Program-made: the position numbers and the translations under genes
The notes under the pieces: model-generated
Told to the model about the DNA's origin: nothing
Database searches by the model: none
The model's input: only the letters and a program-made list of their open reading frames with translations
Assembly (NCBI GenBank): GCA_028687585.1
Contig: JAQTZV010000001.1
Location: 186,001 to 250,000 of the forward strand
Reading direction: 5' to 3'
DNA: 64,000 nucleotides
DNA from: Desulfuromonadaceae bacterium
Lineage (GTDB): Bacteria > Desulfobacterota > Desulfuromonadia > Geobacterales > Pseudopelobacteraceae
Shown: positions 1 through 64,000 of the stretch, piece by piece
Position numbering within the stretch: position 1 is the stretch's first letter
Layout of the letters: each line of letters begins with the position of its first letter

Positions 1-888
1 ATATGCCGCCATTCGTTTATTATCGCTATCGGCGGAGGCGCTGTGCTGGATGCTGCCGGTTATGCCGCCGCCACGTCACACCGTGGGGTGCGCTTGATCC
101 GCCTCCCTACCACGGTCCTCTCCCAGAATGATGCCGGTGTCGGGGTAAAAAACGGGGTAAACGCTTTTGGTCGAAAGAATTTTCTCGGCACTTTTGCTCC
201 GCCGTTTGCGGTTATAAATGACAGTGCCTTTCTGGCCACCTTGACGGAACGTGACCTGCGTGCCGGTATCGCAGAAGCGATCAAAGTAGCACTGATAAGG
301 GATCGGCATTTCTTTGACTCTATGTACGCAGCTCGAGCAGAGTTGGCCCGTTTTGCACCGAGGGTTATGGAATCGATGATCTTTCGCTGTGCGGAGATGC
401 ATCTTGAACATATCGCCACCGGCGGTGATCCATTCGAGTGTGGTTCTTCGCGGCCGCTTGATTTTGGCCACTGGTCCGCTCATAAACTGGAAGAATTGTC
501 GGCTGGTGAACTCAAGCATGGCGAGGCCGTTGCTATCGGTATCGCCCTTGATTCGATGTATTCCTACCAGACTGGGCTGCTGGGTGATCTGGACCTGCGC
601 CGCATCCTCACGCTGCTTGACGATGTTGGTTTCACCCTGTATCATCCCGCTCTTTCCTGGCTTGATGTGACCAGAGCGCTGGCTGATTTTCAGGAGCATC
701 TGGGTGGTGAACTTTCTATTCCCCTGCTGACGGCAATCGGCATGAAAACTGAGGCTCACGTAATTGATGTTGCGCTGATGCAGCGTTGCGTTTCCAAACT
801 GTCGGAGAGGGAAGAGCGAAAAAAAACGATGAACGGTATGAACACGGTTACTGTCGGTACTTGTGAACGTAAGCAAAATATGCCATGA
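1..888 (+). CDS. eboD: EboD-like sugar phosphate cyclase (3-dehydroquinate synthase family), 5' end outside window
   Basis: The reading frame is open from base 1, so the gene starts upstream; 295 residues are visible and the GTG at 43 is internal. The glycine-rich NAD-binding stretch IAIGGGAVLDAAGYAAA lies at the left edge, as in dehydroquinate synthases. Zinc-ligand motifs are kept: AGIAEAIK near base 274, FGHWSAHKLE near 469 and LKHGEAVAIG near 517. The FGHWSAHK variant differs from the FGHTFGH of housekeeping AroB, and the neighbours are eboB, eboE, eboF and eboC, so I call it EboD rather than AroB. The substrate of EboD is not established; a cyclitol product is an inference from family. 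Its stop overlaps the next start (ATGA). Confidence 0.85.
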   Translation: MCRHSFIIAIGGGAVLDAAGYAAATSHRGVRLIRLPTTVLSQNDAGVGVKNGVNAFGRKNFLGTFAPPFAVINDSAFLATLTERDLRAGIAEAIKVALIRDRHFFDSMYAARAELARFAPRVMESMIFRCAEMHLEHIATGGDPFECGSSRPLDFGHWSAHKLEELSAGELKHGEAVAIGIALDSMYSYQTGLLGDLDLRRILTLLDDVGFTLYHPALSWLDVTRALADFQEHLGGELSIPLLTAIGMKTEAHVIDVALMQRCVSKLSEREERKKTMNGMNTVTVGTCERKQNMP

Positions 889-1160
889 AAACAGGTACAG
901 TGTTGTTGGCATTGTTGCTATGTGCGGTGACTGTCTGCGCCTCTGACATCGTAAGATTTGAGAGCGGCATGATGTTTGATCACCAGGAGCACAAGCGTGA
1001 AGTGGGGATGTGTTCGTATTGTCACGAAAGCACTCCCGGAAAAATTTCCGGTTTTGGCAAAGAGTGGGCGCACAAAACCTGCATCGGCTGCCATAAAGAT
1101 TTCAGGGAAGGTCCTGTGATGTGCGCCGGTTGTCACAAACAGACAAACAGGAAAGACTGA
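885..1160 (+). CDS. Periplasmic triheme c7-type cytochrome inside the ebo operon
   Basis: This 91-residue protein starts with a signal peptide (charged Lys2, hydrophobic 5-17, likely cleavage after Ala19). It has three CxxCH heme sites at residues 43-47 (CSYCH), 66-70 (CIGCH) and 80-84 (CAGCH). His33, His36 and His63 supply exactly three further histidines, as expected for bis-histidine ligation in the cytochrome c7 family of periplasmic electron carriers (PpcA-like). Mature size, about 72 residues, also fits. The ATG overlaps the eboD stop by four bases, so it is translated with the cluster. A redox role for the ebo product, or simply a cytochrome swept into the operon, are both possible. 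Confidence 0.93.
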   Translation: MKTGTVLLALLLCAVTVCASDIVRFESGMMFDHQEHKREVGMCSYCHESTPGKISGFGKEWAHKTCIGCHKDFREGPVMCAGCHKQTNRKD

Positions 1161-1179
1161 TTCTCACAGGAGAACTGAC

Positions 1180-1482
1180 ATGTCACCACCATACCAAACC
1201 ATGGATGCCATGGAAATTCTGGAGCTGTACTTCGTTGAAAACCGCGCCCGGCTTCTTGATATCGCCTCGTTCCTCGACCGGATTGACCGCTATGAAGGGG
1301 CCGAAACCGCCCGCGCAGATTTCCGCTATACTGCGTTTCAGAACGCCGTCGATCTGCTCAAAAGCGGTGCGGCGGGCCGTACGGCGGCCATCCAGACCAT
1401 CTTCAGTGATCCGACGACAGAACCTCTGGAATCGGCAGTCGGGCTGAAGGCTTTCGGTGCCTGGAAAGGGGAAACGCGATGA
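1180..1482 (+). CDS. Unrecognised 100-residue protein of the ebo cluster
   Basis: The ATG at 1180 has a good ribosome binding site (AGGAG about 7 bases upstream) and the stop overlaps the eboB start (ATGA), so this is a real gene of the operon. The product is small, soluble and mostly helical-looking, with MEILELYFVENRARLLDIA near the N-terminus and a FSDPTTEPLES segment near residue 75-85. No signal peptide, metal motif or membrane segment is seen. I do not recognise the family. It is much shorter than EboA proteins, which run to about 200 residues or more, and I see no convincing EboA similarity; a divergent or shortened EboA remains possible. Confidence 0.8.
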   Translation: MSPPYQTMDAMEILELYFVENRARLLDIASFLDRIDRYEGAETARADFRYTAFQNAVDLLKSGAAGRTAAIQTIFSDPTTEPLESAVGLKAFGAWKGETR

Positions 1483-2282
1483 AGGCGATTGATCCCCACA
1501 TCCATATGGTGTCCCGTACGACTGATGATTATCTGCAGCTTGCCATCGCAGGTATTCACACCGTCGCTGAACCTGCCTTCTGGGCCGGCTTTGACCGCAC
1601 TTCTGCCGACAGTTTCCGTGATTATTTTCAAACTCTGACGGTAACTGAACCGGCTCGGGCCGCCAGATTCGGCATCAAACATTTCTGCTGGATCGGCATG
1701 AATGCCAAGGAAGCGGAAAATCTTGCCATGACCGAAGATGTGCTTGCGCTCATGCCCGAGTTTCTTGACGCACCGACTGCTCTTGGTATTGGCGAAATAG
1801 GGCTGAACAAGAACAGCCGCAACGAAATTAAAACATTGGAGCTGCAGTTGGATCTTGCCGTTCGTCGTAATGAAATGATCCTGATTCATACTCCGCACCT
1901 GGAGGACAAGCTGAAGGGGACACGCATCATCATGGAGATGATCCTCTCTGAACCTCGCATCGATCCTGCCCGGGTGCTGATCGACCACGCCGAGGAGCAT
2001 ACCATCAAGGAGATCAAGGACAACGGTTTCTGGTTTGGTCTGACCCTGTATCCGCACTCGAAAGGGAGCCCGGAGCGTGCCATAGATGTTGTTGAACTCT
2101 ACGGTACCGAGCGGCTGTGCATCAACTCCTCTGCCGATTGGAGCGTCAGTGATCCCTTGTCGATACTCAAGTGTGCCAATGAAATGAGGCGGCGGGGTCA
2201 TTCGGAAGCGGCTGTTGCCAAAGTATTTTACGACAATCCAAAGTCGTTTCTCAGCCAATGTCCAAAATTTCAGGCCGGATGA
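1479..2282 (+). CDS. eboB: TatD-family metal-dependent hydrolase EboB
   Basis: The 267-residue protein has the amidohydrolase-fold ligands in order: DPHIH at residues 5-9, GEIGLNK at 105-111 (Glu106), HTPH at 137-140, DHAEE at 169-173 and SSADW at 218-221 (Asp220). These match the TatD/EboB group. The reaction catalysed within ebo clusters is unknown; cytosolic location is expected as there is no signal peptide. The ATG overlaps the upstream stop and its own stop overlaps the eboE start, giving translational coupling along the operon. Length is normal for the family. Confidence 0.9.
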   Translation: MKAIDPHIHMVSRTTDDYLQLAIAGIHTVAEPAFWAGFDRTSADSFRDYFQTLTVTEPARAARFGIKHFCWIGMNAKEAENLAMTEDVLALMPEFLDAPTALGIGEIGLNKNSRNEIKTLELQLDLAVRRNEMILIHTPHLEDKLKGTRIIMEMILSEPRIDPARVLIDHAEEHTIKEIKDNGFWFGLTLYPHSKGSPERAIDVVELYGTERLCINSSADWSVSDPLSILKCANEMRRRGHSEAAVAKVFYDNPKSFLSQCPKFQAG

Positions 2283-3382
2283 TCACCTACTGCACCAATA
2301 TCCACCCTGGTGAGAGCTGGGGAGATACGTTCAAAAACCTGCAAACATACATTCCGCCCGTTGCTGCTGCGGTTTCCCCCGCAGCGCCGTTCCCCATCGG
2401 CCTGCGTCTTTCCGGCCGAGCGTCTCTGGAGATCGATGAAAGCGCGTCTGCCGAATTTTCAGAATGGCTTCAGCGTACCAACACCTTTGTACCGACACTT
2501 AATGGTTTCCCCCACGGTTCATTTCACCGGTCGGCAGTAAAAGAAAATGTCTATCTCCCTGACTGGCGTGACGGTGAGCGGGTTGCGTACACCGTGCGGC
2601 TGGCAAACTTGCTTGACTCTTGGCTTCCGGAGGGCGTTCACGGCTCTATTTCGACGGTGCCGGTCGGCATTAAACCCGGCTTCAGAGATGAGAGCGCTGC
2701 TGTTCGTACCAATCTGATGCTCGTGCTGGAACAGCTTGACCGGCTCCGCCAGAAAAGCGGAAAAACGATTCTGCTGGCCCTTGAGCCTGAGCCGGGATGC
2801 CTCCTGGAAACGACGTACGAGGTTGTGGAATTTTTTGACCGTATGTCTTTTCCTGATGAATTGCGCCGGGGAATCGGCATCTGTTTTGATTGCTGCCACC
2901 AGGCGGTCGAATTTGAGACGCCGTCCAATTCCCTGAGACTGTTGGCTGATGCGGAGATTGCCGTCGCCAAACTGCAGGTATCGTCGGCTCTTCGGGTCAA
3001 AAATCCTAATCGGGCGCTCATGGAAAAATTTTGTGAGCCCTGTTATCTGCATCAGGTTGTTATCCGCGATGCGGCGGGTGTGCTCAGTCGCTACAATGAT
3101 CTTCCCGACGCTCTGCGGGAACACCGTGCCGGAAACGGCGATGAATGGCGTATCCATTTCCATGTGCCGATCTTTATTGATCGTTTGGAGCCGTTCGAAT
3201 CAACCGGATATTTCATTAAAGAAACGCTGCCGCATATAGACGCGAATGTTCTTCTTGAAGTGGAGACCTATACCTGGGAAGTACTGCCGCCTGAACTCCG
3301 CATGGCAAGCGTGACGCAGTCGATAATCCGTGAAATTCAATGGCTGAAGGCGGAACGAAATGAAACGAACCGTTGTTCTTAA
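2279..3382 (+). CDS. eboE: EboE-like TIM-barrel protein (sugar phosphate isomerase/epimerase fold)
   Basis: I chose the ATG at 2279 because it makes the ATGA overlap with eboB seen elsewhere in this operon and the protein then begins MITYCTNIHPGESWG, the usual start of EboE; an ATG at 2258 would add seven residues. The 367-residue product carries the acidic strand-end motifs of xylose-isomerase-like barrels, ALEPEPG and GICFDCCHQAVEFE, that normally bind a metal ion. EboE is a component of ebo clusters of unknown reaction. It overlaps eboF by 23 bases. Confidence 0.85.
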   Translation: MITYCTNIHPGESWGDTFKNLQTYIPPVAAAVSPAAPFPIGLRLSGRASLEIDESASAEFSEWLQRTNTFVPTLNGFPHGSFHRSAVKENVYLPDWRDGERVAYTVRLANLLDSWLPEGVHGSISTVPVGIKPGFRDESAAVRTNLMLVLEQLDRLRQKSGKTILLALEPEPGCLLETTYEVVEFFDRMSFPDELRRGIGICFDCCHQAVEFETPSNSLRLLADAEIAVAKLQVSSALRVKNPNRALMEKFCEPCYLHQVVIRDAAGVLSRYNDLPDALREHRAGNGDEWRIHFHVPIFIDRLEPFESTGYFIKETLPHIDANVLLEVETYTWEVLPPELRMASVTQSIIREIQWLKAERNETNRCS

Positions 3383-4727
3383 CGTTGTCGGACTTACCCG
3401 CTCGCTGATCAGTGCCAGAACTCCGCATCTGCAGGCGCTCCTTGCCGGGAGTGCCGATATTGCGGCGCTCACACCGGCGGTTACCTGCTCCATGCAGAGC
3501 ACCTATCTGACCGGAAAACTCCCTGCAGAGCATGGCATCGTCGGCAATGGCTGGTATTCCCGGGATCTTGGTGAGGTGCTGTTCTGGCGGCAGTCCAACC
3601 AACTTGTGCAATCTGAAAAGATCTGGCAGGCAGCCAGGAGGCGCAATCCGGACTTCACGTGTGCCAACAGTTTCTGGTGGTTCAATATGAACACCGATGT
3701 TGATTGGGCGGTAACGCCACGTCCGCTCTACTGTGCCGACGGCAGAAAACTACCCGACTGCTACAGTATTCCGCCCCAGCTCAGGGATGACTTTAACCGT
3801 GAGTTCGGCCAGTTTCCGCTGTTTCAATTCTGGGGGCCCGCGACATCAATCGCTTCCAGTCAATGGATCGGTAAATCGGCAATGGCGCTGGAGGAACGCT
3901 ACCAGCCGACGCTGCAACTGGTTTATCTGCCGCACCTCGATTACATACTGCAGAAAGTCGGCCCGGATGGTGACATTGGCGCCGACCTCACCCAGATCGA
4001 CGATCTCTGCGGCACGCTGCTGGCGTACTTTCGTGAGCGGGGCTGCCGGGTTATCGTGCTCTCGGAATACGGTATAACCCCGGTAACAGAACCGCTTCAT
4101 CCGAACAGAATACTGCGCGATGCCGGCTATCTTTCCCTCAAAATCGATCTGGGGCGGGAGTATCTTGATCCGGGTGCGAGCCGCGCTTTTGCCGTGTCAG
4201 ACCACCAGATAGCCCATGTCTATGTACGGCAGCAGCGTGATCTTGCGGCTGTCGAAGCGCTTTTTGCCGCAGTTCCGGGTATTGAACAGGTGCTGGATGA
4301 CGAGGGAAAGCGGGCGTACGGACTCAATCATGAACGATCCGGAGATCTGGTGCTTGTAGCCGGAAAAGAGAGCTGGTTTACCTATTATTACTGGAATGAC
4401 GATCAGCGGGCGCCCGATTATGCCAGAACCGTAAACATCCATGCAAAGCCGGGCTACGACCCGTGTGAGCTCTTTCTTGACCCGCAGATCAGTTTACCAA
4501 AGGTGAAGATCGGCTGGACCCTGGCCAAAAAACTCCTCGGCTTCAGATATATGATGGATGTGATCCCGCTGGATGCCTCTCTGGTCAAGGGCTCACATGG
4601 CAGAATTACTGATGCTGCTGCATCCGGTCCGCTTTTTATGACGTCAGAACCAAAGCTTCTGCAAGGTAACGGCTTAGCGGCAGACCAGGTGTTTGACACA
4701 ATCCTCGCCCATGTTTTTTCCGACTGA
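3360..4727 (+). CDS. eboF: Alkaline phosphatase / nucleotide pyrophosphatase family protein EboF
   Basis: The 455-residue product starts MKRTVVLNVVGLT and has LTPAVTCSMQSTYLTG around residues 38-52, where Thr42 sits at the place of the metal-activated nucleophile, followed by HGIVGNGWYSR. Further family blocks are YLPHLDY near 190-195, VLSEYGI near 235, SDHQIAHVYV near 280 and SHGRI near the C-terminus. These fit the type I phosphodiesterase/nucleotide pyrophosphatase fold. No signal peptide is seen, so it is likely cytosolic. The start lies inside eboE (23-base overlap). Substrate is unknown. Confidence 0.85.
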   Translation: MKRTVVLNVVGLTRSLISARTPHLQALLAGSADIAALTPAVTCSMQSTYLTGKLPAEHGIVGNGWYSRDLGEVLFWRQSNQLVQSEKIWQAARRRNPDFTCANSFWWFNMNTDVDWAVTPRPLYCADGRKLPDCYSIPPQLRDDFNREFGQFPLFQFWGPATSIASSQWIGKSAMALEERYQPTLQLVYLPHLDYILQKVGPDGDIGADLTQIDDLCGTLLAYFRERGCRVIVLSEYGITPVTEPLHPNRILRDAGYLSLKIDLGREYLDPGASRAFAVSDHQIAHVYVRQQRDLAAVEALFAAVPGIEQVLDDEGKRAYGLNHERSGDLVLVAGKESWFTYYYWNDDQRAPDYARTVNIHAKPGYDPCELFLDPQISLPKVKIGWTLAKKLLGFRYMMDVIPLDASLVKGSHGRITDAAASGPLFMTSEPKLLQGNGLAADQVFDTILAHVFSD

Positions 4728-4736
4728 CGATCTCTC

Positions 4737-5444
4737 ATGACTACCCTGAAAACGTATATAGAACTCTGCAGAATCAGTAACCTGCCAACGGTCTGGAGCA
4801 ATGTCCTTGCCGCAGTCATCTTGTCCGGAGAACCGTTTTCGTGGGGAGCTTTTTCCACCCTGGCGCTCTCACTGTCACTGTTTTATTCTGCAGGGATGGC
4901 GCTTAACGATATCTTCGATGCCGCTATTGACCGGATACAGAGGCCTGGCCGACCCATCCCTTCCGGAAGGATTACTCCGCTTGCAGCATACCTGCTTACC
5001 GGTGGCCTGTTCGTCGCCGCGTTTGCTCTCCTTTTTGCGTTCTCCCATAGATCAGCTGTTTTTGCCGGGTTCGTTCTGCTTGTACTGATCATCCTCTATG
5101 ACCGGTATCACAAGGGTCATCCCTCCAGTGTGCTGTTGATGGCCGCTTGCAGAGCCATGGTCTATGTCGTATCCGGTTACGCCCTGGCCGGGAAGATCAG
5201 CGGAGCAGTGCTGACCGTCGCCTTGATCCAGTTTGGCTATATCGTCTGCATCAGTGTAACGGCACGGTACGAGAACCACCGCTCCACCCCATTCACCTTC
5301 CCGGTCATTCCGCTGATGCTGGCAGGCATCTGCCTTGTCGACGGCATCTTCCTGGCGGCGGTAACGTCCCCGTTCTGGCTTGCAGCCGGGGTATGCGGCA
5401 TGCTGCTTACTCTGATGGGACAGCGTTTTGTGCGCGGCGATTAA
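4737..5444 (+). CDS. eboC: UbiA-family prenyltransferase EboC
   Basis: This 235-residue integral membrane protein contains the first UbiA prenyl-diphosphate/Mg2+ motif, NDIFDAAIDRIQRPGRP at residues 57-73, and a second, shorter Asp motif, LYDRYHKGHP, near 120. About seven to eight hydrophobic segments follow. UbiA enzymes transfer an isoprenoid chain to an acceptor; in an ebo cluster the acceptor is presumably the EboD-derived molecule, an inference. It is the last gene of the operon, nine bases after eboF, and a palindromic repeat begins right at its stop codon. Slightly short for the family, but motifs are complete. Confidence 0.9.
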   Translation: MTTLKTYIELCRISNLPTVWSNVLAAVILSGEPFSWGAFSTLALSLSLFYSAGMALNDIFDAAIDRIQRPGRPIPSGRITPLAAYLLTGGLFVAAFALLFAFSHRSAVFAGFVLLVLIILYDRYHKGHPSSVLLMAACRAMVYVVSGYALAGKISGAVLTVALIQFGYIVCISVTARYENHRSTPFTFPVIPLMLAGICLVDGIFLAAVTSPFWLAAGVCGMLLTLMGQRFVRGD

Positions 5445-5569
5445 TACCAATTCCAGATCAAAGCCCCATCTTCGTTGGTTCGTCTTCGGCTTCTCAGCAT
5501 ACTGTTTGTATGCCTTCGTCGCCTCGATCCTCTCCGCCTTGATGGCATCTTTGATTTGAAATTGGAATA
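5445..5569. repeat. 125-bp palindromic element with terminal inverted repeats
   Basis: The left end TACCAATTCCAGATCAAAG (5445-5463) is matched in inverted form by 5549-5569, with few mismatches, and a further CCATC block extends the match inward. A perfect 6-bp hairpin, GCATAC (5497-5502) and GTATGC (5508-5513), sits at the centre. It begins directly after the eboC stop codon and ends 14 bases before the convergent DUF2132 stop. No coding potential is evident. It looks like a MITE- or REP-type element and may also stop transcription of both converging genes. Confidence 0.7.
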
Positions 5570-5583
5570 AGCCGGTTTTCCCG

Positions 5584-5802
5584 TTACATTTTCCAACGCA
5601 GATACATCTCCTCGACTTTATCCCTCGCCCATGGTGTGCGCCGGAGGAATTTCAGGCTGGACGAAATACTTGGTTCATGGGTGAAACAGCGAATATCAAT
5701 GGTTTTGGCCATCTCCTCCCAGCCAAATTGACTCACCAATTCGGATAGTATTGTTTTCAAGGTTATGCCGTGCAGTGGATCGCTGCTGTTTTGAACGGTC
5801 AT
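5584..5802 (-). CDS. VF530 / DUF2132 family small protein
   Basis: From the ATG at 5802, preceded by a clear GGAG site (CTGAAGGAG, about 9 bases away), the product is 72 residues: it carries DPLHGITLKTIL near the N-terminus, and RCFTHEPSISSSLKFLRRTP followed by WAR near the C-terminus. This pattern is the DUF2132 (VF530) family, small helical proteins whose fold suggests DNA binding; no function is established. An in-frame ATG at 5862 would add 20 poorly conserved residues. The gene stands alone between two repeats and converges on eboC. Confidence 0.88.
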   Translation of the reverse strand: MTVQNSSDPLHGITLKTILSELVSQFGWEEMAKTIDIRCFTHEPSISSSLKFLRRTPWARDKVEEMYLRWKM

Positions 5803-5859
5803 CAGTATCGCTCCTTCAGGTATGCTCATAACAATCAACCTAAACCGGAAGTTCAATAA

Positions 5860-5989
5860 CACGGAGACACGGAGAACACTGAGAAGTCAAAGGCATAAGA
5901 TCCAAAAAACACCTTTTGGGTGAGTCATTCCGCCTCATATATTAATCTGTTGCTCTTCAATTTTATCCGTGTTCTCTGTGTCTCCGTGG
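5860..5989. repeat. Inverted repeat of the CACGGAGACACGGAGAA type, copy 1
   Basis: Left arm 5860-5886 (CACGGAGACACGGAGAACAC and continuing) and right arm 5964-5989 (CCGTGTTCTCTGTGTCTCCG and flanks) are inverted near-copies about 25 bp long, around a 77-base AT-rich centre. The same sequence motif recurs at 26345-26476. It lies between the divergently placed start region of the DUF2132 gene and the end of the glycosyltransferase gene, and holds no ORF. Confidence 0.75.
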
Positions 5990-6026
5990 TTCAAATGCTA
6001 TTTATAGGATCAACCAATCAGCTATG

Positions 6027-7040
6027 CTACGTAGCCGTCAGCGACTGGTACAGGTGAAGGTGTTCAGCCACTTCAGCCTGCGGTGAAAATGACGTGCGAA
6101 TAAATTCTTCGGCGTGTCGGCCGAGATTTGCTCTGAGTTCAGTATTTTCGAACAGGCTGGCAACATTCTCTAAAAAAGATGTTTCATCGTTATACAGCAG
6201 ACCGGTTTCGCCATGGCGGATAAGCGCCCGGTTGCCCGGTATATCGCTCGCCAGTACCGGTCGCCCCAGAGCCATAGCCTCCAGCAGGGTGTTTGACATC
6301 GATTCGGAGTGGGAACAATTGAGCACGACATCAGCGCGGACGTAGAGGGCGCCCATCTGCTCGCGGGGGATCTCGCCGAGCCACACAGCGTTTGGTGTGT
6401 CACTGAGCAGGATGCGAATAGTGGCGGCATAATCCTGATCAATGATACCACCTGCAATTACTAATGTAAGGGCAGGCAGTTGGCTGGCCAGAGGCTTCAG
6501 CGTCATCAGGGGGAATTCAATCTGCTTGACCGGCCTGAATGCGGCAGGCAGCAGCAGAACAAAGGAACCTTCTGCAATGCCGAAGTTTTCTGCTGCAGCA
6601 ACAGTAAGTTTTTCAACGCTTTGGGCGATTACGGTGATTTTTTTTGCCGTCTGCGGAAAGCTGCGGACTAATTCTGCAGCCTCGCTATTATGGAAACAGA
6701 TAACAGCCCCGGCGTCTCCAAGGGCCCGAACCGTATCCGGATGGTCGCGCAATTGCGCATTATGCACGTCGCTGCCGGTGATTGTCAGTACAAAAGGTAT
6801 GGAAAAACGTTCTGCCAGGCGTCTGGTGAGTCCGCCGCAGTAGTGGGCATGGAAGCCGTGGATCAACTGGGGGGCGAAGGGGATAAGCTGCCGCTCCATT
6901 TCTGTCGCGGAAAAAACATCCGCCGGGAGAACGAGCACCTCTGCTCCGGCTTGGTGAAGCAGGTAACTGATGCGGGAAACGGTGGTAATGTTGCCCCGCC
7001 GTGGACCGATGGAATACGGAGAAATTAAGGCGATACGCAT
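6027..7040 (-). CDS. Glycosyltransferase family 4 (GT-B fold)
   Basis: Starting at the ATG at 7040 the product is 337 residues beginning MRIALISPYSIGPRRGN, the usual N-terminal Rossmann strand with glycine-rich loop of GT4 enzymes. Further blocks are LTITGSDVHN near 90 and the C-terminal E-x7-E type nucleotide-sugar motif HSESMSNTLLEAMALGRPVL near 260-280, followed by DIPGNR. It would transfer a sugar from a nucleotide or polyprenyl donor to an envelope or small-molecule acceptor. Neither 7040 nor the alternative ATG at 7076 has a strong ribosome site, so the exact start is uncertain. It is divergent from glnD and has no operon partner. Confidence 0.88.
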   Translation of the reverse strand: MRIALISPYSIGPRRGNITTVSRISYLLHQAGAEVLVLPADVFSATEMERQLIPFAPQLIHGFHAHYCGGLTRRLAERFSIPFVLTITGSDVHNAQLRDHPDTVRALGDAGAVICFHNSEAAELVRSFPQTAKKITVIAQSVEKLTVAAAENFGIAEGSFVLLLPAAFRPVKQIEFPLMTLKPLASQLPALTLVIAGGIIDQDYAATIRILLSDTPNAVWLGEIPREQMGALYVRADVVLNCSHSESMSNTLLEAMALGRPVLASDIPGNRALIRHGETGLLYNDETSFLENVASLFENTELRANLGRHAEEFIRTSFSPQAEVAEHLHLYQSLTAT

Positions 7041-7103
7041 GCTGCGCAGTATGAATGCATCAGGCATAAGAGGCAAGCAACTAAATTGATGGTGCTATTG
7101 TTT

Positions 7104-7132
7104 TTGACTCGCTCAGGTGTCTGACGTATAAT
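7104..7132 (+). promoter_or_regulatory. Sigma-70 promoter for glnD
   Basis: TTGACT at 7104-7109 and a perfect TATAAT at 7127-7132 are separated by 17 bases, 64 bases ahead of the glnD ATG. This is the best promoter match in the window. Confidence 0.85.
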
Positions 7133-7196
7133 CCGCACCCCGACCGGTTGCCACTGTCGTCTTCCGCTCACACTAATTGCTTTACAAGGATCATAG

Positions 7197-9908
7197 ATGC
7201 AATTTTTTATCGACCCCTATTTTCCCGATTCCATAAATGCTGTTGGCGATGCCGGAATGGCCGGTTTTGATGAAAAGAGGCCACTGTACCTTTCCGGCTG
7301 CAAAAATTTTCTGGCGAAGTATCGTGAAGATATCAAACAGCTTCATCAGAATGGCGCCAGTGGCGCTGATGTTACGCATCTCCTCAGCGACATGATGGAT
7401 GAATTGCACAATAAATTGTTTCTTTCCATTATTATTGATCTTGGTGGTGGCGATGAAATGCTTGAGCATATCTCGCTGATTGCGGTAGGCGGCTATGGGC
7501 GGGGTGAACTGAATCCTTATTCGGATATTGATATCATGTTTCTGCATGATGGCGTCCTTTCGTCCGCAACGGTCGAAGATATTGCCCAGAAATTACTCTA
7601 TTTTCTCTGGGACATGCGCCTTGACGTCGGTTATTCGGTGCGCATGATCATCGACTGCGTTGAAATGGCGGCGGCCGATGGCACGGTCAAGACGGCGCTG
7701 ATGGATGCCCGTTTTCTCTCCGGCAGCCGGTTGTTGTTTACCACTCTCACCAAGGTCATTTTCAGCCAGATTCTGCCAAAGTCGAGCGACTCCTTTATCA
7801 AAGAAAAAATTGCGGATATGAAAATCCGTCGTGAAAAGTACGGCTCAACGGTGTATCTGCTGGAACCGAATCTGAAAGAGGGAGAGGGGGGACTTCGTGA
7901 TCTGCAGACCGCTATCTGGGTCTCTCGCGTCAAGTACAAATTTACCGAAATGCGGGAGCTGATCATCAAGGGGATCATGAACGATGAGGAACTGGAAAGC
8001 TATCATGCCGCGCTTGACTACCTCTGGCGCATCCGGAACGAGCTGCATTATTTCAACGGACGCAAAAATGATCAGTTAACCTTCGATGCCCAGGTGCATC
8101 TGGCCGGCTTTCTGGGGTATTCGGACAGCGACAGAGTGCTGGCGGTGGAAGATTTCATGAGGGATTATTATCGTCAGGGTAACAAGGTGGAACATTTTGC
8201 CTCTAGTCTGATTTCCCGCTGCATCTGGCGTGATGAAGGTGCTTTGAAGATATTGGGTTATTTCGTCCGGAGGCCGGTCGGTGATGGCTGTTTTGTTATC
8301 AAAGGTGAATTGACTGTCCCGGACGAAACGGTTGTTGAGGGAACCCCGGAAGTCATGATGAAATTTTTTGAGTACTCCCAGAAACACGGGGTCACACTCA
8401 ACGTTCGGGTCAAGGGGCTTATCAGGAAAAATCTGGCCCTGATTAACGACAAATTCCGTCGCAGTCGCGAGGTAAACCAGTCTTTCCTGAATATTTTACG
8501 TTCACCAAAGGGAGTTGCCGACACGCTGCGACTGATGCACCATCTGGAGTTCCTGAACCGCTATCTCCCCGAGCTTGAGCATATTTACTGCAAGGTTCAG
8601 CATGACCTGTATCATATCTATACCGTAGATATTCACACGCTTTTTGCCGTAGAACAGGCGGAAAAAATGCTGAACGGAGAATTCCGGGAAGCGATGCCGA
8701 TCCCCTGCCGGATTGCCTCAGAGATTGGCAAGCCGGAGCTGCTTATTTTATCGGTACTGTTTCATGATATCGGCAAAGGTTCGGGAGGGGGGCATGCCGA
8801 AAAGGGCGCCGCAATGATTCCGACGATTGCACGGCGGATGGGGCTTTCTCGTGAGGATAGTGAGCGACTGGAGTTTCTGGTGCGGCAGCATCTGCTGTTT
8901 GCTCATATTTCACAGCGCCGGGATCTCAATGACGAAAAAATGATTGCCCAGTTTGCCCGTCAGATGGAAACCAGTGAAAATCTCAAAATGCTCTATCTGC
9001 TCTCGGTTGCGGATGTCCGTGCTGTTGGAACGGATGTCTGGACGGCCTGGAAAGCCTCACTTTTTCAGGAGCTGTTTGAAAAAGCCTTTGCGATTCTCGA
9101 TCGCGGCGGATTTCAGCAGGAAGCCAGCAGTGAGCGGGTAACCTCCATGATCAAAAAAGTCACCGACATATTGGAAAACGATTTCCCTGTCGCGGAGACA
9201 CGACGTGAGCTGAAAGCTATGCCGGTGCGATTGCTCCTCTCCACTCCAGCTCCGCTGATTGCGGAGCAAGTTCGTCTGTTGCTTGGCCTGGAACAATCCG
9301 ATATCTTGCTGCGCCTTACACATCGGCCGGAGAGTGGTTATTCCGAATATACCATCTGTGCGCATGATATGCCGGGGATGTTCTCGCGGATCACCGGAGT
9401 TATGGCTGCCAACGGCATAAATATTCTGGGAGCCCAGATTAACACTAGCAAAAACGGTAAAGTGCTGGATGTTCTGCAGGTAAATTCTCCTCAGGGGACT
9501 CTGATCACCGATACGGCCCGTTGGCAAAAAATTGAGAAGGATATGCGCCAGGTTATTCATGGCGAAGTACAGATTGCAACTCTAGTAGCGAAACGGAAGC
9601 GTCCGACCCTCCTGACGGCGCGCCCTGCGCCACGTTTTGCAACCAGAGTTGATGTCGATAATGACGTGTCGGAAGAGTATACCGTCATCGATATCCTGAC
9701 GCATGACAAGGTCGGGTTATTGTATCTGATTACCAGTACTCTTGCTGAGATGGGTCTGTATATCGGCGTCTCGAAAATTTCCACCAAAGTTGACCAGGTG
9801 GCCGATGTTTTTTATGTGCAGGATATTTTCGGCCACAAAATAACTGTTCCTGAAAAGCTGAGTGAAATTTGCAGCAGACTTATGACTGCGATCGATGAGT
9901 GGGTGTAA
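7197..9908 (+). CDS. glnD: [Protein-PII] uridylyltransferase / uridylyl-removing enzyme
   Basis: The 903-residue product has the GlnD domain order. A nucleotidyltransferase domain is marked by GGYGRGELNPYSDIDIMFLH at about 98-117. An HD hydrolase domain carries LFHDIGKGSGGGHAEKG near 522-540. Two C-terminal ACT domains begin near residue 718 (AHDMPGMFSRITGVMAANG) and 831. GlnD senses glutamine and adds or removes UMP on PII proteins, setting nitrogen control. Length matches the family. AAGGA lies upstream of the ATG, and a strong promoter sits at 7104-7132. The next gene follows after 57 bases. Confidence 0.97.
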   Translation: MQFFIDPYFPDSINAVGDAGMAGFDEKRPLYLSGCKNFLAKYREDIKQLHQNGASGADVTHLLSDMMDELHNKLFLSIIIDLGGGDEMLEHISLIAVGGYGRGELNPYSDIDIMFLHDGVLSSATVEDIAQKLLYFLWDMRLDVGYSVRMIIDCVEMAAADGTVKTALMDARFLSGSRLLFTTLTKVIFSQILPKSSDSFIKEKIADMKIRREKYGSTVYLLEPNLKEGEGGLRDLQTAIWVSRVKYKFTEMRELIIKGIMNDEELESYHAALDYLWRIRNELHYFNGRKNDQLTFDAQVHLAGFLGYSDSDRVLAVEDFMRDYYRQGNKVEHFASSLISRCIWRDEGALKILGYFVRRPVGDGCFVIKGELTVPDETVVEGTPEVMMKFFEYSQKHGVTLNVRVKGLIRKNLALINDKFRRSREVNQSFLNILRSPKGVADTLRLMHHLEFLNRYLPELEHIYCKVQHDLYHIYTVDIHTLFAVEQAEKMLNGEFREAMPIPCRIASEIGKPELLILSVLFHDIGKGSGGGHAEKGAAMIPTIARRMGLSREDSERLEFLVRQHLLFAHISQRRDLNDEKMIAQFARQMETSENLKMLYLLSVADVRAVGTDVWTAWKASLFQELFEKAFAILDRGGFQQEASSERVTSMIKKVTDILENDFPVAETRRELKAMPVRLLLSTPAPLIAEQVRLLLGLEQSDILLRLTHRPESGYSEYTICAHDMPGMFSRITGVMAANGINILGAQINTSKNGKVLDVLQVNSPQGTLITDTARWQKIEKDMRQVIHGEVQIATLVAKRKRPTLLTARPAPRFATRVDVDNDVSEEYTVIDILTHDKVGLLYLITSTLAEMGLYIGVSKISTKVDQVADVFYVQDIFGHKITVPEKLSEICSRLMTAIDEWV

Positions 9909-9911
9909 TAA

Positions 9912-9953
9912 CGGGTCAAGGTAGGGCCGCGATCTGTGACCCGCCCTGTTTTT
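9912..9953 (+). terminator. Possible weak terminator after glnD
   Basis: CGGGTCA (9912-9918) pairs with TGACCCG (9937-9943) and CCCTGTTTTT follows. The loop is long (18 bases) and the T-run short, so read-through into the next gene is likely. Confidence 0.35.
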
Positions 9954-9965
9954 GCGGAGTGATTT

Positions 9966-10904
9966 TTGGAAGAGTTTATTAAAATTGTGCTGCAATCGGG
10001 AAAAACCGCTCTGGAATTGGCGCTGTATGTGTTGCTGCCGGTGCTGGTGATCATGATGGCGATGATGAAGGTCGTGGAGGCTCGCGGGGTGCTGGCGCTG
10101 ATTGCACGGCTCGTTCAGCCTCTGCTGCGGGTTTTCGGTGTTCCAGGCGCCGGAGCATTTGCCATCATGCAACTGCTCTTTGTCAGCTTCGCAGCGCCGC
10201 TGGCCACTTTGGCGATCATGGAAAAGGATGGCACCTCCAGGCGACGGATCGCTGCGACCTTGGCCATGGTCTTTACCATGTCCCAAGCAAATGTGGTCTT
10301 TCCGCTGGTGGCGGTAGGCCTGAATCTTGGTGTGGTCCTGTTGACTTCGCTTGCGGGCGGCTTGGCTGCGGCAGCTCTGACCTACTACCTGTTTGCCCGT
10401 TCAACGGGAGATGAAGAACTGCCTGCCGATGAGTTTGTCCACGTCAAAGAAAAAGAGCGTAAAAGTACGACCCTCAACCTGATGATTGTTGGCGGCCAGG
10501 AGGCCGTTCAGGTTATCCTCTCCGCCATCCCCATCCTGATCCTGGCGATCTTTCTGGTGAACTGTCTCAAGAACACCGGTGCCATTGCGCTGGTTGAAAC
10601 GGCACTGTCGCCACTGTTTGCCCTGATCGGTTTCCCGGCCGTTGCTGTATTACCGTTGGCCACCAAATATCTGGCCGGCGGCACCGCTATGATGGGAGTC
10701 ACCCTCAATTTACTGAAGGAGGGGGCAATAACCACGCTGGAACTTAACCGTATGGCTGGTTTTCTTACCAATCCCTGTGATCTGGTCGGGGTAGCGGTGT
10801 TAATTTCGGCAGGTGCCCGTTCTGCTTCAGTGGTGAGACCGGCGATAGCCGGAGCAATAGTCGGGATCGTAATTCGCGGAGTGCTGCATATGATGATATT
10901 CTGA
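9966..10904 (+). CDS. Nucleoside-recognition (GATE) domain membrane protein
   Basis: The best start is TTG at 9966 with GGAG about 8 bases upstream; no ATG gives the complete first membrane helix. The 312-residue product has some eight hydrophobic segments in two similar halves separated by a charged linker (near 155-165), with PGAGAFAIMQLLFVSFAAPL in the first half and ATKYLAGGTAMMG in the second. This is the GATE/nucleoside recognition fold shared with spore maturation proteins SpmA/SpmB and transport gating proteins. Its substrate is unknown. It may be cotranscribed with glnD and xerD. Confidence 0.85.
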   Translation: MEEFIKIVLQSGKTALELALYVLLPVLVIMMAMMKVVEARGVLALIARLVQPLLRVFGVPGAGAFAIMQLLFVSFAAPLATLAIMEKDGTSRRRIAATLAMVFTMSQANVVFPLVAVGLNLGVVLLTSLAGGLAAAALTYYLFARSTGDEELPADEFVHVKEKERKSTTLNLMIVGGQEAVQVILSAIPILILAIFLVNCLKNTGAIALVETALSPLFALIGFPAVAVLPLATKYLAGGTAMMGVTLNLLKEGAITTLELNRMAGFLTNPCDLVGVAVLISAGARSASVVRPAIAGAIVGIVIRGVLHMMIF

Positions 10905-10919
10905 GTTCGGAGCATCTGC

Positions 10920-11807
10920 TTGAACAACTATCTCGACCTCTTCATATCATATCTTGTCGTGGAAAAAGGGCTCTCAAGCAACACCCGGAGCGCCTATAGC
11001 CGCGATCTTGTCCGGTATCTGGATTTTCTCGAAAAATCGGAACGGCAGAAACCATCCGATGTTTGTTCGGCGGATATTGCCGCCTTTATGGCCGTCCTGC
11101 AGAACCTGGCTATTGGCGCGCGTAGTCGTGCCCGTTGCCTGTCCGCTATCCGCATGTTCCACAAATTTCTGATGATCGAGAACTACGCTGACAGTAACCC
11201 AGCCACGATCATCGAAGCGCCGCGCACGCTCCACAAGCTGCCGCAGTTTCTGGACGGCCGCGAGGTTGATGCCCTGTTTGCCGCCTGTGTCGGTGAACGT
11301 GGCGAGAATATGCGTGACCGCGCGATGTTGGAGCTTCTCTATGCAACCGGTCTGCGGGTTTCCGAGTTGGTCAATCTGAAGCTGCGTGAAGTCAATCTTG
11401 ATTCCGGTTATCTGATGACAATCGGCAAAGGCAACAAGGAACGACTGGTGCCGATCGGGGATTCGGCAAAAATTCATGTCGCTGCTTATCTTGCGGCGGA
11501 GCGATGTAAGCTTGACCCGTTGCGGCAGAATAAATTCTTTTTTCTTTCCCGTCTTGGCGGCCCAATGAGTCGTCAGGCGTTCTGGAATATCATCAAGAAA
11601 CGGGCGCTTCTGGCGGCCATTCGGAAGAATATCTCACCACACACCCTGCGGCACTCTTTCGCCACCCATCTGCTCGAAAACGGCGCTGATCTCCGCAGTG
11701 TGCAGATTATGCTGGGGCATGCCGATCTCTCCAGCACGCAGATTTATACTCATGTTACCAGAGAGCGGCTGAAACGCCTGCACCAGCAGATTCATCCACG
11801 CGGTTAG
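10920..11807 (+). CDS. xerD: Tyrosine recombinase XerD
   Basis: The 295-residue protein starts at TTG (10920) with GGAG at 10908-10911. The N-terminal core-binding domain begins NNYLDLFISYLVVEKGLSSNT. The catalytic residues of tyrosine recombinases are present: Arg in ATGLRVSEL near 145, Lys in GKGNKERLVP near 169, HTLRHSF near 240, GHADLSSTQIYTHV near 264-277 with the nucleophilic Tyr. The ending TRERLKRLHQQIHPRG is typical of XerD rather than XerC. It resolves chromosome dimers at dif with XerC and FtsK. It is a housekeeping recombinase here; no mobile element flanks it. Confidence 0.93.
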   Translation: MNNYLDLFISYLVVEKGLSSNTRSAYSRDLVRYLDFLEKSERQKPSDVCSADIAAFMAVLQNLAIGARSRARCLSAIRMFHKFLMIENYADSNPATIIEAPRTLHKLPQFLDGREVDALFAACVGERGENMRDRAMLELLYATGLRVSELVNLKLREVNLDSGYLMTIGKGNKERLVPIGDSAKIHVAAYLAAERCKLDPLRQNKFFFLSRLGGPMSRQAFWNIIKKRALLAAIRKNISPHTLRHSFATHLLENGADLRSVQIMLGHADLSSTQIYTHVTRERLKRLHQQIHPRG

Positions 11808-11844
11808 GCAGCTTGAGCCTGCCAACAGTGTTATCGCAGTTTTG

Positions 11845-11873
11845 TTGACACATTTCAGTAATCAGATTAGACT
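11845..11873 (+). promoter_or_regulatory. Sigma-70 promoter for the HDIG gene
   Basis: TTGACA at 11845-11850 and TAGACT at 11868-11873, 17 bases apart, lie 51 bases ahead of the ATG at 11925. Confidence 0.75.
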
Positions 11874-11924
11874 TCTTCGCTGGTATATATTCTGAAATCA
11901 AACCATCTTTTGGCGTAAGTATCT

Positions 11925-14366
11925 ATGGCTGAATTACCTGGCAGCAAGCAGGAACTGAATACACTGACAAAGCTAAGTCGGTTCGGATCGAATCTGCTTG
12001 ATTCCCTGATCAAGAAGTTTTCCAATCCCGAAACGTCCCGACGCAACAGGTTTATTCTCCTTATTACGACCGCTTTATTGCTGACATTTACGATACTTCC
12101 CCGTCAGAATACCTCTACGCTTTCCTATAAAATCGGTGATATTGCCTCATCAGATATTCGTGTATCCCAGGATATGCTTGTTGAAGCCAAGGCTTTAACG
12201 GAACAGCGTCGCAAAGATGCCGCCAACAACGCTCCGGTGGTGTATAACCTGAGTGATCAACTTGCAGGCGCCCTTCATGACAAATTGCAGCAGGCTCTCA
12301 TAATTGTGCGTTCTGCCGGTGATGAAAATGCCAGGAAGAATGTTTCCCAGTTGCGCGCGGAGCTTGCGCCGCTGCTTGATACCGATGTGAGTGATGCTGA
12401 AATCATGGCGTTGACTCGTATTACCTCTGACAAGCTTTTTCTGGCAAACGCCGCTGAATTGCTTGGTGCGTTATTTCAGCGAAAGATTGTTCTGGATGCC
12501 AACGTTTTTCAGACGGATATCCGGCGTGGCCTTGAAATTTCAGATAACAATGGCCACAAGATTGGCGGCGGTGATTTTTCGACAAATTTTATTGATATTG
12601 ATAATGCGCGCCGCATAGTCAGTCGCTGGAGTTTTAAAGGAGTCGGGAACTCTTCGGATAATTCCCACATTGCGTCAGTGATTGCCAAAATCATGCTGCC
12701 AAATCTCTTTTATAACCGGGAGGCCTCGGAAGTGCGTTCCCGTAGCGCTATGGAAACAGTGCGACCGGTGCTTTTAAAGCTGCAAAAAGGTGAAATGATT
12801 GTGCGGGTAGGAGAACGGATTACTTCCGAACAGGCCCAGAAGCTTGACGCCATATTTGGCGACCATAGTAGCGGTAATTGGGTTTTCAAGGCTCTGGGGA
12901 CGTGTACACTCATAATAGTGCTGTTTTATTTCCCGTATCGATTCGCCTGTAAGAATATTCGAAAATTCAATCCGACCAATAAAGATGTCCTGATTATTTC
13001 TCTACTGATTACCATCAGTTTTATCTGCTTCAAGACCGCTCTTCTCATCACCCATAACATTGGTGCCGTGTTCCCCTCGGTCGACTCATCAAATTATTTT
13101 TATCTGTTTCCGTTTGCAGCCGGAGCGATGATTGTCCGGATTTTTATCAACTCCGAAGTTGCCCTGGTCTATTGTGCCATTCTGGCCCCGCTGCTTGGGA
13201 TCATGTTTGAAAACAACATGTTGGTAATTATTTATTCGCTGCTGGGGGGGATTGTCGGCGCTCATGGCGTTCGTCACTGCACCAGTCGCAGTACGATCTA
13301 CACTGCCGGTATCAAGGTTTCGATTGTCAATCTGGCTCTGGCGCTGTCGTTTCAGACGTTGACGAATGCTATTTTTACCATGCAGACGTTGTATGTTGCC
13401 TTCTTTGCCCTGCTCAGCGGATTTATCTGCGCCGGTTTTGTCTCGAGCTTCATTCCGCTTGTTGAAACGCTCTTTCAATACACCACAGATATTAAGCTGC
13501 TGGAGCTTGCAAATCTTAACTCTCCGGTTCTTCGGGAACTCATGATGAAGGCCCCCGGCACCTATCACCATAGCATTGTTGTCGGAAATCTGGTGGAAGC
13601 AGCAGCCGAATCGATTGGCGCAAATCCGCTCCTCGCACGTGTTTCGGCCTATTACCACGACATCGGCAAGGCGGCAAAGCCGCTCTATTTTATTGAGAAT
13701 CAATCAGGTGAAGAGAACCGACATGACAAACTCTCGCCCAGCATGAGTGCGCTTATCCTGATTTCACATATCAAGGAAGGAGTTGAGCTGGCTCGTGAAC
13801 ACCGGTTGGGGCAGCCGATAATTGACATCATACGTCAGCATCATGGCACCGCGTTGATTAAATTCTTTTACGAGCGGGCCAAATTTCAGGCGAAGTCAGG
13901 CGATCAAGTCGTTGAGGATAAGGATTTCCGTTATCCCGGCCCGAAACCGCAAACACGCGAAGCTGGCATTGTTATGCTTGCAGACTGCGTCGAAGCGGCT
14001 TCCCGTACTCTGGTGAATCCTACCTCTGATCGCATTCAGGGATTGGTTCAAAAACTGATTAATAATGTATTCATTGATGGCCAGTTAGATGAATGCGAGT
14101 TGACTCTTAAAAATCTGCACGAAATAGCCCGTAGTTTTACTACTATTCTGAACGGCATTTTTCATCATCGCGTTGAATACCCTGAACCTGCCCACAAGGG
14201 TGGGGACGGTTTCAAAAAAATTGCAACACGTGAAAACGGCAAAATTGAACAGGGAGTAGCGTCACATGATACTGTTATTGAACAACCGCCAGAGACGCCA
14301 TCATTTCAAGAGCCGGCAGTTAAAAAAAATGGCGGTGAGAATCTTAAGCGTCTTGGGATGTCCTGA
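11925..14366 (+). CDS. PgpH-like 7TM-HD cyclic dinucleotide phosphodiesterase
   Basis: The 813-residue product has an N-terminal membrane anchor (about 42-60), a long extracytoplasmic 7TMR-HDED-like domain (to about 310), seven or so membrane helices (about 320-520) and a C-terminal cytosolic HD domain with TYHHSIVVGNLVEAAA followed by YYHDIGKAAKP near 575-585 and IIRQHHGTALI near 640. This architecture is that of PgpH, which degrades c-di-AMP in Firmicutes; substrate in this lineage is inferred. As in many bacteria it sits directly before ybeY and a diacylglycerol kinase gene. It overlaps ybeY by 101 bases. A promoter lies at 11845-11873. Confidence 0.92.
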   Translation: MAELPGSKQELNTLTKLSRFGSNLLDSLIKKFSNPETSRRNRFILLITTALLLTFTILPRQNTSTLSYKIGDIASSDIRVSQDMLVEAKALTEQRRKDAANNAPVVYNLSDQLAGALHDKLQQALIIVRSAGDENARKNVSQLRAELAPLLDTDVSDAEIMALTRITSDKLFLANAAELLGALFQRKIVLDANVFQTDIRRGLEISDNNGHKIGGGDFSTNFIDIDNARRIVSRWSFKGVGNSSDNSHIASVIAKIMLPNLFYNREASEVRSRSAMETVRPVLLKLQKGEMIVRVGERITSEQAQKLDAIFGDHSSGNWVFKALGTCTLIIVLFYFPYRFACKNIRKFNPTNKDVLIISLLITISFICFKTALLITHNIGAVFPSVDSSNYFYLFPFAAGAMIVRIFINSEVALVYCAILAPLLGIMFENNMLVIIYSLLGGIVGAHGVRHCTSRSTIYTAGIKVSIVNLALALSFQTLTNAIFTMQTLYVAFFALLSGFICAGFVSSFIPLVETLFQYTTDIKLLELANLNSPVLRELMMKAPGTYHHSIVVGNLVEAAAESIGANPLLARVSAYYHDIGKAAKPLYFIENQSGEENRHDKLSPSMSALILISHIKEGVELAREHRLGQPIIDIIRQHHGTALIKFFYERAKFQAKSGDQVVEDKDFRYPGPKPQTREAGIVMLADCVEAASRTLVNPTSDRIQGLVQKLINNVFIDGQLDECELTLKNLHEIARSFTTILNGIFHHRVEYPEPAHKGGDGFKKIATRENGKIEQGVASHDTVIEQPPETPSFQEPAVKKNGGENLKRLGMS

Positions 14367-14736
14367 TGAAACGGAGCTTTCCGTTTCTATTGTCGGAGAT
14401 CGTACCATCAGAATCATTAATCGGGACTATCTTGCCAAAGATCGCCCGACGAATGTGATTTCGTTTTCTCTGCAGGAAGGTGACTTCGGAGGAGTTAATC
14501 CTCATGCCCTTGGAGATGTCATAATCTCGGCCGATACGGCGGCACGTGAGGCCGAAGAGGGCGGGTTAACGTTCTTTGAACGCCTCTCGTTTCTGTTGAT
14601 GCACGGGATCCTGCATCTGTGCGGGTATGATCACGAACGGAGCGGCGAAGCGGAGGCGGTTAGAATGGAACAAAAGGAGCAGCAGCTATTCAGAATTCTG
14701 AAAAAGGAAGGGTTGTTAAACCCAGCCGGTTCATAG
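14266..14736 (+). CDS. ybeY: Endoribonuclease YbeY (rRNA maturation factor)
   Basis: The 156-residue protein carries the zinc motif HGILHLCGYDHERSGE at about 112-127 (three histidines), and RPTNVISFSL near 62-71, both diagnostic of YbeY. I kept the ATG at 14266, inside the preceding gene, because AGGGAG precedes it and the resulting N-terminus (MILLLNNRQRRHHFKSRQLKK) matches the usual NRQ-containing start of the family; the next ATG would drop this conserved region. The enzyme processes 16S rRNA 3' ends. The gene overlaps the HDIG gene by 101 bases, an unusually long overlap. Confidence 0.95.
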   Translation: MILLLNNRQRRHHFKSRQLKKMAVRILSVLGCPDETELSVSIVGDRTIRIINRDYLAKDRPTNVISFSLQEGDFGGVNPHALGDVIISADTAAREAEEGGLTFFERLSFLLMHGILHLCGYDHERSGEAEAVRMEQKEQQLFRILKKEGLLNPAGS

Positions 14737-14792
14737 AGTCGGCCAACTGCGCTGTTGAAGGAATACTGCACGCAGCCCGCACAGAACGGCAT

Positions 14793-15422
14793 ATGCGTAT
14801 TCATTTCGTCGCTGCCATCGTGGTGCTGCTGGCCGTTCTGTTTCTAAAGGTAACTCCGACGGAGTTTGCGCTGCTGGCTCTGTCAATCCTGTCAGTCCTC
14901 TGTGCCGAAATGTTTAACACGTCGGTTGAGGCGGTTGTTGATCTCGTTTCTCCCAACTACCATCCGCTGGCCAAAGTTGCAAAAGATACTGCTGCCGGAG
15001 CCGTGTTGATTACCGCCTGTGGCGCCGGCATCATGGGATATCTGATTCTGGCAAAGTACGTTATGCCGCGCTACGCGGAGGTGCTCGCAATGTATGGTAC
15101 TGTCTCTGATATGGGAACGATTGTGTCAGTGCTGATAGTGGTTATCGTTGTAGTTATTGTAAAGAGTGCCACCGGCACCGGAACCCCGCTTCAGGGAGGG
15201 ATTCCGAGCGGGCACGCGGCCGTTGCCTTCTCGATTGCCACAGCGGTGTCGCTAAATACCCGTGACCCGCTCATATCGCTTTTGACCCTTCTGATGGCTT
15301 CAATGGTGAGCCACTCACGACTGCTGATGAAAATTCATACGATGCGTGAGGTGGTTCTTGGTGCAGGTATCGGTTCCGGCATTACCCTGCTGGTGCTGCA
15401 GCTATTCAAAATGTTCGCATGA
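14793..15422 (+). CDS. Diacylglycerol/undecaprenol kinase fused to a PAP2 phosphatase domain
   Basis: From the ATG at 14793 the 209-residue product begins MRIHFVAAIVV and contains CAEMFNTSVEAVVDL (38-51), the DgkA-type E-x2-NT-x2-E motif, then a PAP2-like half with PSGHAAVAFS near 137-146 and SHSRLLMKIHTMREV near 171-185. Five to six membrane helices are visible. A kinase joined to a phosphatase suggests recycling of a lipid carrier such as undecaprenol. The same frame upstream of the ATG encodes AVEGILHAARTERH, the conserved DgkA N-terminal helix, from about 14733, but with no ATG, GTG or TTG start; see findings. True start therefore uncertain. Confidence 0.88.
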   Translation: MRIHFVAAIVVLLAVLFLKVTPTEFALLALSILSVLCAEMFNTSVEAVVDLVSPNYHPLAKVAKDTAAGAVLITACGAGIMGYLILAKYVMPRYAEVLAMYGTVSDMGTIVSVLIVVIVVVIVKSATGTGTPLQGGIPSGHAAVAFSIATAVSLNTRDPLISLLTLLMASMVSHSRLLMKIHTMREVVLGAGIGSGITLLVLQLFKMFA

Positions 15423-15472
15423 GCAATCACGGTCGAAAAGGCCACATAATCTAGCGGCAAAGGTACGTCTCA

Positions 15473-16852
15473 ATGAAAATTCGGATTAAAGATGTTCTTC
15501 ACCAGGGCAGCTGTGCAGACAGCTGCTCTTTTTCCGGGTGGGTGCGGTCGATTAGATCGTCGAAGGGGATCTGTTTTATTGTTCTCAATGACGGGTCAAC
15601 CGTTGAAGGTATTCAAGTCGTTGCCGAGGCATCGTTACTGAATTTCAGCCAAATAAGCCGGATCGGAACCGGAACCGCTCTTACCGTGTCAGGCGCCCTG
15701 GTCGAATCTCCGGCAGTTGGTCAGCAACTGGAACTGGTGGCCGCTTCAATCGAAATAATTGGTGAGTCGGATGACAGTTTTCCTCTGCAGAAAAAACGCC
15801 ATACATTCGAGTATCTTCGTACAATTGCCCACCTGCGGCCCCGTTCGAATACGTTTGGGGCGGTATTCCGTCTGCGCTCGAAACTTGCCCAGGGTATTCA
15901 CCGTTTTTTTTCCGAGAATAATTTTCTGTATGTGCATACACCCATAATTACTGCCAGCGACTGTGAAGGAGCCGGTGAACTGTTCCGCGTCAGCACCCTT
16001 GACGCGACCGATCCGCCGGTTCTGGATGGACGCCCTGATTTCAGTCAGGATTTTTTTGGTCAGAAAACCGGTTTGACGGTCAGTGGTCAGTTGGAAGGGG
16101 AGCTGTTTGCACTTGCCTTTGGCGATATTTATACCTTTGGGCCGACCTTCCGCGCAGAGAATTCCAATACCGCCCGGCATGCCTCCGAGTTCTGGATGAT
16201 CGAGCCGGAGATGGCGTTTGCGAACCTGGCCGACGATGCCGATCTGGCTGAAAAGTTTATCAAATTTCTCTGCCGGTTTGCCCTTGAAGCGTGTGCCGAC
16301 GATATGGCGTTTTTTGACAAGCATATTGAGAATGGCCTGCTTGAACGTATCCATAGTGTTGCGAAAGCTGATTTTGTCCGGATGGAATATGCAGAGGCGA
16401 TAGAGCGTCTGCAGAAATCGGGAGCCACATTCGCCTATCCGGTTGTATGGGGGCTGGATCTGCAGACGGAACATGAACGTTACATCACCGAACAGATAGT
16501 GGGAGGACCGACCTTTATTCTTAATTACCCGAAGGATATCAAGGCTTTTTATATGCGGCAGAACGATGATGGCCGTACCGTTGCCGCCATGGATTTGCTG
16601 GTGCCGAAAGTAGGTGAGATTATCGGCGGCAGTCAGCGTGAAGAACGGTTGGACCGGCTAGAGTCGCGTATGACGGAAATGGGGATTGCCCGAGAACCGC
16701 TCTGGTGGTATCTCGACTCGCGCCGCTGGGGAAGCTGTCCGCATGCCGGTTTCGGACTCGGCTTTGAGCGGCTGGTCATGTATCTCTCAGGGATGGATAA
16801 CATCCGCGATGTCATCCCGTTCCCGCGCACTCCGAGGCATTGTGATTTTTAG
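15473..16852 (+). CDS. asnS: Asparaginyl-tRNA synthetase
   Basis: The 459-residue class II synthetase has an N-terminal OB-fold anticodon-binding domain (about 1-110, with GWVRSIRSSKGICFIVLNDG near 23-42), then the class II core: motif 1 region FFSENNFLYVHTPIITASDCEGAGELF near 145-172, motif 2 TFRAENSNTARH near 224-235, and motif 3 GFGLGFERLVMYLSG near 425-440. The AENSNT sequence and the DCEGAGELF loop point to Asn rather than Asp specificity. It charges tRNA-Asn in the cytosol. The start ATG follows a moderate AAAGG site. Confidence 0.95.
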   Translation: MKIRIKDVLHQGSCADSCSFSGWVRSIRSSKGICFIVLNDGSTVEGIQVVAEASLLNFSQISRIGTGTALTVSGALVESPAVGQQLELVAASIEIIGESDDSFPLQKKRHTFEYLRTIAHLRPRSNTFGAVFRLRSKLAQGIHRFFSENNFLYVHTPIITASDCEGAGELFRVSTLDATDPPVLDGRPDFSQDFFGQKTGLTVSGQLEGELFALAFGDIYTFGPTFRAENSNTARHASEFWMIEPEMAFANLADDADLAEKFIKFLCRFALEACADDMAFFDKHIENGLLERIHSVAKADFVRMEYAEAIERLQKSGATFAYPVVWGLDLQTEHERYITEQIVGGPTFILNYPKDIKAFYMRQNDDGRTVAAMDLLVPKVGEIIGGSQREERLDRLESRMTEMGIAREPLWWYLDSRRWGSCPHAGFGLGFERLVMYLSGMDNIRDVIPFPRTPRHCDF

Positions 16853-16854
16853 CC

Positions 16855-17136
16855 ATGTTCATCTTTTGTCTTGAAATCCATCTATCTCTCCCGTCCCATT
16901 CGTTGAAAGAAAAACGAGGCATCGTCAAAAGCATCCTTGCGCGCGCCAGAAACCGCTTCAACGTTGCCTGTGCCGAAGTTGGTCGTCAGGATAATGCTGC
17001 CGTGGCGGTGCTCGCGTTCGTCACCGTCAGCCCGGACAAACAGATTCCCCGGCAGGCGCTGGAACGGGTGGAAGAGTGGATTTATGAGAGTTGGCCCGAC
17101 GTGGAAATAACCGGGTCTGATATCTCCGAGATTTGA
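16855..17136 (+). CDS. DUF503 (YlxP-like) small protein
   Basis: The 93-residue product has the DUF503 pattern: hydrophobic first strand (FIFCLEIHLSLP), SHSLKEKRGIVKSILARAR near 16-35, NVACAEVGRQDN and AVLAFVTVSPD near 40-62. Function is unknown; homologues (YlxP) often sit with infB and rbfA, but here the gene follows asnS after two bases, so it is probably cotranscribed with it. Confidence 0.9.
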   Translation: MFIFCLEIHLSLPSHSLKEKRGIVKSILARARNRFNVACAEVGRQDNAAVAVLAFVTVSPDKQIPRQALERVEEWIYESWPDVEITGSDISEI

Positions 17137-17331
17137 TACGGTGTTGTATACGTTGTTGGCTGTCTCTAAGGCGATATAACTTGAAAATGTAGCCTGATCC
17201 GGTGTATAAATGGCGCTTGTCCAAGTGCTATCCGCAGTATTGATCGCTTGAACGTAACCTGTTGTAGTTCCTCTGCAAATGTCGGCATTATCTGCCGGCG
17301 CATCACCAAACCTGCTATTCCTGGAGCCTGT

Positions 17332-18102
17332 GTGAAAATCTGTTCGCTGGCGAGCGGCAGCAAGGGTAACTGTCTCTATCTTGAAACCGGGGATACCCGT
17401 GTCCTGATAGATGTCGGCCTCTCCTTGCGTGAAACATTGCTGCGTATGGAAGAGGTCGGCATTGATGCTTCAGGCGTCCATGCGGTACTGGTTACACATG
17501 AGCATATCGACCATATCCGGAGTGCCGGTTCATTCTCCCGCAAGTTCAATGTCCCGGTGTTTGCCAGCCATCTGGTTCATGCCAAGGGTGACAAATATTT
17601 CAAGAAGACCCGGGTTAACGAGTTCGAGTCAGGTTCGGCTCTTACCTTCAGGGATATTCAGATTGACCCGGTTCCGATTACCCATGACAGTTGCGACCCG
17701 GTCGGCTTTGTGGTCGAATCCCGTGAGGGGCGGGCGGCGTCCGTTACCGATCTGGGGATCGTTACCCGTCTGGTAACCGAGAAACTGCGCGGCTGCCGCT
17801 TTCTCAATCTGGAGTCGAATCACGATGTGGATATGCTGATGAACGGTCCCTACCCGTGGGAGCTGAAGCAGCGCATCAAGTCCCGTCACGGACATATCTC
17901 CAACGAGGAATCGCTTGCGCTGCTCCACGAACTTGCCCATGATGGATTGGAAGCTCTGGTAATGGCGCATCTGTCCGAAGTGAACAATCACCCGGAGCAT
18001 GTGGTTAAAACCACGGAAACGTTTCTCCGCGACCAGAACGTATGTGCGCCGCGCATTGTGATCGGGGATCAGTACCGGGCCAGCGCGGTCATGGAAATTT
18101 AG
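17332..18102 (+). CDS. WalJ/YycJ-like MBL-fold metallo-hydrolase
   Basis: GTG at 17332 with GGAG at 17323-17326 gives a 256-residue protein starting VKICSLASGSKGNCLYLE, the standard N-terminus of this family; an upstream ATG at 17248 would add 28 unrelated residues. Metal ligands are visible in VTHEHIDHI near 54-62 (HxHxDH), in THDSCDPVGF near 118 and in LESNHD near 162, with MAHLSEVNNH near 208. YycJ/WalJ proteins are MBL-fold exonuclease-like enzymes linked to cell wall or DNA metabolism; the role here is not shown by the context. The 195 bases upstream contain no recognisable feature. Confidence 0.88.
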   Translation: MKICSLASGSKGNCLYLETGDTRVLIDVGLSLRETLLRMEEVGIDASGVHAVLVTHEHIDHIRSAGSFSRKFNVPVFASHLVHAKGDKYFKKTRVNEFESGSALTFRDIQIDPVPITHDSCDPVGFVVESREGRAASVTDLGIVTRLVTEKLRGCRFLNLESNHDVDMLMNGPYPWELKQRIKSRHGHISNEESLALLHELAHDGLEALVMAHLSEVNNHPEHVVKTTETFLRDQNVCAPRIVIGDQYRASAVMEI

Positions 18103-18117
18103 CGTCACCTGTACCCC

Positions 18118-18284
18118 GGATCCGTAACGTCTCCGTGCCTCCTTGTGCCCGGAACGCCTACCGCTTCAGGATGTAATGAGAATTGACTGTGCTGCGGAGG
18201 ACACCTGACAAACAGGGTTGTCCCTGCACAAACGACGGGCCGCTCCGGCATTCCGCGCATTCCGGCCTACGCCGTTACGGATTC
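18118..18284. repeat. Intergenic region bounded by a 12-bp inverted repeat
   Basis: GGATCCGTAACG (18118-18129) is inverted at 18273-18284 with one mismatch. Inside are a CAGGG-TTGT-CCCTG hairpin (18213-18226) and two tandem GCATTCCG copies. It lies just before purB, whose ribosome site (GAGGAG) follows it. No ORF is present. It could be a small mobile palindromic element or a leader structure; evidence is limited to the repeats. Confidence 0.4.
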
Positions 18285-18312
18285 AAATATAAATAATCGA
18301 GGAGTTCAAACG

Positions 18313-19608
18313 ATGATCCCACGCTACACTCGCGCCGACATGGCAAAAATCTGGGAACCTGAGAACCGGTTCCGCATCTGGCTTGAGATTGAGACGCTGG
18401 CATGTGAGGCCCAAGCTGAACTGGGAGTTATTCCCAAGGAAGTTGTGCCGGTTATCCGCGAAAAAGGGAATTTCAACATCGAGCGGATCGACGCCATTGA
18501 GGCTGAGGTGAAGCATGACGTGATCGCCTTTTTGACTTCCGTTGCCGAGTTCGTTGGCCCCGAAGCCCGCTTTATCCACCAGGGGATGACCTCCTCCGAT
18601 GTGCTGGATACCTGTCTGTCGGTGCAGATGGTACAGGCTGCCGATGAACTGCTGGCAGATCTGGATATGATCCTCGATTCGCTCAAAGTTCGCGCCATGG
18701 AACACAAACACACGATCTGCATGGGGCGTTCCCATGGCATCCACGCCGAACCGGTAACCTTCGGCCTCAAGCTGGCCTCTTTCCATGCCGAGATGCAGCG
18801 TAACCGTACCCGTTTGCAGGCTGCCCGTGAAAACATCGCCACCGGAGCCATTTCCGGCGCGGTCGGCACCTTTGCCAATATCGACCCGTTCGTGGAAGAG
18901 TATGTCTGCGGCAAGATGGGGCTCAAGCCGGAGCCGGTTTCAACCCAGGTTATCCCGCGTGACCGCCACGCTGAATACTTCTGTGTACTGTCGATCATCG
19001 CTTCCTCGATCGAGCGTATTGCTATCGAAGTTCGACACCTGCAGCGCACCGAAGTGCTGGAGGCCGAGGAACAGTTTACCAAGGGACAGAAGGGGTCATC
19101 GGCCATGCCGCACAAGCGCAACCCGATCCTCTCCGAGAACCTGACCGGTCAGGCCCGCTATGTCCGCTCCATGTGCATTCCGGCCCTCGAGAACGTAGCC
19201 TTGTGGCATGAACGCGACATTTCCCACTCGTCGGTGGAACGTTACATCGCCCCGGACGGCACCGTTGCCCTCGATTTTTCTCTCCGCCGTTTGAATGGCC
19301 TGATTCGTAATCTGGTCGTTTATCCGGAAAATATGCTGCGCAACCTCAATCAGATGAAGGGGCTGGTCTTCTCGCAGAAAATCCTGCTCGATTTGACCCA
19401 GTCCGGCGTGTCACGCGAGGATTCCTATCGCCTGGTGCAGAAGAACGCTATGAAGGTATGGGAACAGGGTGCGGACTTCCAGACCGAACTGCTGGCGGAT
19501 CCGGAAGTCGTGGGGGCGCTCGGTGAGGCAAAAATCCGCGAAGCCTTCAATCTCAACTACCATCTGAAACATGTGGATACCATCTTCAAACGGGTGTTCG
19601 GTGAATAG
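18313..19608 (+). CDS. purB: Adenylosuccinate lyase
   Basis: The 431-residue protein has the fumarase/aspartase superfamily signature SSAMPHKRNPILSENLTG near 262-279, with the flexible catalytic-Ser loop, HQGMTSSDVLDT near 90-101 and GRSHGIHAEPVTFG near 139-152 (catalytic His). The N-terminus MIPRYTRADMAKIW is typical for PurB of this size class. It catalyses two steps of AMP synthesis: SAICAR to AICAR, and adenylosuccinate to AMP. GAGGAG precedes the ATG. It overlaps the mscS-like gene by eight bases and starts a purine gene run. Confidence 0.97.
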   Translation: MIPRYTRADMAKIWEPENRFRIWLEIETLACEAQAELGVIPKEVVPVIREKGNFNIERIDAIEAEVKHDVIAFLTSVAEFVGPEARFIHQGMTSSDVLDTCLSVQMVQAADELLADLDMILDSLKVRAMEHKHTICMGRSHGIHAEPVTFGLKLASFHAEMQRNRTRLQAARENIATGAISGAVGTFANIDPFVEEYVCGKMGLKPEPVSTQVIPRDRHAEYFCVLSIIASSIERIAIEVRHLQRTEVLEAEEQFTKGQKGSSAMPHKRNPILSENLTGQARYVRSMCIPALENVALWHERDISHSSVERYIAPDGTVALDFSLRRLNGLIRNLVVYPENMLRNLNQMKGLVFSQKILLDLTQSGVSREDSYRLVQKNAMKVWEQGADFQTELLADPEVVGALGEAKIREAFNLNYHLKHVDTIFKRVFGE

Positions 19609-20698
19609 ATTGATCGAACTCATACAGTCGCTTGTCCAAACACAGGAGGGGGATGGAGTCTTACTGTACTGGGCCAAAGAACTTCTGGTCGCATTACTTG
19701 TTCTGGCCCTGTTCTACGTATTGTCGAGTCTGGCTGTGAATATTTTGAATAAATGGGGAAAGCGGCTGACATCCTTCACGTCATCCGATCTGGATGATCG
19801 GGTACTGCAGAGGGTAATTCCGTATGTGTCACGCTTGTTTATTGTGACCGGTATTTATCTGGCCTTACGTTCTCTGCCGCTGCATGAAAAGCTGGTATTC
19901 ATTGCCTCCGGCACTATTTTCGTGATTCTGGTGGTGATTGTCTGCAACCTTATCTACCAAGCCGTGGATGAACTGATGAAGTGGTATGTTACCAGTCAGC
20001 AGGAGGGTACCGGGGCGGTCATGTCACGCCAGATGATGCCGGTGGCCGAAAAGTTAGTGTCCCTGTTTCTGATGGGTGCGGCGCTGATTGTAATACTTAA
20101 ACATTTTAATTACGATATTTTCTCAATAGTTACGGCTCTCGGTATCGGATCGCTTGCCATCGGTCTGGCGGCAAAAGATACGCTGGCTAATATGATTTCC
20201 GGTTTTACTATCATGCTGGACCGCCCGTTTCGCATTGGCGATCGTATTCTGCTCGTCGGGGGGCAGATCGGAGATGTAGCAGATATTGGTCTGAGGAGTA
20301 CCAAGATCAAGACGTTGGATAACCAGTTGCTGATTATTCCTAATTCAGATCTCTGTAATACCATGCTGACAAATCTGGCCTTTCCCAACAGCCGGGTTAA
20401 AGGGCGAATCAATATCGGTGTGGCGTACGGGAGCGATGTTGACCAGGTGAAAACACTGTTGATAGCGACGGCGCTGGAAGCGGATAATGTGCTCTCGGAC
20501 CCGCTTCCCGAGGCGTATTTTGTCAGCTTCGGCGATAGCGCTCTCAATATGTCACTCTTCTTCTGGGTTGAAGAGTATGCGACGCTGTTTGCGACGGTTG
20601 ATCGGGTTAACTCTCTGATTATAAAGCGCTTTAGAGGACAAAATATTGAGATTCCGTTCCCTATCAGAACGGTAATTATGGACAAAGGACAGATTTGA
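19601..20698 (+). CDS. MscS-family mechanosensitive ion channel
   Basis: GTG at 19601 overlaps the purB stop by eight bases and gives a 365-residue protein. Three to four membrane helices occupy roughly 23-175. The last contains the pore-lining TM3 pattern rich in Gly and Ala (ALGIGSLAIGLAAKDTLANM near 178-197), followed by the beta domain segment DRPFRIGDRILL and NSDLCNTMLTN. The longer ATG start at 19571 would lie within purB and lacks support. MscS channels release solutes on hypo-osmotic shock. Presence in the purine run is probably only positional. Confidence 0.92.
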   Translation: MNRLIELIQSLVQTQEGDGVLLYWAKELLVALLVLALFYVLSSLAVNILNKWGKRLTSFTSSDLDDRVLQRVIPYVSRLFIVTGIYLALRSLPLHEKLVFIASGTIFVILVVIVCNLIYQAVDELMKWYVTSQQEGTGAVMSRQMMPVAEKLVSLFLMGAALIVILKHFNYDIFSIVTALGIGSLAIGLAAKDTLANMISGFTIMLDRPFRIGDRILLVGGQIGDVADIGLRSTKIKTLDNQLLIIPNSDLCNTMLTNLAFPNSRVKGRINIGVAYGSDVDQVKTLLIATALEADNVLSDPLPEAYFVSFGDSALNMSLFFWVEEYATLFATVDRVNSLIIKRFRGQNIEIPFPIRTVIMDKGQI

Positions 20699-20699
20699 T

Positions 20700-23690
20700 A
20701 TGCCGCATAGAATAGAAATAGCTTTGGTAAACGGTGTTCGTGATCCCCGCGGAGAACGGATACGGCGTGAGATAGAACACTTCCTGCATCTGGATGTGGC
20801 TGCGGTACGGACAGTTGATGTCTATACGATTGATATCGCGCTTTCGGATCATGAACTTGAAGCTGCAGCTCGTGGTCCTTTCAGCGACCCGGTCATTCAG
20901 ACGTGGAGCATTGACCGGCCACTGGCAACCGATTTTGATTTTGCGGTAGAAGTCGGATTTCGTCCCGGCGTGACCGACAATGTCGGGCGCACCGCCCGGG
21001 AGGCGGTCTCTTATCTGGCCGGTCGTGCTGTTGCCGATGGTGAGAGCGTTTATTACGCTGTGCAGTATCTGATCAAATGTACGCTGAATTCTTCGGATGT
21101 TGAAAAGATTGCCACCGGCCTGCTCTGCAATACACTGATTCAACGCTACAGCGTCCTGTCCGCCGCCGAGTTTGCCGCAGCGGGCGGTTTTTCGGCCTAT
21201 GTACCAAAAGTCAGTGGTGCATCGAAGGCCGAAGTGCGGGAGATTGATCTGGATGTTTCAGACGAAGAGTTGATGCGCATCAGCAAGGATGGTGTTCTGG
21301 CGCTGACGCTGGATGAAATGAAGATCATTCAGGCGCAGTACCGTGATGCAAAAGTGCTGGCAGAACGTCAAACATTCGGACTCGGTACGAAACCGACTGA
21401 TGTGGAGCTGGAATGCCTGGCTCAGACCTGGTCGGAACACTGCAAGCACAAAATATTTGCCGGCACCGTGCAGTATGAGGACGAGAATGGCAACAAGCAG
21501 GAGATTAAATCTCTGTTCAAGTCGTTCATTCAGCGTACTACGAAAGATGTTCGCGAGCGGATGGGAGATAAGGATTTCTGCCTTTCCGTGTTCAAGGATA
21601 ACGCCGGAGTGATCAAGTTTAATGACACGCACTCGCTGGTGTTCAAGGTTGAAACCCATAACTCCCCGTCTGCACTGGATCCATACGGCGGGGCACTGAC
21701 CGGCATTGTTGGTGTCAACCGTGACCCGTTCGGCACCGGCATCGGCTCGAAATTGATCTTCAATACGGACGTATTCTGCTTTGCCGACCCGTTCTACAGC
21801 AAGCCGCTGCCTGCGCGCTTACTGCATCCACGACGGATTTACGAAGGTGTCGTTGAAGGGGTCGAGCATGGCGGTAATAAGAGCGGCATCCCCACCGTCA
21901 ACGGCTCGCTTGTGTTTGACGACCGTTTTGCTGGTAAACCACTGGTGTTCTGCGGCACAGCCGGACTGATGCCGGTGATGGTCAATGGCTTGCCGGCGCA
22001 CGAAAAATCTATCAAGCCGGGGGATCTGATTGTCATGACCGGCGGGCGCATCGGCAAGGATGGTATCCACGGCGCGACGTTCTCTTCCGAAGAGCTGAAC
22101 GAAAACTCACCGGTGACTGCTGTGCAGATCGGCGATCCGATTACCCAGAAGCGGATGTTCGACTTTCTGATCCGGGCGCGTGACAAGGGGCTCTACCGTT
22201 TTATCACCGATAACGGCGCAGGCGGCTTGTCCTCCTCGATCGGTGAGATGGCGGGTGAATGCGGCGGCTGCCGGATGGATCTCGCCAAGGCACCGCTGAA
22301 ATATCCGGGACTCAACCCATGGGAAATACTGATCTCGGAAGCTCAGGAACGGATGTCGCTGGCAGTGCCGCCTGGTCTGATAGGCCAATTTATGGAGATG
22401 GCAGCCCGCTTCGGTGTCGAAGCGACGGTGCTGGGTGAGTTTACTGACAGCGGCGTATTCCATATGCTCTACGGCGAGCAGACGGTCGCCTGGCTGCCGA
22501 TGGCGTTTATGCATGAAGGGCTCCCCCCCATGCAGATCCCTGCCAAGTGGCTGCCGCCGCTGCACATCGAGCCGCTCATCGAAGAAAAGAACGACTATAC
22601 GGATGACCTGAAGCGGTTGTTGTCTGCGCTGAACGTCTGCTCCAAGGAATCGGTGGTGCGTCGCTACGACCATGAAGTGCAGGGTGGTTCGGTTGTGAAG
22701 CCGTTCACCGGCGTGGCCAACGACGGTCCATCCGATGCGGCGGTAGTCAGGCCGATTCTGGATTCATTCGAAGGGGTGGTGACCGCCCACGGCATCTGCC
22801 CTCGTTTCTCAGACATCGACACTTATCACATGACCGCAAATGCCGTTGACGAAGCGTTGCGTAACTATGTGGCTGTCGGCGGTTCGCTGGATCTGGTCGC
22901 CGGCCTCGATAACTTCTGCTGGTGCGATCCGGTGCAGTCGGAGAAAACCCCGGATGGTCCCTACAAGATGGCCCAGTTGGTGCGCTCTAACCAGGCACTG
23001 TATGACATCTGCATGGCGTACAACCTGCCGCTCATCTCCGGCAAGGATTCCATGAAGAACGATTTTTATGACGGCACCACCAAAATATCCATCCCTCCTA
23101 CGCTGCTCTTCTCTGTCATCGGCAAGATGGATGATGCCCGAAAAGCGGTAACGATGGATGTCAAGCGGCCGGGCGATATTGTCTATCTACTCGGCAAAAC
23201 GGCTGACGAACTGGGCGGTTCCGAATATCTGGCGCTCTCCGGAGCGGTCGGCAACAAGGTGCCGCATGTTGATACCGTCAAAGCGTATCAGCGCTATCAG
23301 GCGTATCACGAGGCGGTTAATCAGAGGTCTGTCGCCTCCTGCCACGATCTTTCCGATGGTGGTCTTGCCGTTGCCGCCGCAGAAAGCGCTTTCGCCGGTG
23401 GTTTCGGTATGGCTCTTGATCTCTCCCGAGTTCTCTGGAAGGGTGATGTGGCCGGCAAGGGCGATTGTACGCTGCTCTTCTCCGAATCAGCTTCCCGTCA
23501 TCTGGTGACAGTGCATCCGGAGCAACGGGAGCAGTTTGAAGCGACCATGAGCGGCAACTGTTTTGCCTCGATTGGCGTTGTGACGGAAGAAGCAACGCTT
23601 GCAATCACCGGTTTGAACGGTGTCGCCGTTGTCACCGCCAATCTGGCCGAGCTGAAAGATGCTTGGCAGCAGACATTGCGGGAGCTGTAG
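20700..23690 (+). CDS. purL: Phosphoribosylformylglycinamidine synthase (PurL) with PurS-like N-terminal region
   Basis: The 996-residue protein begins with a region of about 170 residues (MPHRIEIALVNGVRDPRG onward) that resembles PurS-type domains in tandem, then the linker and two ATP-grasp-like AIRS halves: LAQTWSEHCKHKIFAGT near 240, VETHNSPSALDPYGGALTGI near 317-336, NGAGGLSSSIGEMAGECGG near 502-520 and SVASCHDLSDGGLAVAAAES near 878-897. It has no glutaminase domain; that is supplied by purQ downstream. The enzyme converts FGAR to FGAM in purine synthesis. It starts one base after the mscS stop. Confidence 0.95.
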   Translation: MPHRIEIALVNGVRDPRGERIRREIEHFLHLDVAAVRTVDVYTIDIALSDHELEAAARGPFSDPVIQTWSIDRPLATDFDFAVEVGFRPGVTDNVGRTAREAVSYLAGRAVADGESVYYAVQYLIKCTLNSSDVEKIATGLLCNTLIQRYSVLSAAEFAAAGGFSAYVPKVSGASKAEVREIDLDVSDEELMRISKDGVLALTLDEMKIIQAQYRDAKVLAERQTFGLGTKPTDVELECLAQTWSEHCKHKIFAGTVQYEDENGNKQEIKSLFKSFIQRTTKDVRERMGDKDFCLSVFKDNAGVIKFNDTHSLVFKVETHNSPSALDPYGGALTGIVGVNRDPFGTGIGSKLIFNTDVFCFADPFYSKPLPARLLHPRRIYEGVVEGVEHGGNKSGIPTVNGSLVFDDRFAGKPLVFCGTAGLMPVMVNGLPAHEKSIKPGDLIVMTGGRIGKDGIHGATFSSEELNENSPVTAVQIGDPITQKRMFDFLIRARDKGLYRFITDNGAGGLSSSIGEMAGECGGCRMDLAKAPLKYPGLNPWEILISEAQERMSLAVPPGLIGQFMEMAARFGVEATVLGEFTDSGVFHMLYGEQTVAWLPMAFMHEGLPPMQIPAKWLPPLHIEPLIEEKNDYTDDLKRLLSALNVCSKESVVRRYDHEVQGGSVVKPFTGVANDGPSDAAVVRPILDSFEGVVTAHGICPRFSDIDTYHMTANAVDEALRNYVAVGGSLDLVAGLDNFCWCDPVQSEKTPDGPYKMAQLVRSNQALYDICMAYNLPLISGKDSMKNDFYDGTTKISIPPTLLFSVIGKMDDARKAVTMDVKRPGDIVYLLGKTADELGGSEYLALSGAVGNKVPHVDTVKAYQRYQAYHEAVNQRSVASCHDLSDGGLAVAAAESAFAGGFGMALDLSRVLWKGDVAGKGDCTLLFSESASRHLVTVHPEQREQFEATMSGNCFASIGVVTEEATLAITGLNGVAVVTANLAELKDAWQQTLREL

Positions 23691-23698
23691 CGTACATA

Positions 23699-25510
23699 GT
23701 GACGATACCCATCCACCATACCCTGAAAACGATCTTCGGTTTTCACCTGTTCCGCTCTCCGCAACAGGAGGTAATCGAGCGGGTCGTCGCCGGAGAAGAT
23801 GTCTTTCTGGTCATGCCGACCGGTGGCGGCAAGTCACTCTGTTATCAGATACCGGCGCTGCATCGGGATGGCGTGGCGGTTGTCGTGTCGCCGCTGATCG
23901 CCCTGATGAAAGATCAGGTTGATGCGCTGATTGCCAACGGCGTGCGGGCGACCTGCCTTAACTCTTCCCTCTCTTCAGCCGAGGTTGGACGGGTTTTTCA
24001 GCAGATGGATACCGGTACGCTTGATCTGTTATATGTGGCTCCTGAACGGCTGATGATGCCGGAATTTCTAGCGCGGCTCGGTTCTTTGAAATTATCCCTG
24101 TTTGCTATTGACGAGGCGCACTGCATCTCCCAGTGGGGACATGATTTCCGTCCTGAATATACCCAGCTTGGCCGTTTGCGTCCGCTCTTTCCTGCGGTGC
24201 CGATTGTTGCCATGACCGCTACCGCCGATCCCGAGACGCGCCTGGATATTCTTGGCCAATTGGGGCTCGCTGACGCAGCGGTTTTTGTCGCCGGGTTCGA
24301 TCGTCCCAATATCACATATACAGTGATACCCAAACAGAAGCCGCTGGTTCAGATGGCGGCATTCCTGAGTGGCAGGCGCGACGAAGCCGGTATTGTCTAT
24401 GCATTAAGCCGCAAGCGGGTGGAACAGGTGGCCGAACGCTTGCAACAGGACGGTTTCTCCGCTGCCGCCTATCATGCCGGTTTGCCGGATAATGAACGCA
24501 AACGGGTTCAGGACGCCTTCCGCAAGGACGATATACGCATCGTGGTGGCTACGGTGGCCTTTGGCATGGGGATTGATAAACCGAATGTGCGTTTCGTGGT
24601 GCATTACGACATGCCGAAAAGTGTCGAGAGCTATTATCAGGAAACCGGCAGGGCAGGGCGTGACGGGCTGCCGTCCGAGGCGCTGATGTTGTTTGGCATG
24701 GGTGATGTCATGACCGCCCGCAAGTTGATTGAAAATAGCGACAACTCCGAACGGGTCAAGATCGAAATTCAGAAACTGAACGCTATGGTAGGATATGCCG
24801 AGGCGCTCACCTGTCGTCGTCGCGCACTGTTGTCCTATTTCGGCGATCTGCGTGAGCATGACTGCGACAACTGTGACATCTGCACCGATCCGCCGCAGCG
24901 TTTTGATGCTTCCGAACAGTCTAAAAAGGCGCTTTCCTGCGTCTATCGCGTTGGTGAACGCTTTGGTATGATGCATGTCATCGAGGTGCTGCGGGGGAGC
25001 AAGAATCAGCGGGTGCTCGATTTCAGGCACAATCAGCTTTCAACCTACGGTATCGGTGCTGATACGTCGGCCAGCGAATGGGAAAATATCATCCGTCAGT
25101 TGATTCATCTAGGCTATCTGGCACAAGATTTTACCCGGTTTGGTGTCCTGAAGCTGACCCCGGCTGCGCGTCCGGTTTTAAAGGGAGAAATAGAGGTTGT
25201 TCTCGGCAGGCCTCGAGATGCGGTGGAAACGGTGGAGAAAGGCAAGAAGCGCGCCGGTGGCCGAAAAGACTATGACCAGGCGCTGTTTGACGCGCTGCGG
25301 GCCGCCCGTAAAAAAATTGCCGATGATGCCAAGGTGCCGCCTTTTGTGGTGTTCTCCGATGCAACTTTGGCTGAAATGGCGCGTAACAGACCGACTCATT
25401 CACGCGAGATGTTGCAGGTCAGCGGTGTGGGGGAGCACAAACTGCGCCAGTATGGTCAAGCCTTTATGGATGTTATTTCCGGCTACAATAAGGAGAACAC
25501 GAAGCAATGA
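23699..25510 (+). CDS. recQ: ATP-dependent DNA helicase RecQ
   Basis: I prefer the GTG at 23699, eight bases after the purL stop, over an ATG at 23663 inside purL. The 603-residue protein has Walker A MPTGGGKSLCYQIPAL near 39-54, DEAHCISQWGHDFRP near 137-151, motif VI QETGRAGRDGLPSE near 314-327, four zinc cysteines (CRRRALLSYFG and CDNCDIC near 375-398), an RQC winged helix and a C-terminal HRDC domain. It unwinds DNA 3' to 5' in recombination and repair. The gene sits between purL and purQ and its stop overlaps the purQ start, an odd position for a helicase. Confidence 0.97.
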   Translation: MTIPIHHTLKTIFGFHLFRSPQQEVIERVVAGEDVFLVMPTGGGKSLCYQIPALHRDGVAVVVSPLIALMKDQVDALIANGVRATCLNSSLSSAEVGRVFQQMDTGTLDLLYVAPERLMMPEFLARLGSLKLSLFAIDEAHCISQWGHDFRPEYTQLGRLRPLFPAVPIVAMTATADPETRLDILGQLGLADAAVFVAGFDRPNITYTVIPKQKPLVQMAAFLSGRRDEAGIVYALSRKRVEQVAERLQQDGFSAAAYHAGLPDNERKRVQDAFRKDDIRIVVATVAFGMGIDKPNVRFVVHYDMPKSVESYYQETGRAGRDGLPSEALMLFGMGDVMTARKLIENSDNSERVKIEIQKLNAMVGYAEALTCRRRALLSYFGDLREHDCDNCDICTDPPQRFDASEQSKKALSCVYRVGERFGMMHVIEVLRGSKNQRVLDFRHNQLSTYGIGADTSASEWENIIRQLIHLGYLAQDFTRFGVLKLTPAARPVLKGEIEVVLGRPRDAVETVEKGKKRAGGRKDYDQALFDALRAARKKIADDAKVPPFVVFSDATLAEMARNRPTHSREMLQVSGVGEHKLRQYGQAFMDVISGYNKENTKQ

Positions 25511-26334
25511 AACAGACACGTGCAATAGTCATAACCGGCAACGGTACCAACTGCGAGATGGAAGCGGCTCATGCCTGCCGCATCGGGGGCTTTGATGAGG
25601 TCGTTATTGCCCACATCGCCGAAATACTTTCCGGTGAGATCCGGTTGGATGATTTTCATTTTCTTAATCTGACCGGCGGTTTTCTTGACGGCGACGATCT
25701 GGGGAGCGCCAAGGCTCAGGCCAATCGTTTGAAACATGCCGCTGTAAGTGGATCCGGTGAAAAACTGGTGGAGCAGTTTACCCGTTTTATTACGGATGGT
25801 AAGTTGATCCTCGGCGTCTGCAACGGCTTTCAGTTGATGGTGAAAATGGGTATGCTGCCCGGCTTTGCCGGCGAATATCTGCACCAGACCGTTACGCTGA
25901 CACATAACGACTGTGGCCGCTTTCAGGACCGCTGGACCTATCTGCAGGTCGATCCAGCCTCTCCCAGTGTGTTCACGCGTGGGATAAATAATGGCATTTA
26001 TCTGCCGGTACGTCACGGTGAAGGTAAGTTCCTCTGCGATTCAGATGCAACATTGGCACGGCTTGAAGAGGGACACCTGGCCGTGTTACGTTACAGTGAT
26101 GCCGGATATGCCGAAGCAGCCATGGAGTTTCCTGCCAATCCGAACGGTTCAACCAATGCCATTGCTGCCCTGTGCGATCCAAGCGGCCGCCTGATGGGCC
26201 TGATGCCGCATCCCGAAGCGTTTGTTCATTACACCCAGCACCCGCGCTGGACGCGAGAAAATCTGCCGGAAGAGGGTGACGGGTTGATCCTGTATAAAAA
26301 TGCCGCTGAATATGTTAGAAATAATCTGATTTAA
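25507..26334 (+). CDS. purQ: Phosphoribosylformylglycinamidine synthase glutaminase subunit
   Basis: The 275-residue class I glutamine amidotransferase has the nucleophile elbow LGVCNGFQLMVKMG near 103-116 and the catalytic His-Glu in MPHPEAFVHYTQHPRW near 234-249. The N-terminus AIVITGNGTNCEMEAAHA and NLTGGFLDGDDLGSAK near 57-72 match PurQ. It supplies ammonia to the PurL encoded upstream. It overlaps recQ by four bases (ATGA) and is followed by a palindromic repeat before purF. Confidence 0.95.
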   Translation: MKQTRAIVITGNGTNCEMEAAHACRIGGFDEVVIAHIAEILSGEIRLDDFHFLNLTGGFLDGDDLGSAKAQANRLKHAAVSGSGEKLVEQFTRFITDGKLILGVCNGFQLMVKMGMLPGFAGEYLHQTVTLTHNDCGRFQDRWTYLQVDPASPSVFTRGINNGIYLPVRHGEGKFLCDSDATLARLEEGHLAVLRYSDAGYAEAAMEFPANPNGSTNAIAALCDPSGRLMGLMPHPEAFVHYTQHPRWTRENLPEEGDGLILYKNAAEYVRNNLI

Positions 26335-26344
26335 ACCAGATAAT

Positions 26345-26476
26345 CCACCACAGAGTCACAGAGGACACGGAGAAGTTCAAATTCTAAACGGGGTAAAAGG
26401 GTTGGTCGCTGGTTGGTTGTAGCCTTTTTTTGTAACTGTTTTGTTTTTTCTCTGTGATCTCAGTGTCTCTGTGGTG
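26345..26476. repeat. Inverted repeat of the CACGGAGACACGGAGAA type, copy 2
   Basis: Left arm 26345-26375 (CCACCACAGAGTCACAGAGG and following) is inverted at 26447-26476 (GTGTCTCTGTGGTG and flanks). The motif is the same as at 5860-5989. It fills the gap between purQ and purF. No ORF is present; it could fold into a long hairpin in the purine transcript. Confidence 0.75.
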
Positions 26477-26499
26477 AAAAAGTATGGAGCCATAATCTA

Positions 26500-27927
26500 A
26501 TGAAGTTATCCCGTCCTCAAGAAGAATGCGGTGTTTTTGGTATTTACAATCACTCGGAGGCGTCCAACCTGACCTATCTCGGCCTCTACGCCCTGCAGCA
26601 TCGTGGTCAGGAAAGCTGCGGGATTGTCTCCTCGGATGGCAATTCCCTGCACGCTCACAAGCGGATGGGGCTGGTCGCTGATGTCTTCAGTAATCCGGAC
26701 GTTTTCAAAAAGCTGCCGGGAAAATCGGCTATCGGGCATGTGCGTTATTCGACCGCCGGAGCTTCGGTAGAGAAAAATGTCCAACCGATCATGGTTGATT
26801 ATTCGCGTGGTTCGATTGCGGTCGCTCACAACGGCAATCTGGTCAATGCACAACTGCTGAAGGCTGAGCTGGAGGCTTACGGTTCAATATTTCAAACGAC
26901 TATGGATACGGAAATTATCATCCATCTGATTGCCACGTACAAGACTAACTCGCTCGTTGACCGGATTGTGGAAGCATTGAAGCGAATCCAGGGAGCGTAT
27001 TGTCTGCTCTTTCTGACCGAAACCCGCATGATTGCGGTGCGCGATCCGAATGGTTTTCGACCGCTCTGTCTCGGCAAGCTTGGCGATGCCTGGGTGGTAG
27101 CTTCGGAAAGCTGTGCGCTTGACCTGATCGAAGCGGACTTCATCCGTGAGATCGAACCGGGCGAAATGGTCGTCTGTACAAAGGATGGCGGCATCAAATC
27201 GCTCTTCCCGTTCAAAAAGATTGAACCGACACCCTGTATTTTTGAATTTGTTTATTTTGCCCGGCCTGATTCGTACATCTTTGGCAGAAATGTCTATCTG
27301 GCTCGCAAGGAGCTGGGGCGGCAGCTGGCCCGTGAATATCCGGTGGAGGCTGATGTCGTTATTGCCGTCCCTGACTCCGGTGTCCCGGCCGCCATGGGAT
27401 ATGCCGAGGAGTCCGGTATTCCGTTTGAACTTGGCTTAATCCGTAACCATTATGTGGGCCGGACGTTTATCGAACCGGCGCAGTCCATTCGTCACTTCGG
27501 TGTCAAGATCAAACTTAATCCGGTACGGGAGTTGCTCAAAGGCAAACGCGTCGTCATAATTGACGATTCGATCGTGCGCGGCACTACCTCACGAAAGATT
27601 GTCAAAATGGTACGCAATGCCGGTGCGCTGGAGGTGCACCTGCGGATCTCTTCCCCGCCGACAAGTTATCCCTGTTACTACGGCATTGATACGCCGAACC
27701 GCAAGGAACTGATTTCGTCTTCGCATACTATTGATGAAATCTGCCGCTACGTTACCGCCGATACTCTCGGATATCTGTCCGAAGAGGGACTGATCTCCTC
27801 GATCGGACACGGTAATACCCACTACTGCAAAGCCTGTTTTGCCGGGGATTACCCGGTTGCATTTCCCAAGCCTGTCGAGAAACCCCAGATGGGACTATTT
27901 GAAGAGGAGACCGTAGAATATGAGTGA
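26500..27927 (+). CDS. purF: Amidophosphoribosyltransferase
   Basis: The 475-residue protein has a short propeptide, so that Cys10 (MKLSRPQEE before CGVFGIYNH) becomes the catalytic N-terminal cysteine of the Ntn glutaminase domain, followed by LQHRGQESCGI near 33-43. The PRPP site is VVIIDDSIVRGTTSRKIV near 350-367. Cysteines near 260, 390 and in YCKACFAGDYP near 443 fit the 4Fe-4S, Bacillus-type enzyme. It catalyses the first committed step of purine synthesis. It overlaps pyrE by eight bases. Confidence 0.97.
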   Translation: MKLSRPQEECGVFGIYNHSEASNLTYLGLYALQHRGQESCGIVSSDGNSLHAHKRMGLVADVFSNPDVFKKLPGKSAIGHVRYSTAGASVEKNVQPIMVDYSRGSIAVAHNGNLVNAQLLKAELEAYGSIFQTTMDTEIIIHLIATYKTNSLVDRIVEALKRIQGAYCLLFLTETRMIAVRDPNGFRPLCLGKLGDAWVVASESCALDLIEADFIREIEPGEMVVCTKDGGIKSLFPFKKIEPTPCIFEFVYFARPDSYIFGRNVYLARKELGRQLAREYPVEADVVIAVPDSGVPAAMGYAEESGIPFELGLIRNHYVGRTFIEPAQSIRHFGVKIKLNPVRELLKGKRVVIIDDSIVRGTTSRKIVKMVRNAGALEVHLRISSPPTSYPCYYGIDTPNRKELISSSHTIDEICRYVTADTLGYLSEEGLISSIGHGNTHYCKACFAGDYPVAFPKPVEKPQMGLFEEETVEYE

Positions 27928-28471
27928 TCGTGAACAATTAAAGAAAATCATCCTGGAATTGTCGTACGAAAAACGTTTGGTTACGTTGGCTTCCGGCCGT
28001 CAGAGTGATTTTTACTTCGACGGCAAACAGACCACGCTGCATGCTGAAGGAGGATTCCTGGTCGGCAAGCTGTTCTATGAAGCCATCAAGGACGTCGAAA
28101 ATGTCCAGGCAGTTGGCGGCATTACGCTGGGAGCCGATCCGATCGCCACGGCAACCTCGATTGCCGCGCATCTGGCGGGAAAAAGCATGCACGCCTTCAT
28201 CATCCGTAAAGAGCCGAAAGGGCATGGTACCGGCCAATGGCTGGAAGGGCGCAAAAACCTCCCGGCCGGTACCAGAGTCGTTATCGTGGAAGATGTCGTC
28301 ACCACTGGCGGTTCTTCAATGAAAGCGGTCCGCCGTGCCGAGGAAGAAGGGTTGGTTGTTCTCGGTATCGTAACTCTGGTAGATCGCGAAGAGGGTGGCC
28401 GTGAAAACATTGAGGCGGAGGGGTACTGGCTGAAGGCGCTCTTTACCAAGAGCCAGTTGGTTGGAGAGTAA
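27920..28471 (+). CDS. pyrE: Orotate phosphoribosyltransferase
   Basis: The 183-residue enzyme has the PRPP-binding motif VVIVEDVVTTGGSSMKAV near 119-136, FYFDGKQTTLHAEG near 31-44 and IRKEPKGHGTGQWLEG near 94-109. It makes OMP from orotate and PRPP in pyrimidine synthesis. It overlaps purF by eight bases and the unit ends at a strong terminator 11 bases after its stop. Confidence 0.96.
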   Translation: MSDREQLKKIILELSYEKRLVTLASGRQSDFYFDGKQTTLHAEGGFLVGKLFYEAIKDVENVQAVGGITLGADPIATATSIAAHLAGKSMHAFIIRKEPKGHGTGQWLEGRKNLPAGTRVVIVEDVVTTGGSSMKAVRRAEEEGLVVLGIVTLVDREEGGRENIEAEGYWLKALFTKSQLVGE

Positions 28472-28481
28472 GGTTGTAGAG

Positions 28482-28514
28482 AAAGTCTCGCTGTTTGCAG
28501 CGGGACTTTTTTTT
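28482..28514 (+). terminator. Rho-independent terminator after purF-pyrE
   Basis: AAAGTCTCGCTG pairs with CAGCGGGACTTT (12-bp stem with one G-T pair, TTTG loop) and is followed by a run of T. It isolates the nucleotide genes from the toxin-antitoxin module. Confidence 0.92.
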
Positions 28515-28604
28515 GACCTGAATTGCATTATGAGAATGGTATTATATTGCAATAGTTGGACGATTTAGCTACGCTGTGTGAAAAGCACCAGAAAGGGTAC
28601 TGAT

Positions 28605-28883
28605 ATGAATGCTATTCCGGCGAATGATCTTAAACGCCATGGCATCTCGGCAGTTGAGCAATTACTTGTCAACGGGCCGGTACACATTATCAAACGCAAT
28701 CAGCCTGTCTGTGTTGTGTTGGCTGAGGATGAGTATGAGAAGCTTACCAGAGCCGCCCAGGCAAACACGTCTGTTAATTCACACACGGTCATGGAGTGGT
28801 TTGCTCTTCCTTCGTCCGGGGCATCAACAAAAGAGGAAATAGACCAACGCCTGAATGCCGAACGGGAATCATGGGATAAGTGA
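28605..28883 (+). CDS. Antitoxin of a PIN-toxin module (Phd/YefM or RelB-like)
   Basis: ATG at 28605 with AAAGGG upstream gives 92 residues. The N-terminus has NAIPANDLKRHGISAVEQLL, then the VHIIKRNQPVCVVLAEDEYEKL segment typical of Phd/YefM-type antitoxins, in which this half folds into the DNA-binding domain; the C-terminal half (EEIDQRLNAERESWD) is acidic and would wrap the toxin. It directly precedes and overlaps a PIN-domain gene. Such antitoxins usually repress their own promoter. An upstream in-frame start at 28578 has weaker support. Confidence 0.85.
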   Translation: MNAIPANDLKRHGISAVEQLLVNGPVHIIKRNQPVCVVLAEDEYEKLTRAAQANTSVNSHTVMEWFALPSSGASTKEEIDQRLNAERESWDK

Positions 28884-29293
28884 TGACTCTCTTTCTCGAT
28901 GCGAATATCATTATCTACCGGGTCGAAGCGGTTGAGCCGTTTAATCAGCAGGTGCTTGCCGCAGTTCAGGAGCTTGTTGCACTTCATCCGAATGCAGAGT
29001 TTGCCGTGTCCCGTTTGAGCATAATGGAATGCCTGGTTAAGCCGCTGCGTGATCAGAATGATGCTGATATTGAAAGATATCGCGGCTTTTTTGCGTCTGC
29101 CGGTTTACGAATAGTTGAGATAAGCTCGTTAGTGCTTGAGACGGCAACGTTGTTACGGGCGCGCCATGGTCTGCGCACACCGGATGCCATTCAGGCTGCA
29201 TCCGCCATGTCGATAAAGGGGCCGGTGACGTTTCTTACCGGTGACAAGCAATTTAGTAAAGTGCCGGGGTTGAATGTGCGACTAGTATCATGA
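28883..29293 (+). CDS. PIN-domain ribonuclease toxin (VapC-like)
   Basis: The 136-residue product starts MTLFLDANIIIYRVE with the first PIN acid (Asp in FLDAN), a Glu near 49 (IMECLVKPL), and the C-terminal acids in RTPDAIQAASAM near 98-109 and LTGDKQFSK near 117-125. These are the Mg2+ ligands of VapC ribonucleases. ATG at 28883 overlaps the antitoxin stop by one base; a GTG at 28880 would add one residue. The stop overlaps the tlyA start by four bases, so toxin and tlyA are translationally linked. Confidence 0.9.
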   Translation: MTLFLDANIIIYRVEAVEPFNQQVLAAVQELVALHPNAEFAVSRLSIMECLVKPLRDQNDADIERYRGFFASAGLRIVEISSLVLETATLLRARHGLRTPDAIQAASAMSIKGPVTFLTGDKQFSKVPGLNVRLVS

Positions 29294-30072
29294 CCAAGCA
29301 GCGTCTCGATAAACTGGTTCTGAAACGCGGTCTGGCTTCTACAATTGAAAAAGCCAGGGCGCTAATCATGGCCGGACAGGTGGTGGTAGGCGACCATACG
29401 GTTGACAAGGCCGGACAACAGGTTGCTGTTGATGCGGACATTCGTCTCAGGGGAGAGAATCTTCCCTTTGTCAGCCGTGGCGGGCTTAAGCTGCGCAAGG
29501 CGTTGGACCGGTTCGGTATCGATGTGACCGGTCTGGTTGCCGTCGATGTCGGTTCCTCCACCGGCGGGTTCACCGATTGCCTGCTGCAGGCGGGTGCGGT
29601 CAAGGTCTTTGCCATAGATGTCGGCTATGGTCAGCTGGCCTGGAAGCTGCAGCAGGATCCGCGCGTTGTCAGCATGGAGCGGACCAATATCCGCACCGTT
29701 ACGCCGGATCAGTTTGATGTTGAACCGGCACTGGCGGTCATTGACGCTTCGTTTATTTCTCTGTCAAAGGTTCTTCCGGCTACGGTCGGTCTGTTACAAC
29801 CGGGTGGGCGGATCATTGCCCTGATCAAGCCGCAATTTGAGGTCGGTAAAGGTGAAGTAGGGAAGGGTGGGGTCGTGCGTGACCCCGCTGCCCATGAAAA
29901 AGTTATCGAAGATGTCCGCCAAACCGCATTTGAACTTGGGCTGACCGTTTCCGGTCTGTGCGAGTCACCGATCACCGGGGCGGATGGCAACCGTGAGTTT
30001 CTGATACTGCTGCAACTACCTGAAGGAGGTTCGCATGGAAAACTGCATTTTCTGCAAAATAATTTGTGGTGA
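29290..30072 (+). CDS. tlyA: TlyA-family rRNA 2'-O-methyltransferase
   Basis: The 260-residue product has an N-terminal S4 RNA-binding domain (RLDKLVLKRGLASTIEKARA, 5-24) and an FtsJ-like Rossmann methyltransferase domain with VAVDVGSSTGGFTDCLLQAG near 83-102 and LIKPQFEVGKGEVGKGGVV near 178-196. TlyA proteins methylate ribosomal RNA cytidines at the ribose 2'-OH; some are described as hemolysins. The ATG overlaps the PIN toxin stop. Its 3' end overlaps the HIT gene by 38 bases. Confidence 0.93.
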   Translation: MTKQRLDKLVLKRGLASTIEKARALIMAGQVVVGDHTVDKAGQQVAVDADIRLRGENLPFVSRGGLKLRKALDRFGIDVTGLVAVDVGSSTGGFTDCLLQAGAVKVFAIDVGYGQLAWKLQQDPRVVSMERTNIRTVTPDQFDVEPALAVIDASFISLSKVLPATVGLLQPGGRIIALIKPQFEVGKGEVGKGGVVRDPAAHEKVIEDVRQTAFELGLTVSGLCESPITGADGNREFLILLQLPEGGSHGKLHFLQNNLW

Positions 30073-30379
30073 CATACCGTCAAAGAAAGTGTTCGAGGAC
30101 GAGCAACTGCTTGTGATCGAAGATGTATCACCTCAGGCACCGCTGCACCTGCTGCTGCTGCCGAAAAAACATTTCGTCAATTGTCTCGACATGACTTCGG
30201 GCGAAGAAGCTCTTGTCGGGTATGCCTTCAGGATGGGTGGCGAAATAGCCCGCGCAAAAGGGTATGCCGAATCCGGTTTCCGCATCGTGCAGAACAACGG
30301 GTCCGGGGCAGGGCAGTCGGTCTTTCACATTCACTTTCACCTGCTGGCAGGGCGCGGCTTTTCTTGGCCTCCGGGTTAG
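30035..30379 (+). CDS. HIT-family (HinT-like) nucleotide hydrolase
   Basis: The 114-residue protein begins MENCIFCKIICGDIPSKKV, with two cysteines of a zinc site, and ends with the histidine triad SVFHIHFHLLAG near 94-105. HinT-like enzymes hydrolyse adenosine phosphoramidates. A very strong ribosome site, AAGGAGG, sits inside the end of tlyA five bases before the ATG. Confidence 0.95.
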   Translation: MENCIFCKIICGDIPSKKVFEDEQLLVIEDVSPQAPLHLLLLPKKHFVNCLDMTSGEEALVGYAFRMGGEIARAKGYAESGFRIVQNNGSGAGQSVFHIHFHLLAGRGFSWPPG

Positions 30380-30393
30380 GATACGGGGGCTTT

Positions 30394-30921
30394 ATGCGGA
30401 TATTTATCTGTATAGGATTTGTTCTATTGCTGGCAACACAGGGTCATGCCGAGACCTATTCGTGGGTTGATGACAGCGGTACGTATAATTTTGCCGAAGA
30501 TTATTCGAGCGTTCCCAAAAAATATCGCAAAAAAGTTAAACTGCGCGACGACGTTCCGCAGGATGCGTCACCGCATACGCTGCTGACCCCTGAAAAACCG
30601 GCCGGACAATCGGAAAAAATCGAGGCAAGGGGTGGCGCAATTCAGGGAGGCGACAGGAATTCGTACGGCGGAAAAAGTTGGGCGGAATGGCGTAAGGAGC
30701 TGGATATTCGGGAAGCGGAACTTGCCGACATTGAACAGCGTATGGATCAGGTGCAGAAGCAGATTAATAATAATGGTAAGGGGATTACCAAGGCTCAGTT
30801 TGAGGTTTTGGAAAAGGATTATGATGACACTCGGACAGTCTATGAGCAAAAATATAAGAGCTACCTGGAGCTAGTTGAGACTGTTCGTAAGGCAGGAGTA
30901 ACGGTGGATATCAAAAAATAG
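30394..30921 (+). CDS. DUF4124 domain periplasmic protein with coiled coil
   Basis: ATG at 30394 gives 175 residues with a signal peptide (MRIFICIGFVLLLATQGHA, cleavage after about 19), then a DUF4124-type segment ETYSWVDDSGTYNFAEDYSS (20-39), a linker rich in Lys, Pro and Gly and a helical, probably coiled-coil C-terminus (about 95-170, LADIEQRMDQVQKQ). Function is unknown; many DUF4124 proteins occur in Geobacter relatives. It follows the HIT gene by 14 bases, likely in one transcript, ending at the terminator at 30963. Confidence 0.88.
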   Translation: MRIFICIGFVLLLATQGHAETYSWVDDSGTYNFAEDYSSVPKKYRKKVKLRDDVPQDASPHTLLTPEKPAGQSEKIEARGGAIQGGDRNSYGGKSWAEWRKELDIREAELADIEQRMDQVQKQINNNGKGITKAQFEVLEKDYDDTRTVYEQKYKSYLELVETVRKAGVTVDIKK

Positions 30922-30962
30922 CATAGTGCGTTCTTTGGCGATTCACTTCACGTGGGTGCAAA

Positions 30963-31002
30963 AGAAACGGCCCGTCGGAGACCGGCGGGCCGTTTCTTTT
31001 TT
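30963..31002. terminator. Bidirectional Rho-independent terminator
   Basis: GAAACGGCCCGTC and GGCGGGCCGTTTC form a 12 to 13-bp stem around GGAGACC, with T-runs on both strands (TTTTTT on plus, TTTT on minus). It can end the tlyA-HIT-DUF4124 transcript and the convergent rodA-yjfB transcript. Confidence 0.9.
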
Positions 31003-31014
31003 GTTTCAAACGGT

Positions 31015-31206
31015 TCAGGCGAATACTGAAAAGCTGAATCCGCTATTTGCGGTTGGTTGTGGGGCCTGCTTCGCGTTCATTGCAAGCAGTTCGGCTATGT
31101 TGTTCTGCTGGTCCGCCGCCTGCTTCATCATGGATGTTGACAAGGCCTGCTGCGTCTGTCCCGTTCTCAAGAGGAGTGAAGAACCGGCTATTGAGCTTGT
31201 ATCCAT
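31015..31206 (-). CDS. YjfB-like putative motility protein
   Basis: The 63-residue product (MDTSSIAGSSLLLRTGQTQQ at the start) resembles the short YjfB family: an N-terminal helix, alternating polar and Ala-rich stretches (STSMMKQAADQQNNIAELLA) and a short C-terminal tail (GFSFSVFA). A strong ribosome site GTGGAGGT precedes the ATG, so it is expressed. YjfB proteins are annotated as motility-related without a proven role. It follows rodA by 103 bases in the same orientation and stops 13 bases before the shared terminator. Confidence 0.75.
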   Translation of the reverse strand: MDTSSIAGSSLLLRTGQTQQALSTSMMKQAADQQNNIAELLAMNAKQAPQPTANSGFSFSVFA

Positions 31207-31309
31207 ATTTCACCTCCACTAAGTGCAAGTGTACCGCACCTGCGTACCGGTTTGCAAGGTGGAATTTTGATCCGTATTGTCCCAAAACACCAGAATAGAG
31301 TATCACACT

Positions 31310-32410
31310 TCAGAACATGAAGCGTCGCATACTGATATTTTGCAGTAGGCCGATTCCGACCATGGAGGTGATCATGGAGGTGCCTCCGTAGGAAAAAAAC
31401 GGCAGGGGTACTCCGACTACCGGAAACATGCCGATCACCATTCCCATGTTGATGACGATATGCCAGAAGAGCATGGCGGTGACTCCTACCGCAAGCAGTC
31501 CGCCGAAACGGTCGTTGCAGCGGCTGGCAATATTGAGCCCCCACAGCACCAGCATGAAGTAGATGGCAATGAGCAGCAGACAGCCGATAAAGCCCCATTC
31601 CTCAGCAAAGACGGAAAAAGCAAAATCGGTATGCTGCTCAGGGAGAAAACGAAGCTGCGACTGGGTTCCTTTGACAAATCCTTTTCCGGTAAAGCCTCCT
31701 GAACCGACAGCTATTTTACTTTGAATAATGTGATAGCCACTGCCAAGCCGTGACCGCTCAGGGTTCAGAAAGTCAAGGACACGGTTTTTCTGGTATGGTC
31801 GGAACAGGAACATCCAGCCGATCCAGATCATTGGAATGGTTACGCAGACAAATGTGACTATGGTTGTCCAGCGTAAACCGACGTACATGATCATGGACAG
31901 AGCAATCAGTATGATCAGGGTGGCGGTTCCTAAATCCGGCTGTTTCATGATCAAGGCTGCCGGTAAGGCAAGAAGGCTTAATGGAATGAGCACGTCTTTG
32001 ACTGTCAGTCCGCCGACTTCCTGAAAATCATTAAAAAAACGGGCGAACGTCACTATTATGACGATCTTCATGAGCTCTGACGGCTGGACATTAAAAAAGC
32101 CGATATTCAGCCAACGAGTGGCCCCCATAGATCGTCTGCCGGTCAAAAGTACTGCGATTAACAGTAGTACCAGGAATCCATAAAACCAATAGGAAAGATC
32201 CTCCAGGATGTGATAATCAAGACTGCAAACTGCCAGCGAAATGGTAATTCCCACGAGCATCCAGTAAAATTGTTTTATATAGTAGGCTACACCAACAATC
32301 TTGTAGGGTGTTGTTGCACTATAAATGTTCAAAATACCGAGCAGACAGACTGTCATGACCAGTCCGGCCAGAACCCAGTCAAAATTAGTCAAGAGACGGC
32401 GATCAATCAT
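31310..32410 (-). CDS. rodA: Rod shape-determining SEDS glycosyltransferase RodA
   Basis: ATG at 32410 overlaps the mrdA stop by eight bases and has GGAGA eight bases upstream, better than the ATG at 32425. The 366-residue protein has ten or so membrane helices and SEDS-family motifs, SMGATRWLNIGFFNVQPSE near 88-107, LKQ-type KQPDLGTA near 154, and LPEQHTDFAFSVFAEEWGF near 262-280. RodA polymerises peptidoglycan glycan strands during elongation, together with the transpeptidase encoded upstream. Confidence 0.96.
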   Translation of the reverse strand: MIDRRLLTNFDWVLAGLVMTVCLLGILNIYSATTPYKIVGVAYYIKQFYWMLVGITISLAVCSLDYHILEDLSYWFYGFLVLLLIAVLLTGRRSMGATRWLNIGFFNVQPSELMKIVIIVTFARFFNDFQEVGGLTVKDVLIPLSLLALPAALIMKQPDLGTATLIILIALSMIMYVGLRWTTIVTFVCVTIPMIWIGWMFLFRPYQKNRVLDFLNPERSRLGSGYHIIQSKIAVGSGGFTGKGFVKGTQSQLRFLPEQHTDFAFSVFAEEWGFIGCLLLIAIYFMLVLWGLNIASRCNDRFGGLLAVGVTAMLFWHIVINMGMVIGMFPVVGVPLPFFSYGGTSMITSMVGIGLLQNISMRRFMF

Positions 32411-34334
32411 TGGCAGGGTCTCCATTAATGCGAGGTTTATTCACAGCAGTCGGTGCGCTGCTTTCTTCAGTATCAGCATTTTCCTCGTCTTCTTGTTTCG
32501 ATTCGCTTGTTTCTTTGCGGGGAGGTTTTTTGCTATCAAAATAGGCCCTCAGTATTCTCCCGGCTATAGGAGCCGCTGCAGATCCGCCATGCTCACCATG
32601 TTCAACGACAACAGCGACGGCTATTTCAGGTTTTTCAAATGGAGCAAATGCAACAAAGAGGGCGTGATCACGGTATTGGTATTTGGAGTTGTTTTTGCCG
32701 TCACGCATTTTTACTACCTGTGATGAACCTGTTTTTCCTGCTACTTTAACGTCATAAAGTCTCGCTATGGCTCCGGTTCCGCCCGGTTCATTGACTACCG
32801 CCAGCATCCCCAGTTTAACAAGCCGGAACGATTCTTTGGGGAAAGATGCAGTGCCGATGATTTCATTTTTGGTTTCCCTGAGGGTATTCCCGTCTGCATC
32901 AACGATCCGTTTGACGAGATGGGGGCGATATATTGTTCCTTCATTGGCTATTGTTGCTGCCATGGAAACAAGCTGAATTGGGGTCATGAGGACAGCGCCC
33001 TGACCGATTGCGACCGAGAGGGTTTCGCCATGAAACCACCGTTTTCCGAATCGTTTTTGTTTCCACTCCGAGGTTGGTATGAGCCCGCTCTTTTCATTAA
33101 GCAATTCAACCCCGAGAGGCGAACCCAGCTTGAATGCCCTCGCTGCTGCCGCTATCTTGTCTACGCCCAGTTTTTCGCCCAATTGGTAATAATAAACATC
33201 ACACGATTCCCTCAGAGACTTGTGCAGATTTGTCGTCCCATGCCCTTTTTTGTTCCAACATTTGAACGTTGAAGTTCCCAGATCATAGCTGCCGCTGCAA
33301 TTTACTGACGTTGAGGCATTGATCTTGTTGTCCTGCAACCCTGCCAGAGCCGTAATCATTTTGAAAGTGGAACCAGGGGGGTATTGGCCGCTGAGAGCTT
33401 TGTTTTCAAGTGGATGGCGCTTGTCGTCCAGATAGCCTTGCCAGACGTCTGCCGGCATCTTGCCACTGAACAGTGATGGGTCAAATCCTGGATTGCTGAC
33501 GAATGCTAAAATTTCACCGGTTGTGACTTCCATGGCAACCGCAGCGCCCGCTTGATCACCAAAAGCACTCTCTGTCTGCTTTTGGATCGCAGCATCAATT
33601 GTCAAAATAACGCTATTGCCGACTGTTGGATAGCTCTCGGAGATAGTCCGTAATATTCTGCCACGCGCATCAACTTCAAGCTGACGACCGCCGTCACCGC
33701 CATGCAACTCCTTCTCCAGAGCGCGTTCAATCCCATTTTTGCCGACGTAATCGCCAGGGTTGTAATCTTCAAATCCCTCTGAATCCAGCTCCTTCTCTGA
33801 AGTTTCTCCTATATAGCCGAGCAGGTGTGCTGCAAGTTGACTGCTGGTGTACTCACGGACCGGCTTCATTTCAATCTCGATACCTGGCAAATGCAACCGG
33901 TTTTCTTCAACGATCTCAACGTGGTCACGGGAAATATTGGAAGCAAGAACAATCGGATAATACTTGGCGCGTCCCATGCTTTTTTCCCAACGTTCTGCCA
34001 TCTCTGTGCGATCAAGCCCGAGAAGACTGGAGAGAAGAGTAAGAAGTGCCTCCTTATCGGTTACTTCCTGTGGAATGACTGCAAGGCTGAACGATGGTCG
34101 GTTGCTTACCAGCACTTTTCCGGCACGGTCCAGTATTGTGCCACGGGAAGCGGCCACTGGTACAAAACGGAGCCGGTTGTTTTCAGACATGGCGTGATAG
34201 TCGTCCGCGTTCAGAATTTGCAGATGCCATAATCGAATCACCAGAAACAGAAATGCAATACCGACAACAAACGAAAGTATCACAATGCGCTGTTTTGACT
34301 TGACTAACTCTCTGACAAATCGGCGATCCTTCAT
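32403..34334 (-). CDS. mrdA: Penicillin-binding protein 2 (elongation transpeptidase)
   Basis: The 643-residue protein has a short cytosolic N-terminus, one membrane helix (about 16-36), a pedestal/dimerisation domain, and a transpeptidase domain with the three active-site motifs: PPGSTFKMI near 320-328 (Ser in STFK), SCDVY near 378, and AGKTGSSQ near 545. A charged, low-complexity tail of about 45 residues (RKETSESKQEDEENADTEES) is at the C-terminus. It cross-links peptidoglycan with RodA. It overlaps mreD by four bases and rodA by eight. Confidence 0.97.
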   Translation of the reverse strand: MKDRRFVRELVKSKQRIVILSFVVGIAFLFLVIRLWHLQILNADDYHAMSENNRLRFVPVAASRGTILDRAGKVLVSNRPSFSLAVIPQEVTDKEALLTLLSSLLGLDRTEMAERWEKSMGRAKYYPIVLASNISRDHVEIVEENRLHLPGIEIEMKPVREYTSSQLAAHLLGYIGETSEKELDSEGFEDYNPGDYVGKNGIERALEKELHGGDGGRQLEVDARGRILRTISESYPTVGNSVILTIDAAIQKQTESAFGDQAGAAVAMEVTTGEILAFVSNPGFDPSLFSGKMPADVWQGYLDDKRHPLENKALSGQYPPGSTFKMITALAGLQDNKINASTSVNCSGSYDLGTSTFKCWNKKGHGTTNLHKSLRESCDVYYYQLGEKLGVDKIAAAARAFKLGSPLGVELLNEKSGLIPTSEWKQKRFGKRWFHGETLSVAIGQGAVLMTPIQLVSMAATIANEGTIYRPHLVKRIVDADGNTLRETKNEIIGTASFPKESFRLVKLGMLAVVNEPGGTGAIARLYDVKVAGKTGSSQVVKMRDGKNNSKYQYRDHALFVAFAPFEKPEIAVAVVVEHGEHGGSAAAPIAGRILRAYFDSKKPPRKETSESKQEDEENADTEESSAPTAVNKPRINGDPAND

Positions 34335-34825
34335 GTCGATGCCGCCTGTTCATCAAAGCCGGAGAATGCGGTAACAAGTGATGCGATAAAAGCATTTACC
34401 AGAAGTCGAGGGAAAAAATCTGAAAACATGGAATAAATGATTCCTGGGGACGTAGTAAACAGGGCTATCAGGAGCAGGCTTAACGTAAAATTAACAAATG
34501 TCACGCCGACAACAGTCAGGACAAACAGGAGAGCGCTGTCGGCATACAAGCGGCCTGAGACACTCTTGATGATGAGAAATGAAATCAAAAAGGTTACGGC
34601 ATTAAGACCAAGGTACAAGCCACTGCAGACGTCATCGAGCAGACCCAGCGTCCAGGAAAGAGGCGCTCCTGATTCAAAGGAACCGCGTAGCGCTATGAAA
34701 ACCATGATGACAAGCAGCAAGTCTGGTTTAAATGATGGGCGAATAAAGACAGGAAGCAGTGATGCCTGAACAACAATTGATCCAATAACGACACAAAACA
34801 GCACTATGGCAGCACGTCTACTCAT
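34331..34825 (-). CDS. mreD: Rod shape-determining protein MreD
   Basis: The 164-residue protein consists of about five membrane helices, with PSFKPDLLLVIMVFIALRG near 29-47 and LLDDVCSGLYLGLNAVTFL near 62-80, the usual conserved MreD core. It belongs to the elongasome with MreC, PBP2 and RodA. It overlaps mreC by eight bases and mrdA by four. Confidence 0.94.
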   Translation of the reverse strand: MSRRAAIVLFCVVIGSIVVQASLLPVFIRPSFKPDLLLVIMVFIALRGSFESGAPLSWTLGLLDDVCSGLYLGLNAVTFLISFLIIKSVSGRLYADSALLFVLTVVGVTFVNFTLSLLLIALFTTSPGIIYSMFSDFFPRLLVNAFIASLVTAFSGFDEQAAST

Positions 34826-35639
34826 AACCGCCCCGCTGCACTACCAGAACTTCTTCAAGGTGCGGAAGGTTAACGGCAGGGCGAATCGATACGGTTTGAA
34901 AAATTCCGTATTCTCCCCGCTTTACCATGGTAACTTCGCCTATAGGAATACCTTTGAGAAAAACACCACCGATTCCGGATGTTATCACCGTGTCACCGAC
35001 TTTTACATCCTCTCCGCGGGTTGTGAATTCGAGTGTACAGTTCATCTCGCTTTTGCCCTTAACAACTCCCCTGGCACGAGATCGTTGAATTGTTGCTGAA
35101 ATGCCGCTTGCATGATCCGTCAGTAAAAGAACGCGGGATGTTGAAGAGGAAACCTTCACCGTTTGCCCAACAACACCATCAGCAGAGATGACTGCCATTC
35201 CTTCGCGAATACCGCTCGAACTGCCGCGATTAATTATCAGTGATCTGAACCATGAAGTGACATCTTCACCAATTACAGTTGCTGCTATTGTTGGCTCTTT
35301 AACGCTCTTTTTCATATTCAGAAGCTGTTCAAGACGCTTATTTGCCAAAAGCGCCTCATTCGCTTCCAGCACACGCATATTGAGACCACGGATATCATCG
35401 CGCAAGCGCACGTTTTCCCTATTGGTGTCAACCAGGCGGATATAACTGTCCCATATATCTTCAACAAAACCACTTATTCTGAAAACCGGTTGAAGAAGAG
35501 GCGCTAATGCGACGAGAACCGTACGCTCAATTACATTCGCCTCTCGATTGTGAGGAACATTCAGCGAAAAAAACAGCAGAGCGGCCAGGATACAAATGCC
35601 GGTCAAAAGCGGGTACATATATTTTCTCAAAAAATCCAT
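34818..35639 (-). CDS. mreC: Rod shape-determining protein MreC
   Basis: The 273-residue protein has an N-terminal membrane anchor (8-27), a coiled-coil (about 60-110, NRENVRLRDDIRGLNMRV) and the MreC beta domain with INRGSSSGIREGMAVISADG near 136-155, VLLLTDHASGISATIQRSRA near 170-189 and GDTVITSGIGGVFLKGIPIG near 215-234. It scaffolds the elongasome in the periplasm. No mreB precedes it: the upstream neighbour, 15 bases away, is rfbA. Confidence 0.95.
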   Translation of the reverse strand: MDFLRKYMYPLLTGICILAALLFFSLNVPHNREANVIERTVLVALAPLLQPVFRISGFVEDIWDSYIRLVDTNRENVRLRDDIRGLNMRVLEANEALLANKRLEQLLNMKKSVKEPTIAATVIGEDVTSWFRSLIINRGSSSGIREGMAVISADGVVGQTVKVSSSTSRVLLLTDHASGISATIQRSRARGVVKGKSEMNCTLEFTTRGEDVKVGDTVITSGIGGVFLKGIPIGEVTMVKRGEYGIFQTVSIRPAVNLPHLEEVLVVQRGGYE

Positions 35640-35654
35640 AAAAAAGTTCTCGTT

Positions 35655-36557
35655 CTACCCGTTTCGAAGACCGCACAATTCCGATTCATTGTAAACGCGC
35701 TGGAGATACTCTTTGTAAGAAGAGTTTGGTGTTGCTTCTATAACTGCTCCCATTTGCTGACACGTGATAAAACCCCGTCGTAGTGCGATCTCTTCAAGGC
35801 AGGCTATCTTCAAACCCTGCCGGGATTCTATGGTTTCTATGAAATTGCTGGCCTCCAGCAGGCTCTTATGCGTACCGGTGTCAAGCCAGGCAATACCGCG
35901 GCCAAGACGCTCAACCATCAATTCGCCTCGCCGAAGATATTCAAGGTTGACATCGGTAATCTCGAGTTCGTCGCGCGGTGATGGTGTTATGGATTTAGCA
36001 ATGGCAACAATATTTTTATCGTACAGATAGAGTCCGGGTATCGCGAAATGTGATTTAGGCCGCTGCGGCTTTTCTTCAATACTGAGAACTTTTCCCTCTG
36101 CATCGAAGGCAACAACACCATAGCGTTCCGGATCGTTGACCTGATAGCCGAAAACCCGGGCGCCTGTCGTAAAATCAGACACGATCTTGTCCAGATTCAT
36201 TTTGCCATAGAAAATATTGTCACCAAGAATCAGGCAGACCGGCTGGTTGTCGATAAATTCCTCTCCAACCAGAAATGCCTGGGCAATCCCCTTCGGCTCC
36301 GGTTGAACCTTGTATGTTATTGATATTCCCCAGCGGGAACCGTCACCTAAAAGCGCCTCAAAACGCGGCGTGTCAAGCGGAGTTGAAATCAGCAGGATAT
36401 CCTGAATCCCTGCCGTCATAAGGGTAGCCAGCGGATAATAGATCATCGGTTTGTCATACACCGGCTGCAGCTGTTTACTGGCGACCAGAGTCAGTGGGAA
36501 AAGTCGGCTGCCTGCGCCGCCAGCCAGAATTATACCTTTATTTATTCCATGTGACAT
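35655..36557 (-). CDS. rfbA: Glucose-1-phosphate thymidylyltransferase
   Basis: The 300-residue nucleotidyltransferase has the signature [20 protein letters not shown] at 7-26 followed by [17 protein letters not shown], and [11 protein letters not shown] near 107-117. It makes dTDP-glucose for dTDP-rhamnose or related deoxysugars of the cell surface. GAGGT lies eight bases before the ATG. The other rml genes are not in the window. It is 15 bases upstream of mreC and may be cotranscribed with the elongation genes. Confidence 0.95.
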
Positions 36558-36629
36558 AAATTATAACCTCACAAGTTATTTATATAACCGACTTAGGTAG
36601 CATGTTACCGGGAGCGGTGTCAAATTTGA

Positions 36630-37172
36630 TTACACCACGCACTTCACTGCAGAGAGCAGGTCATCACATACGGTTGTCTGATGGCCGATGTACGGCTCTT
36701 CTTCTGCTCCATAACCGGTTCGAACCAGAATTGTCCGGCAGCCGGCGGCCTGTCCCGCTTCAATATCAGCCCGCTTGTCACCAATCATGGTCGAACTCTG
36801 CAGATCGATGTCATAGCAGCGGGAGGCTTCTTTGAGCATCCCCGGCAGCGGTTTTCGACAATCACATGGCAATGCATAGCTGCCGCGACCGGCGGGGTGA
36901 TGTGGGCAGAAAAGCCAGGCGTCAACGTGAGCGCCGGAACGCTCCAACTGGCGGGAAATATAACGATGCAGGATTTCAACATCATTTTCAGTATAATAGC
37001 CACGCGCCACGCCGGACTGATTGGTTACAACAACAACCATGATTCCGGCCTGGTTGAGAACTCTAATCGCTTCAGGGACTCCCGGAATAAATTCAAAATC
37101 GGCAATTTGATACAGGTACTCTTTTTCGATGTTAATCGTGCCATCACGGTCCAAAAAAACGGCTCGTTTCAC
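36630..37172 (-). CDS. gmhB: D-glycero-D-manno-heptose 1,7-bisphosphate 7-phosphatase
   Basis: GTG at 37172, preceded by CGGAGG five bases away, gives 180 residues starting VKRAVFLDRDGTINIEKEYL. HAD motifs are LDRDGT (nucleophile Asp), VVTNQSGVARG near 44-54 and IGDKRADIEAGQAAG near 130-144. The zinc loop CPHHPAGRGSYALPCDCRKP near 91-110 is characteristic of GmhB. An ATG at 37199 would add nine residues without a better ribosome site. The enzyme supplies heptose for LPS core. Confidence 0.93.
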   Translation of the reverse strand: MKRAVFLDRDGTINIEKEYLYQIADFEFIPGVPEAIRVLNQAGIMVVVVTNQSGVARGYYTENDVEILHRYISRQLERSGAHVDAWLFCPHHPAGRGSYALPCDCRKPLPGMLKEASRCYDIDLQSSTMIGDKRADIEAGQAAGCRTILVRTGYGAEEEPYIGHQTTVCDDLLSAVKCVV

Positions 37173-37244
37173 TAAAACCTCCGTAAACATTTGTTTCATA
37201 ATAATTAACCAGCTGATTTAGTGGGCATTTAATGCAGAGAAGCA

Positions 37245-37274
37245 TTGACAACAAGCCACTGAAACAACTATAAC
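37245..37274 (+). promoter_or_regulatory. Sigma-70 promoter for the DAHP synthase gene
   Basis: TTGACA at 37245-37250 and TATAAC at 37269-37274, 18 bases apart, lie 32 bases ahead of the GTG start. The unit is divergent from gmhB. Confidence 0.8.
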
Positions 37275-37306
37275 TCCAACCATCAATATAAAGGGAGACG
37301 TGTCAC

Positions 37307-38359
37307 GTGATAAAAACCAATAATCTCAAAGTTACCGGTATCACTCCAATAATTGCACCTGCCGATCTGCGCCAGGTTTTCCCGTTATCAGACAAAGACC
37401 GTGCTTTTGTCAGCAGAAGCAGAGAACAGATTAAAGAAATCCTGCACCGCAGGGACAGACGGTTGATGGTGGTGGTTGGCCCCTGTTCGATTCACGACAC
37501 GCAAGCGGCGATCGAATATGCAGGAAGACTGGCAGAGTTATCTCGTAAAGTTGAGGATCAGCTTCTCCTGATCATGCGGGTATATTTTGAAAAACCACGT
37601 ACCACTGTCGGCTGGAAAGGGGTAATCAACGATCCGGACATGGATGGCACCCATCTTATTTCTAAGGGACTCGGTATCGCGCGCGGTCTCCTCTGCAAGA
37701 TGACATCGCTCGGTGTTCCGGTTGCCAACGAAATGCTCGACCCGATCACTCCGGAATATGTGGCTGACCTTATCAGTTGGGGCGCTATCGGAGCACGCAC
37801 CACGGAATCCCAGACCCATCGCGAAATGTCCAGCGGACTATCATTTCCTGTCGGTTTTAAAAACGGCACTGACGGCAACCTGCAGATTGCCATTGATGCC
37901 ATGAAGGCGGCACAGCATCCGCACAGTTTTCTCGGCATCAACCGTGAGGGGCGTACTTCAATCATTCAGACCAGCGGCAATCCTGATGTGCATATCGTTC
38001 TGCGGGGTGGATCAAAAAAAGTTAACTACCACCACGAGGATATCATCCATACTGAAGAGCATCTTGCAAAGAACGGCCTACTTTCGACCATTATGGTCGA
38101 CTGCAGCCACGGAAACTCGAACAAGGATTACCAGAAACAGCCGGAAGTACTGGACTGTGTTGTTGATCAAATACTTAACGGCAACAGTTCAATCTCTGGG
38201 GTCATGATCGAAAGCAACCTTAAAGCCGGCTGCCAGAAAATTCCGGCTGACATTACCCAATTGAAATACGGTGTCTCAATAACCGATGCCTGTATTGACT
38301 GGGCAACGACGGAAGAGATCCTGCTCAATGCTCACGACAAGCTGAAACAACGGCATTAA
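37307..38359 (+). CDS. 3-deoxy-7-phosphoheptulonate (DAHP) synthase, class I AroG/F type
   Basis: The 350-residue enzyme has VVGPCSIHDTQAAIEYAGRL near 47-66, the metal-ligand Cys motif of AroFGH-type enzymes, TTVGWKGVINDPDMDGTHL near 94-112, ESQTHREMSSGLSFPVGFKNGTDG near 165-188 and DCSHGNSNKDY near 265. It condenses PEP with erythrose-4-phosphate, first step to aromatic amino acids. The start is GTG with AGGGAG upstream. I cannot tell which amino acid feeds back on it (AroF, G or H). It is a single-gene unit with its own promoter. Confidence 0.95.
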   Translation: MIKTNNLKVTGITPIIAPADLRQVFPLSDKDRAFVSRSREQIKEILHRRDRRLMVVVGPCSIHDTQAAIEYAGRLAELSRKVEDQLLLIMRVYFEKPRTTVGWKGVINDPDMDGTHLISKGLGIARGLLCKMTSLGVPVANEMLDPITPEYVADLISWGAIGARTTESQTHREMSSGLSFPVGFKNGTDGNLQIAIDAMKAAQHPHSFLGINREGRTSIIQTSGNPDVHIVLRGGSKKVNYHHEDIIHTEEHLAKNGLLSTIMVDCSHGNSNKDYQKQPEVLDCVVDQILNGNSSISGVMIESNLKAGCQKIPADITQLKYGVSITDACIDWATTEEILLNAHDKLKQRH

Positions 38360-38365
38360 TAGTGT

Positions 38366-38388
38366 CGGGGCGCACGCTGTGCGCCCCG
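38366..38388. terminator. Hairpin between convergent aro and sppA genes
   Basis: CGGGGCGCAC (38366-38375) and GTGCGCCCCG (38379-38388) make a perfect 10-bp stem with a 3-base loop, between the two convergent stop codons. No T-run follows, so it may slow but not by itself end transcription. Confidence 0.5.
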
Positions 38389-39264
38389 CTATTCGTACAT
38401 CATCTTCATCCCGCTTGCCGCCCGCCCTAATGGCCCGTTAAACGCTCCCTCAACTCCGTCTGCCAGCAGATCAAGGTAATTAACTTTCTTCTTCGGCGGC
38501 AGCAGTAGTTCCGGGTCACCTGAAATTCCGGCCAGACGGCCAGCCTCTTCAATGGCATCCTGCAAAGTTCCAAGACGATCCACCAGCTTATATCCCATTG
38601 CCTGTTCCCCGGACAATATCCGTCCGTCCGCAATTTTTCGTACATCTTCAACCGGTAGTTTGCGCCCTTCTGCAACAGCCCTGATAAACTGTTCATGAGT
38701 ATTATCGATCACCGCCTGCAGCATGGCACGATCCTCTGCGGTAAACTCACGCAGTGGTGAACCGGAATCTTTGTATTTACCGGTTTTCAGGGTATGGGAT
38801 TTAATGCCGATTTTATCCATCAGCGCTTCAATATTCGACAATTTGAGAATGACACCGATACTGGCAGTAATCGTGCCGGGGTTTGCATAAATCATGGTTG
38901 ATGGCGCGGATATATAGTAGCCACCGGAAGCGGCAAGGCTTCCCATGGAGACAATGATCTTCTTTTTCGCGGCAAATTTTTTGACTTCGGCATATATTTC
39001 CTGTGAAGGGGCCACGATTCCGCCAGGAGAGTCAACCCGCAGCACGACAGCCTTGACAGAGTCCTGCTTCAGGAAATATTTCAACTGTCTGATCGTTTCC
39101 TTGGAGTCGAGAATCATGCCTTTGACCTCAATCAAACCAACCCCTTCTTTACTTATAGCATCAACGGAACCGATAATTTTCGAAGCAATTATCATGGAAA
39201 ATACGAACAGAATCGAAACTGAAAGAATTATGGCTGTGGTGATGATGATTATTTTTTTTAACAT
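38389..39264 (-). CDS. sppA: Signal peptide peptidase SppA (short form)
   Basis: The 291-residue protein has one N-terminal membrane helix (about 5-30) and a single S49 protease domain with VDSPGGIVAPSQEIY near 78-92, the catalytic Ser in SMGSLAASGGYYIS near 106-119 and the Lys in HTLKTGKYKDSGSP near 157-170. This is the short SppA found in many bacteria, forming oligomers that degrade cleaved signal peptides. It stands alone, convergent with the DAHP synthase gene. Confidence 0.93.
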   Translation of the reverse strand: MLKKIIIITTAIILSVSILFVFSMIIASKIIGSVDAISKEGVGLIEVKGMILDSKETIRQLKYFLKQDSVKAVVLRVDSPGGIVAPSQEIYAEVKKFAAKKKIIVSMGSLAASGGYYISAPSTMIYANPGTITASIGVILKLSNIEALMDKIGIKSHTLKTGKYKDSGSPLREFTAEDRAMLQAVIDNTHEQFIRAVAEGRKLPVEDVRKIADGRILSGEQAMGYKLVDRLGTLQDAIEEAGRLAGISGDPELLLPPKKKVNYLDLLADGVEGAFNGPLGRAASGMKMMYE

Positions 39265-39324
39265 GCTGGCACCTTGCTAAAATATTATCTTTAGAGATAG
39301 CAGGACATCTGCTACAGTTTGACT

Positions 39325-39795
39325 ATGAGAATTCTCGTAATTTCTGATACACATGGTGATGTGAATCGCGCTTTGTCAGCGTATGCCTTGTCTGAGCCGG
39401 TTGATGTAATCATACATCTGGGCGACGGGTGCGCCGAAGCAGATCTGTTGCATGAACTGCTCGATGTTCCAGTCATAAATGTCGCCGGAAACTGCGACCT
39501 TGGTGCAAATGCACCGCGAGAACGTGTGTGGGAGTGCGAGGGAAAGCGGATACTGTTAACCCACGGAGATGTCTATCAGGTAAAGTCCGATTTGGTCAAG
39601 TTACGACAGAGAGCGGAAGAATTAGGGGCTGACACAGTTCTTTTCGGCCATACACACCACGCGGTGTTTGAAAAACAGGCAGGTCTTCTGCTGGTTAATC
39701 CCGGAACACTCGCAAATTATGGACAACATCGCAGTTATGCCGTAGTGAACCTCGTGCCGGAAGGCATAACCGTCCAACATTTCGATGTCACTTAA
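39325..39795 (+). CDS. YfcE/MJ0936-type metallophosphoesterase
   Basis: ATG at 39325 gives 156 residues with the phosphoesterase metal motifs in order: ISDTHGDVNRA near 6-16, LGDG near 36, NVAGNCDLG near 56-64, LTHGD near 81, and FGHTHHAV near 111-118. These small enzymes hydrolyse phosphodiesters, with unclear natural substrate. It is convergent with pssA and their stop codons share bases (TTAA at 39792-39795). Confidence 0.92.
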   Translation: MRILVISDTHGDVNRALSAYALSEPVDVIIHLGDGCAEADLLHELLDVPVINVAGNCDLGANAPRERVWECEGKRILLTHGDVYQVKSDLVKLRQRAEELGADTVLFGHTHHAVFEKQAGLLLVNPGTLANYGQHRSYAVVNLVPEGITVQHFDVT

Positions 39796-40598
39796 GAAGC
39801 ACCTTCTTCCCTATTCATCGCCTCTCGTCGCTTGTGTACCGCTTTCTCTAATCGGCGTCGTCTCGGCCAGGAAATTATGTAATCAATCGGGCCGGAAAGG
39901 ATATAGAGAAGCAGGATGCTGAATGTCATAACCACCGGTTCGGAGACCACAACAATCAACAGCACCACGGCAAGCAGTAAAAAGCCGAATGGCTGCCGTT
40001 TTATAAATGCCGGGTCTTTAAATGAATTGTATTTGAAGTTGGATACATTCAGGAACGCCAGTAGATAGATAAGCCCCAAAATGGCAAGTTTTTTATACGA
40101 ACTGGGCCAGCCGAAATGATAAAAAAGAAGTACTGTTGCGGCTACCATGCATGCGGATGCCGGAGTAGGGAGGCCGACAAAGCGCTTGCTTTCAACGGTG
40201 TCAACCTGAACGTTGAAGCGGGCTAGCCGTAATGCGGCGCAGATAAGAAAAAGAAACGCAGCAATCCAGCCAAGCCTGCCGAACGGCTTGAGAGCCCAGG
40301 CATACATGAGAAATGCCGGGGTAACTCCAAAAGCAACAAGGTCTGCAAGGGAATCAAACTCGACGCCAAATTTGCTGGTTGTACCGGTCATACGTGCTAC
40401 TTTACCATCAAGTCCGTCGCATACGGCAGAAATAAATATCCCGATTGCTGCTGTTTTGTAGTTGCCATTGAGCGTGGCAACCATACTGTAGAAGCCGGCA
40501 AAAAGGCTTGCTGCAGTAATAAGGTTGGGGAGGATGTAAATTCCCCTTTTTATATTTTCCTTGTGATCGGTCACTGCATCCGGTGTTTCAACGCTCAT
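39792..40598 (-). CDS. pssA: CDP-diacylglycerol-serine O-phosphatidyltransferase
   Basis: ATG at 40598 has AAGGA upstream and gives 268 residues; an in-frame ATG at 40661 would overlap psd. The CDP-alcohol phosphotransferase motif DGLDGKVARMTGTTSKFG followed by VEFDSLAD lies near 62-87. About eight membrane helices follow the pattern of Bacillus-type PssA. It makes phosphatidylserine, which psd, 16 bases upstream, converts to phosphatidylethanolamine. Confidence 0.95.
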   Translation of the reverse strand: MSVETPDAVTDHKENIKRGIYILPNLITAASLFAGFYSMVATLNGNYKTAAIGIFISAVCDGLDGKVARMTGTTSKFGVEFDSLADLVAFGVTPAFLMYAWALKPFGRLGWIAAFLFLICAALRLARFNVQVDTVESKRFVGLPTPASACMVAATVLLFYHFGWPSSYKKLAILGLIYLLAFLNVSNFKYNSFKDPAFIKRQPFGFLLLAVVLLIVVVSEPVVMTFSILLLYILSGPIDYIISWPRRRRLEKAVHKRREAMNREEGAS

Positions 40599-40614
40599 GA
40601 TGTCGATTCCTTGA

Positions 40615-41271
40615 TCAGTTGATTCTTGCCAATATGGTTTCACCCGCCACGGTTTTATCACCCAGTTTTACCAGAGGTACGACTTCAACCGGCAGATACA
40701 CATCAACCCTCGATCCGAAGCGAATCAGACCATAGCGTTCGCCACGCACCAGGATATCTCCGACAAGCGGGTAACTGATAATGCGGCGTGCTACCAGGCC
40801 GGCTATCTGAACAAACGCGATTCGGACGCCACCGGCAATCTCCAGTACAATACCGTTGCGCTCGTTTTCACAGGAAGCACGTCCGTCACGGGCATCAAAA
40901 AACTTTCCCTGATGATGAAATGTGTCAATAACTGTGCCGTCAAAAGGGGTGCGATTTACATGGACACTGAATACGGACATGAAAATACTGATTTTCAAGG
41001 CCGGGGCACCCAATGGAGTTTCCGGAACCCGTTCGGCGACAATAACAACTCCATCAGCCGGGGCTATTACTGCAGCAGCGTCAGACGGAGTTGTACGTTC
41101 CGGATTACGAAAAAAATAGAGGACAAACAGTGTCAGCAGAAGAGAAAGTGCGGCAGGAACATACATCAGGGGAGAAATCCGCACGGCAGCAACAGTTAGC
41201 AGTGCTGTTAATCCTACGGAATAGGCGATAAATGGATACCCTTCTCGGGCAAATACGGATGAGTTATTCAT
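40615..41271 (-). CDS. psd: Phosphatidylserine decarboxylase proenzyme
   Basis: ATG at 41271 has AGG upstream and starts MNNSSVFAREGYPFIAYS, giving 218 residues, the short class of Psd. Two N-terminal membrane helices are followed by YFFRNPERTTPSDAAAVIAPADG near 70-92, VHVNRTPFDG near 125-134 and the autocatalytic cleavage site IRFGSRVDV near 182-190, where Ser becomes the pyruvoyl group. It makes phosphatidylethanolamine with pssA. A longer frame to 41403 is not credible as it reads through a hairpin. Confidence 0.94.
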   Translation of the reverse strand: MNNSSVFAREGYPFIAYSVGLTALLTVAAVRISPLMYVPAALSLLLTLFVLYFFRNPERTTPSDAAAVIAPADGVVIVAERVPETPLGAPALKISIFMSVFSVHVNRTPFDGTVIDTFHHQGKFFDARDGRASCENERNGIVLEIAGGVRIAFVQIAGLVARRIISYPLVGDILVRGERYGLIRFGSRVDVYLPVEVVPLVKLGDKTVAGETILARIN

Positions 41272-41292
41272 AAACCTGCCTGGATTCGAAGA

Positions 41293-41319
41293 CACCCCTC
41301 TCAGTACGGAAGAGGGGTG
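41293..41319. other. Perfect 9-bp hairpin in the psd leader
   Basis: CACCCCTCT (41293-41301) pairs with AGAGGGGTG (41311-41319) around CAGTACGGA, 22 bases before the psd start. No T-run follows; it could be a translation or RNA-stability element. Confidence 0.55.
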
Positions 41320-41495
41320 CCATGATTCACGCGTTGTGGGATTAGTTTTTGGTCTTGTCAACGATTTTCTGAATCCGGCAAACCAGTCCGGCATGGTACG
41401 CAAAACGAGCGAAACAGATACTACAATCAGCCGTGGCTGTCAACGTAAATAGCTGTTTTGACCTCGATCACAGCGGAAATGCCCGCTGTCGGAAC

Positions 41496-41521
41496 AAAAA
41501 AACCGCCCGTTTTCCGGGCGG
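41496..41521 (-). terminator. Rho-independent terminator after ilvN
   Basis: Read on the minus strand, CCGCCCG, loop GAAAA and CGGGCGG are followed by TTTTTTT. It lies 31 bases after the ilvN stop and separates the ilv unit from psd-pssA. The remaining 220 bases to psd contain only small hairpins (41471-41488, 41293-41319). Confidence 0.92.
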
Positions 41522-41552
41522 CTGGAATAACAACTCGATCGTCTCTAATCTC

Positions 41553-42044
41553 TTACCCGTTCCACCCTTTGGCGCCACGGCCAATGGCAACCGCACCAGT
41601 GCGAACAACCTCTTTCAGGCCGAGCGGTCGCAGCAGTTCCAGAATGCCATCAATTTTGAGCGGATTACCGGTCGCTTCAATCGTATATGATTTCGGCGTG
41701 ACATCGATAATCTTCGCTCTGAAAATATCAACGACCCGCAACACCTCGGCACGGGCATCATCTTCGGCAGCGACTTTTATCAGCGCCAGCTCTCGCTCAA
41801 TAGCGCTGCCATCGGTGAAATCAAGCACCTTGAGTATATCAATAAGCTTATTGAGCTGTTTATTTATCTGCTCAAGAACCTGATCATCGCCACGGGTAAC
41901 AATCGTCATCCGTGACAGTCCTTCTTCGTTGGTGGGAGCGACCGACAGTGAGTCGATATTGAACCCTCGGCCGGAAAAAAGTGTGGCAACGCGGGAGAGT
42001 ACTCCGAAATCATTTTCAACGATAACTGATAGTGTATGTTGCAT
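41553..42044 (-). CDS. ilvN: Acetolactate synthase regulatory subunit
   Basis: ATG at 42044 with GAGGA eight bases upstream gives 163 residues starting MQHTLSVIVENDFGVLSRVA, an ACT domain. GRGFNIDSLSVAPTNEEGLSRMTIV near 25-49 is the conserved valine-binding region. The C-terminal half (DPxS-less ALIKVAAEDDARAEVLR) is normal. It makes the enzyme sensitive to valine and increases its activity. A stop 31 bases upstream of the terminator marks the end of the ilv unit. Confidence 0.95.
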   Translation of the reverse strand: MQHTLSVIVENDFGVLSRVATLFSGRGFNIDSLSVAPTNEEGLSRMTIVTRGDDQVLEQINKQLNKLIDILKVLDFTDGSAIERELALIKVAAEDDARAEVLRVVDIFRAKIIDVTPKSYTIEATGNPLKIDGILELLRPLGLKEVVRTGAVAIGRGAKGWNG

Positions 42045-42138
42045 GGTGTATATCCTCACTTTTAATAAGCTAGAAATTGTTTTCTGCATGTATAGGCAGA
42101 AAGAAATTTCGTGAGCGCACGTATCCTGTTTATCAGGG

Positions 42139-43839
42139 TCAGGCGTTCAGTACCATTTCATTCAGCGATGCTCCGGCCGGGACCATAGGCAGCACTTTTT
42201 CCTCGCGGGCGATCATGAATTCCATTATGACCGGACCCTTCTCCTTAAGGCCCTTTTTGATGACAGACTCGACGTCACCCGGTTTTGTCGCCAGAAATCC
42301 TTTGGCGCCATAGGCGTCGGCAAGCTTGATATAGTCGATAGGCAGTTCCATGCAGGTTGATGAATAGCGTTTGTCGAAGAACAGCTCCTGCCACTGGCGC
42401 ACCATGCCAAGGAAGTTGTTGTTGAGGATGACAATTTTAACCGGAAGCCCGTTCTGTACCAGTGTTGCCATCTCCTGGATGTTCATCTGAACACCGCCGT
42501 CGCCGCAGATGGTAATGACCTGACGTTTCGGAAAAGCCGCTTGAGCTCCCATAGCTGCCGGCAGACCGTAACCCATCGTACCAAGCCCCCCGGAAGTAAG
42601 CAGCGTGCGCGGCTTGTTGAATGTAAAGAACTGAGCCGTCCACATCTGGTGCTGGCCGACATCGGTTGAGATAATGGCGTCGTCATCAGACAATTCCCGT
42701 AGTTTCTGGATGACGAATTGCGGCTTGATAATGGTGCTGCTCTGTTTGTAGCCGATCGGGTGTTTTTCTTTCCAGGCGGTAATATCAGTATGCCATGGAG
42801 CCAAAGCCGCAACTAACTCAGGTAGCTTCTCCTTGCTCTTGTCAGCCTGTTTGATCATTTTCAACAACACGTCTTTAACGTCGCCAACTATTGGCAGGTC
42901 TACGCGCACATTTTTCTTGATGGATGTCGGGTCAACATCGATATGAATTATTTTTGCGTGTGGCGCAAACGTCGTGAGCTTACCGGTAACACGGTCATCG
43001 AATCGTGCCCCGACGGCAATGATAAGATCACTGTTGCTCATAGCCATATTAGCGCAATAGGCGCCGTGCATGCCAAGCATGCCAAGTGACAGTTCATCGC
43101 TTTCCGGAAAGGATCCGAGTCCCATTAATGTCGTAGTAACCGGCAGTGACAGCTTCCGCGCCAATGCCGTCAAAGGTTCTGCTGCGTCACTCAGCACCGC
43201 GCCGCCGCCGACATACATGACCGGGCGGCGTGATTCGAGGATCATGGCGACCGCTTTTTCCACCTGACGGGGATGGCCGGAAAGATTGGGTTTGTAGGCG
43301 CGGATTTCAACTGTTTCCGGGTAATGAAATTCACCCTGGGCAATCTGAATATCCTTGGGAAAATCCACCAGAACCGGGCCCGGACGTCCACTGCGGGCGA
43401 TATAAAACGCTTTCTTCATGGTCAGTGCAATATCCTTGACATCGCGAATCAGAAAGCTGTGTTTCGTACAGGGGCGGGTGATGCCGATAATATCGACTTC
43501 CTGAAAGGCATCATTTCCGATCAGTGCTGTCGGAACCTGTCCGGTGATGATAACCATCGGAATTGAATCCATATAGGCGGTGGCTATTCCGGTGACGGTG
43601 TTGGTGGCGCCTGGGCCGGATGTCGCAATAACGACACCGACTTTTCCGGTCGCCCGGGCATATCCGTCAGCCGCATGAGTACCGGCCTGTTCGTGCCGGG
43701 GAAGTATGTGATGAATTTCTTTAAAATCGAAGAGAGCATCATACAGATTGATAACAGTACCGCCCGGATAACCGAAAACGGTATCGACACCTTCTTTTTT
43801 CAAACATTCCAACATCATTCGTGCGCCGTTCATTTTCAT
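42139..43839 (-). CDS. ilvB: Acetolactate synthase catalytic subunit
   Basis: The 566-residue thiamine-diphosphate enzyme has GYPGGTVINLYDAL near 19-32 and the catalytic Glu in HEQAGTHAADGYARATGKVG near 46-65, and the ThDP-Mg motif GDGGVQMNIQEMATLVQNGL and then NNNFLG near 425-455. It joins two pyruvates, or pyruvate and 2-ketobutyrate, for valine, leucine and isoleucine synthesis. ilvD precedes it by 69 bases and ilvN follows by 94. Confidence 0.97.
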   Translation of the reverse strand: MKMNGARMMLECLKKEGVDTVFGYPGGTVINLYDALFDFKEIHHILPRHEQAGTHAADGYARATGKVGVVIATSGPGATNTVTGIATAYMDSIPMVIITGQVPTALIGNDAFQEVDIIGITRPCTKHSFLIRDVKDIALTMKKAFYIARSGRPGPVLVDFPKDIQIAQGEFHYPETVEIRAYKPNLSGHPRQVEKAVAMILESRRPVMYVGGGAVLSDAAEPLTALARKLSLPVTTTLMGLGSFPESDELSLGMLGMHGAYCANMAMSNSDLIIAVGARFDDRVTGKLTTFAPHAKIIHIDVDPTSIKKNVRVDLPIVGDVKDVLLKMIKQADKSKEKLPELVAALAPWHTDITAWKEKHPIGYKQSSTIIKPQFVIQKLRELSDDDAIISTDVGQHQMWTAQFFTFNKPRTLLTSGGLGTMGYGLPAAMGAQAAFPKRQVITICGDGGVQMNIQEMATLVQNGLPVKIVILNNNFLGMVRQWQELFFDKRYSSTCMELPIDYIKLADAYGAKGFLATKPGDVESVIKKGLKEKGPVIMEFMIAREEKVLPMVPAGASLNEMVLNA

Positions 43840-43908
43840 ATAGTACCTCTATGTGTGCTGTGTAGTTTGTCATGCGTTTTCAGACAGGTCGGGCCGGTCT
43901 GAATTCAT

Positions 43909-45570
43909 TTAATCTGCCGTTGTAATTGCTCCGGTGTGAGCCGACGTAACAACCTTGGCGTACCGTGCGAGCCAGCCGCTTTTGATCTTCGGTTCAGGCG
44001 CCTTCCATTTTGCCCTGCGGGTAGCGAGAGTTGCCTCGTCTACCAGCAGTTCAAGACGACGGTTCGGAATATCGAGCCGAATAATGTCACCGTCGTTTAC
44101 GAGAGCTATCGGTCCACCTTCGGCTGCTTCGGGCGATATATGCCCGATGCAGGGCCCGCGAGTGCCTCCCGAGAAACGGCCATCGGTGATCAAAGCGACG
44201 CTGTCACCCAGTCCCATTCCCATAATAGCAGCGGTCGGAGCGAGCATTTCTCGCATGCCGGGGCCCCCTTTCGGCCCTTCATAGCGAATTACAACGCAGT
44301 CGCCGGATTTTATTTTCCCTTCCATGATGGCCGCCATGGCCAGCTCTTCGGCATCGAAACAGCGGGCCACACCTTCAAAGTTCATCATGGCGTCGGAAAC
44401 TCCGGACTGCTTGACGACGGCCCCTTTGGGAGCGATGTTTCCGGAGAGAATGGCGATGCCACCTTCCTTCTTTATCGGATTCCCAAGCGGGCGGATAACC
44501 TCCTCGTCCACATTCTGAATGCTATCGGCCAACTGATGTGTGGTCAGGCCGAAAAGTGTGGGCGTATCGTTAATTTTGCTGCCAAGTTGTTTCAACACTC
44601 CGGCGACGCCGCCGGCAATGTCCAGATCTTCCATAAAGTGCTCGCCAGCCGGATTCATTGAAGCAATCTGCGGCGTATCTTTTGCCAGTTCATCAAACAG
44701 TTCCAGTGGCAGCTCCACACCCGCTTCGTGGGCAATGGCCAACAGGTGCAGCACGGTGTTGGATGAACCGCCCAGCGCCAGATCGACTCGGATGGCGTTT
44801 TCAAATGCGGCGCGGGTAAGGATGTCACGCGGTTTGACGTCGTTCTGTACCAGTTCGACGATTTTTTCACCGGAGGCAAAGGCGATGCGGCGTTTCAGCG
44901 CCGAAACAGCCAGTGCGGTGCCGCAGCGCGGCAGGCTCATACCCAACGTTTCGGTGAGGATTGCCATAGTGTTGGCGGTAAAGAGCCCCTGACAGGAGCC
45001 CATGCCGGGGCAGGCGTTGTCTTCGCAGACCTGCAGTTCCTTATCGTTGATGACTCCGGCTTTATAACGTGCCATCGCCTCAAAGGTGTCAGACACAAAA
45101 GAGTACTTGCGCCCGGCAGTGCCGCGGCCGCTCATCATCGGCCCGGCGGTGACGACGATGCAGGGAATGTTCAACCGGGCTGCCGCCATCAGCATGCCGG
45201 GGGTAATTTTGTCGCAGTTGGTCAAAAGTACCAGTCCGTCCAGACGGTGTGCCTCGGCAACCGATTCAACCATATCGGCGATCAGTTCACGGGTCGGCAG
45301 GGAGTAGTGCATTCCCTTGTGCCCCATCGCCATGCCGTCGCAGACGCCGGGAATGCCGAAAAAGAATGAGTAGCCGCCGCCGGAGTGAACGCCCTTTTCA
45401 ATAAAACGCTCCAGATCGCGCATACCGACATGTCCGGGGATCAGGTCGGTAAAGCTGGTTGCTACGCCGATAAACGGCTTGTTCATCTGATTCTGCGGGA
45501 CGCCGGTCCCTTTCAGCAGGGCGCGGTGGGGTGTGCGTTCCAGCCCTTTCTTTATCATATCACTACGCAT
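43909..45570 (-). CDS. ilvD: Dihydroxy-acid dehydratase
   Basis: The 553-residue protein has the iron-sulfur cysteine motifs in [18 protein letters not shown] near 117-135 and [19 protein letters not shown] near 189-207, and [20 protein letters not shown] near 463-482, whose Ser and glycines shape the active site. It dehydrates dihydroxyisovalerate in valine, isoleucine and leucine synthesis. It is the first gene of the ilv unit, with GAGGA before the ATG and a promoter at 45643-45671. Confidence 0.97.
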
Positions 45571-45642
45571 ATGTAATGTCCTCGGAGTGCAGTTGGTTTG
45601 GTGTCACTAAATCCTTGATTGATCATACTTTATGGGTTGTGA

Positions 45643-45671
45643 AGAATAATATAGATAAGCTGATGTGTCAA
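45643..45671 (-). promoter_or_regulatory. Sigma-70 promoter for ilvD-ilvB-ilvN
   Basis: On the minus strand TTGACA (45666-45671) and TATTCT (45643-45648) are 17 bases apart, 73 bases before the ilvD start. No leader peptide rich in Val, Leu or Ile was seen in the short leader. Confidence 0.7.
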
Positions 45672-45692
45672 ATAAAATGCCCTTGTTGACCA

Positions 45693-46187
45693 TTATTCTC
45701 CGGAAATATCCCCGGGGCTGACTTTTCTATGCCGAATCGTCAATCCCTGTAAAAAGTTCCGCAAGAACTGATCGCCGCACTCCTTGTAATGCTTGTGCCC
45801 TTTGTTTCTGAAGAGGGCGCTTAACTCTGACTTTGATATGTTAACGCCGGCAAGTGCCATCAAAGCAAGCATGTCATCCTCTTTCAGATCAAGAGCGATG
45901 CGCAGCTTTTTCAGGATGGCATTATTGTTGAGCGATGTATCCGGCTTCGGTGCCCCCGTTTCTGCTGAGTCCTTCCGGCCTCTTTTATGAATGATCAGAC
46001 CATCCAGAAAAAATGATAGCAGGGGATTGCTGCAGGAGATAAAATCCTCCTCCTCTTCTTTTTTCAGTAGTTTGATCAATGTCGGTTGTTCCAGCGTACA
46101 GCCTGATATTTGGAAAATCTCGATCATAACCGGGTTGCTGATGTCCAGTGCGTAGCGTAATCTGCGTAATACGTCGTTGTTATTCAT
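45693..46187 (-). CDS. DUF1456 (YehS-like) protein with two repeated domains
   Basis: ATG at 46187 with GGAGAT upstream gives 164 residues. Two internal repeats of about 70 residues are clear: NNNDVLRRLRYALDISNPVM at 2-21 and NNNAILKKLRIALDLKEDDM near 89-108, each followed by a conserved FL..GL motif (FFLDGLIIHKRGRK and FLQGLTIRHRKV). This is the DUF1456 architecture; function is unknown. An upstream in-frame ATG would translate part of a GC-rich repeat and is not credible. Confidence 0.9.
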   Translation of the reverse strand: MNNNDVLRRLRYALDISNPVMIEIFQISGCTLEQPTLIKLLKKEEEEDFISCSNPLLSFFLDGLIIHKRGRKDSAETGAPKPDTSLNNNAILKKLRIALDLKEDDMLALMALAGVNISKSELSALFRNKGHKHYKECGDQFLRNFLQGLTIRHRKVSPGDISGE

Positions 46188-46210
46188 GGGGTAAATCTCC
46201 TGTAGTTGTT

Positions 46211-46314
46211 CCCCCGCCCCTTGCGGGAGGGGGGTAGGGGGCGGGGGAGGTTGCATTGAACCGCTTCGTGGCTAATTCACCCACCCCTCAATCCCCTCCC
46301 GTCAAGGGAGGGGA
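46211..46314. repeat. GC-rich palindromic intergenic repeat (two inverted copies)
   Basis: The first half has CCCCCGCCCC (46211-46220) pairing with the GGGGGCGGGGG run near 46237-46247; the second has CCCCTCCC (46293-46300), loop GTCAA, GGGAGGGG (46306-46313). The second half, inverted, resembles the first (CCCTTG-CGGGAGGGG core), so it is a pair of copies facing each other. It fills the gap between two minus-strand genes and has no coding content. Confidence 0.75.
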
Positions 46315-46317
46315 GGC

Positions 46318-46896
46318 TTACTTGAACGCGGCGACCTGCGCCTGATACATCGTCACCGGCACAAAGCGCACGGCAAATTCTGTACTGCATCTGACACACG
46401 CGACGAAGAACGGCTTGCCGTTTTTTCCTTTTTCAAAGGGTAGATCCTGTTTGTGACTGCAGTAGGGACATGTGGCGGTAACAACCGCCTGAATGATTTT
46501 GACCGGCTTTACTTCTGCTGCACCGGTTTTTTTTACACCGGACGATACCGGCTTTGCCGCCACAGGCTGCGCTTCGGAGAACTCTGATTCAATGGTGTTT
46601 TTCTGCATAGGTTTGCGCTCCTTTTTTATCGAAGTAGTAACCGGAAGAAATTCGTCTTCTGCATGTTCAATTGCGACAACCGGAGGGGGCAGTATTCCCT
46701 TCATCGCCTTTTTCCAGAGCAGCGGCATCGAAGACTTCGAATAGTGCAGCGGCCGCACCCCTTTCATCAGTGCGGCGCCGCCGACAATGATGTAGTATTT
46801 GTCGCGGTACGACACCAGGGCCTGTCTGCCGATCTCGGCAATTTTAAAGCCGGAACATATTTTGTTGTCGAGCCAAAATGTTATCGTCTCATCCAT
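46318..46896 (-). CDS. Hypothetical protein with C-terminal zinc ribbon
   Basis: ATG at 46896 after GGAGGAGA gives 192 residues. The N-terminal part (MDETITFWLDNKICSGFKIA) is globular, the middle (about 85-140) is a low-complexity Lys, Ala, Pro linker, and the end has ATCPYCSHKQDLPFEKG and CVRCSTEF, two CxxC knuckles about 26 residues apart, i.e. a zinc ribbon. I do not recognise the family. A longer frame starting at 46953 is possible but lacks a ribosome site. Confidence 0.75.
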   Translation of the reverse strand: MDETITFWLDNKICSGFKIAEIGRQALVSYRDKYYIIVGGAALMKGVRPLHYSKSSMPLLWKKAMKGILPPPVVAIEHAEDEFLPVTTSIKKERKPMQKNTIESEFSEAQPVAAKPVSSGVKKTGAAEVKPVKIIQAVVTATCPYCSHKQDLPFEKGKNGKPFFVACVRCSTEFAVRFVPVTMYQAQVAAFK

Positions 46897-47048
46897 CGAC
46901 TCTCCTCCGTATCGTAGTGTTATGCGATAAATGACAAGTGTTACCAGAATCATGAACTCCTTACCAATAAAATTATGAATATGACGCGGTTGTTTGTGGT
47001 ATGTATCAAAAAGGAACTGCCATTTTATGACTGATTGGAAAACCGTAC

Positions 47049-49697
47049 ATGATCCAAACTACCCATCATACCGTATATCGTAAAGAATACACCGCTCCCG
47101 AATACCTTGTTGACAGCATTGATCTCCGCTTTGAACTTGGTGATGAATCAACAGTGGTTACCTCCCGGCTCGCGCTCCGTTCGCGGTGTGACGTATCATC
47201 GGGCATGATCCCGCTCGTCCTGAACGGCAAGGGTCTTCTGCTGCGGGGGCTGAAAATTGGCGGCATACCACTCCTGCAGGATCAGTACATCGTTACCGGT
47301 GAACAGTTGACTATCTCCGCTGTTCCGGCCGTCTTTACCCTGGAGGTCGTGACCGAGATTCGCCCTCAGGACAACACCTCACTCGAAGGGCTCTACCGTT
47401 CATCCGGAATGTTCTGCACCCAGTGCGAAGCGGAGGGGTTTCGTGCAATAACCTATTATCCGGATCGTCCCGACGTCCTTACGCTCTTTACCACCACCAT
47501 CATAGCCGATCGCCGACGTTATCCGATTCTGCTCTCCAACGGCAACCTTCAGGAACAGGGTGAATTGCCTGACGGCCGTCACTTTGCCACCTGGCATGAT
47601 CCGTTCAGAAAGCCAAGCTACCTGTTTGCCCTGGTGGCCGGCGATCTCGTCCGTATTGAAGACCGTTTCACCACCTGCTCCGGTCGGGAGGTGGCTCTTC
47701 AAATATATGTACACGAACAGAACCGCAGTAAATGCGACCACGCCATGTGTTCCCTTAAAAAGGCGATGCGCTGGGATGAAGAGGTCTATGGCCGGGAGTA
47801 TGATCTTGACTGTTATATGATCGTAGCGGTTGATGATTTCAATATGGGGGCTATGGAAAACAAGGGGCTCAATATTTTCAACTCCTGCTATGTGCTCGCC
47901 AGCCCTGAAAGCGCAACAGATGATGACTACCATGCCATCGAAGAGGTGATTGCCCATGAATATTTCCATAACTGGAGCGGCAACCGGGTGACCTGTCGAG
48001 ACTGGTTCCAGTTGTCACTGAAAGAGGGACTGACCGTGTTTCGTGACCAGGAATTTTCATCCGATATGCAGTCGCGCGGGGTGAAGCGGATCGAAGACGT
48101 CCGAAATTTACGCACGTCCCAGTTTGCCGAGGATAGCGGTCCGATGGCCCATCCGGTGCGCCCTGATTCGTACATCGAGATCAATAATTTTTATACGTCA
48201 ACCGTGTACAACAAAGGGGCGGAGCTCGTCCGGATGCAGCATACCATGCTCGGGCCGGAACGGTTCCGATCCGGTATGGATAGTTATTTTGCGCGCTTTG
48301 ACGGGCAGGCGGTGACGGTCGATGACTTTGTGCAGACCATGGCCGAAGCGGGTGCACTCTCTCTTGAGCAGTTTGCCCTCTGGTACAGCCAGGCCGGTAC
48401 TCCGCAGCTTCGCGGCAGTGGCGCGTATAACAGTGCCGAAAAAACCTTTACCCTGGCGTTTAGCCAGAGCTGCCCGGCGACTCCCGGTCAGCCGGACAAA
48501 AAAGCGTTGCACATCCCGTTGACCCTCGGCCTGCTTGACCGTAACGGTGAACAGTTGCCGCTGACGCTGACCGGGGAATCTGCCGGGACTGTCACCTCAC
48601 GAACCCTGCATCTCCGCGCAGATGAGGAGTCGTTCTGTTTCACCGGTGTTGACGAGGAACCAGTTCCGGCTCTGTTGCGCGGTTTTTCGGCGCCGGTCAA
48701 GCTGGAGTACCCGTATCGCCACGACCAGCTCGCCCTGCTTATGGCCCATGAACCGGACCCGTTCTGTCGCTGGGAAGCGGGGCAGCGTATGGCGGTAACG
48801 GTTGTTCTCGGACTGGCTGCCGACCTGCAGCAGGGGAGGGGGCTGACCCTTGATGCGGCCTTTGCCGGCGCCTTCCGTACGACACTGACGAGCGGGCATC
48901 CTGATCGCGCCTTTCTGGCCGAAACGCTGACATTGCCGAGCGATAAATACCTTGCCGAACTCGTTCAGGTGGTCGATCCGGCGGCTATTTACGCAGCCCG
49001 CCAGTTCGTTATCCGTACCCTGGCAGAGCTCTTCAGGGATGATTTCATTGCGGTACGGAATGCCAACCGGAGCGATCTTCCCTATGCCGCTGACGATGGC
49101 CGCTCCGGTGCGCGCCGTCTGGCAAACCTCTGTCTGGCGTACCTGATGAGTAATGGCGGCCAGAGCGACATCAAACTCTGCCTTGAACAGTACCGTCGGG
49201 CGGACAATATGACTGATGCCATCGGTGCGCTGGCGCCGCTCGCTTCATGCGACTGTCCGGAGCGAATTGAAGTGCTGGACGATTTTTACCGTCGCTGGCA
49301 GGGGGATCGGCTGGTTGTCGATAAATGGTTCGCACTGCAGGCCGCCTCCACACTTCCTGGTACTCTGGATGAGCTGTCGGAATTGTTGAACCATCCAGCC
49401 TTTGAACTAACCAACCCCAACCGCTTTCGTTCCCTGGTCGGGGTGTTCAGCCAGAGGAACCAGGTGCGTTTCCATGACCCGGGTGGAGCGGGATACCGCT
49501 TTCTGACTGATCAGTTGCTGCGGCTGATTCCGGTTAATCCGCAGGTGTCGGCCCGATTGCTGGGGCCGTTGACCGCATGGCGGCGTTTTGAGGCAGGGCG
49601 AAGCCGGTTGATGCGCGAGCAGTTGCTGCGGATTCAGGCTGTTAGTGATCTGTCGCGCGATGTCTATGAGGTGGTAAGTAAAAGTCTGGAGGAATGA
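47049..49697 (+). CDS. pepN: Aminopeptidase N (M1 family)
   Basis: The 882-residue zinc metallopeptidase has the exopeptidase motif GAMENKG near 258-264 and the zinc site HEYFHNWSGNRVTC near 294-307, with the second Glu ligand downstream in LKEGLTVFRDQEF near 313-325. The size and the C-terminal domain match the E. coli-type PepN. It removes N-terminal amino acids from peptides in the cytosol. It is followed after three bases by yjbQ. Confidence 0.96.
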   Translation: MIQTTHHTVYRKEYTAPEYLVDSIDLRFELGDESTVVTSRLALRSRCDVSSGMIPLVLNGKGLLLRGLKIGGIPLLQDQYIVTGEQLTISAVPAVFTLEVVTEIRPQDNTSLEGLYRSSGMFCTQCEAEGFRAITYYPDRPDVLTLFTTTIIADRRRYPILLSNGNLQEQGELPDGRHFATWHDPFRKPSYLFALVAGDLVRIEDRFTTCSGREVALQIYVHEQNRSKCDHAMCSLKKAMRWDEEVYGREYDLDCYMIVAVDDFNMGAMENKGLNIFNSCYVLASPESATDDDYHAIEEVIAHEYFHNWSGNRVTCRDWFQLSLKEGLTVFRDQEFSSDMQSRGVKRIEDVRNLRTSQFAEDSGPMAHPVRPDSYIEINNFYTSTVYNKGAELVRMQHTMLGPERFRSGMDSYFARFDGQAVTVDDFVQTMAEAGALSLEQFALWYSQAGTPQLRGSGAYNSAEKTFTLAFSQSCPATPGQPDKKALHIPLTLGLLDRNGEQLPLTLTGESAGTVTSRTLHLRADEESFCFTGVDEEPVPALLRGFSAPVKLEYPYRHDQLALLMAHEPDPFCRWEAGQRMAVTVVLGLAADLQQGRGLTLDAAFAGAFRTTLTSGHPDRAFLAETLTLPSDKYLAELVQVVDPAAIYAARQFVIRTLAELFRDDFIAVRNANRSDLPYAADDGRSGARRLANLCLAYLMSNGGQSDIKLCLEQYRRADNMTDAIGALAPLASCDCPERIEVLDDFYRRWQGDRLVVDKWFALQAASTLPGTLDELSELLNHPAFELTNPNRFRSLVGVFSQRNQVRFHDPGGAGYRFLTDQLLRLIPVNPQVSARLLGPLTAWRRFEAGRSRLMREQLLRIQAVSDLSRDVYEVVSKSLEE

Positions 49698-49700
49698 TTT

Positions 49701-50117
49701 ATGAAGACGTATCGCAAGGAATTATGGTTTGAGACTATCCATCGACGGGAGCTGATAAACATCACACCACAGGTCGTCGAATGCCTGAGGGAAAGCGGCA
49801 TTTCAGACGGAATATTGCTCTGCAACGCCATGCATATCACCGCCAGCGTCTTTATTAACGATGATGATTCAGGCCTGCATCAGGATTTTGAAACTTGGCT
49901 GGAAGGGCTGGCACCGGAAAAACCGTATTCCCGGTATCATCACAACGGATATGAAGATAACGCGGATGCCCATCTTAAAAGAACCATCATGGGGCGGGAA
50001 GTTGTTGTGGCGGTGACGGAAGGAAAGCTCGATCTCGGACCGTGGGAACAGATCTTTTACGGAGAATTTGACGGCAAACGTCGCAAACGGGTGTTGGTGA
50101 AGATTATCGGTGGATAG
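49701..50117 (+). CDS. yjbQ: YjbQ (UPF0047) family protein
   Basis: The 138-residue protein has the UPF0047 pattern: [20 protein letters not shown] near 16-35, [20 protein letters not shown] near 46-65, a [19 protein letters not shown] segment near 76-94 and [20 protein letters not shown] near 104-123. Some members are described as having weak thiamine-phosphate synthase activity; the true role is unclear. Ribosome site GGAGGA is in the end of pepN. Confidence 0.94.
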
Positions 50118-50176
50118 GCGGCTTCACGATTCTCTCCGACGCATCCCGTAACAGATCAAAGCTATACCAAGTCAGA

Positions 50177-50359
50177 TTAGTTATGAAATAATTCAGCCCG
50201 ATATTTGGCCAATACATGTTCAAGTGAATGAATGTGTTCTTTACACACTGTTCTATCAAGATGCCCCTGATTAGTTTCAAATAAGTCAATTACATACTCA
50301 AGATATTCGATTCGACTTAGTTTGAACTGTTTCTCCGCCTTTAGGTTTGCCGTTGCCAT
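50177..50359 (-). CDS. Small hypothetical protein (60 aa)
   Basis: An AGGAGG site lies five bases before an ATG at 50359, giving 60 residues (MATANLKAEKQFKLSRIEYL at the start), rich in Leu, Glu and Lys and probably helical. No family is recognised. The strong ribosome site is the main support. It is convergent with yjbQ, with 59 bases between stops. Confidence 0.55.
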   Translation of the reverse strand: MATANLKAEKQFKLSRIEYLEYVIDLFETNQGHLDRTVCKEHIHSLEHVLAKYRAELFHN

Positions 50360-50651
50360 GACATCCTCCTGAGATGTTTTGAAAATCTTACCATGCATTA
50401 ATCGTTTGGCAATAAGCTAACCATAAAAAGGTTTGCATTGGATGAGTAAAAGTGCATCAGCTGGATCAAAGCCGGGGTTGGAAAAGATTTCATTGATATT
50501 GTGTTCGAGGTCATCTGGATGGGGGAAGGTGAAGCCGCGCAACCTCTGTACTCTCAGCTTCTCGCTGGAGATTTTTATTCTGGCTTATTTCGCTTCGCAA
50601 GTGTATTTACTAACTTATACGCATCATAATCGCAACGACAAGGAGTAAATT

Positions 50652-50759
50652 ATGAGCAAAGGTGAAGACAGCAAGAAAACTGAAAAGAAGGCACCTGCTA
50701 AAACCCCAAAGGAAAAGAAAGCGGATAAGCAGATAAAAAAAGCGGAAAAGAAGAAATAA
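50652..50759 (+). CDS. Lysine-rich 35-residue protein
   Basis: AAGGAG lies seven bases before an ATG whose product MSKGEDSKKTEKKAPAKTP and so on to KKAEKKK is about 45 percent lysine, without hydrophobic residues. Similar very short basic proteins occur in Geobacter-type genomes as far as I recall. It may bind nucleic acid; function unknown. A terminator follows about 90 bases after its stop, which supports transcription. The 292 bases before it (50360-50651) have no recognisable gene. Confidence 0.65.
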   Translation: MSKGEDSKKTEKKAPAKTPKEKKADKQIKKAEKKK

Positions 50760-50850
50760 TTCGGGTGTGATTGCGGGGCCGATGTCGAACATTTATACGG
50801 TTCGGGCCTGATCGTGGCCTGTTTCCCCTTTTGATGCCTGAGAAGCAGAA

Positions 50851-50889
50851 CAGGGACTTAACAAAATTGGCTAAGTCCCTGTTTTTTTA
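50851..50889 (+). terminator. Rho-independent terminator
   Basis: CAGGGACTTA (50851-50860) and TAAGTCCCTG (50872-50881) form a 10-bp stem followed by TTTTTTT on the plus strand, ending the transcript of the lysine-rich ORF next to the convergent tRNA-Pro gene. Confidence 0.9.
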
Positions 50890-50966
50890 TGGTCGGTGCG
50901 ACAAGATTTGAACTTGCGACCACTAGACCCCCAGTCTAGTGCGCTACCAGGCTGCGCTACGCACCG
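50890..50966 (-). tRNA. tRNA-Pro (anticodon GGG)
   Basis: The minus strand folds into a full cloverleaf with encoded CCA: acceptor CGGTGCG with CGCACCG, anticodon stem CTAGA/TCTAG around loop CTGGGGG, anticodon GGG, and T-loop TTCAAAT. It lies nine bases after the merR-like gene on the same strand and may be read from its transcript. Confidence 0.97.
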
Positions 50967-50975
50967 AAAAACTAT

Positions 50976-51332
50976 TCATAAAGAATCTCGTAATATTTTC
51001 AGTTCACTCCGAACTGCTTTCAATACCGCGGTGTAATCAGCAGCGGGAGTCGAAAAACGTAATGGATCGTCAGACCTGCTTAGTTTTCCTTTTGCTGTAA
51101 TCCGCTTTTTAACGCCCTCAATAGTAAACTTTTCATCGTACAACAAGTTTCTGACCTGCAACACAAGATCAACTTCATCTTTTGAGTACAACCGCTGTCC
51201 GGAACTGCTTTTCACCGGTTTTAAAAATGAAAATTCCGATTCCCAAAAACGTAGTACAGACGTCCTGACTCCAGCGACTTCAGCGACTTCGCCGATCTTA
51301 TAAAAAAGTTTCTCTGGCAAAATTGAAGGCAT
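50976..51332 (-). CDS. MerR-family transcriptional regulator
   Basis: From ATG at 51332 the product is 118 residues starting [20 protein letters not shown]; a GTG at 51350 would add six. The winged-helix HTH is [20 protein letters not shown] near 12-31, followed by [20 protein letters not shown] near 43-62. The C-terminal helix is short. This MerR type follows ihfA in many proteobacteria (pheT-ihfA-merR). Target is unknown. Confidence 0.93.
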
Positions 51333-51356
51333 AGGATGGGCAGCCTGCACGAGAGC

Positions 51357-51641
51357 TTATTTTGATTCAGCGTTTATTGCATTTTTTAACACCTGGCTTG
51401 GCTTAAAAGTCAGTATTCTTCGAGCGTCTATCGTAATAGTTTCTCCTGTTTGAGGATTACGACCACGACGATCAGCTTTTTGCTTAACAACAAAATTACC
51501 AAAGCCGGCAATCTTGATTTTTTCACCAGATTCCAACGTCAACTTAAGTAAACCAAAAACAGTTTCAACCATTTCGGCAGATTCTTTTTTCGAAAAACCG
51601 ACTTTCTGATGAATACGTTCAACTATGTCTGCTTTTGTCAT
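51357..51641 (-). CDS. ihfA: Integration host factor alpha subunit
   Basis: The 94-residue protein begins MTKADIVERIHQKVGFSKKE and has the DNA-intercalating arm with GRNPQTGETITIDARRILTF near 60-79. It forms the DNA-bending IHF heterodimer. It follows pheT by 83 bases and leads to the MerR gene, the order seen in E. coli (pheT-ihfA). Specificity for the alpha rather than beta chain is inferred from this neighbourhood. Confidence 0.94.
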   Translation of the reverse strand: MTKADIVERIHQKVGFSKKESAEMVETVFGLLKLTLESGEKIKIAGFGNFVVKQKADRRGRNPQTGETITIDARRILTFKPSQVLKNAINAESK

Positions 51642-51724
51642 AATTACCTCAATCTTTACCGGTTAATACACTGATTCAAAAGGAAAAATTTTATAGCACA
51701 GGGGCATCTATTACGCAACAGGTT

Positions 51725-54133
51725 TTATCGCAGCGTCACCTGTAATTTATCTACCAGATTAGTAACTATTTCTTTATGGAGAGCGACTATTTCTTCTTCA
51801 GAGAGCGTACGCTCAACAGAGCGGTATCTGATCCGTACCGCGATGCTTTTGAATCCATCCGGAACACCTTTTCCGCGGTAGACATCGAATATCTGTACGT
51901 GCTCGATCTCTTTAGATTTTACCGATTTAATGCAGTCGGTTATTTTTACCGCCGCAAGTCCTTCCGGCACCAACATCGCTATGTCGCGGCTGCTGTCGGG
52001 AAAGCGGGAAGGAGCCGCAATTGTTTTCCTGGTCCGTGACAATTTCACCAGTTTTTCAAAGTCAAGTTCAAAGCAAAAGACCGGTTTTTCAATTTCAAAG
52101 TTTTTCTGCACGGAGGGGTGCAACTCACCAACAGAACCAATATATTCGCGACCGGCAAAAATCCGGCACGATTTGCCGGGGTGATAATACGGGTCCAGGT
52201 TTTCCGCAACCCAGGTTACTCCTCCGATATCCAGATAATCCAGTACGGACTCAACAATTCCTTTAACATCATAGAAATCTGCCTGCTCGTTAGGGCGACT
52301 CCACGCGTCTCCATCACGGGAACCGGTTACAGCGCCAACAATACAAAGCGGCTCACGAGGCATGTCCGCTCCATCTACCGGAAGATATACGCGTCGCATT
52401 TCAAAGAGTTTAAGGTCCAGAGAGCGAAAATTAATATTACGAGCGGTAGTTTCAAGCAGTCCCGGCAGTAAGGTGGTTTTCATTACTGACTGCTCATCAA
52501 CAAGCGGGTTAGCAAGCTTTATAGCAGATCGTCTCGGGTCATCGTCATTCAGGAGGAGTTTCCCGGCAGCGTCCGGCGCGGTAAAGCTGAAGTTGATTAT
52601 TTCGGTCATGCCGCAATTTACCAGTATATCGCGCAACTGTTTTTCAATTTCCTGGTGCCGTGTCGGTCTGTCTGAAACGACCCGTGCTACCGGCATTGTT
52701 GCGGGAATCTTGTCATACCCGTTTAAACGGGCTATTTCCTCAATAAGATCAATTTCACGCTCAATATCAATACGATATGATGGCGGCAGTACCCCTGTCG
52801 TTCCGTCTTCATGTTGAGTTACCTGACATTCCAGTCGAGTGAGAATATCAATAATAACATCACGATCAAGGTTGATACCGATCAACTCATTTGCTTTTTC
52901 GGGACGAAACATGATTGGCGTTCGTTCACTTTTGCCCGGATATTCATCAATCGCCCCTTTGGCAAGAACGCCGCCAGCCAATGCAACAATCAAAGAGGCT
53001 GCGCGGTCAAGTGCACGGACAACGCCATCGATATCAATGCCGCGTTCAAAACGATGAGATGACTCGGTGTGCAGCCCGTGACGTTTGGCAGTTTTACGAA
53101 TTGCCGCCGGCTTAAAAAAAGCGCTTTCAAGAAGAATCGATGTCGTACTGTTTTCAATCTCGGAATTCAATCCCCCCATAACACCCGCCAGTGCAACCGG
53201 GCGCTCGGCATCACAGATGACGAGATCTGATGCCGTGAGCACACGGTTCTGATTGTCGAGAGTCGTGAAATTTTCACCATCGACTGCTGCCCGAACGACA
53301 ATACGCTTGCCGGAAAGCCGGTCACAATCAAAGGCATGCAGCGGCTGTCCCAATTCCATCATTATCAGGTTGGTTACATCAACCACATTGTTGATTGATC
53401 GTATGCCGAGTGCGGCAAGACGTTTGACAAGCCATTGCGGTGACGGCGCTATGGTGCATCCGGAAATATAGCGTGCTGCGTAGCGTGGACAAAGCTCGGG
53501 ATCCCTGATCGTCACTCCGATGACGGAATTGGTGTTTTCAGGGCCTTCCGTCAGAGTAACCGGAGGATATTTGATTTTTACATCCAGTTTTGCGGCGATA
53601 TCCCGGGCAATTCCTACCAGGCTTAAACAGTCAGAGCGGTTGGGAGTGAGCCCTATTTCAAAAATCGTATCTTTAAGTCCGAGAGCCCTGAAAACAGGCG
53701 TGCCCAATGGTGCAATCCCGGGAGACAGAACAATTATTCCAGCGCTATCCTCAGCCAGACCAAGCTCTTTATCCGAACAGAGCATGCCGCACGACTCTTC
53801 ACCACGGATTTTTGAGCGCTTTATTTTGAAATCACCCGGAAGTGTGGCGCCTATCTGGGCCAAAGCAACGGTGTCACCCTGTATAAAGTTTTGAGCGCCG
53901 CAGACAACGTCAAGAACCTCTTTGCCATTGTTCACCCGACAGAGCGAAAGTTTATCGGCATTCGGGTGCTGCCGCTTTTCCTCAACCAGCGCGACCACAA
54001 CATCATCCAGACCATCGCCAAGTTTCTCCATAGACTCTACTTCAAGACCGAGCATGGTCAATAGTGCCGCAAGTTCATCCGGATTTGTATCAAAGTCTAC
54101 AAATTCTTTAAGCCAGTTGTATGTAACGATCAT
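51725..54133 (-). CDS. pheT: Phenylalanyl-tRNA synthetase beta subunit
   Basis: The 802-residue protein has the domain order of PheT: tRNA-binding EMAP-like domain near 38-150 (EEKRQHPNADKLSLCRVNNG near 52-71), B3/B4 editing domain, B5 with MFRPEKANELIGINLDRDVI near 415-434, catalytic-like core, and C-terminal anticodon-binding FDX-ACB domain (PSRFPDSSRDIAMLVPEG near 708-725). It charges tRNA-Phe with PheS, 28 bases upstream. Confidence 0.97.
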   Translation of the reverse strand: MIVTYNWLKEFVDFDTNPDELAALLTMLGLEVESMEKLGDGLDDVVVALVEEKRQHPNADKLSLCRVNNGKEVLDVVCGAQNFIQGDTVALAQIGATLPGDFKIKRSKIRGEESCGMLCSDKELGLAEDSAGIIVLSPGIAPLGTPVFRALGLKDTIFEIGLTPNRSDCLSLVGIARDIAAKLDVKIKYPPVTLTEGPENTNSVIGVTIRDPELCPRYAARYISGCTIAPSPQWLVKRLAALGIRSINNVVDVTNLIMMELGQPLHAFDCDRLSGKRIVVRAAVDGENFTTLDNQNRVLTASDLVICDAERPVALAGVMGGLNSEIENSTTSILLESAFFKPAAIRKTAKRHGLHTESSHRFERGIDIDGVVRALDRAASLIVALAGGVLAKGAIDEYPGKSERTPIMFRPEKANELIGINLDRDVIIDILTRLECQVTQHEDGTTGVLPPSYRIDIEREIDLIEEIARLNGYDKIPATMPVARVVSDRPTRHQEIEKQLRDILVNCGMTEIINFSFTAPDAAGKLLLNDDDPRRSAIKLANPLVDEQSVMKTTLLPGLLETTARNINFRSLDLKLFEMRRVYLPVDGADMPREPLCIVGAVTGSRDGDAWSRPNEQADFYDVKGIVESVLDYLDIGGVTWVAENLDPYYHPGKSCRIFAGREYIGSVGELHPSVQKNFEIEKPVFCFELDFEKLVKLSRTRKTIAAPSRFPDSSRDIAMLVPEGLAAVKITDCIKSVKSKEIEHVQIFDVYRGKGVPDGFKSIAVRIRYRSVERTLSEEEIVALHKEIVTNLVDKLQVTLR

Positions 54134-54161
54134 ATCAATTCACCATGAATGTATTATTTGT

Positions 54162-55178
54162 TTAGAACTGACGAAGAAAGCGGACATCATTTTCAAAAAG
54201 GAGACGCATGTCGGAAATGCCGTATTTCAGCATCGCGATGCGTTCAATGCCCATTCCAAAGGCAAATCCTGAGATGTTTTCGGCATCATACTGAACGTGA
54301 CGGTACACTTCCGGGTCAACCATTCCGGCTCCAAGGATTTCAAGCCACCCGCTGTTTTTACAGACCCGGCACCCTTTTCCGCCGCAAATGACACATGCAA
54401 TATCAACTTCAGCCGACGGTTCTGTAAACGGGAAATAACTTGGACGAAGGCGGACACCGGTTTTCTGGCCGAACAGCTGGTTGGTAAAAACCGTAAGGAT
54501 ACCTTTCAGGTCGCCAAAAGTGACCGTGCTGTCAACCATCAGTCCCTCGATCTGATGAAACATCGGAGAGTGAGTGGCGTCGGAGTCACAACGATATACC
54601 GTGCCGGGTGCTATGATCCGTACCGGTGGTTTCTGTTTGAGCATCGTACGAATTTGAACCGGCGAGGTATGCGTTCGCAGCAGCAGACTGTTTTCAACAA
54701 AAAAAGTATCCTGCATATCGCGAGCGGGATGTTCAGGCGGAAAGTTGAGCGCCTCAAAATTGTACCAGTCATGTTCAATTTCGGGCCCTTCTGCAACGGA
54801 AAATCCGAGTCCGGCAAAAATAGAGCAGATTTCCTCTATAACGAGGGAAACCGGATGCTTGGTTCCCTTCTGGGCTCGACGGCCGGGAAGTGACGTGTCA
54901 ATGCGTTCAGTCTGAAGCCTGGCGGCAATAACTTGTTCCTGAGCAGACGCAAGCGCTGAACCGAGCGCTGACTCAATTTCATCGCGCACCGAATTGACTA
55001 ACTGCCCAACGACGGGGCGCTCCGTGGCATCCAGAGAGCCGAGACCCTTCATCAGTGCCGTTAATTCACCTTTACGGCCAAGCAGATTGATTCGAATATC
55101 TTGAAGCGCCTCTACTGAGGGCGCTGCAGCAATCGCCTGCATGGCGCTGCTTTTTAATTGTTCCAGTTGATCCCGCAT
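54162..55178 (-). CDS. pheS: Phenylalanyl-tRNA synthetase alpha subunit
   Basis: The 338-residue class II synthetase has an N-terminal helical arm (about 1-85), then the catalytic core: HPVSLVIEEICSIFAGLGF near 108-126, TDEHP-like NFEALNFPPEHPARDMQDTF near 141-160, TVYRCDSDATHSPMFHQIEG near 198-217, and motif 3 GFAFGMGIERIAMLKYGI near 306-323. Its zinc-like CVICGGKGCRVC near 267-278 adds four cysteines, an insertion seen in some PheS. It starts 55 bases downstream of a terminator. Confidence 0.97.
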   Translation of the reverse strand: MRDQLEQLKSSAMQAIAAAPSVEALQDIRINLLGRKGELTALMKGLGSLDATERPVVGQLVNSVRDEIESALGSALASAQEQVIAARLQTERIDTSLPGRRAQKGTKHPVSLVIEEICSIFAGLGFSVAEGPEIEHDWYNFEALNFPPEHPARDMQDTFFVENSLLLRTHTSPVQIRTMLKQKPPVRIIAPGTVYRCDSDATHSPMFHQIEGLMVDSTVTFGDLKGILTVFTNQLFGQKTGVRLRPSYFPFTEPSAEVDIACVICGGKGCRVCKNSGWLEILGAGMVDPEVYRHVQYDAENISGFAFGMGIERIAMLKYGISDMRLLFENDVRFLRQF

Positions 55179-55232
55179 ATAAGATTACCTTCAAGAGAAG
55201 ATTTGAAATTAGTATTAAGTGGCAGACCGTAC

Positions 55233-55264
55233 AAAAAAGGGAATGGGAGCATGTCCCATTCCCT
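55233..55264 (-). terminator. Terminator or attenuator between rplT and pheS
   Basis: On the minus strand AGGGAATGGGA and TCCCATTCCCT form a perfect 11-bp stem around a 5-base loop, and TTTTTT follows. It is 26 bases after the rplT stop and 54 before pheS. E. coli pheST is controlled by an attenuator at the equivalent place; no Phe-rich leader peptide is visible here. Confidence 0.9.
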
Positions 55265-55289
55265 CTCCGTAAATAAACAAACAAAGAAA

Positions 55290-55643
55290 CTAGATTCCGG
55301 CCTTGGCGAGCGCCGCAATCTGTGCAAATCCATTCGGATCAGTGACTGCAATGTCAGCCAGCACTTTACGATCGATCTGTACATCAGCCTTTTTGAGGCC
55401 AAAGATGAACTTGCTGTACGACAGGCCATTAATGCGGGAAGCCGCATTGATTCTGACGATCCACAGGCTGCGGAAATCACGTTTTTTGACGCGGCGATCG
55501 CGGAAAGCATAATTTAACGCCCGGTCAACCGCTTCTGTTGCGCTACGAAACAGTTTGCTGCGTGCGCCACGGTAACCTTTCGCCAGTTTTAATACCTTGT
55601 TGCGCCTGCGTCTCGCTTTAAAACCCCTTTTAACTCTTGACAT
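55290..55643 (-). CDS. rplT: Ribosomal protein L20
   Basis: The 117-residue protein is typical L20: [20 protein letters not shown] at 2-21 followed by [20 protein letters not shown] and a C-terminal globular half with [20 protein letters not shown] near 73-92. It is needed for 50S assembly and represses its own operon in other bacteria. It follows rpmI by 108 bases and precedes a terminator. Confidence 0.98.
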
Positions 55644-55751
55644 ACGTAACTACTCCTTCGTTGCTGAATTGGCCAGATCCATAAGGGGAGACAATTTCCT
55701 CATGGTTCGTGGCATTATGCCTCCACTCACATAACGTGAGAGAATAACCGG

Positions 55752-55949
55752 TTACTTATACGGAATCAACCGGGCAATGTTCTTCTGATCAACGGCTGCG
55801 ACCATGGAACCACCACGAAGATTACGCTTACGCTTGCGGCTCATGGGTGTCAAGATGTGGCTGGTGAAAGCACATCCGCACTTAATGCGGCCGGAAGCTG
55901 TTTTTTTGAAGCGCTTTGCAGCGCCACGGTTGGTTTTAATCTTTGGCAT
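55752..55949 (-). CDS. rpmI: Ribosomal protein L35
   Basis: The 65-residue basic protein begins [20 protein letters not shown] and has the [16 protein letters not shown] segment near 30-45. It is standard L35 of the large subunit, in the conserved infC-rpmI-rplT order. AAGGAG lies before the ATG. Confidence 0.98.
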
Positions 55950-56001
55950 GAGAAACTCCTTCTTTCGTTATAGGAAATTACCTGTTCAGGTATTTCTGTA
56001 T

Positions 56002-56520
56002 TTATTTTTTCGGTTTCGGGGCGACGATCATATACATATTTCTGCCCTCAACACGCGGGTGATTTTCAATAACACACACATCCTGTAACTCTTTTGCAAC
56101 TTTCTCGATTACTGCCCGACCAACGTCCATATGGGTTATTTCGCGACCCCGGAATACGAGAGTTATCTTTGCCTTGTTGCCTTCTTCAAGAAAACGTTTG
56201 ACGTTGTTGATTTTAAATTCGAGGTCATGGCTATCCGTTTTTGGCCGTAACTTTATCTCTTTAAGCAGTACGTGGACCTGTTTCTTTTTTGCTTCCTGCA
56301 GTTTTTTGCTCTGCTGATACTTGAACTTTCCATAGTCCATTATTCTGCAGACGGGAGGTACTGCTGTCGGTGAAACTTCAACGAGGTCCAACTGCTGCTG
56401 TTCGGCCAGTGCGAGCGCATCTGAAAGGGAAAGGACACCCAATGCCTCTCCTGTTGCGCCAATTACGCGAACTTCAGGAACTCTGATGGCTTGATTGATG
56501 TTAACGGTCGGTTTTGCTAT
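56002..56520 (-). CDS. infC: Translation initiation factor IF-3 with ATA start codon
   Basis: The strong site AGGAGG (56528-56533) is seven bases before ATA at 56518-56520, giving 172 residues (MAKPTVNINQAIRVPEVRVI), which matches the normal IF-3 N-terminus. No ATG, GTG or TTG gives a proper start; the frame running from 56613 overlaps thrS and has no ribosome site. N-domain (to about 75) and C-domain with HDLEFKINNVKRFLEEGNKAK near 112-132 are complete. Non-standard infC starts are known (AUU in E. coli), where IF-3 represses its own unusual start. The gap to thrS is 52 bases. Confidence 0.95.
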   Translation of the reverse strand: MAKPTVNINQAIRVPEVRVIGATGEALGVLSLSDALALAEQQQLDLVEVSPTAVPPVCRIMDYGKFKYQQSKKLQEAKKKQVHVLLKEIKLRPKTDSHDLEFKINNVKRFLEEGNKAKITLVFRGREITHMDVGRAVIEKVAKELQDVCVIENHPRVEGRNMYMIVAPKPKK

Positions 56521-56572
56521 GACGACACCTCCTGAAAGTTGTTTATTCTCACTGCTATCAATCTTGTTTAAC

Positions 56573-58483
56573 TTATTTATAGTTTTTACTTTCCTCAGCA
56601 ACAAATGCCACAAATTCTTCCGGCTTCATAGCTGAGAGGTTTTTCCCATCGCGATACCGGGGTGTAACCGTACCCTGTTCAACTTCCTTATCGCCGATAA
56701 CCAGCATATACGGAATTTTCTGCAGCTGGGCCTCTCGAATTTTAAAGCTCAGCTTTTCATTACGAACATCCCGCTCAACCCGTATCCCGGCATTGCGCAA
56801 CTGGCGATACACATCTTGCGCATACGGAATTTGGCTATCCGTTACCGTCACAACTATCGCTTGCACCGGAGAAATCCACAGCGGGAAACTACCAGCAAAA
56901 TGTTCAATAAGAACACCGATGAACCGCTCGATCGAACCGAGGATTACACGATGCACCATAATGGGGCGCTTACGCTCGCCATCTGATGCAACATAGGTCA
57001 GATCAAAACGCTCCGGCAGGGTAAAATCGCACTGGATAGTAGCACACTGCCATCTCCTGTCAAGACAATCGCGCAGCTTTATATCTATTTTGGGCCCGTA
57101 AAACGCGCCATCTCCTTCGTTTATCTCGTAGGGGCGACCGGAATCCTTAAGAGCAGACAGTAGTGCTTCTGTTGCCTGCTCCCAATCGGAATCAGATCCG
57201 ATGGATTTTTCCGGCCTGGTTGAAAGCTCCATTTCATACTCGAATCCGAAAATTGCCATCACATCATTCACAAAGGAAATAACACCCTTGATTTCGGCAT
57301 CCAATTGTTCGGGAGTGCAGAGTATATGTGCGTCATCCTGAGTAAAGCAGCGAACCCGCATGAGCCCGTGGAGTACACCGGCCCGTTCATGGCGATGCAC
57401 CGTGCCGAGTTCAAAATAGCGGAGCGGAAGATCACGATAACTGCGCAGCTGGGACTTGTATATCATCATGTGGGAAAGACAGTTCATCGGTTTGATGCCG
57501 TAGCTCTGTTCATCGACCTCAGTGAAATACATGTTTTCGCGATAATTCTCGTAGTGTCCCGATCGCTGCCAGAGTTCACTCTTGAGAATCTGCGGACCGA
57601 CAACAATATCGTAATCCCGTTTCAAATGCTCTTTCCGTTCAAAATCTTCAAGAACGGTGCGCAGCATGGCTCCTTTGGGATGCCAGATCGGGAAACCGGC
57701 GCCAACTTCGTCCGAGAAGGAAAACAGATCCAACTCCTTGCCAATCTTACGGTGGTCACGCCGCTTCGCTTCTTCAAGCCGGTTCAGGTACGCTTCCAAC
57801 TCCTTCTTGTCAACAAAAGCAGTTCCGTAGATACGCTGAAGCATACGATTCTTTTCGTTGCCGCGCCAATAGGCGCCGGCAATTGAGAGCAGCTTGAAAG
57901 CTTTGATCCGGCCGGTAGAGGGGAGATGCGGTCCGCGACAGAGGTCGGAAAATGTCCCCTGGCTGTATACCGAAACATGATCAACGCCAAGATCGGTAAT
58001 CAGTTCCGTTTTATACGATTCCCCCATGGCTTCAAACATGGCGATTGCCGCAGCACTGGCATATTCATGTCGCTCTATTTTCTGATCGGCAGCAGCCAGC
58101 GCCAGCATCTTCGCTTCAATATGCTCGAGATCATCGGGCGTAAACGGCTTCTCCATGTCAAAATCATAATAGAAGCCGGTTTCAATTGCAGGCCCGATCG
58201 TAACCTTGGCCTGAGGGAAAAGTTCCTTGACCGCCTGAGCCATCAGGTGAGAGGTTGAGTGGCGAATAATATCAAGTGCTTCAGGACTTTTTTCGGTAAT
58301 AATTTCAACCCGGTCGCCATTGGTCAGGTGGGAAGAAAGGTCGACCAGCAGGTCGTTAATTTTCCCGGCCAACGCGGCTTTGGCAAGACCGGTGCCTATT
58401 GAGGCGGCGAGATCATAAACAGTGGCACCTTCTTGCAGCTCGCGAGAAGAGTTATCCGGAAGTGTTATTGAAATCGAAGACAT
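56573..58483 (-). CDS. thrS: Threonyl-tRNA synthetase
   Basis: The 636-residue protein has the TGS domain (about 1-62), the editing domain with [20 protein letters not shown] near 75-94 (HxxxH) and [13 protein letters not shown] near 180-192, and the class II core with [20 protein letters not shown] near 330-349 (zinc Cys) and [20 protein letters not shown] near 354-373. The anticodon domain is at the C-terminus (about 535-636). It charges tRNA-Thr and edits Ser. The gene is downstream of a tRNA-Val gene with a promoter. Confidence 0.98.
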
Positions 58484-58569
58484 AAAATATCCCTTTGTGC
58501 GAAGTCAAACAGAAAAGGCATCGATACATCGATGCCTGCATCCTGCTCGCTTCAACTCTGCTTTATTAA

Positions 58570-58644
58570 TGGTAGGCGCGGGCGGTGTCGAACCGCCGAC
58601 CTCTACCGTGTCAGGGTAGCGCTCTCCCGCTGAGCTACGCGCCT
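58570..58644 (-). tRNA. tRNA-Val (anticodon GAC)
   Basis: The minus strand folds as a cloverleaf with encoded CCA: acceptor AGGCGCG with CGCGCCT, D-stem GCTC, anticodon stem CTACC/GGTAG around loop CTGACAC (anticodon GAC) and T-arm GGCGGTTCGAACCGCC. It lies 86 bases before thrS, on the same strand, with its promoter at 58663-58691. Confidence 0.97.
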
Positions 58645-58662
58645 ACATCAAAAAGCTGGAAA

Positions 58663-58691
58663 GTAATAGCAAGTTACGCTTTGGATGTCAA
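58663..58691 (-). promoter_or_regulatory. Sigma-70 promoter for tRNA-Val
   Basis: On the minus strand TTGACA (58686-58691) and TATTAC (58663-58668) are 17 bases apart, 18 bases before the tRNA 5' end. It may also feed thrS. Confidence 0.8.
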
Positions 58692-58711
58692 GCTGATTTT
58701 ACTGCGTTAAT

Positions 58712-60172
58712 TTATGGTTTTTCCAGCCTGGCAACATTCTCCACATGGACGGTCTGGGGAAACATGTCTACCGGTTGAATTTCCCGGCAGAGATAGCCGA
58801 GCTTGCCCAGAATATCAAGATCACGAGTCAGGCTTTGCGGAGAGCATGAAACATAGATGATCGACTTTGGTCCGATTGCCGCAACCCGCTCCAGCACATT
58901 TTGATCACATCCTTTGCGGGGGGGATTGAGTACGGCAACATCAACTGATAGTTGATCGCCTGCCATCTCATCGAGTAGATCGGCAACGTCTCCGGCTTCA
59001 AAACGGCAATTTCTGATGCTGTTTATCCGGGCATTCATACGGGCGTCGGCCACGGCTTCTTCAACTACCTCAACGCCGATCACATCTTTGGCGGCTCCGG
59101 CGAGGAACAGAGAAATTCCGCCAATGCCGCAGTACAGATCAAGAACTGTTTCAGCTCCGGTAAGCGCGGCCCAATCGCGGACTTTACTGTAAATCAGGTT
59201 GGCGCCGCTGTTATTGACCTGAAAGAATGACCGCGGTGAAATCCTGAATGAAACGTCGCCTATCTGCTCCGTCAGGTACAGTTTCTTCGTCAGAAAAAAA
59301 TCTTTCTGCCCCATGATCACATTACCCTCGGTGGCATTGACATTCTGGACTACTATCTCCACCTCGGGAACCTGATCCTGTACATAACGACCCAGATGAT
59401 GGATTTCATTAAAGGAGCGCTTTGACGTAACAAAAACAACCATCGCCTTTTTTTCATAGGTCGAAACACGAACTACCAGATAGCGGAGCAGTCCCATCTT
59501 GCTTTGTGGATTATATACCTGCACCTTCCCTTTTTTTATCCCCTTTCTCACCGCTTCTACCACCTTGTCTATGAGCGGATGGTGGATCGGGCACTGCTCC
59601 AGATCATACACGTCATGGCTTGCCCGGCGGTAGATGCCGATAAATGGTTCCGAAAACTTGCCGGCAACCGTCAGTTTTGCCGTTGTACGGTAATGAATCA
59701 GATTGTCGGGAGAAAGCAAAGGATGTACCACAATCCCTGATAACGCGGGATACTTGGCAATTTCGGCCAGAATCATGCCCCGTTTCCAGTTTTTCTGTTC
59801 CGAATATTTCATGGCGATCAGCGGGCAGCCAAAACAATCGGCACTTTCTCGACAGGGCGGGTTGTTGCTCCGCAACGGTGACGGCTGTTGCAGTTTTTTT
59901 ACATGGCAAAAAGCGGTACCTCCGGCGACATGATCAACACCGGCAAAGACGACATCACCAGGCAAGGCGCCGCTGACTTTGAGTGTCATCCCGTCTTCAT
60001 TGCGGGCCGTTCCGTACCCATCTTCATCCAGGGAGGTTATGCGCAACTCCAGTACATTTTTTTTTGTCAACGGCACGAATCGCTTAGCCGCCGCAGCGGT
60101 TTCAGTCGGCTTATGCGTCGACGCAGTTGCGGGGTTTGACCTTGCACGTTCATGTGGATTGTTTTTCTTCAC
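58712..60172 (-). CDS. RlmD/RumA-type 23S rRNA (uracil-5-)-methyltransferase
   Basis: The 486-residue protein has a Lys- and Ala-rich N-terminus, a TRAM RNA-binding domain near 40-95, the iron-sulfur cysteines (CRESADCFGCPLIAM near 108-122 and C87), and the TrmA-family methyltransferase core: VLDLYCGIGGISLFLAG near 340-356, NPPRKGCDQNVLERV near 420-434 with the motif around the second catalytic residue, and YVSCSPQSLTRDL near 444-456 with the catalytic Cys. Between RlmC, RlmD and a deltaproteobacterial variant I cannot decide. It begins 15 bases downstream of rdgB. Confidence 0.92.
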   Translation of the reverse strand: MKKNNPHERARSNPATASTHKPTETAAAAKRFVPLTKKNVLELRITSLDEDGYGTARNEDGMTLKVSGALPGDVVFAGVDHVAGGTAFCHVKKLQQPSPLRSNNPPCRESADCFGCPLIAMKYSEQKNWKRGMILAEIAKYPALSGIVVHPLLSPDNLIHYRTTAKLTVAGKFSEPFIGIYRRASHDVYDLEQCPIHHPLIDKVVEAVRKGIKKGKVQVYNPQSKMGLLRYLVVRVSTYEKKAMVVFVTSKRSFNEIHHLGRYVQDQVPEVEIVVQNVNATEGNVIMGQKDFFLTKKLYLTEQIGDVSFRISPRSFFQVNNSGANLIYSKVRDWAALTGAETVLDLYCGIGGISLFLAGAAKDVIGVEVVEEAVADARMNARINSIRNCRFEAGDVADLLDEMAGDQLSVDVAVLNPPRKGCDQNVLERVAAIGPKSIIYVSCSPQSLTRDLDILGKLGYLCREIQPVDMFPQTVHVENVARLEKP

Positions 60173-60187
60173 AGGTTTTATTTTCCT

Positions 60188-60781
60188 TTATTCTATCATT
60201 TCCAGATATTCACGGAACTTTCTGAATGCCTGAGCCCGGTGACTCAGTGAGTTCTTTTCCGACAATGTCAACTCCGCCATGCTTTGATCAAAACCATCAA
60301 CCAGAAAAAGTGGGTCATAACCGAACCCTAAGTCTCCTCTGGCTTCTGTGAGAATTCGCCCCGTAATCCTGCCGGAAAACAACCGTTCATCTCCCTCAGG
60401 AGTTACCAATGCCAGTGCACAGATAAAAGCGGCCTGACGCTGTTCAACCGGGATATTCAGGCACTCTTCCAGAAGTAGTGCATTGTTGGCGGCATCTCCG
60501 GCCCCGTCGCCGGCATAACGTGCCGAAAAAACGCCGGGACGCCCACCCAGAGCATGTACCACCAGTCCTGAGTCATCAGCAAGGGCCGGAAGACCGGTGA
60601 ATTGTGACGCCTCGCGGGCTTTTTTGAGTGCATTTTCCTCGAAAGTGGCTCCATCTTCAACTGTTTCCGGGAAATCGGTAAAATCCGCTGCGCTGCTTAC
60701 CTGAGCCACTAAACCGGTCAGCAGCGCTTTGATTTCAAAAATCTTGCCGTTATTCCGGGTTGCGATGACCAAATGTTTCAT
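60188..60781 (-). CDS. rdgB: XTP/dITP diphosphatase (RdgB/HAM1)
   Basis: The 197-residue protein starts with the HAM1 signature [20 protein letters not shown] at 4-23, and has [20 protein letters not shown] near 41-60, [20 protein letters not shown] near 68-87 and [20 protein letters not shown] near 151-170. It removes non-canonical purine nucleotides. It overlaps rph by four bases, the common rph-rdgB pair. Confidence 0.97.
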
Positions 60782-61494
60782 CCGGCAAGCGCCTCTCGTT
60801 GAAAGGCAAAGAGCTGTTGTACGCCTGAAAGCGCAAGGTCCCGCATGCTGTCCATTTCAGTGCTTGTAAACGGTTCAGCTTCTGCCGTACCCTGTACTTC
60901 CACAAAACGGCCGCTGGAGGTAATAACAAAATTCATGTCAACTTCTGCAGAGGAATCCTCAATATAATTCAGGTCAAGCAGCGCTTCACCGCCTACTATG
61001 CCGACACTGACCGCTGCAACTGCTTCCTTGAGCGGCACTTCAGTCAATAGTCCCTTTGTTTTCAAAGTGGTTAATGCGTCAACAAGAGCAATATACGCAC
61101 CGGTTATTGAGGCGGTGCGTGTTCCGCCGTCAGCCTGTATGACATCACAATCGATATATATTGAACGCTCACCAAGTTTTTCAAGGTCGGTTACCGCCCG
61201 CAGGGAGCGGCCAATCAGACGTTGAATTTCCAGTGTACGTCCGGTCTGCTTCCCTTTCGCTGCTTCACGGGGGGAGCGGGTATGCGTCGCCCTCGGCAGC
61301 ATGGCGTACTCGGCCGTTACCCAACCGGTCCCCTTACCCCGTAAAAAAGGGGGTACCGATTCCTCCACTGATGCAGTGCAGAGTACCTTGGTATCTCCAA
61401 ATTCAATCAGCACGGAACCTTCAGCATGTTTGGTGAAATTACGAGTAATTACTATTGGCCGTAATGCATTGGTTGAGCGCCCGTCATTTCTCAT
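60778..61494 (-). CDS. rph: Ribonuclease PH
   Basis: The 238-residue phosphorolytic exonuclease starts [20 protein letters not shown] and has [20 protein letters not shown] near 55-74, [20 protein letters not shown] near 96-115 and [20 protein letters not shown] near 115-134. It trims tRNA 3' ends. The gene is the start of the rph-rdgB pair; upstream is a 163-base gap before the divergent secreted protein gene with nothing recognisable in it. Confidence 0.97.
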
Positions 61495-61657
61495 ATACTT
61501 AATGTAACTCCTTTAAATTTTTTAAATTCAGAAAAAAACATGAAGCTGTTCATTAACCTGTCAGCGGAGCAGAGTCAAATAAAAATGTTGGCCAAACCAG
61601 GTAACTTACTGGTAAAAAAGGAGCATAGCCGTTAACTTCATCAATACGGGAGGGTCT

Positions 61658-62911
61658 ATGAAAAAACTACTGAGGTTTGCGTCCGGCTTTATATGTCTGT
61701 CGATCTCTGTTTCTGCCTTCGGAGCTGAAAAGCAGAAGCCGTACCCGCATTACTGGATGAGCGTTGCAACCAGCAGCCAGAATGTTCCGGGCATGCCTGC
61801 CGGGATGGACGGCATAGCATCGCTCTTTGGCGGCAAAAAACTGTTCGGACCACAGCGCGAACTCCGCTTGCAGCTGGAATCTCCCCAAATTGCGACCGAT
61901 ACCCCGAAAGCCGCTCATGAAATCCCTCCTGAGCAGAAGATGGGCACAGCATTGCCGCTTGTTACTCCCGTACGTGAAAGATCCGAATATGTGCCACCTG
62001 AACGGGGGGAGCGGCCTGAACAGTATGAAAAACCAAAGGCACGGATGTTGATTTATTGGGGATGCGGCGAAACTATCGGAAAAGGGCAGCCAAAAATTAT
62101 CGATACCGCTTCTATGAGCCTGACCGATTTCGGCAAAGCATTTACCGGTCGTACGCCCACCCGCAGTACACCGCCATCTCCACGCAGCGGTTGGACGTAC
62201 GGTGAATGGCCGACCAACGATGAACGGACAGAAATACCGGCTGAAAGTTCACTGGTTGGCAGGCATCTGATCAAAGGCAACTACACTCCCGATATTTCTT
62301 TTACCCTGGATAAACAGCGGGATTTTATGGCTCCGGTGGAATTCTCTCCGCTTCAGAAGACAACAACCGGCGCACTGAAGACGGAATGGAAGTCAATACC
62401 AACCGCTATCGGTTACTTTGCGACCGCAATCGGCCATAATCAGGATACCGGTGAAACAATTTTCTGGTCTGCCAGCGATGTTCCGGAGCTCGGTTTTTCA
62501 CTGCAGGACTATCTCACCCCGAGTGATGTTTCCCGCTTTATTAAGGAGAAGGTGCTTCTTGGTCCGTCAAAAACTTCGTGCACCGTACCACCGGTATTCA
62601 GGGACGGGCAGCCTGGCATGCTGCAGTTTATCGCGTACGGAGAAGAACTGAATCTGGCCCATCCGCCGAAGCCGAAAGATCCGAAAAAACGGTGGGACAT
62701 TGAGTGGTCTGCCAAAGTCCGGCTGAAATCGACAGCCATGATGCCCTTGATGGCACAGGAGGAAGGTGGTGTCGCACGCACAGACCCTCCCGCAAGAAAA
62801 ACGAAAACAAGCGGAGATACTGAAAAAGAGCAACCAGATGCTCCGGGTTCCGGAACTGGTGCTCCGGTAAAAGAAATCGGTAATCGCCTGCGCGGGATAC
62901 TCGGTTTTTGA
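61658..62911 (+). CDS. Secreted protein of unknown function, 417 aa
   Basis: GGGAGG lies before the ATG. The signal peptide is MKKLLRFASGFICLSISVSA, cleaved near residue 22. The mature part has proline-rich regions (70-120 and 370-400) and conserved-looking blocks ARMLIYWGCGETIGKGQP near 128-145, ERTEIPAESSLVGRHLIKGN followed by YTPDISF, and AIGYFATAIGHNQDTGETIFW near 252-272. There are only three cysteines (C13 in the signal, two in the mature region). I recall similar uncharacterised proteobacterial proteins but know no function. It precedes an ABC transporter substrate-binding protein, 120 bases away. Confidence 0.8.
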   Translation: MKKLLRFASGFICLSISVSAFGAEKQKPYPHYWMSVATSSQNVPGMPAGMDGIASLFGGKKLFGPQRELRLQLESPQIATDTPKAAHEIPPEQKMGTALPLVTPVRERSEYVPPERGERPEQYEKPKARMLIYWGCGETIGKGQPKIIDTASMSLTDFGKAFTGRTPTRSTPPSPRSGWTYGEWPTNDERTEIPAESSLVGRHLIKGNYTPDISFTLDKQRDFMAPVEFSPLQKTTTGALKTEWKSIPTAIGYFATAIGHNQDTGETIFWSASDVPELGFSLQDYLTPSDVSRFIKEKVLLGPSKTSCTVPPVFRDGQPGMLQFIAYGEELNLAHPPKPKDPKKRWDIEWSAKVRLKSTAMMPLMAQEEGGVARTDPPARKTKTSGDTEKEQPDAPGSGTGAPVKEIGNRLRGILGF

Positions 62912-62932
62912 CGTATTGATGCCGTAAGCTCG

Positions 62933-62962
62933 TTGACGTGTCAGTCGTTTGAATGATATCTA
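62933..62962 (+). promoter_or_regulatory. Possible promoter for the substrate-binding protein gene
   Basis: TTGACG at 62933-62938 and TATCTA at 62957-62962 are 18 bases apart, 70 bases before the GTG start. Confidence 0.5.
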
Positions 62963-63031
62963 TAGCGCCCGTTCTGTCCATGCTCGTCCGACAGGCAATC
63001 GAGGATGGAAAATTTATTCAGGAGGTTTTAC

Positions 63032-64000
63032 GTGAGAAAATTTATGAATGTAGCATGTTTGCTCAGTATAATTGCCCTTGCAGCGGTTTCATTGGGATTC
63101 GCCGCCGAACCGCCTCAAAAGATCCTCATCGGGATATCAAAAATTGTGGCCCATCCGGCTCTGGATGCTGTTGAAAAAGGGATTCAGGACGAATTGGCTG
63201 CCGCAAAAATCAACGCAACGTTTGATCTGCAGAATGCCAATGGCGATATCGGCACATCCGCCTCGATTGCCAATAAATTTCAGTCTGAAAAGGTGACTCT
63301 GGCAGTAGGCATTGCCACCCCAACTTCGCAGTCACTGGTTAACACGCTTAAAGGCATTCCGATTGTGTTTTCGGCAGTAACCGATCCGGTTAAAGCCGGG
63401 TTGGTTCCCTCTCTGAAAGGCGCAAAAAAACCGGTGACCGGCGTATCCGATATGACCCCGGTTAAACAGCAGATTGAATTACTGCTCAAAATAAAAAAGA
63501 TCAAACGACTCGGGCACATCTACACCAGCTCTGAAGAGAATGCTGTCGTGTTAGCCGGTGTCGTCAAGCAGGCATGCAAGGAGTTGGGGCTTGAATACGT
63601 TGAAACTACCGTTTCCAAATCGGCCGAAGTAAAGCAGGCGGTTCAGGCGATTATCAAGCGTGTCGATGCACTCTATATCAGCACTGATAATACGGTTGTT
63701 TCGGCCTTAAGTTCCATTGCTGATGTCGCTACAAAAAATAAAGTGCCGATCATGTCGGCAGATCCAAGTTCCGCAGAAAAATACCCGGTTCTGGCTGCCT
63801 GGGGCTTTGATTATTATAAAATGGGCCGGGCTACGGGGAAAATTATCGTTGAAATTCTGAATGGCAAGAAAGCGGAAACGATCCCGACCCGCTTCATGAC
63901 CAAGACTTCAGATGTTGATCTGCTGGTCAATCTGGATGTTGCCAAAAAACTGGGGCTGAAATTCCCGAAAGACGTCGTGAAAAGTGCCAACAAGGTCGTA
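63032..64000 (+). CDS. ABC transporter substrate-binding protein (ABC_sub_bind/TrpX type), 3' end outside window
   Basis: GTG at 63032 has AGGAGG six bases upstream; the frame stays open to the window end (323 codons). The signal peptide MRKFMNVACLLSIIALAAVS ends near residue 24. The mature protein has ILIGISKIVAHPALDAVEKG near 31-50, TLAVGIATPTSQSL near 89-102, IVFSAVTDPVKAGLVPSLKG near 109-128 and ALYISTDNTVVSAL near 213-226, a pattern of the ABC_sub_bind family. Members bind amino acids such as tryptophan or other small ligands; the ligand is not shown. Permease and ATPase genes presumably follow outside the window. Confidence 0.92.
   Translation, partial: MRKFMNVACLLSIIALAAVSLGFAAEPPQKILIGISKIVAHPALDAVEKGIQDELAAAKINATFDLQNANGDIGTSASIANKFQSEKVTLAVGIATPTSQSLVNTLKGIPIVFSAVTDPVKAGLVPSLKGAKKPVTGVSDMTPVKQQIELLLKIKKIKRLGHIYTSSEENAVVLAGVVKQACKELGLEYVETTVSKSAEVKQAVQAIIKRVDALYISTDNTVVSALSSIADVATKNKVPIMSADPSSAEKYPVLAAWGFDYYKMGRATGKIIVEILNGKKAETIPTRFMTKTSDVDLLVNLDVAKKLGLKFPKDVVKSANKVV

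Follow-up and report, generated by a model that had tools for sequence, protein, structure and literature searches.

Gene content of the ebo locus

We analyzed a window of 64,000 nucleotides from a Desulfuromonadaceae bacterium (G000:C26:186001-250000; the window is this whole stretch), which carries ebo genes at its 5' end. These genes share one orientation, overlap or nearly so, and follow the order D-(cytochrome)-X-B-E-F-C. The 3' part of eboD (1..888, + strand) encodes a sugar-phosphate-cyclase-family protein; the gene starts 320 bases upstream of the window and encodes 402 aa in full (L003 9680-10888). A gene for a triheme c7-type cytochrome (885..1160, +) is inserted between eboD and X (1180..1482, +), which encodes a helical protein of 100 aa. 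Downstream are eboB (1479..2282, +; TatD-like metallohydrolase family, 33 bits to the TatD Pfam), eboE (2258..3382, +; xylose-isomerase-like TIM barrel), eboF (3360..4727, +; type I phosphodiesterase/pyrophosphatase family, PF01663 at 200 bits), and eboC (4737..5444, +; short-subtype UbiA-type prenyltransferase of 235 aa). Genes for a secreted YdjY protein and a squalene-cyclase-like (SHC) protein are located upstream of eboD.

The operon is an ebo cluster, both EboD-type and eboG-type. A preliminary description had recognized an ebo cluster in one overlapping operon with a gene order other than ABCDEF, and both points were borne out by the family assignments of EboB and EboF, by the common strand, and by EboE, which scored 429.5 bits against its NCBIfam model (NF035939, cut-off 250). 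When each protein was searched against the Ebo models, EboC also had the EboC model NF035940 as its best match, though at 110.6 bits it is below the cut-off of 250. Gene position and the EboC tree agree with its orthology. Residues N57, D58, D61, and D65 are invariant in an alignment of 13 EboC sequences. About 55 internal residues are missing from the protein, a gap common to the first six rows of the alignment, all of them proteobacterial or desulfobacterial. In the EboB tree, the EboB of the window falls among the rows from eboG-type clusters.

The best NCBIfam model for EboD is NF004852 (PRK06203, named 3-dehydroquinate synthase), at 570 bits with a cut-off of 333. Against the aroB equivalog TIGR01357, EboD scored 208 bits and did not reach the cut-off of 305. 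Its nearest solved structure is 4p53, labeled 'Cyclase' (151 bits), with the dehydroquinate synthase 3okf behind it (128.5 bits). The same genome encodes a separate true aroB (C29:314637, 384 bits), which rules out EboD as the shikimate enzyme. The separation of EboD from AroB, on which the preliminary assignment depended, is thus confirmed.

EboG and the inserted cytochrome

No family model matched X. On two Deinococcus plasmids, an EboG profile built from relatives hits the gene that separates eboD from eboB (E 6e-22 and 1.5e-19). The profile match ruled out X as a new gene and, judged from it, X is EboG. X was also tried as a diverged EboA and rejected (hhalign probability to EboA of 0.1). 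An AlphaFold2 model of EboG (pLDDT 77.6) had no match in the PDB at E 0.001 or better. In clusters without eboA, eboG is the published alternative to it, and eboG-type operons occur in Deinococcales, Herpetosiphon, Thermithiobacillus, and others (PMC5133447). The missing eboA is therefore a known variant.

The lack of a visible eboA, pointed out earlier from the window, holds for the whole genome, where the EboA profile gave a single weak, partial match of 25 bits inside a histidine kinase. The profile had no match in 9 other genomes. As a control, the EboA alignment picked up Streptomyces EboA proteins from outside it at 98 and 105 bits; because these were found while the sole match here is weak and within a histidine kinase, eboA is very probably absent from this genome. 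EboA and EboG were mutually exclusive among the loci compared, with 62 carrying EboA, 30 (19 distinct) carrying EboG, and none carrying both.

The cytochrome scored 95 bits against NF043011, under the cut-off of 120, and has by eye a signal-like start and three CxxCH motifs. A paralogue that is 45% identical over 69 residues is encoded on another contig (C51). Among the 19 distinct loci with an EboG match, only that of this genome has the cytochrome; we rejected it as a part of the ebo system, given its absence from the other 18.

EboE exceeded its cut-off in 4 of the 76 family genomes and in 8 of 395 genomes sampled from the phylum. The suggestion of a variant pathway in a metal-reducing lineage stands in part: the order is changed, but the form without eboA is a published variant and, at these frequencies, the cluster does not characterize the lineage as a whole.

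Sister clusters and possible envelope partners

Cousin ebo clusters in which a myo-inositol-phosphate synthase (MIPS) replaces EboD were found in Desulfobacterota, Actinomycetota, Gemmatimonadota, and a haloarchaeon. MIPS occupies the EboD slot in three Desulfobacterota genomes (G205, G218, and G371, the last on two contigs) and in Streptomyces, Natronococcus, and Gemmatirosa. MIPS itself is well characterized, as is the reaction it catalyzes. The MIPS of one sister cluster (L144) matches PF07994 at 188 bits and PF01658 at 118 bits, and that of G218 (L145) is nearest to the solved Ino1 1u1i (E 3e-92), which we take to be of the Archaeoglobus type. These clusters share with the window EboB-, EboC-, EboF-, and EboE-like genes (no EboF was seen in G205) and, in Desulfobacterota, YdjY and SHC. 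They differ by having MIPS for EboD, an extra TIM barrel and, in Streptomyces, eboA. Gemmatirosa lies among the EboD rows in the EboB and EboF trees and with the Streptomyces MIPS rows in the EboC tree.

The two ring enzymes were not seen together. On 48 plasmid records with EboE, EboD was nearby in 15, MIPS in 29, both in none, and neither in 4, counting the close matches among the records listed (60 of 124 for MIPS and 60 of 115 for EboD); 25 of the 29 MIPS records are from Streptomyces, many of them nearly alike. A contig scan queried with the EboE of the window, which leans to EboD-type clusters, gave EboD in 72, MIPS in 0, and neither in 8 of the best 80 of 450 contigs, several of the 8 being short. 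In a search for EboC across 26 selected genomes, with generic UbiA matches of up to 45 bits not counted, a ring enzyme and a TIM barrel occurred without EboC in 4 EboD-EboE genomes and 11 MIPS-TIM genomes.

The exchange of MIPS and EboD fits the cyclitol product proposed in 2016, when the cluster was named (PMC5133447). With two unrelated cyclitol synthases in one slot, the ring would be a core part of the product, and this hints at an ebo product with a sugar-derived ring as its scaffold. With inositol phosphate as a defined starting point, MIPS-type clusters open the cyclitol proposal to tests in Streptomyces or in vitro.

YdjY and SHC are far more constant partners of ebo than the cytochrome. 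Within the family, SHC scores at least 638 bits in each of the 4 ebo genomes and in no other of the 76. In the phylum sample, from which G457 was left out of the SHC contrasts as it was found via an SHC match, SHC occurred in 4 of 4 EboD-type genomes that have EboC but in 0 of 4 that lack it, and for the MIPS type, in 3 of 3 and 0 of 11, respectively. A fold search of SHC returned only the general alpha/alpha toroid. A more distant YdjY-SHC-like pair (L150) has no ebo genes in 20 kb, and a 3.2-kb contig (L156) carries YdjY and SHC alone. Neither gene was seen in 17 kb around the Deinococcus, Streptomyces, Gemmatirosa, and Natronococcus clusters, so the partnership is not universal.

PEP-CTERM genes lie near ebo clusters, as they do at cyanobacterial scytonemin loci. 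Seven of 9 full-ebo genomes have one at most 5 kb from the cluster, where 0.35 were expected (with rounded genome sizes, and with the relatives G000/G046 and G218/G371 counted apart). None was found within 10 kb in the 7 examined of the 15 genomes without EboC, three of which have no PEP-CTERM at all. Two further neighboring proteins are presumably BatC- and BatD-like, and Pfam assigned them to no family. The links to SHC and PEP-CTERM suggest that the ebo product acts at the cell envelope. In a literature search with most subscription papers and preprints outside it, we found in print neither MIPS-type ebo clusters (none of the texts naming at least two Ebo proteins mentions inositol), nor the YdjY-SHC-ebo association, nor the PEP-CTERM enrichment at these full-ebo clusters; the only case of PEP-CTERM or YdjY with ebo was that of Nostoc, where PEP-CTERM is mentioned with 'ebo cluster' (PMC12188702).

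A proposed product and its alternatives

We propose a product and a set of reactions from what is directly supported: the family assignments, the identification of X as EboG, the MIPS that replaces EboD in sister clusters, the co-occurrence of SHC, and the PEP-CTERM enrichment. The cluster would make a prenylated cyclitol that resides in the inner membrane and, at its periplasmic face, is put to use or transports cargo; we give this proposal an even chance. EboD would cyclise a sugar phosphate, for which sedoheptulose 7-phosphate has been proposed (PMC5133447). The TIM barrel of EboE would act directly on the ring ketone, like inosose isomerases or dehydratases, because EboD-EboE and MIPS-TIM pairs occur without other ebo genes nearby. 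EboB and EboF would remove groups and EboC would add an isoprenoid; in vitro, a flavobacterial EboC transfers farnesyl groups to quinolines (PMC9235831). The secreted YdjY and squalene-cyclase-fold proteins, given their observed co-occurrence, would act in the periplasm by binding the product or modifying it. As a further step, which we consider quite unlikely, such a lipid might serve as acceptor or carrier during assembly in the periplasm and at the cell surface: its ring would come from either of the two unrelated synthases, in bacteria and archaea, YdjY and SHC would load or trim it, and neighboring PEP-CTERM proteins and a MoxR-Bat machine would use it, perhaps as the attachment partner in exosortase sorting. 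Against the prenylated cyclitol stand a Nostoc study that found no lipid-conjugated monomer (PMC6282210) and the shortness and sub-cut-off score of EboC.

There may instead be no distinct lipid; a membrane complex of Ebo proteins would then export an aromatic metabolite into the periplasm, with only a small cofactor coming from the ring enzyme. Movement of a metabolite to the periplasm by ebo has been shown only in Nostoc (PMC6282210). The flavobacterial EboC has a preference for quinoline carboxylic acids (PMC9235831), and the Streptomyces camelliae cluster adjoins a gene for a ScyD/ScyE-family protein. We nevertheless consider aromatic transport rather unlikely: by eye, gene maps show no recurrent aromatic pathway beside the Geobacter-like clusters except an O-methyltransferase in some, and the two unrelated cyclitol synthases point to the ring as the core. 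As proposed in PMC5133447, the product could also be an ordinary secondary metabolite derived from a cyclitol, which is prenylated and secreted but does not serve as a carrier. This would suit both the solved structure closest to EboD, a cyclase other than a dehydroquinate synthase, and the patchy presence in the family, as is common in secondary metabolism. The secreted SHC and the PEP-CTERM association suggest an envelope role instead, and we regard this proposal as unlikely. The cytochrome is probably co-transcribed, because its gene shares 4 bases with the end of eboD and is followed by an unchanged eboG start region, and this arrangement would suit a variant of metal reducers in which it is a working part, e.g., oxidising the exported product. 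That is very improbable, since even the closest relative (G046, same genus) is among the 18 other loci and has eboD and eboG 1 base apart with no cytochrome.

Both eboG in place of eboA and the cyclitol idea are already known (PMC5133447). The window cluster resembles the published eboG-type operon in having eboG for eboA, together with its EboB placement, and the two Deinococcus plasmids have the same D-G-B-E order; it differs in having EboF before EboC, a short EboC, the cytochrome insertion, and the upstream YdjY and SHC genes. With the Nostoc ebo/scytonemin system (PMC6282210, PMC12188702) it shares the EboB, C, E, and F families and PEP-CTERM proteins encoded nearby (ScyD, E, and F at the Nostoc scy locus), whereas Nostoc has eboA and another gene order, and no scytonemin gene stood out near the window cluster. 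EboD may also use another sugar phosphate. This, and the dehydroquinate synthase name of its top NCBIfam model, count against the prenylated cyclitol.

The ebo operon, its small gene and its gene order

Seven plus-strand genes, overlapping or separated by short gaps, run from the first base of the window (G000:C26:186001-250000) to position 5444 in this 5.47-Mb genome, whose relatives by name are Geobacteraceae. EboD is complete at 402 aa once the upstream sequence (L003) is added. The preliminary description left room for a better match to unrelated families; NCBIfam and Pfam searches dismissed this for EboE, as its model scored 429.5 bits (cut-off 250). The ebo model also ranked best for EboC, but weakly, at 110.6 bits and below its cut-off of 250. 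EboD matched PRK06203 (570 bits) and scored 208 bits against the aroB model (cut-off 305); it is not the AroB of the genome, which has a separate aroB on contig C29 (384 bits). EboF matched PF01663 (200 bits) and EboB matched TatD (33 bits). EboC retains N57, D58, D61, and D65. Several proteobacterial and desulfobacterial EboC (window 4737-5441 and relatives) are shorter than other EboC by an internal stretch of around 55 residues, which may correspond to two membrane helices. The cluster is a variant, itself new, of the known ebo type.

Profile comparisons identify the small gene before eboB, called X in the preliminary description, as eboG. A profile built from its relatives, with the Deinococcus and Gemmatirosa plasmid sequences outside it, matched the small gene in the eboD-eboB interval of two Deinococcus plasmids (E 6e-22 and 1.5e-19) and a gene on the Gemmatirosa plasmid (E 7.9e-27). 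PMC5133447 places eboG in the position of eboA in Deinococcales and others. The equation with this published gene rests on position and organism. The EboA and EboG profiles did not match each other, and none of the loci examined (62 with EboA, 30 with EboG) had both. Searching ten genomes for EboA gave a single 25-bit match, in a histidine kinase of the source genome; as a control, the same alignment detected two Streptomyces EboA outside it (98 and 105 bits). The cytochrome occurs at one of 19 distinct EboG loci (30 with duplicates), that of the source genome. There, eboD and eboG are 291 bases apart, versus 1 base in G046 (same genus); the start regions of eboG are similar in these two genomes and the EboD tails differ.

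In the family, 4 of 76 genomes have an EboE above the cut-off, as do 8 of the 395 in the phylum sample. Scanning named genomes with EboE as query turned up 450 relatives, of which the best 80 were kept. Most Desulfobacterota eboG loci are ordered D-G-B-E-F-C. In the stretches examined, Accumulibacter (L047) had no eboD, and eboF and eboC were not seen in Nitrospirota (L051). Other deltaproteobacterial loci depart from this order: B is followed by inverted D and then E, F, C at L049, D and E are near each other at L052 and L053, and L054 and L055 have D-E-F-C, with EboB apart and EboA present. In Geobacter sp. OR-1 (L046), E-F-C adjoin a gene for a 3208-aa protein whose start looks signal-like, and D, G, and B are absent from the 21 kb examined.

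Secreted proteins beside the cluster

Upstream of eboD and on the same strand (G000:C26:171474-185646; L120, L003), the source genome encodes MoxR, BatA, VWA, two further Bat-like proteins, and one PEP-CTERM, one PKD-toroid, and one type II secretion C-like protein, together with an O-methyltransferase, YdjY, and a squalene-cyclase-like protein (SHC). By eye, YdjY and the 390-aa SHC each have a start that looks signal-like. The two are encoded immediately 5' of eboD at L003, L040, L038, L045, L041, L043, and L123, and 3' of eboC at L124. The pair was not directly before eboD at L047, L051, L088, L104, or the plasmid loci. At L042 the SHC is at the contig end, the opposite strand at L044 carries a longer SHC-like gene, and the L048 contig begins inside eboD, with no pair visible. 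MoxR-Bat-type genes (AAA_3, BatA, and VWA by Pfam) are also upstream of ebo at L122/L039, at L121/L038 (at a distance of about 11 kb), and at L043, where the contig stretch begins with the Bat part; in Accumulibacter L047 they are directly downstream. Large secreted PKD-toroid proteins recur near ebo clusters, as does an O-methyltransferase at a few.

In the family of 76 genomes, the four with ebo, and no others, have an SHC scoring at least 638 bits; a single weak match (35.5 bits) occurred elsewhere. YdjY is more widespread (14/76). SHC matches occurred in 13 of the 395 phylum genomes (nine above 360 bits, two around 206, two below 22). Among the eight EboE genomes, strong SHC was found in 4/4 with EboC (above 75 bits, inside the cluster) and 0/4 without. 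Beyond these four and the three MIPS genomes described below, the two remaining strong SHC genomes are G457, found through SHC and on split contigs, and G217, whose 3.2-kb contig carries YdjY and SHC only. At L150 (9277-11243), a more distantly related YdjY-SHC-like pair is not accompanied by ebo genes and has a neighbor resembling a TonB receptor by eye.

The source genome has 16 PEP-CTERM genes. Seven of nine full-ebo genomes have one within 5 kb of the cluster, where 0.35 would be expected (P about 2e-9, with rounded genome sizes and kinship uncorrected). G205 has none near its cluster and G029 none in its genome at E 0.01, nor did any of seven genomes searched with a ring-enzyme pair without EboC have one within 10 kb. 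PMC12188702 describes cyanobacterial ScyD, E, and F as PEP-CTERM proteins and scytonemin as requiring an exosortase. In the open-access literature we found neither this enrichment outside cyanobacteria, nor the SHC link, nor the MIPS form described below.

Inositol-phosphate synthase at the EboD position

Two short TIM barrels are part of the ebo-like cluster in four further SHC genomes (G205, G218, G371, G457). In the first three, a roughly 400-aa protein occupies the EboD position and has the domains of myo-inositol-phosphate synthase (MIPS), which in G205 score 188 and 118 bits; in G457 the contig comes to an end. Ebo-type MIPS scored at least 447 bits in 14 of 395 genomes (next best 186), always adjacent to a TIM barrel; SHC accompanied it in 3/3 with EboC and 0/11 without. 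These 14 and the eight EboE genomes do not overlap, as could happen by chance alone.

Two Streptomyces plasmid clusters lack EboD and read MIPS - SCO3242 prenyltransferase - TIM - EboA - TatD - EboE - EboF. A Natronococcus plasmid has TatD - TIM - UbiA - TIM - MIPS - phosphodiesterase, and the Gemmatirosa plasmid has MIPS together with EboG. Among the matches listed, 48 plasmid records with EboE had EboD (15), MIPS (29), both (0), or neither (4) within 10 kb. Two of the last four have B-E-F only by our own profiles, one is a fragment at the record end, and one is a lone EboE (L162, 8965-10143) that a Streptomyces plasmid carries within its type II polyketide cluster. Also among the matches listed, haloarchaeal plasmids have five close MIPS without an EboE match; of two loci examined, Natronococcus is ebo-like and Halomarina is not.

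The EboB tree suggests that EboD and MIPS were exchanged more than once, as it places Streptomyces among the eboA rows and groups Gemmatirosa with Deinococcus (100/99). The EboC tree runs against this, grouping Gemmatirosa with Streptomyces (99/93). Both trees have long branches and arbitrary roots.

A cyclitol product is proposed for ebo in PMC5133447. The gene content supports this: two unrelated ring-forming enzymes share one slot, each beside a TIM barrel. Against the inosose dehydratase IolE model, the short TIM barrels scored 48 to 58 bits, under the cut-off, and they scored higher against other sugar epimerases. Ring-enzyme pairs occur without EboC (four EboD-EboE and 11 MIPS-TIM genomes), suggesting that EboE works next to the ring enzyme. 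The final site of the product would be the periplasm, judging from Nostoc mutants (PMC6282210) and from the secreted partners here. In four Desulfobacterota genomes, EboD-EboE pairs (L009-L012, L126) stand with no other ebo genes nearby.
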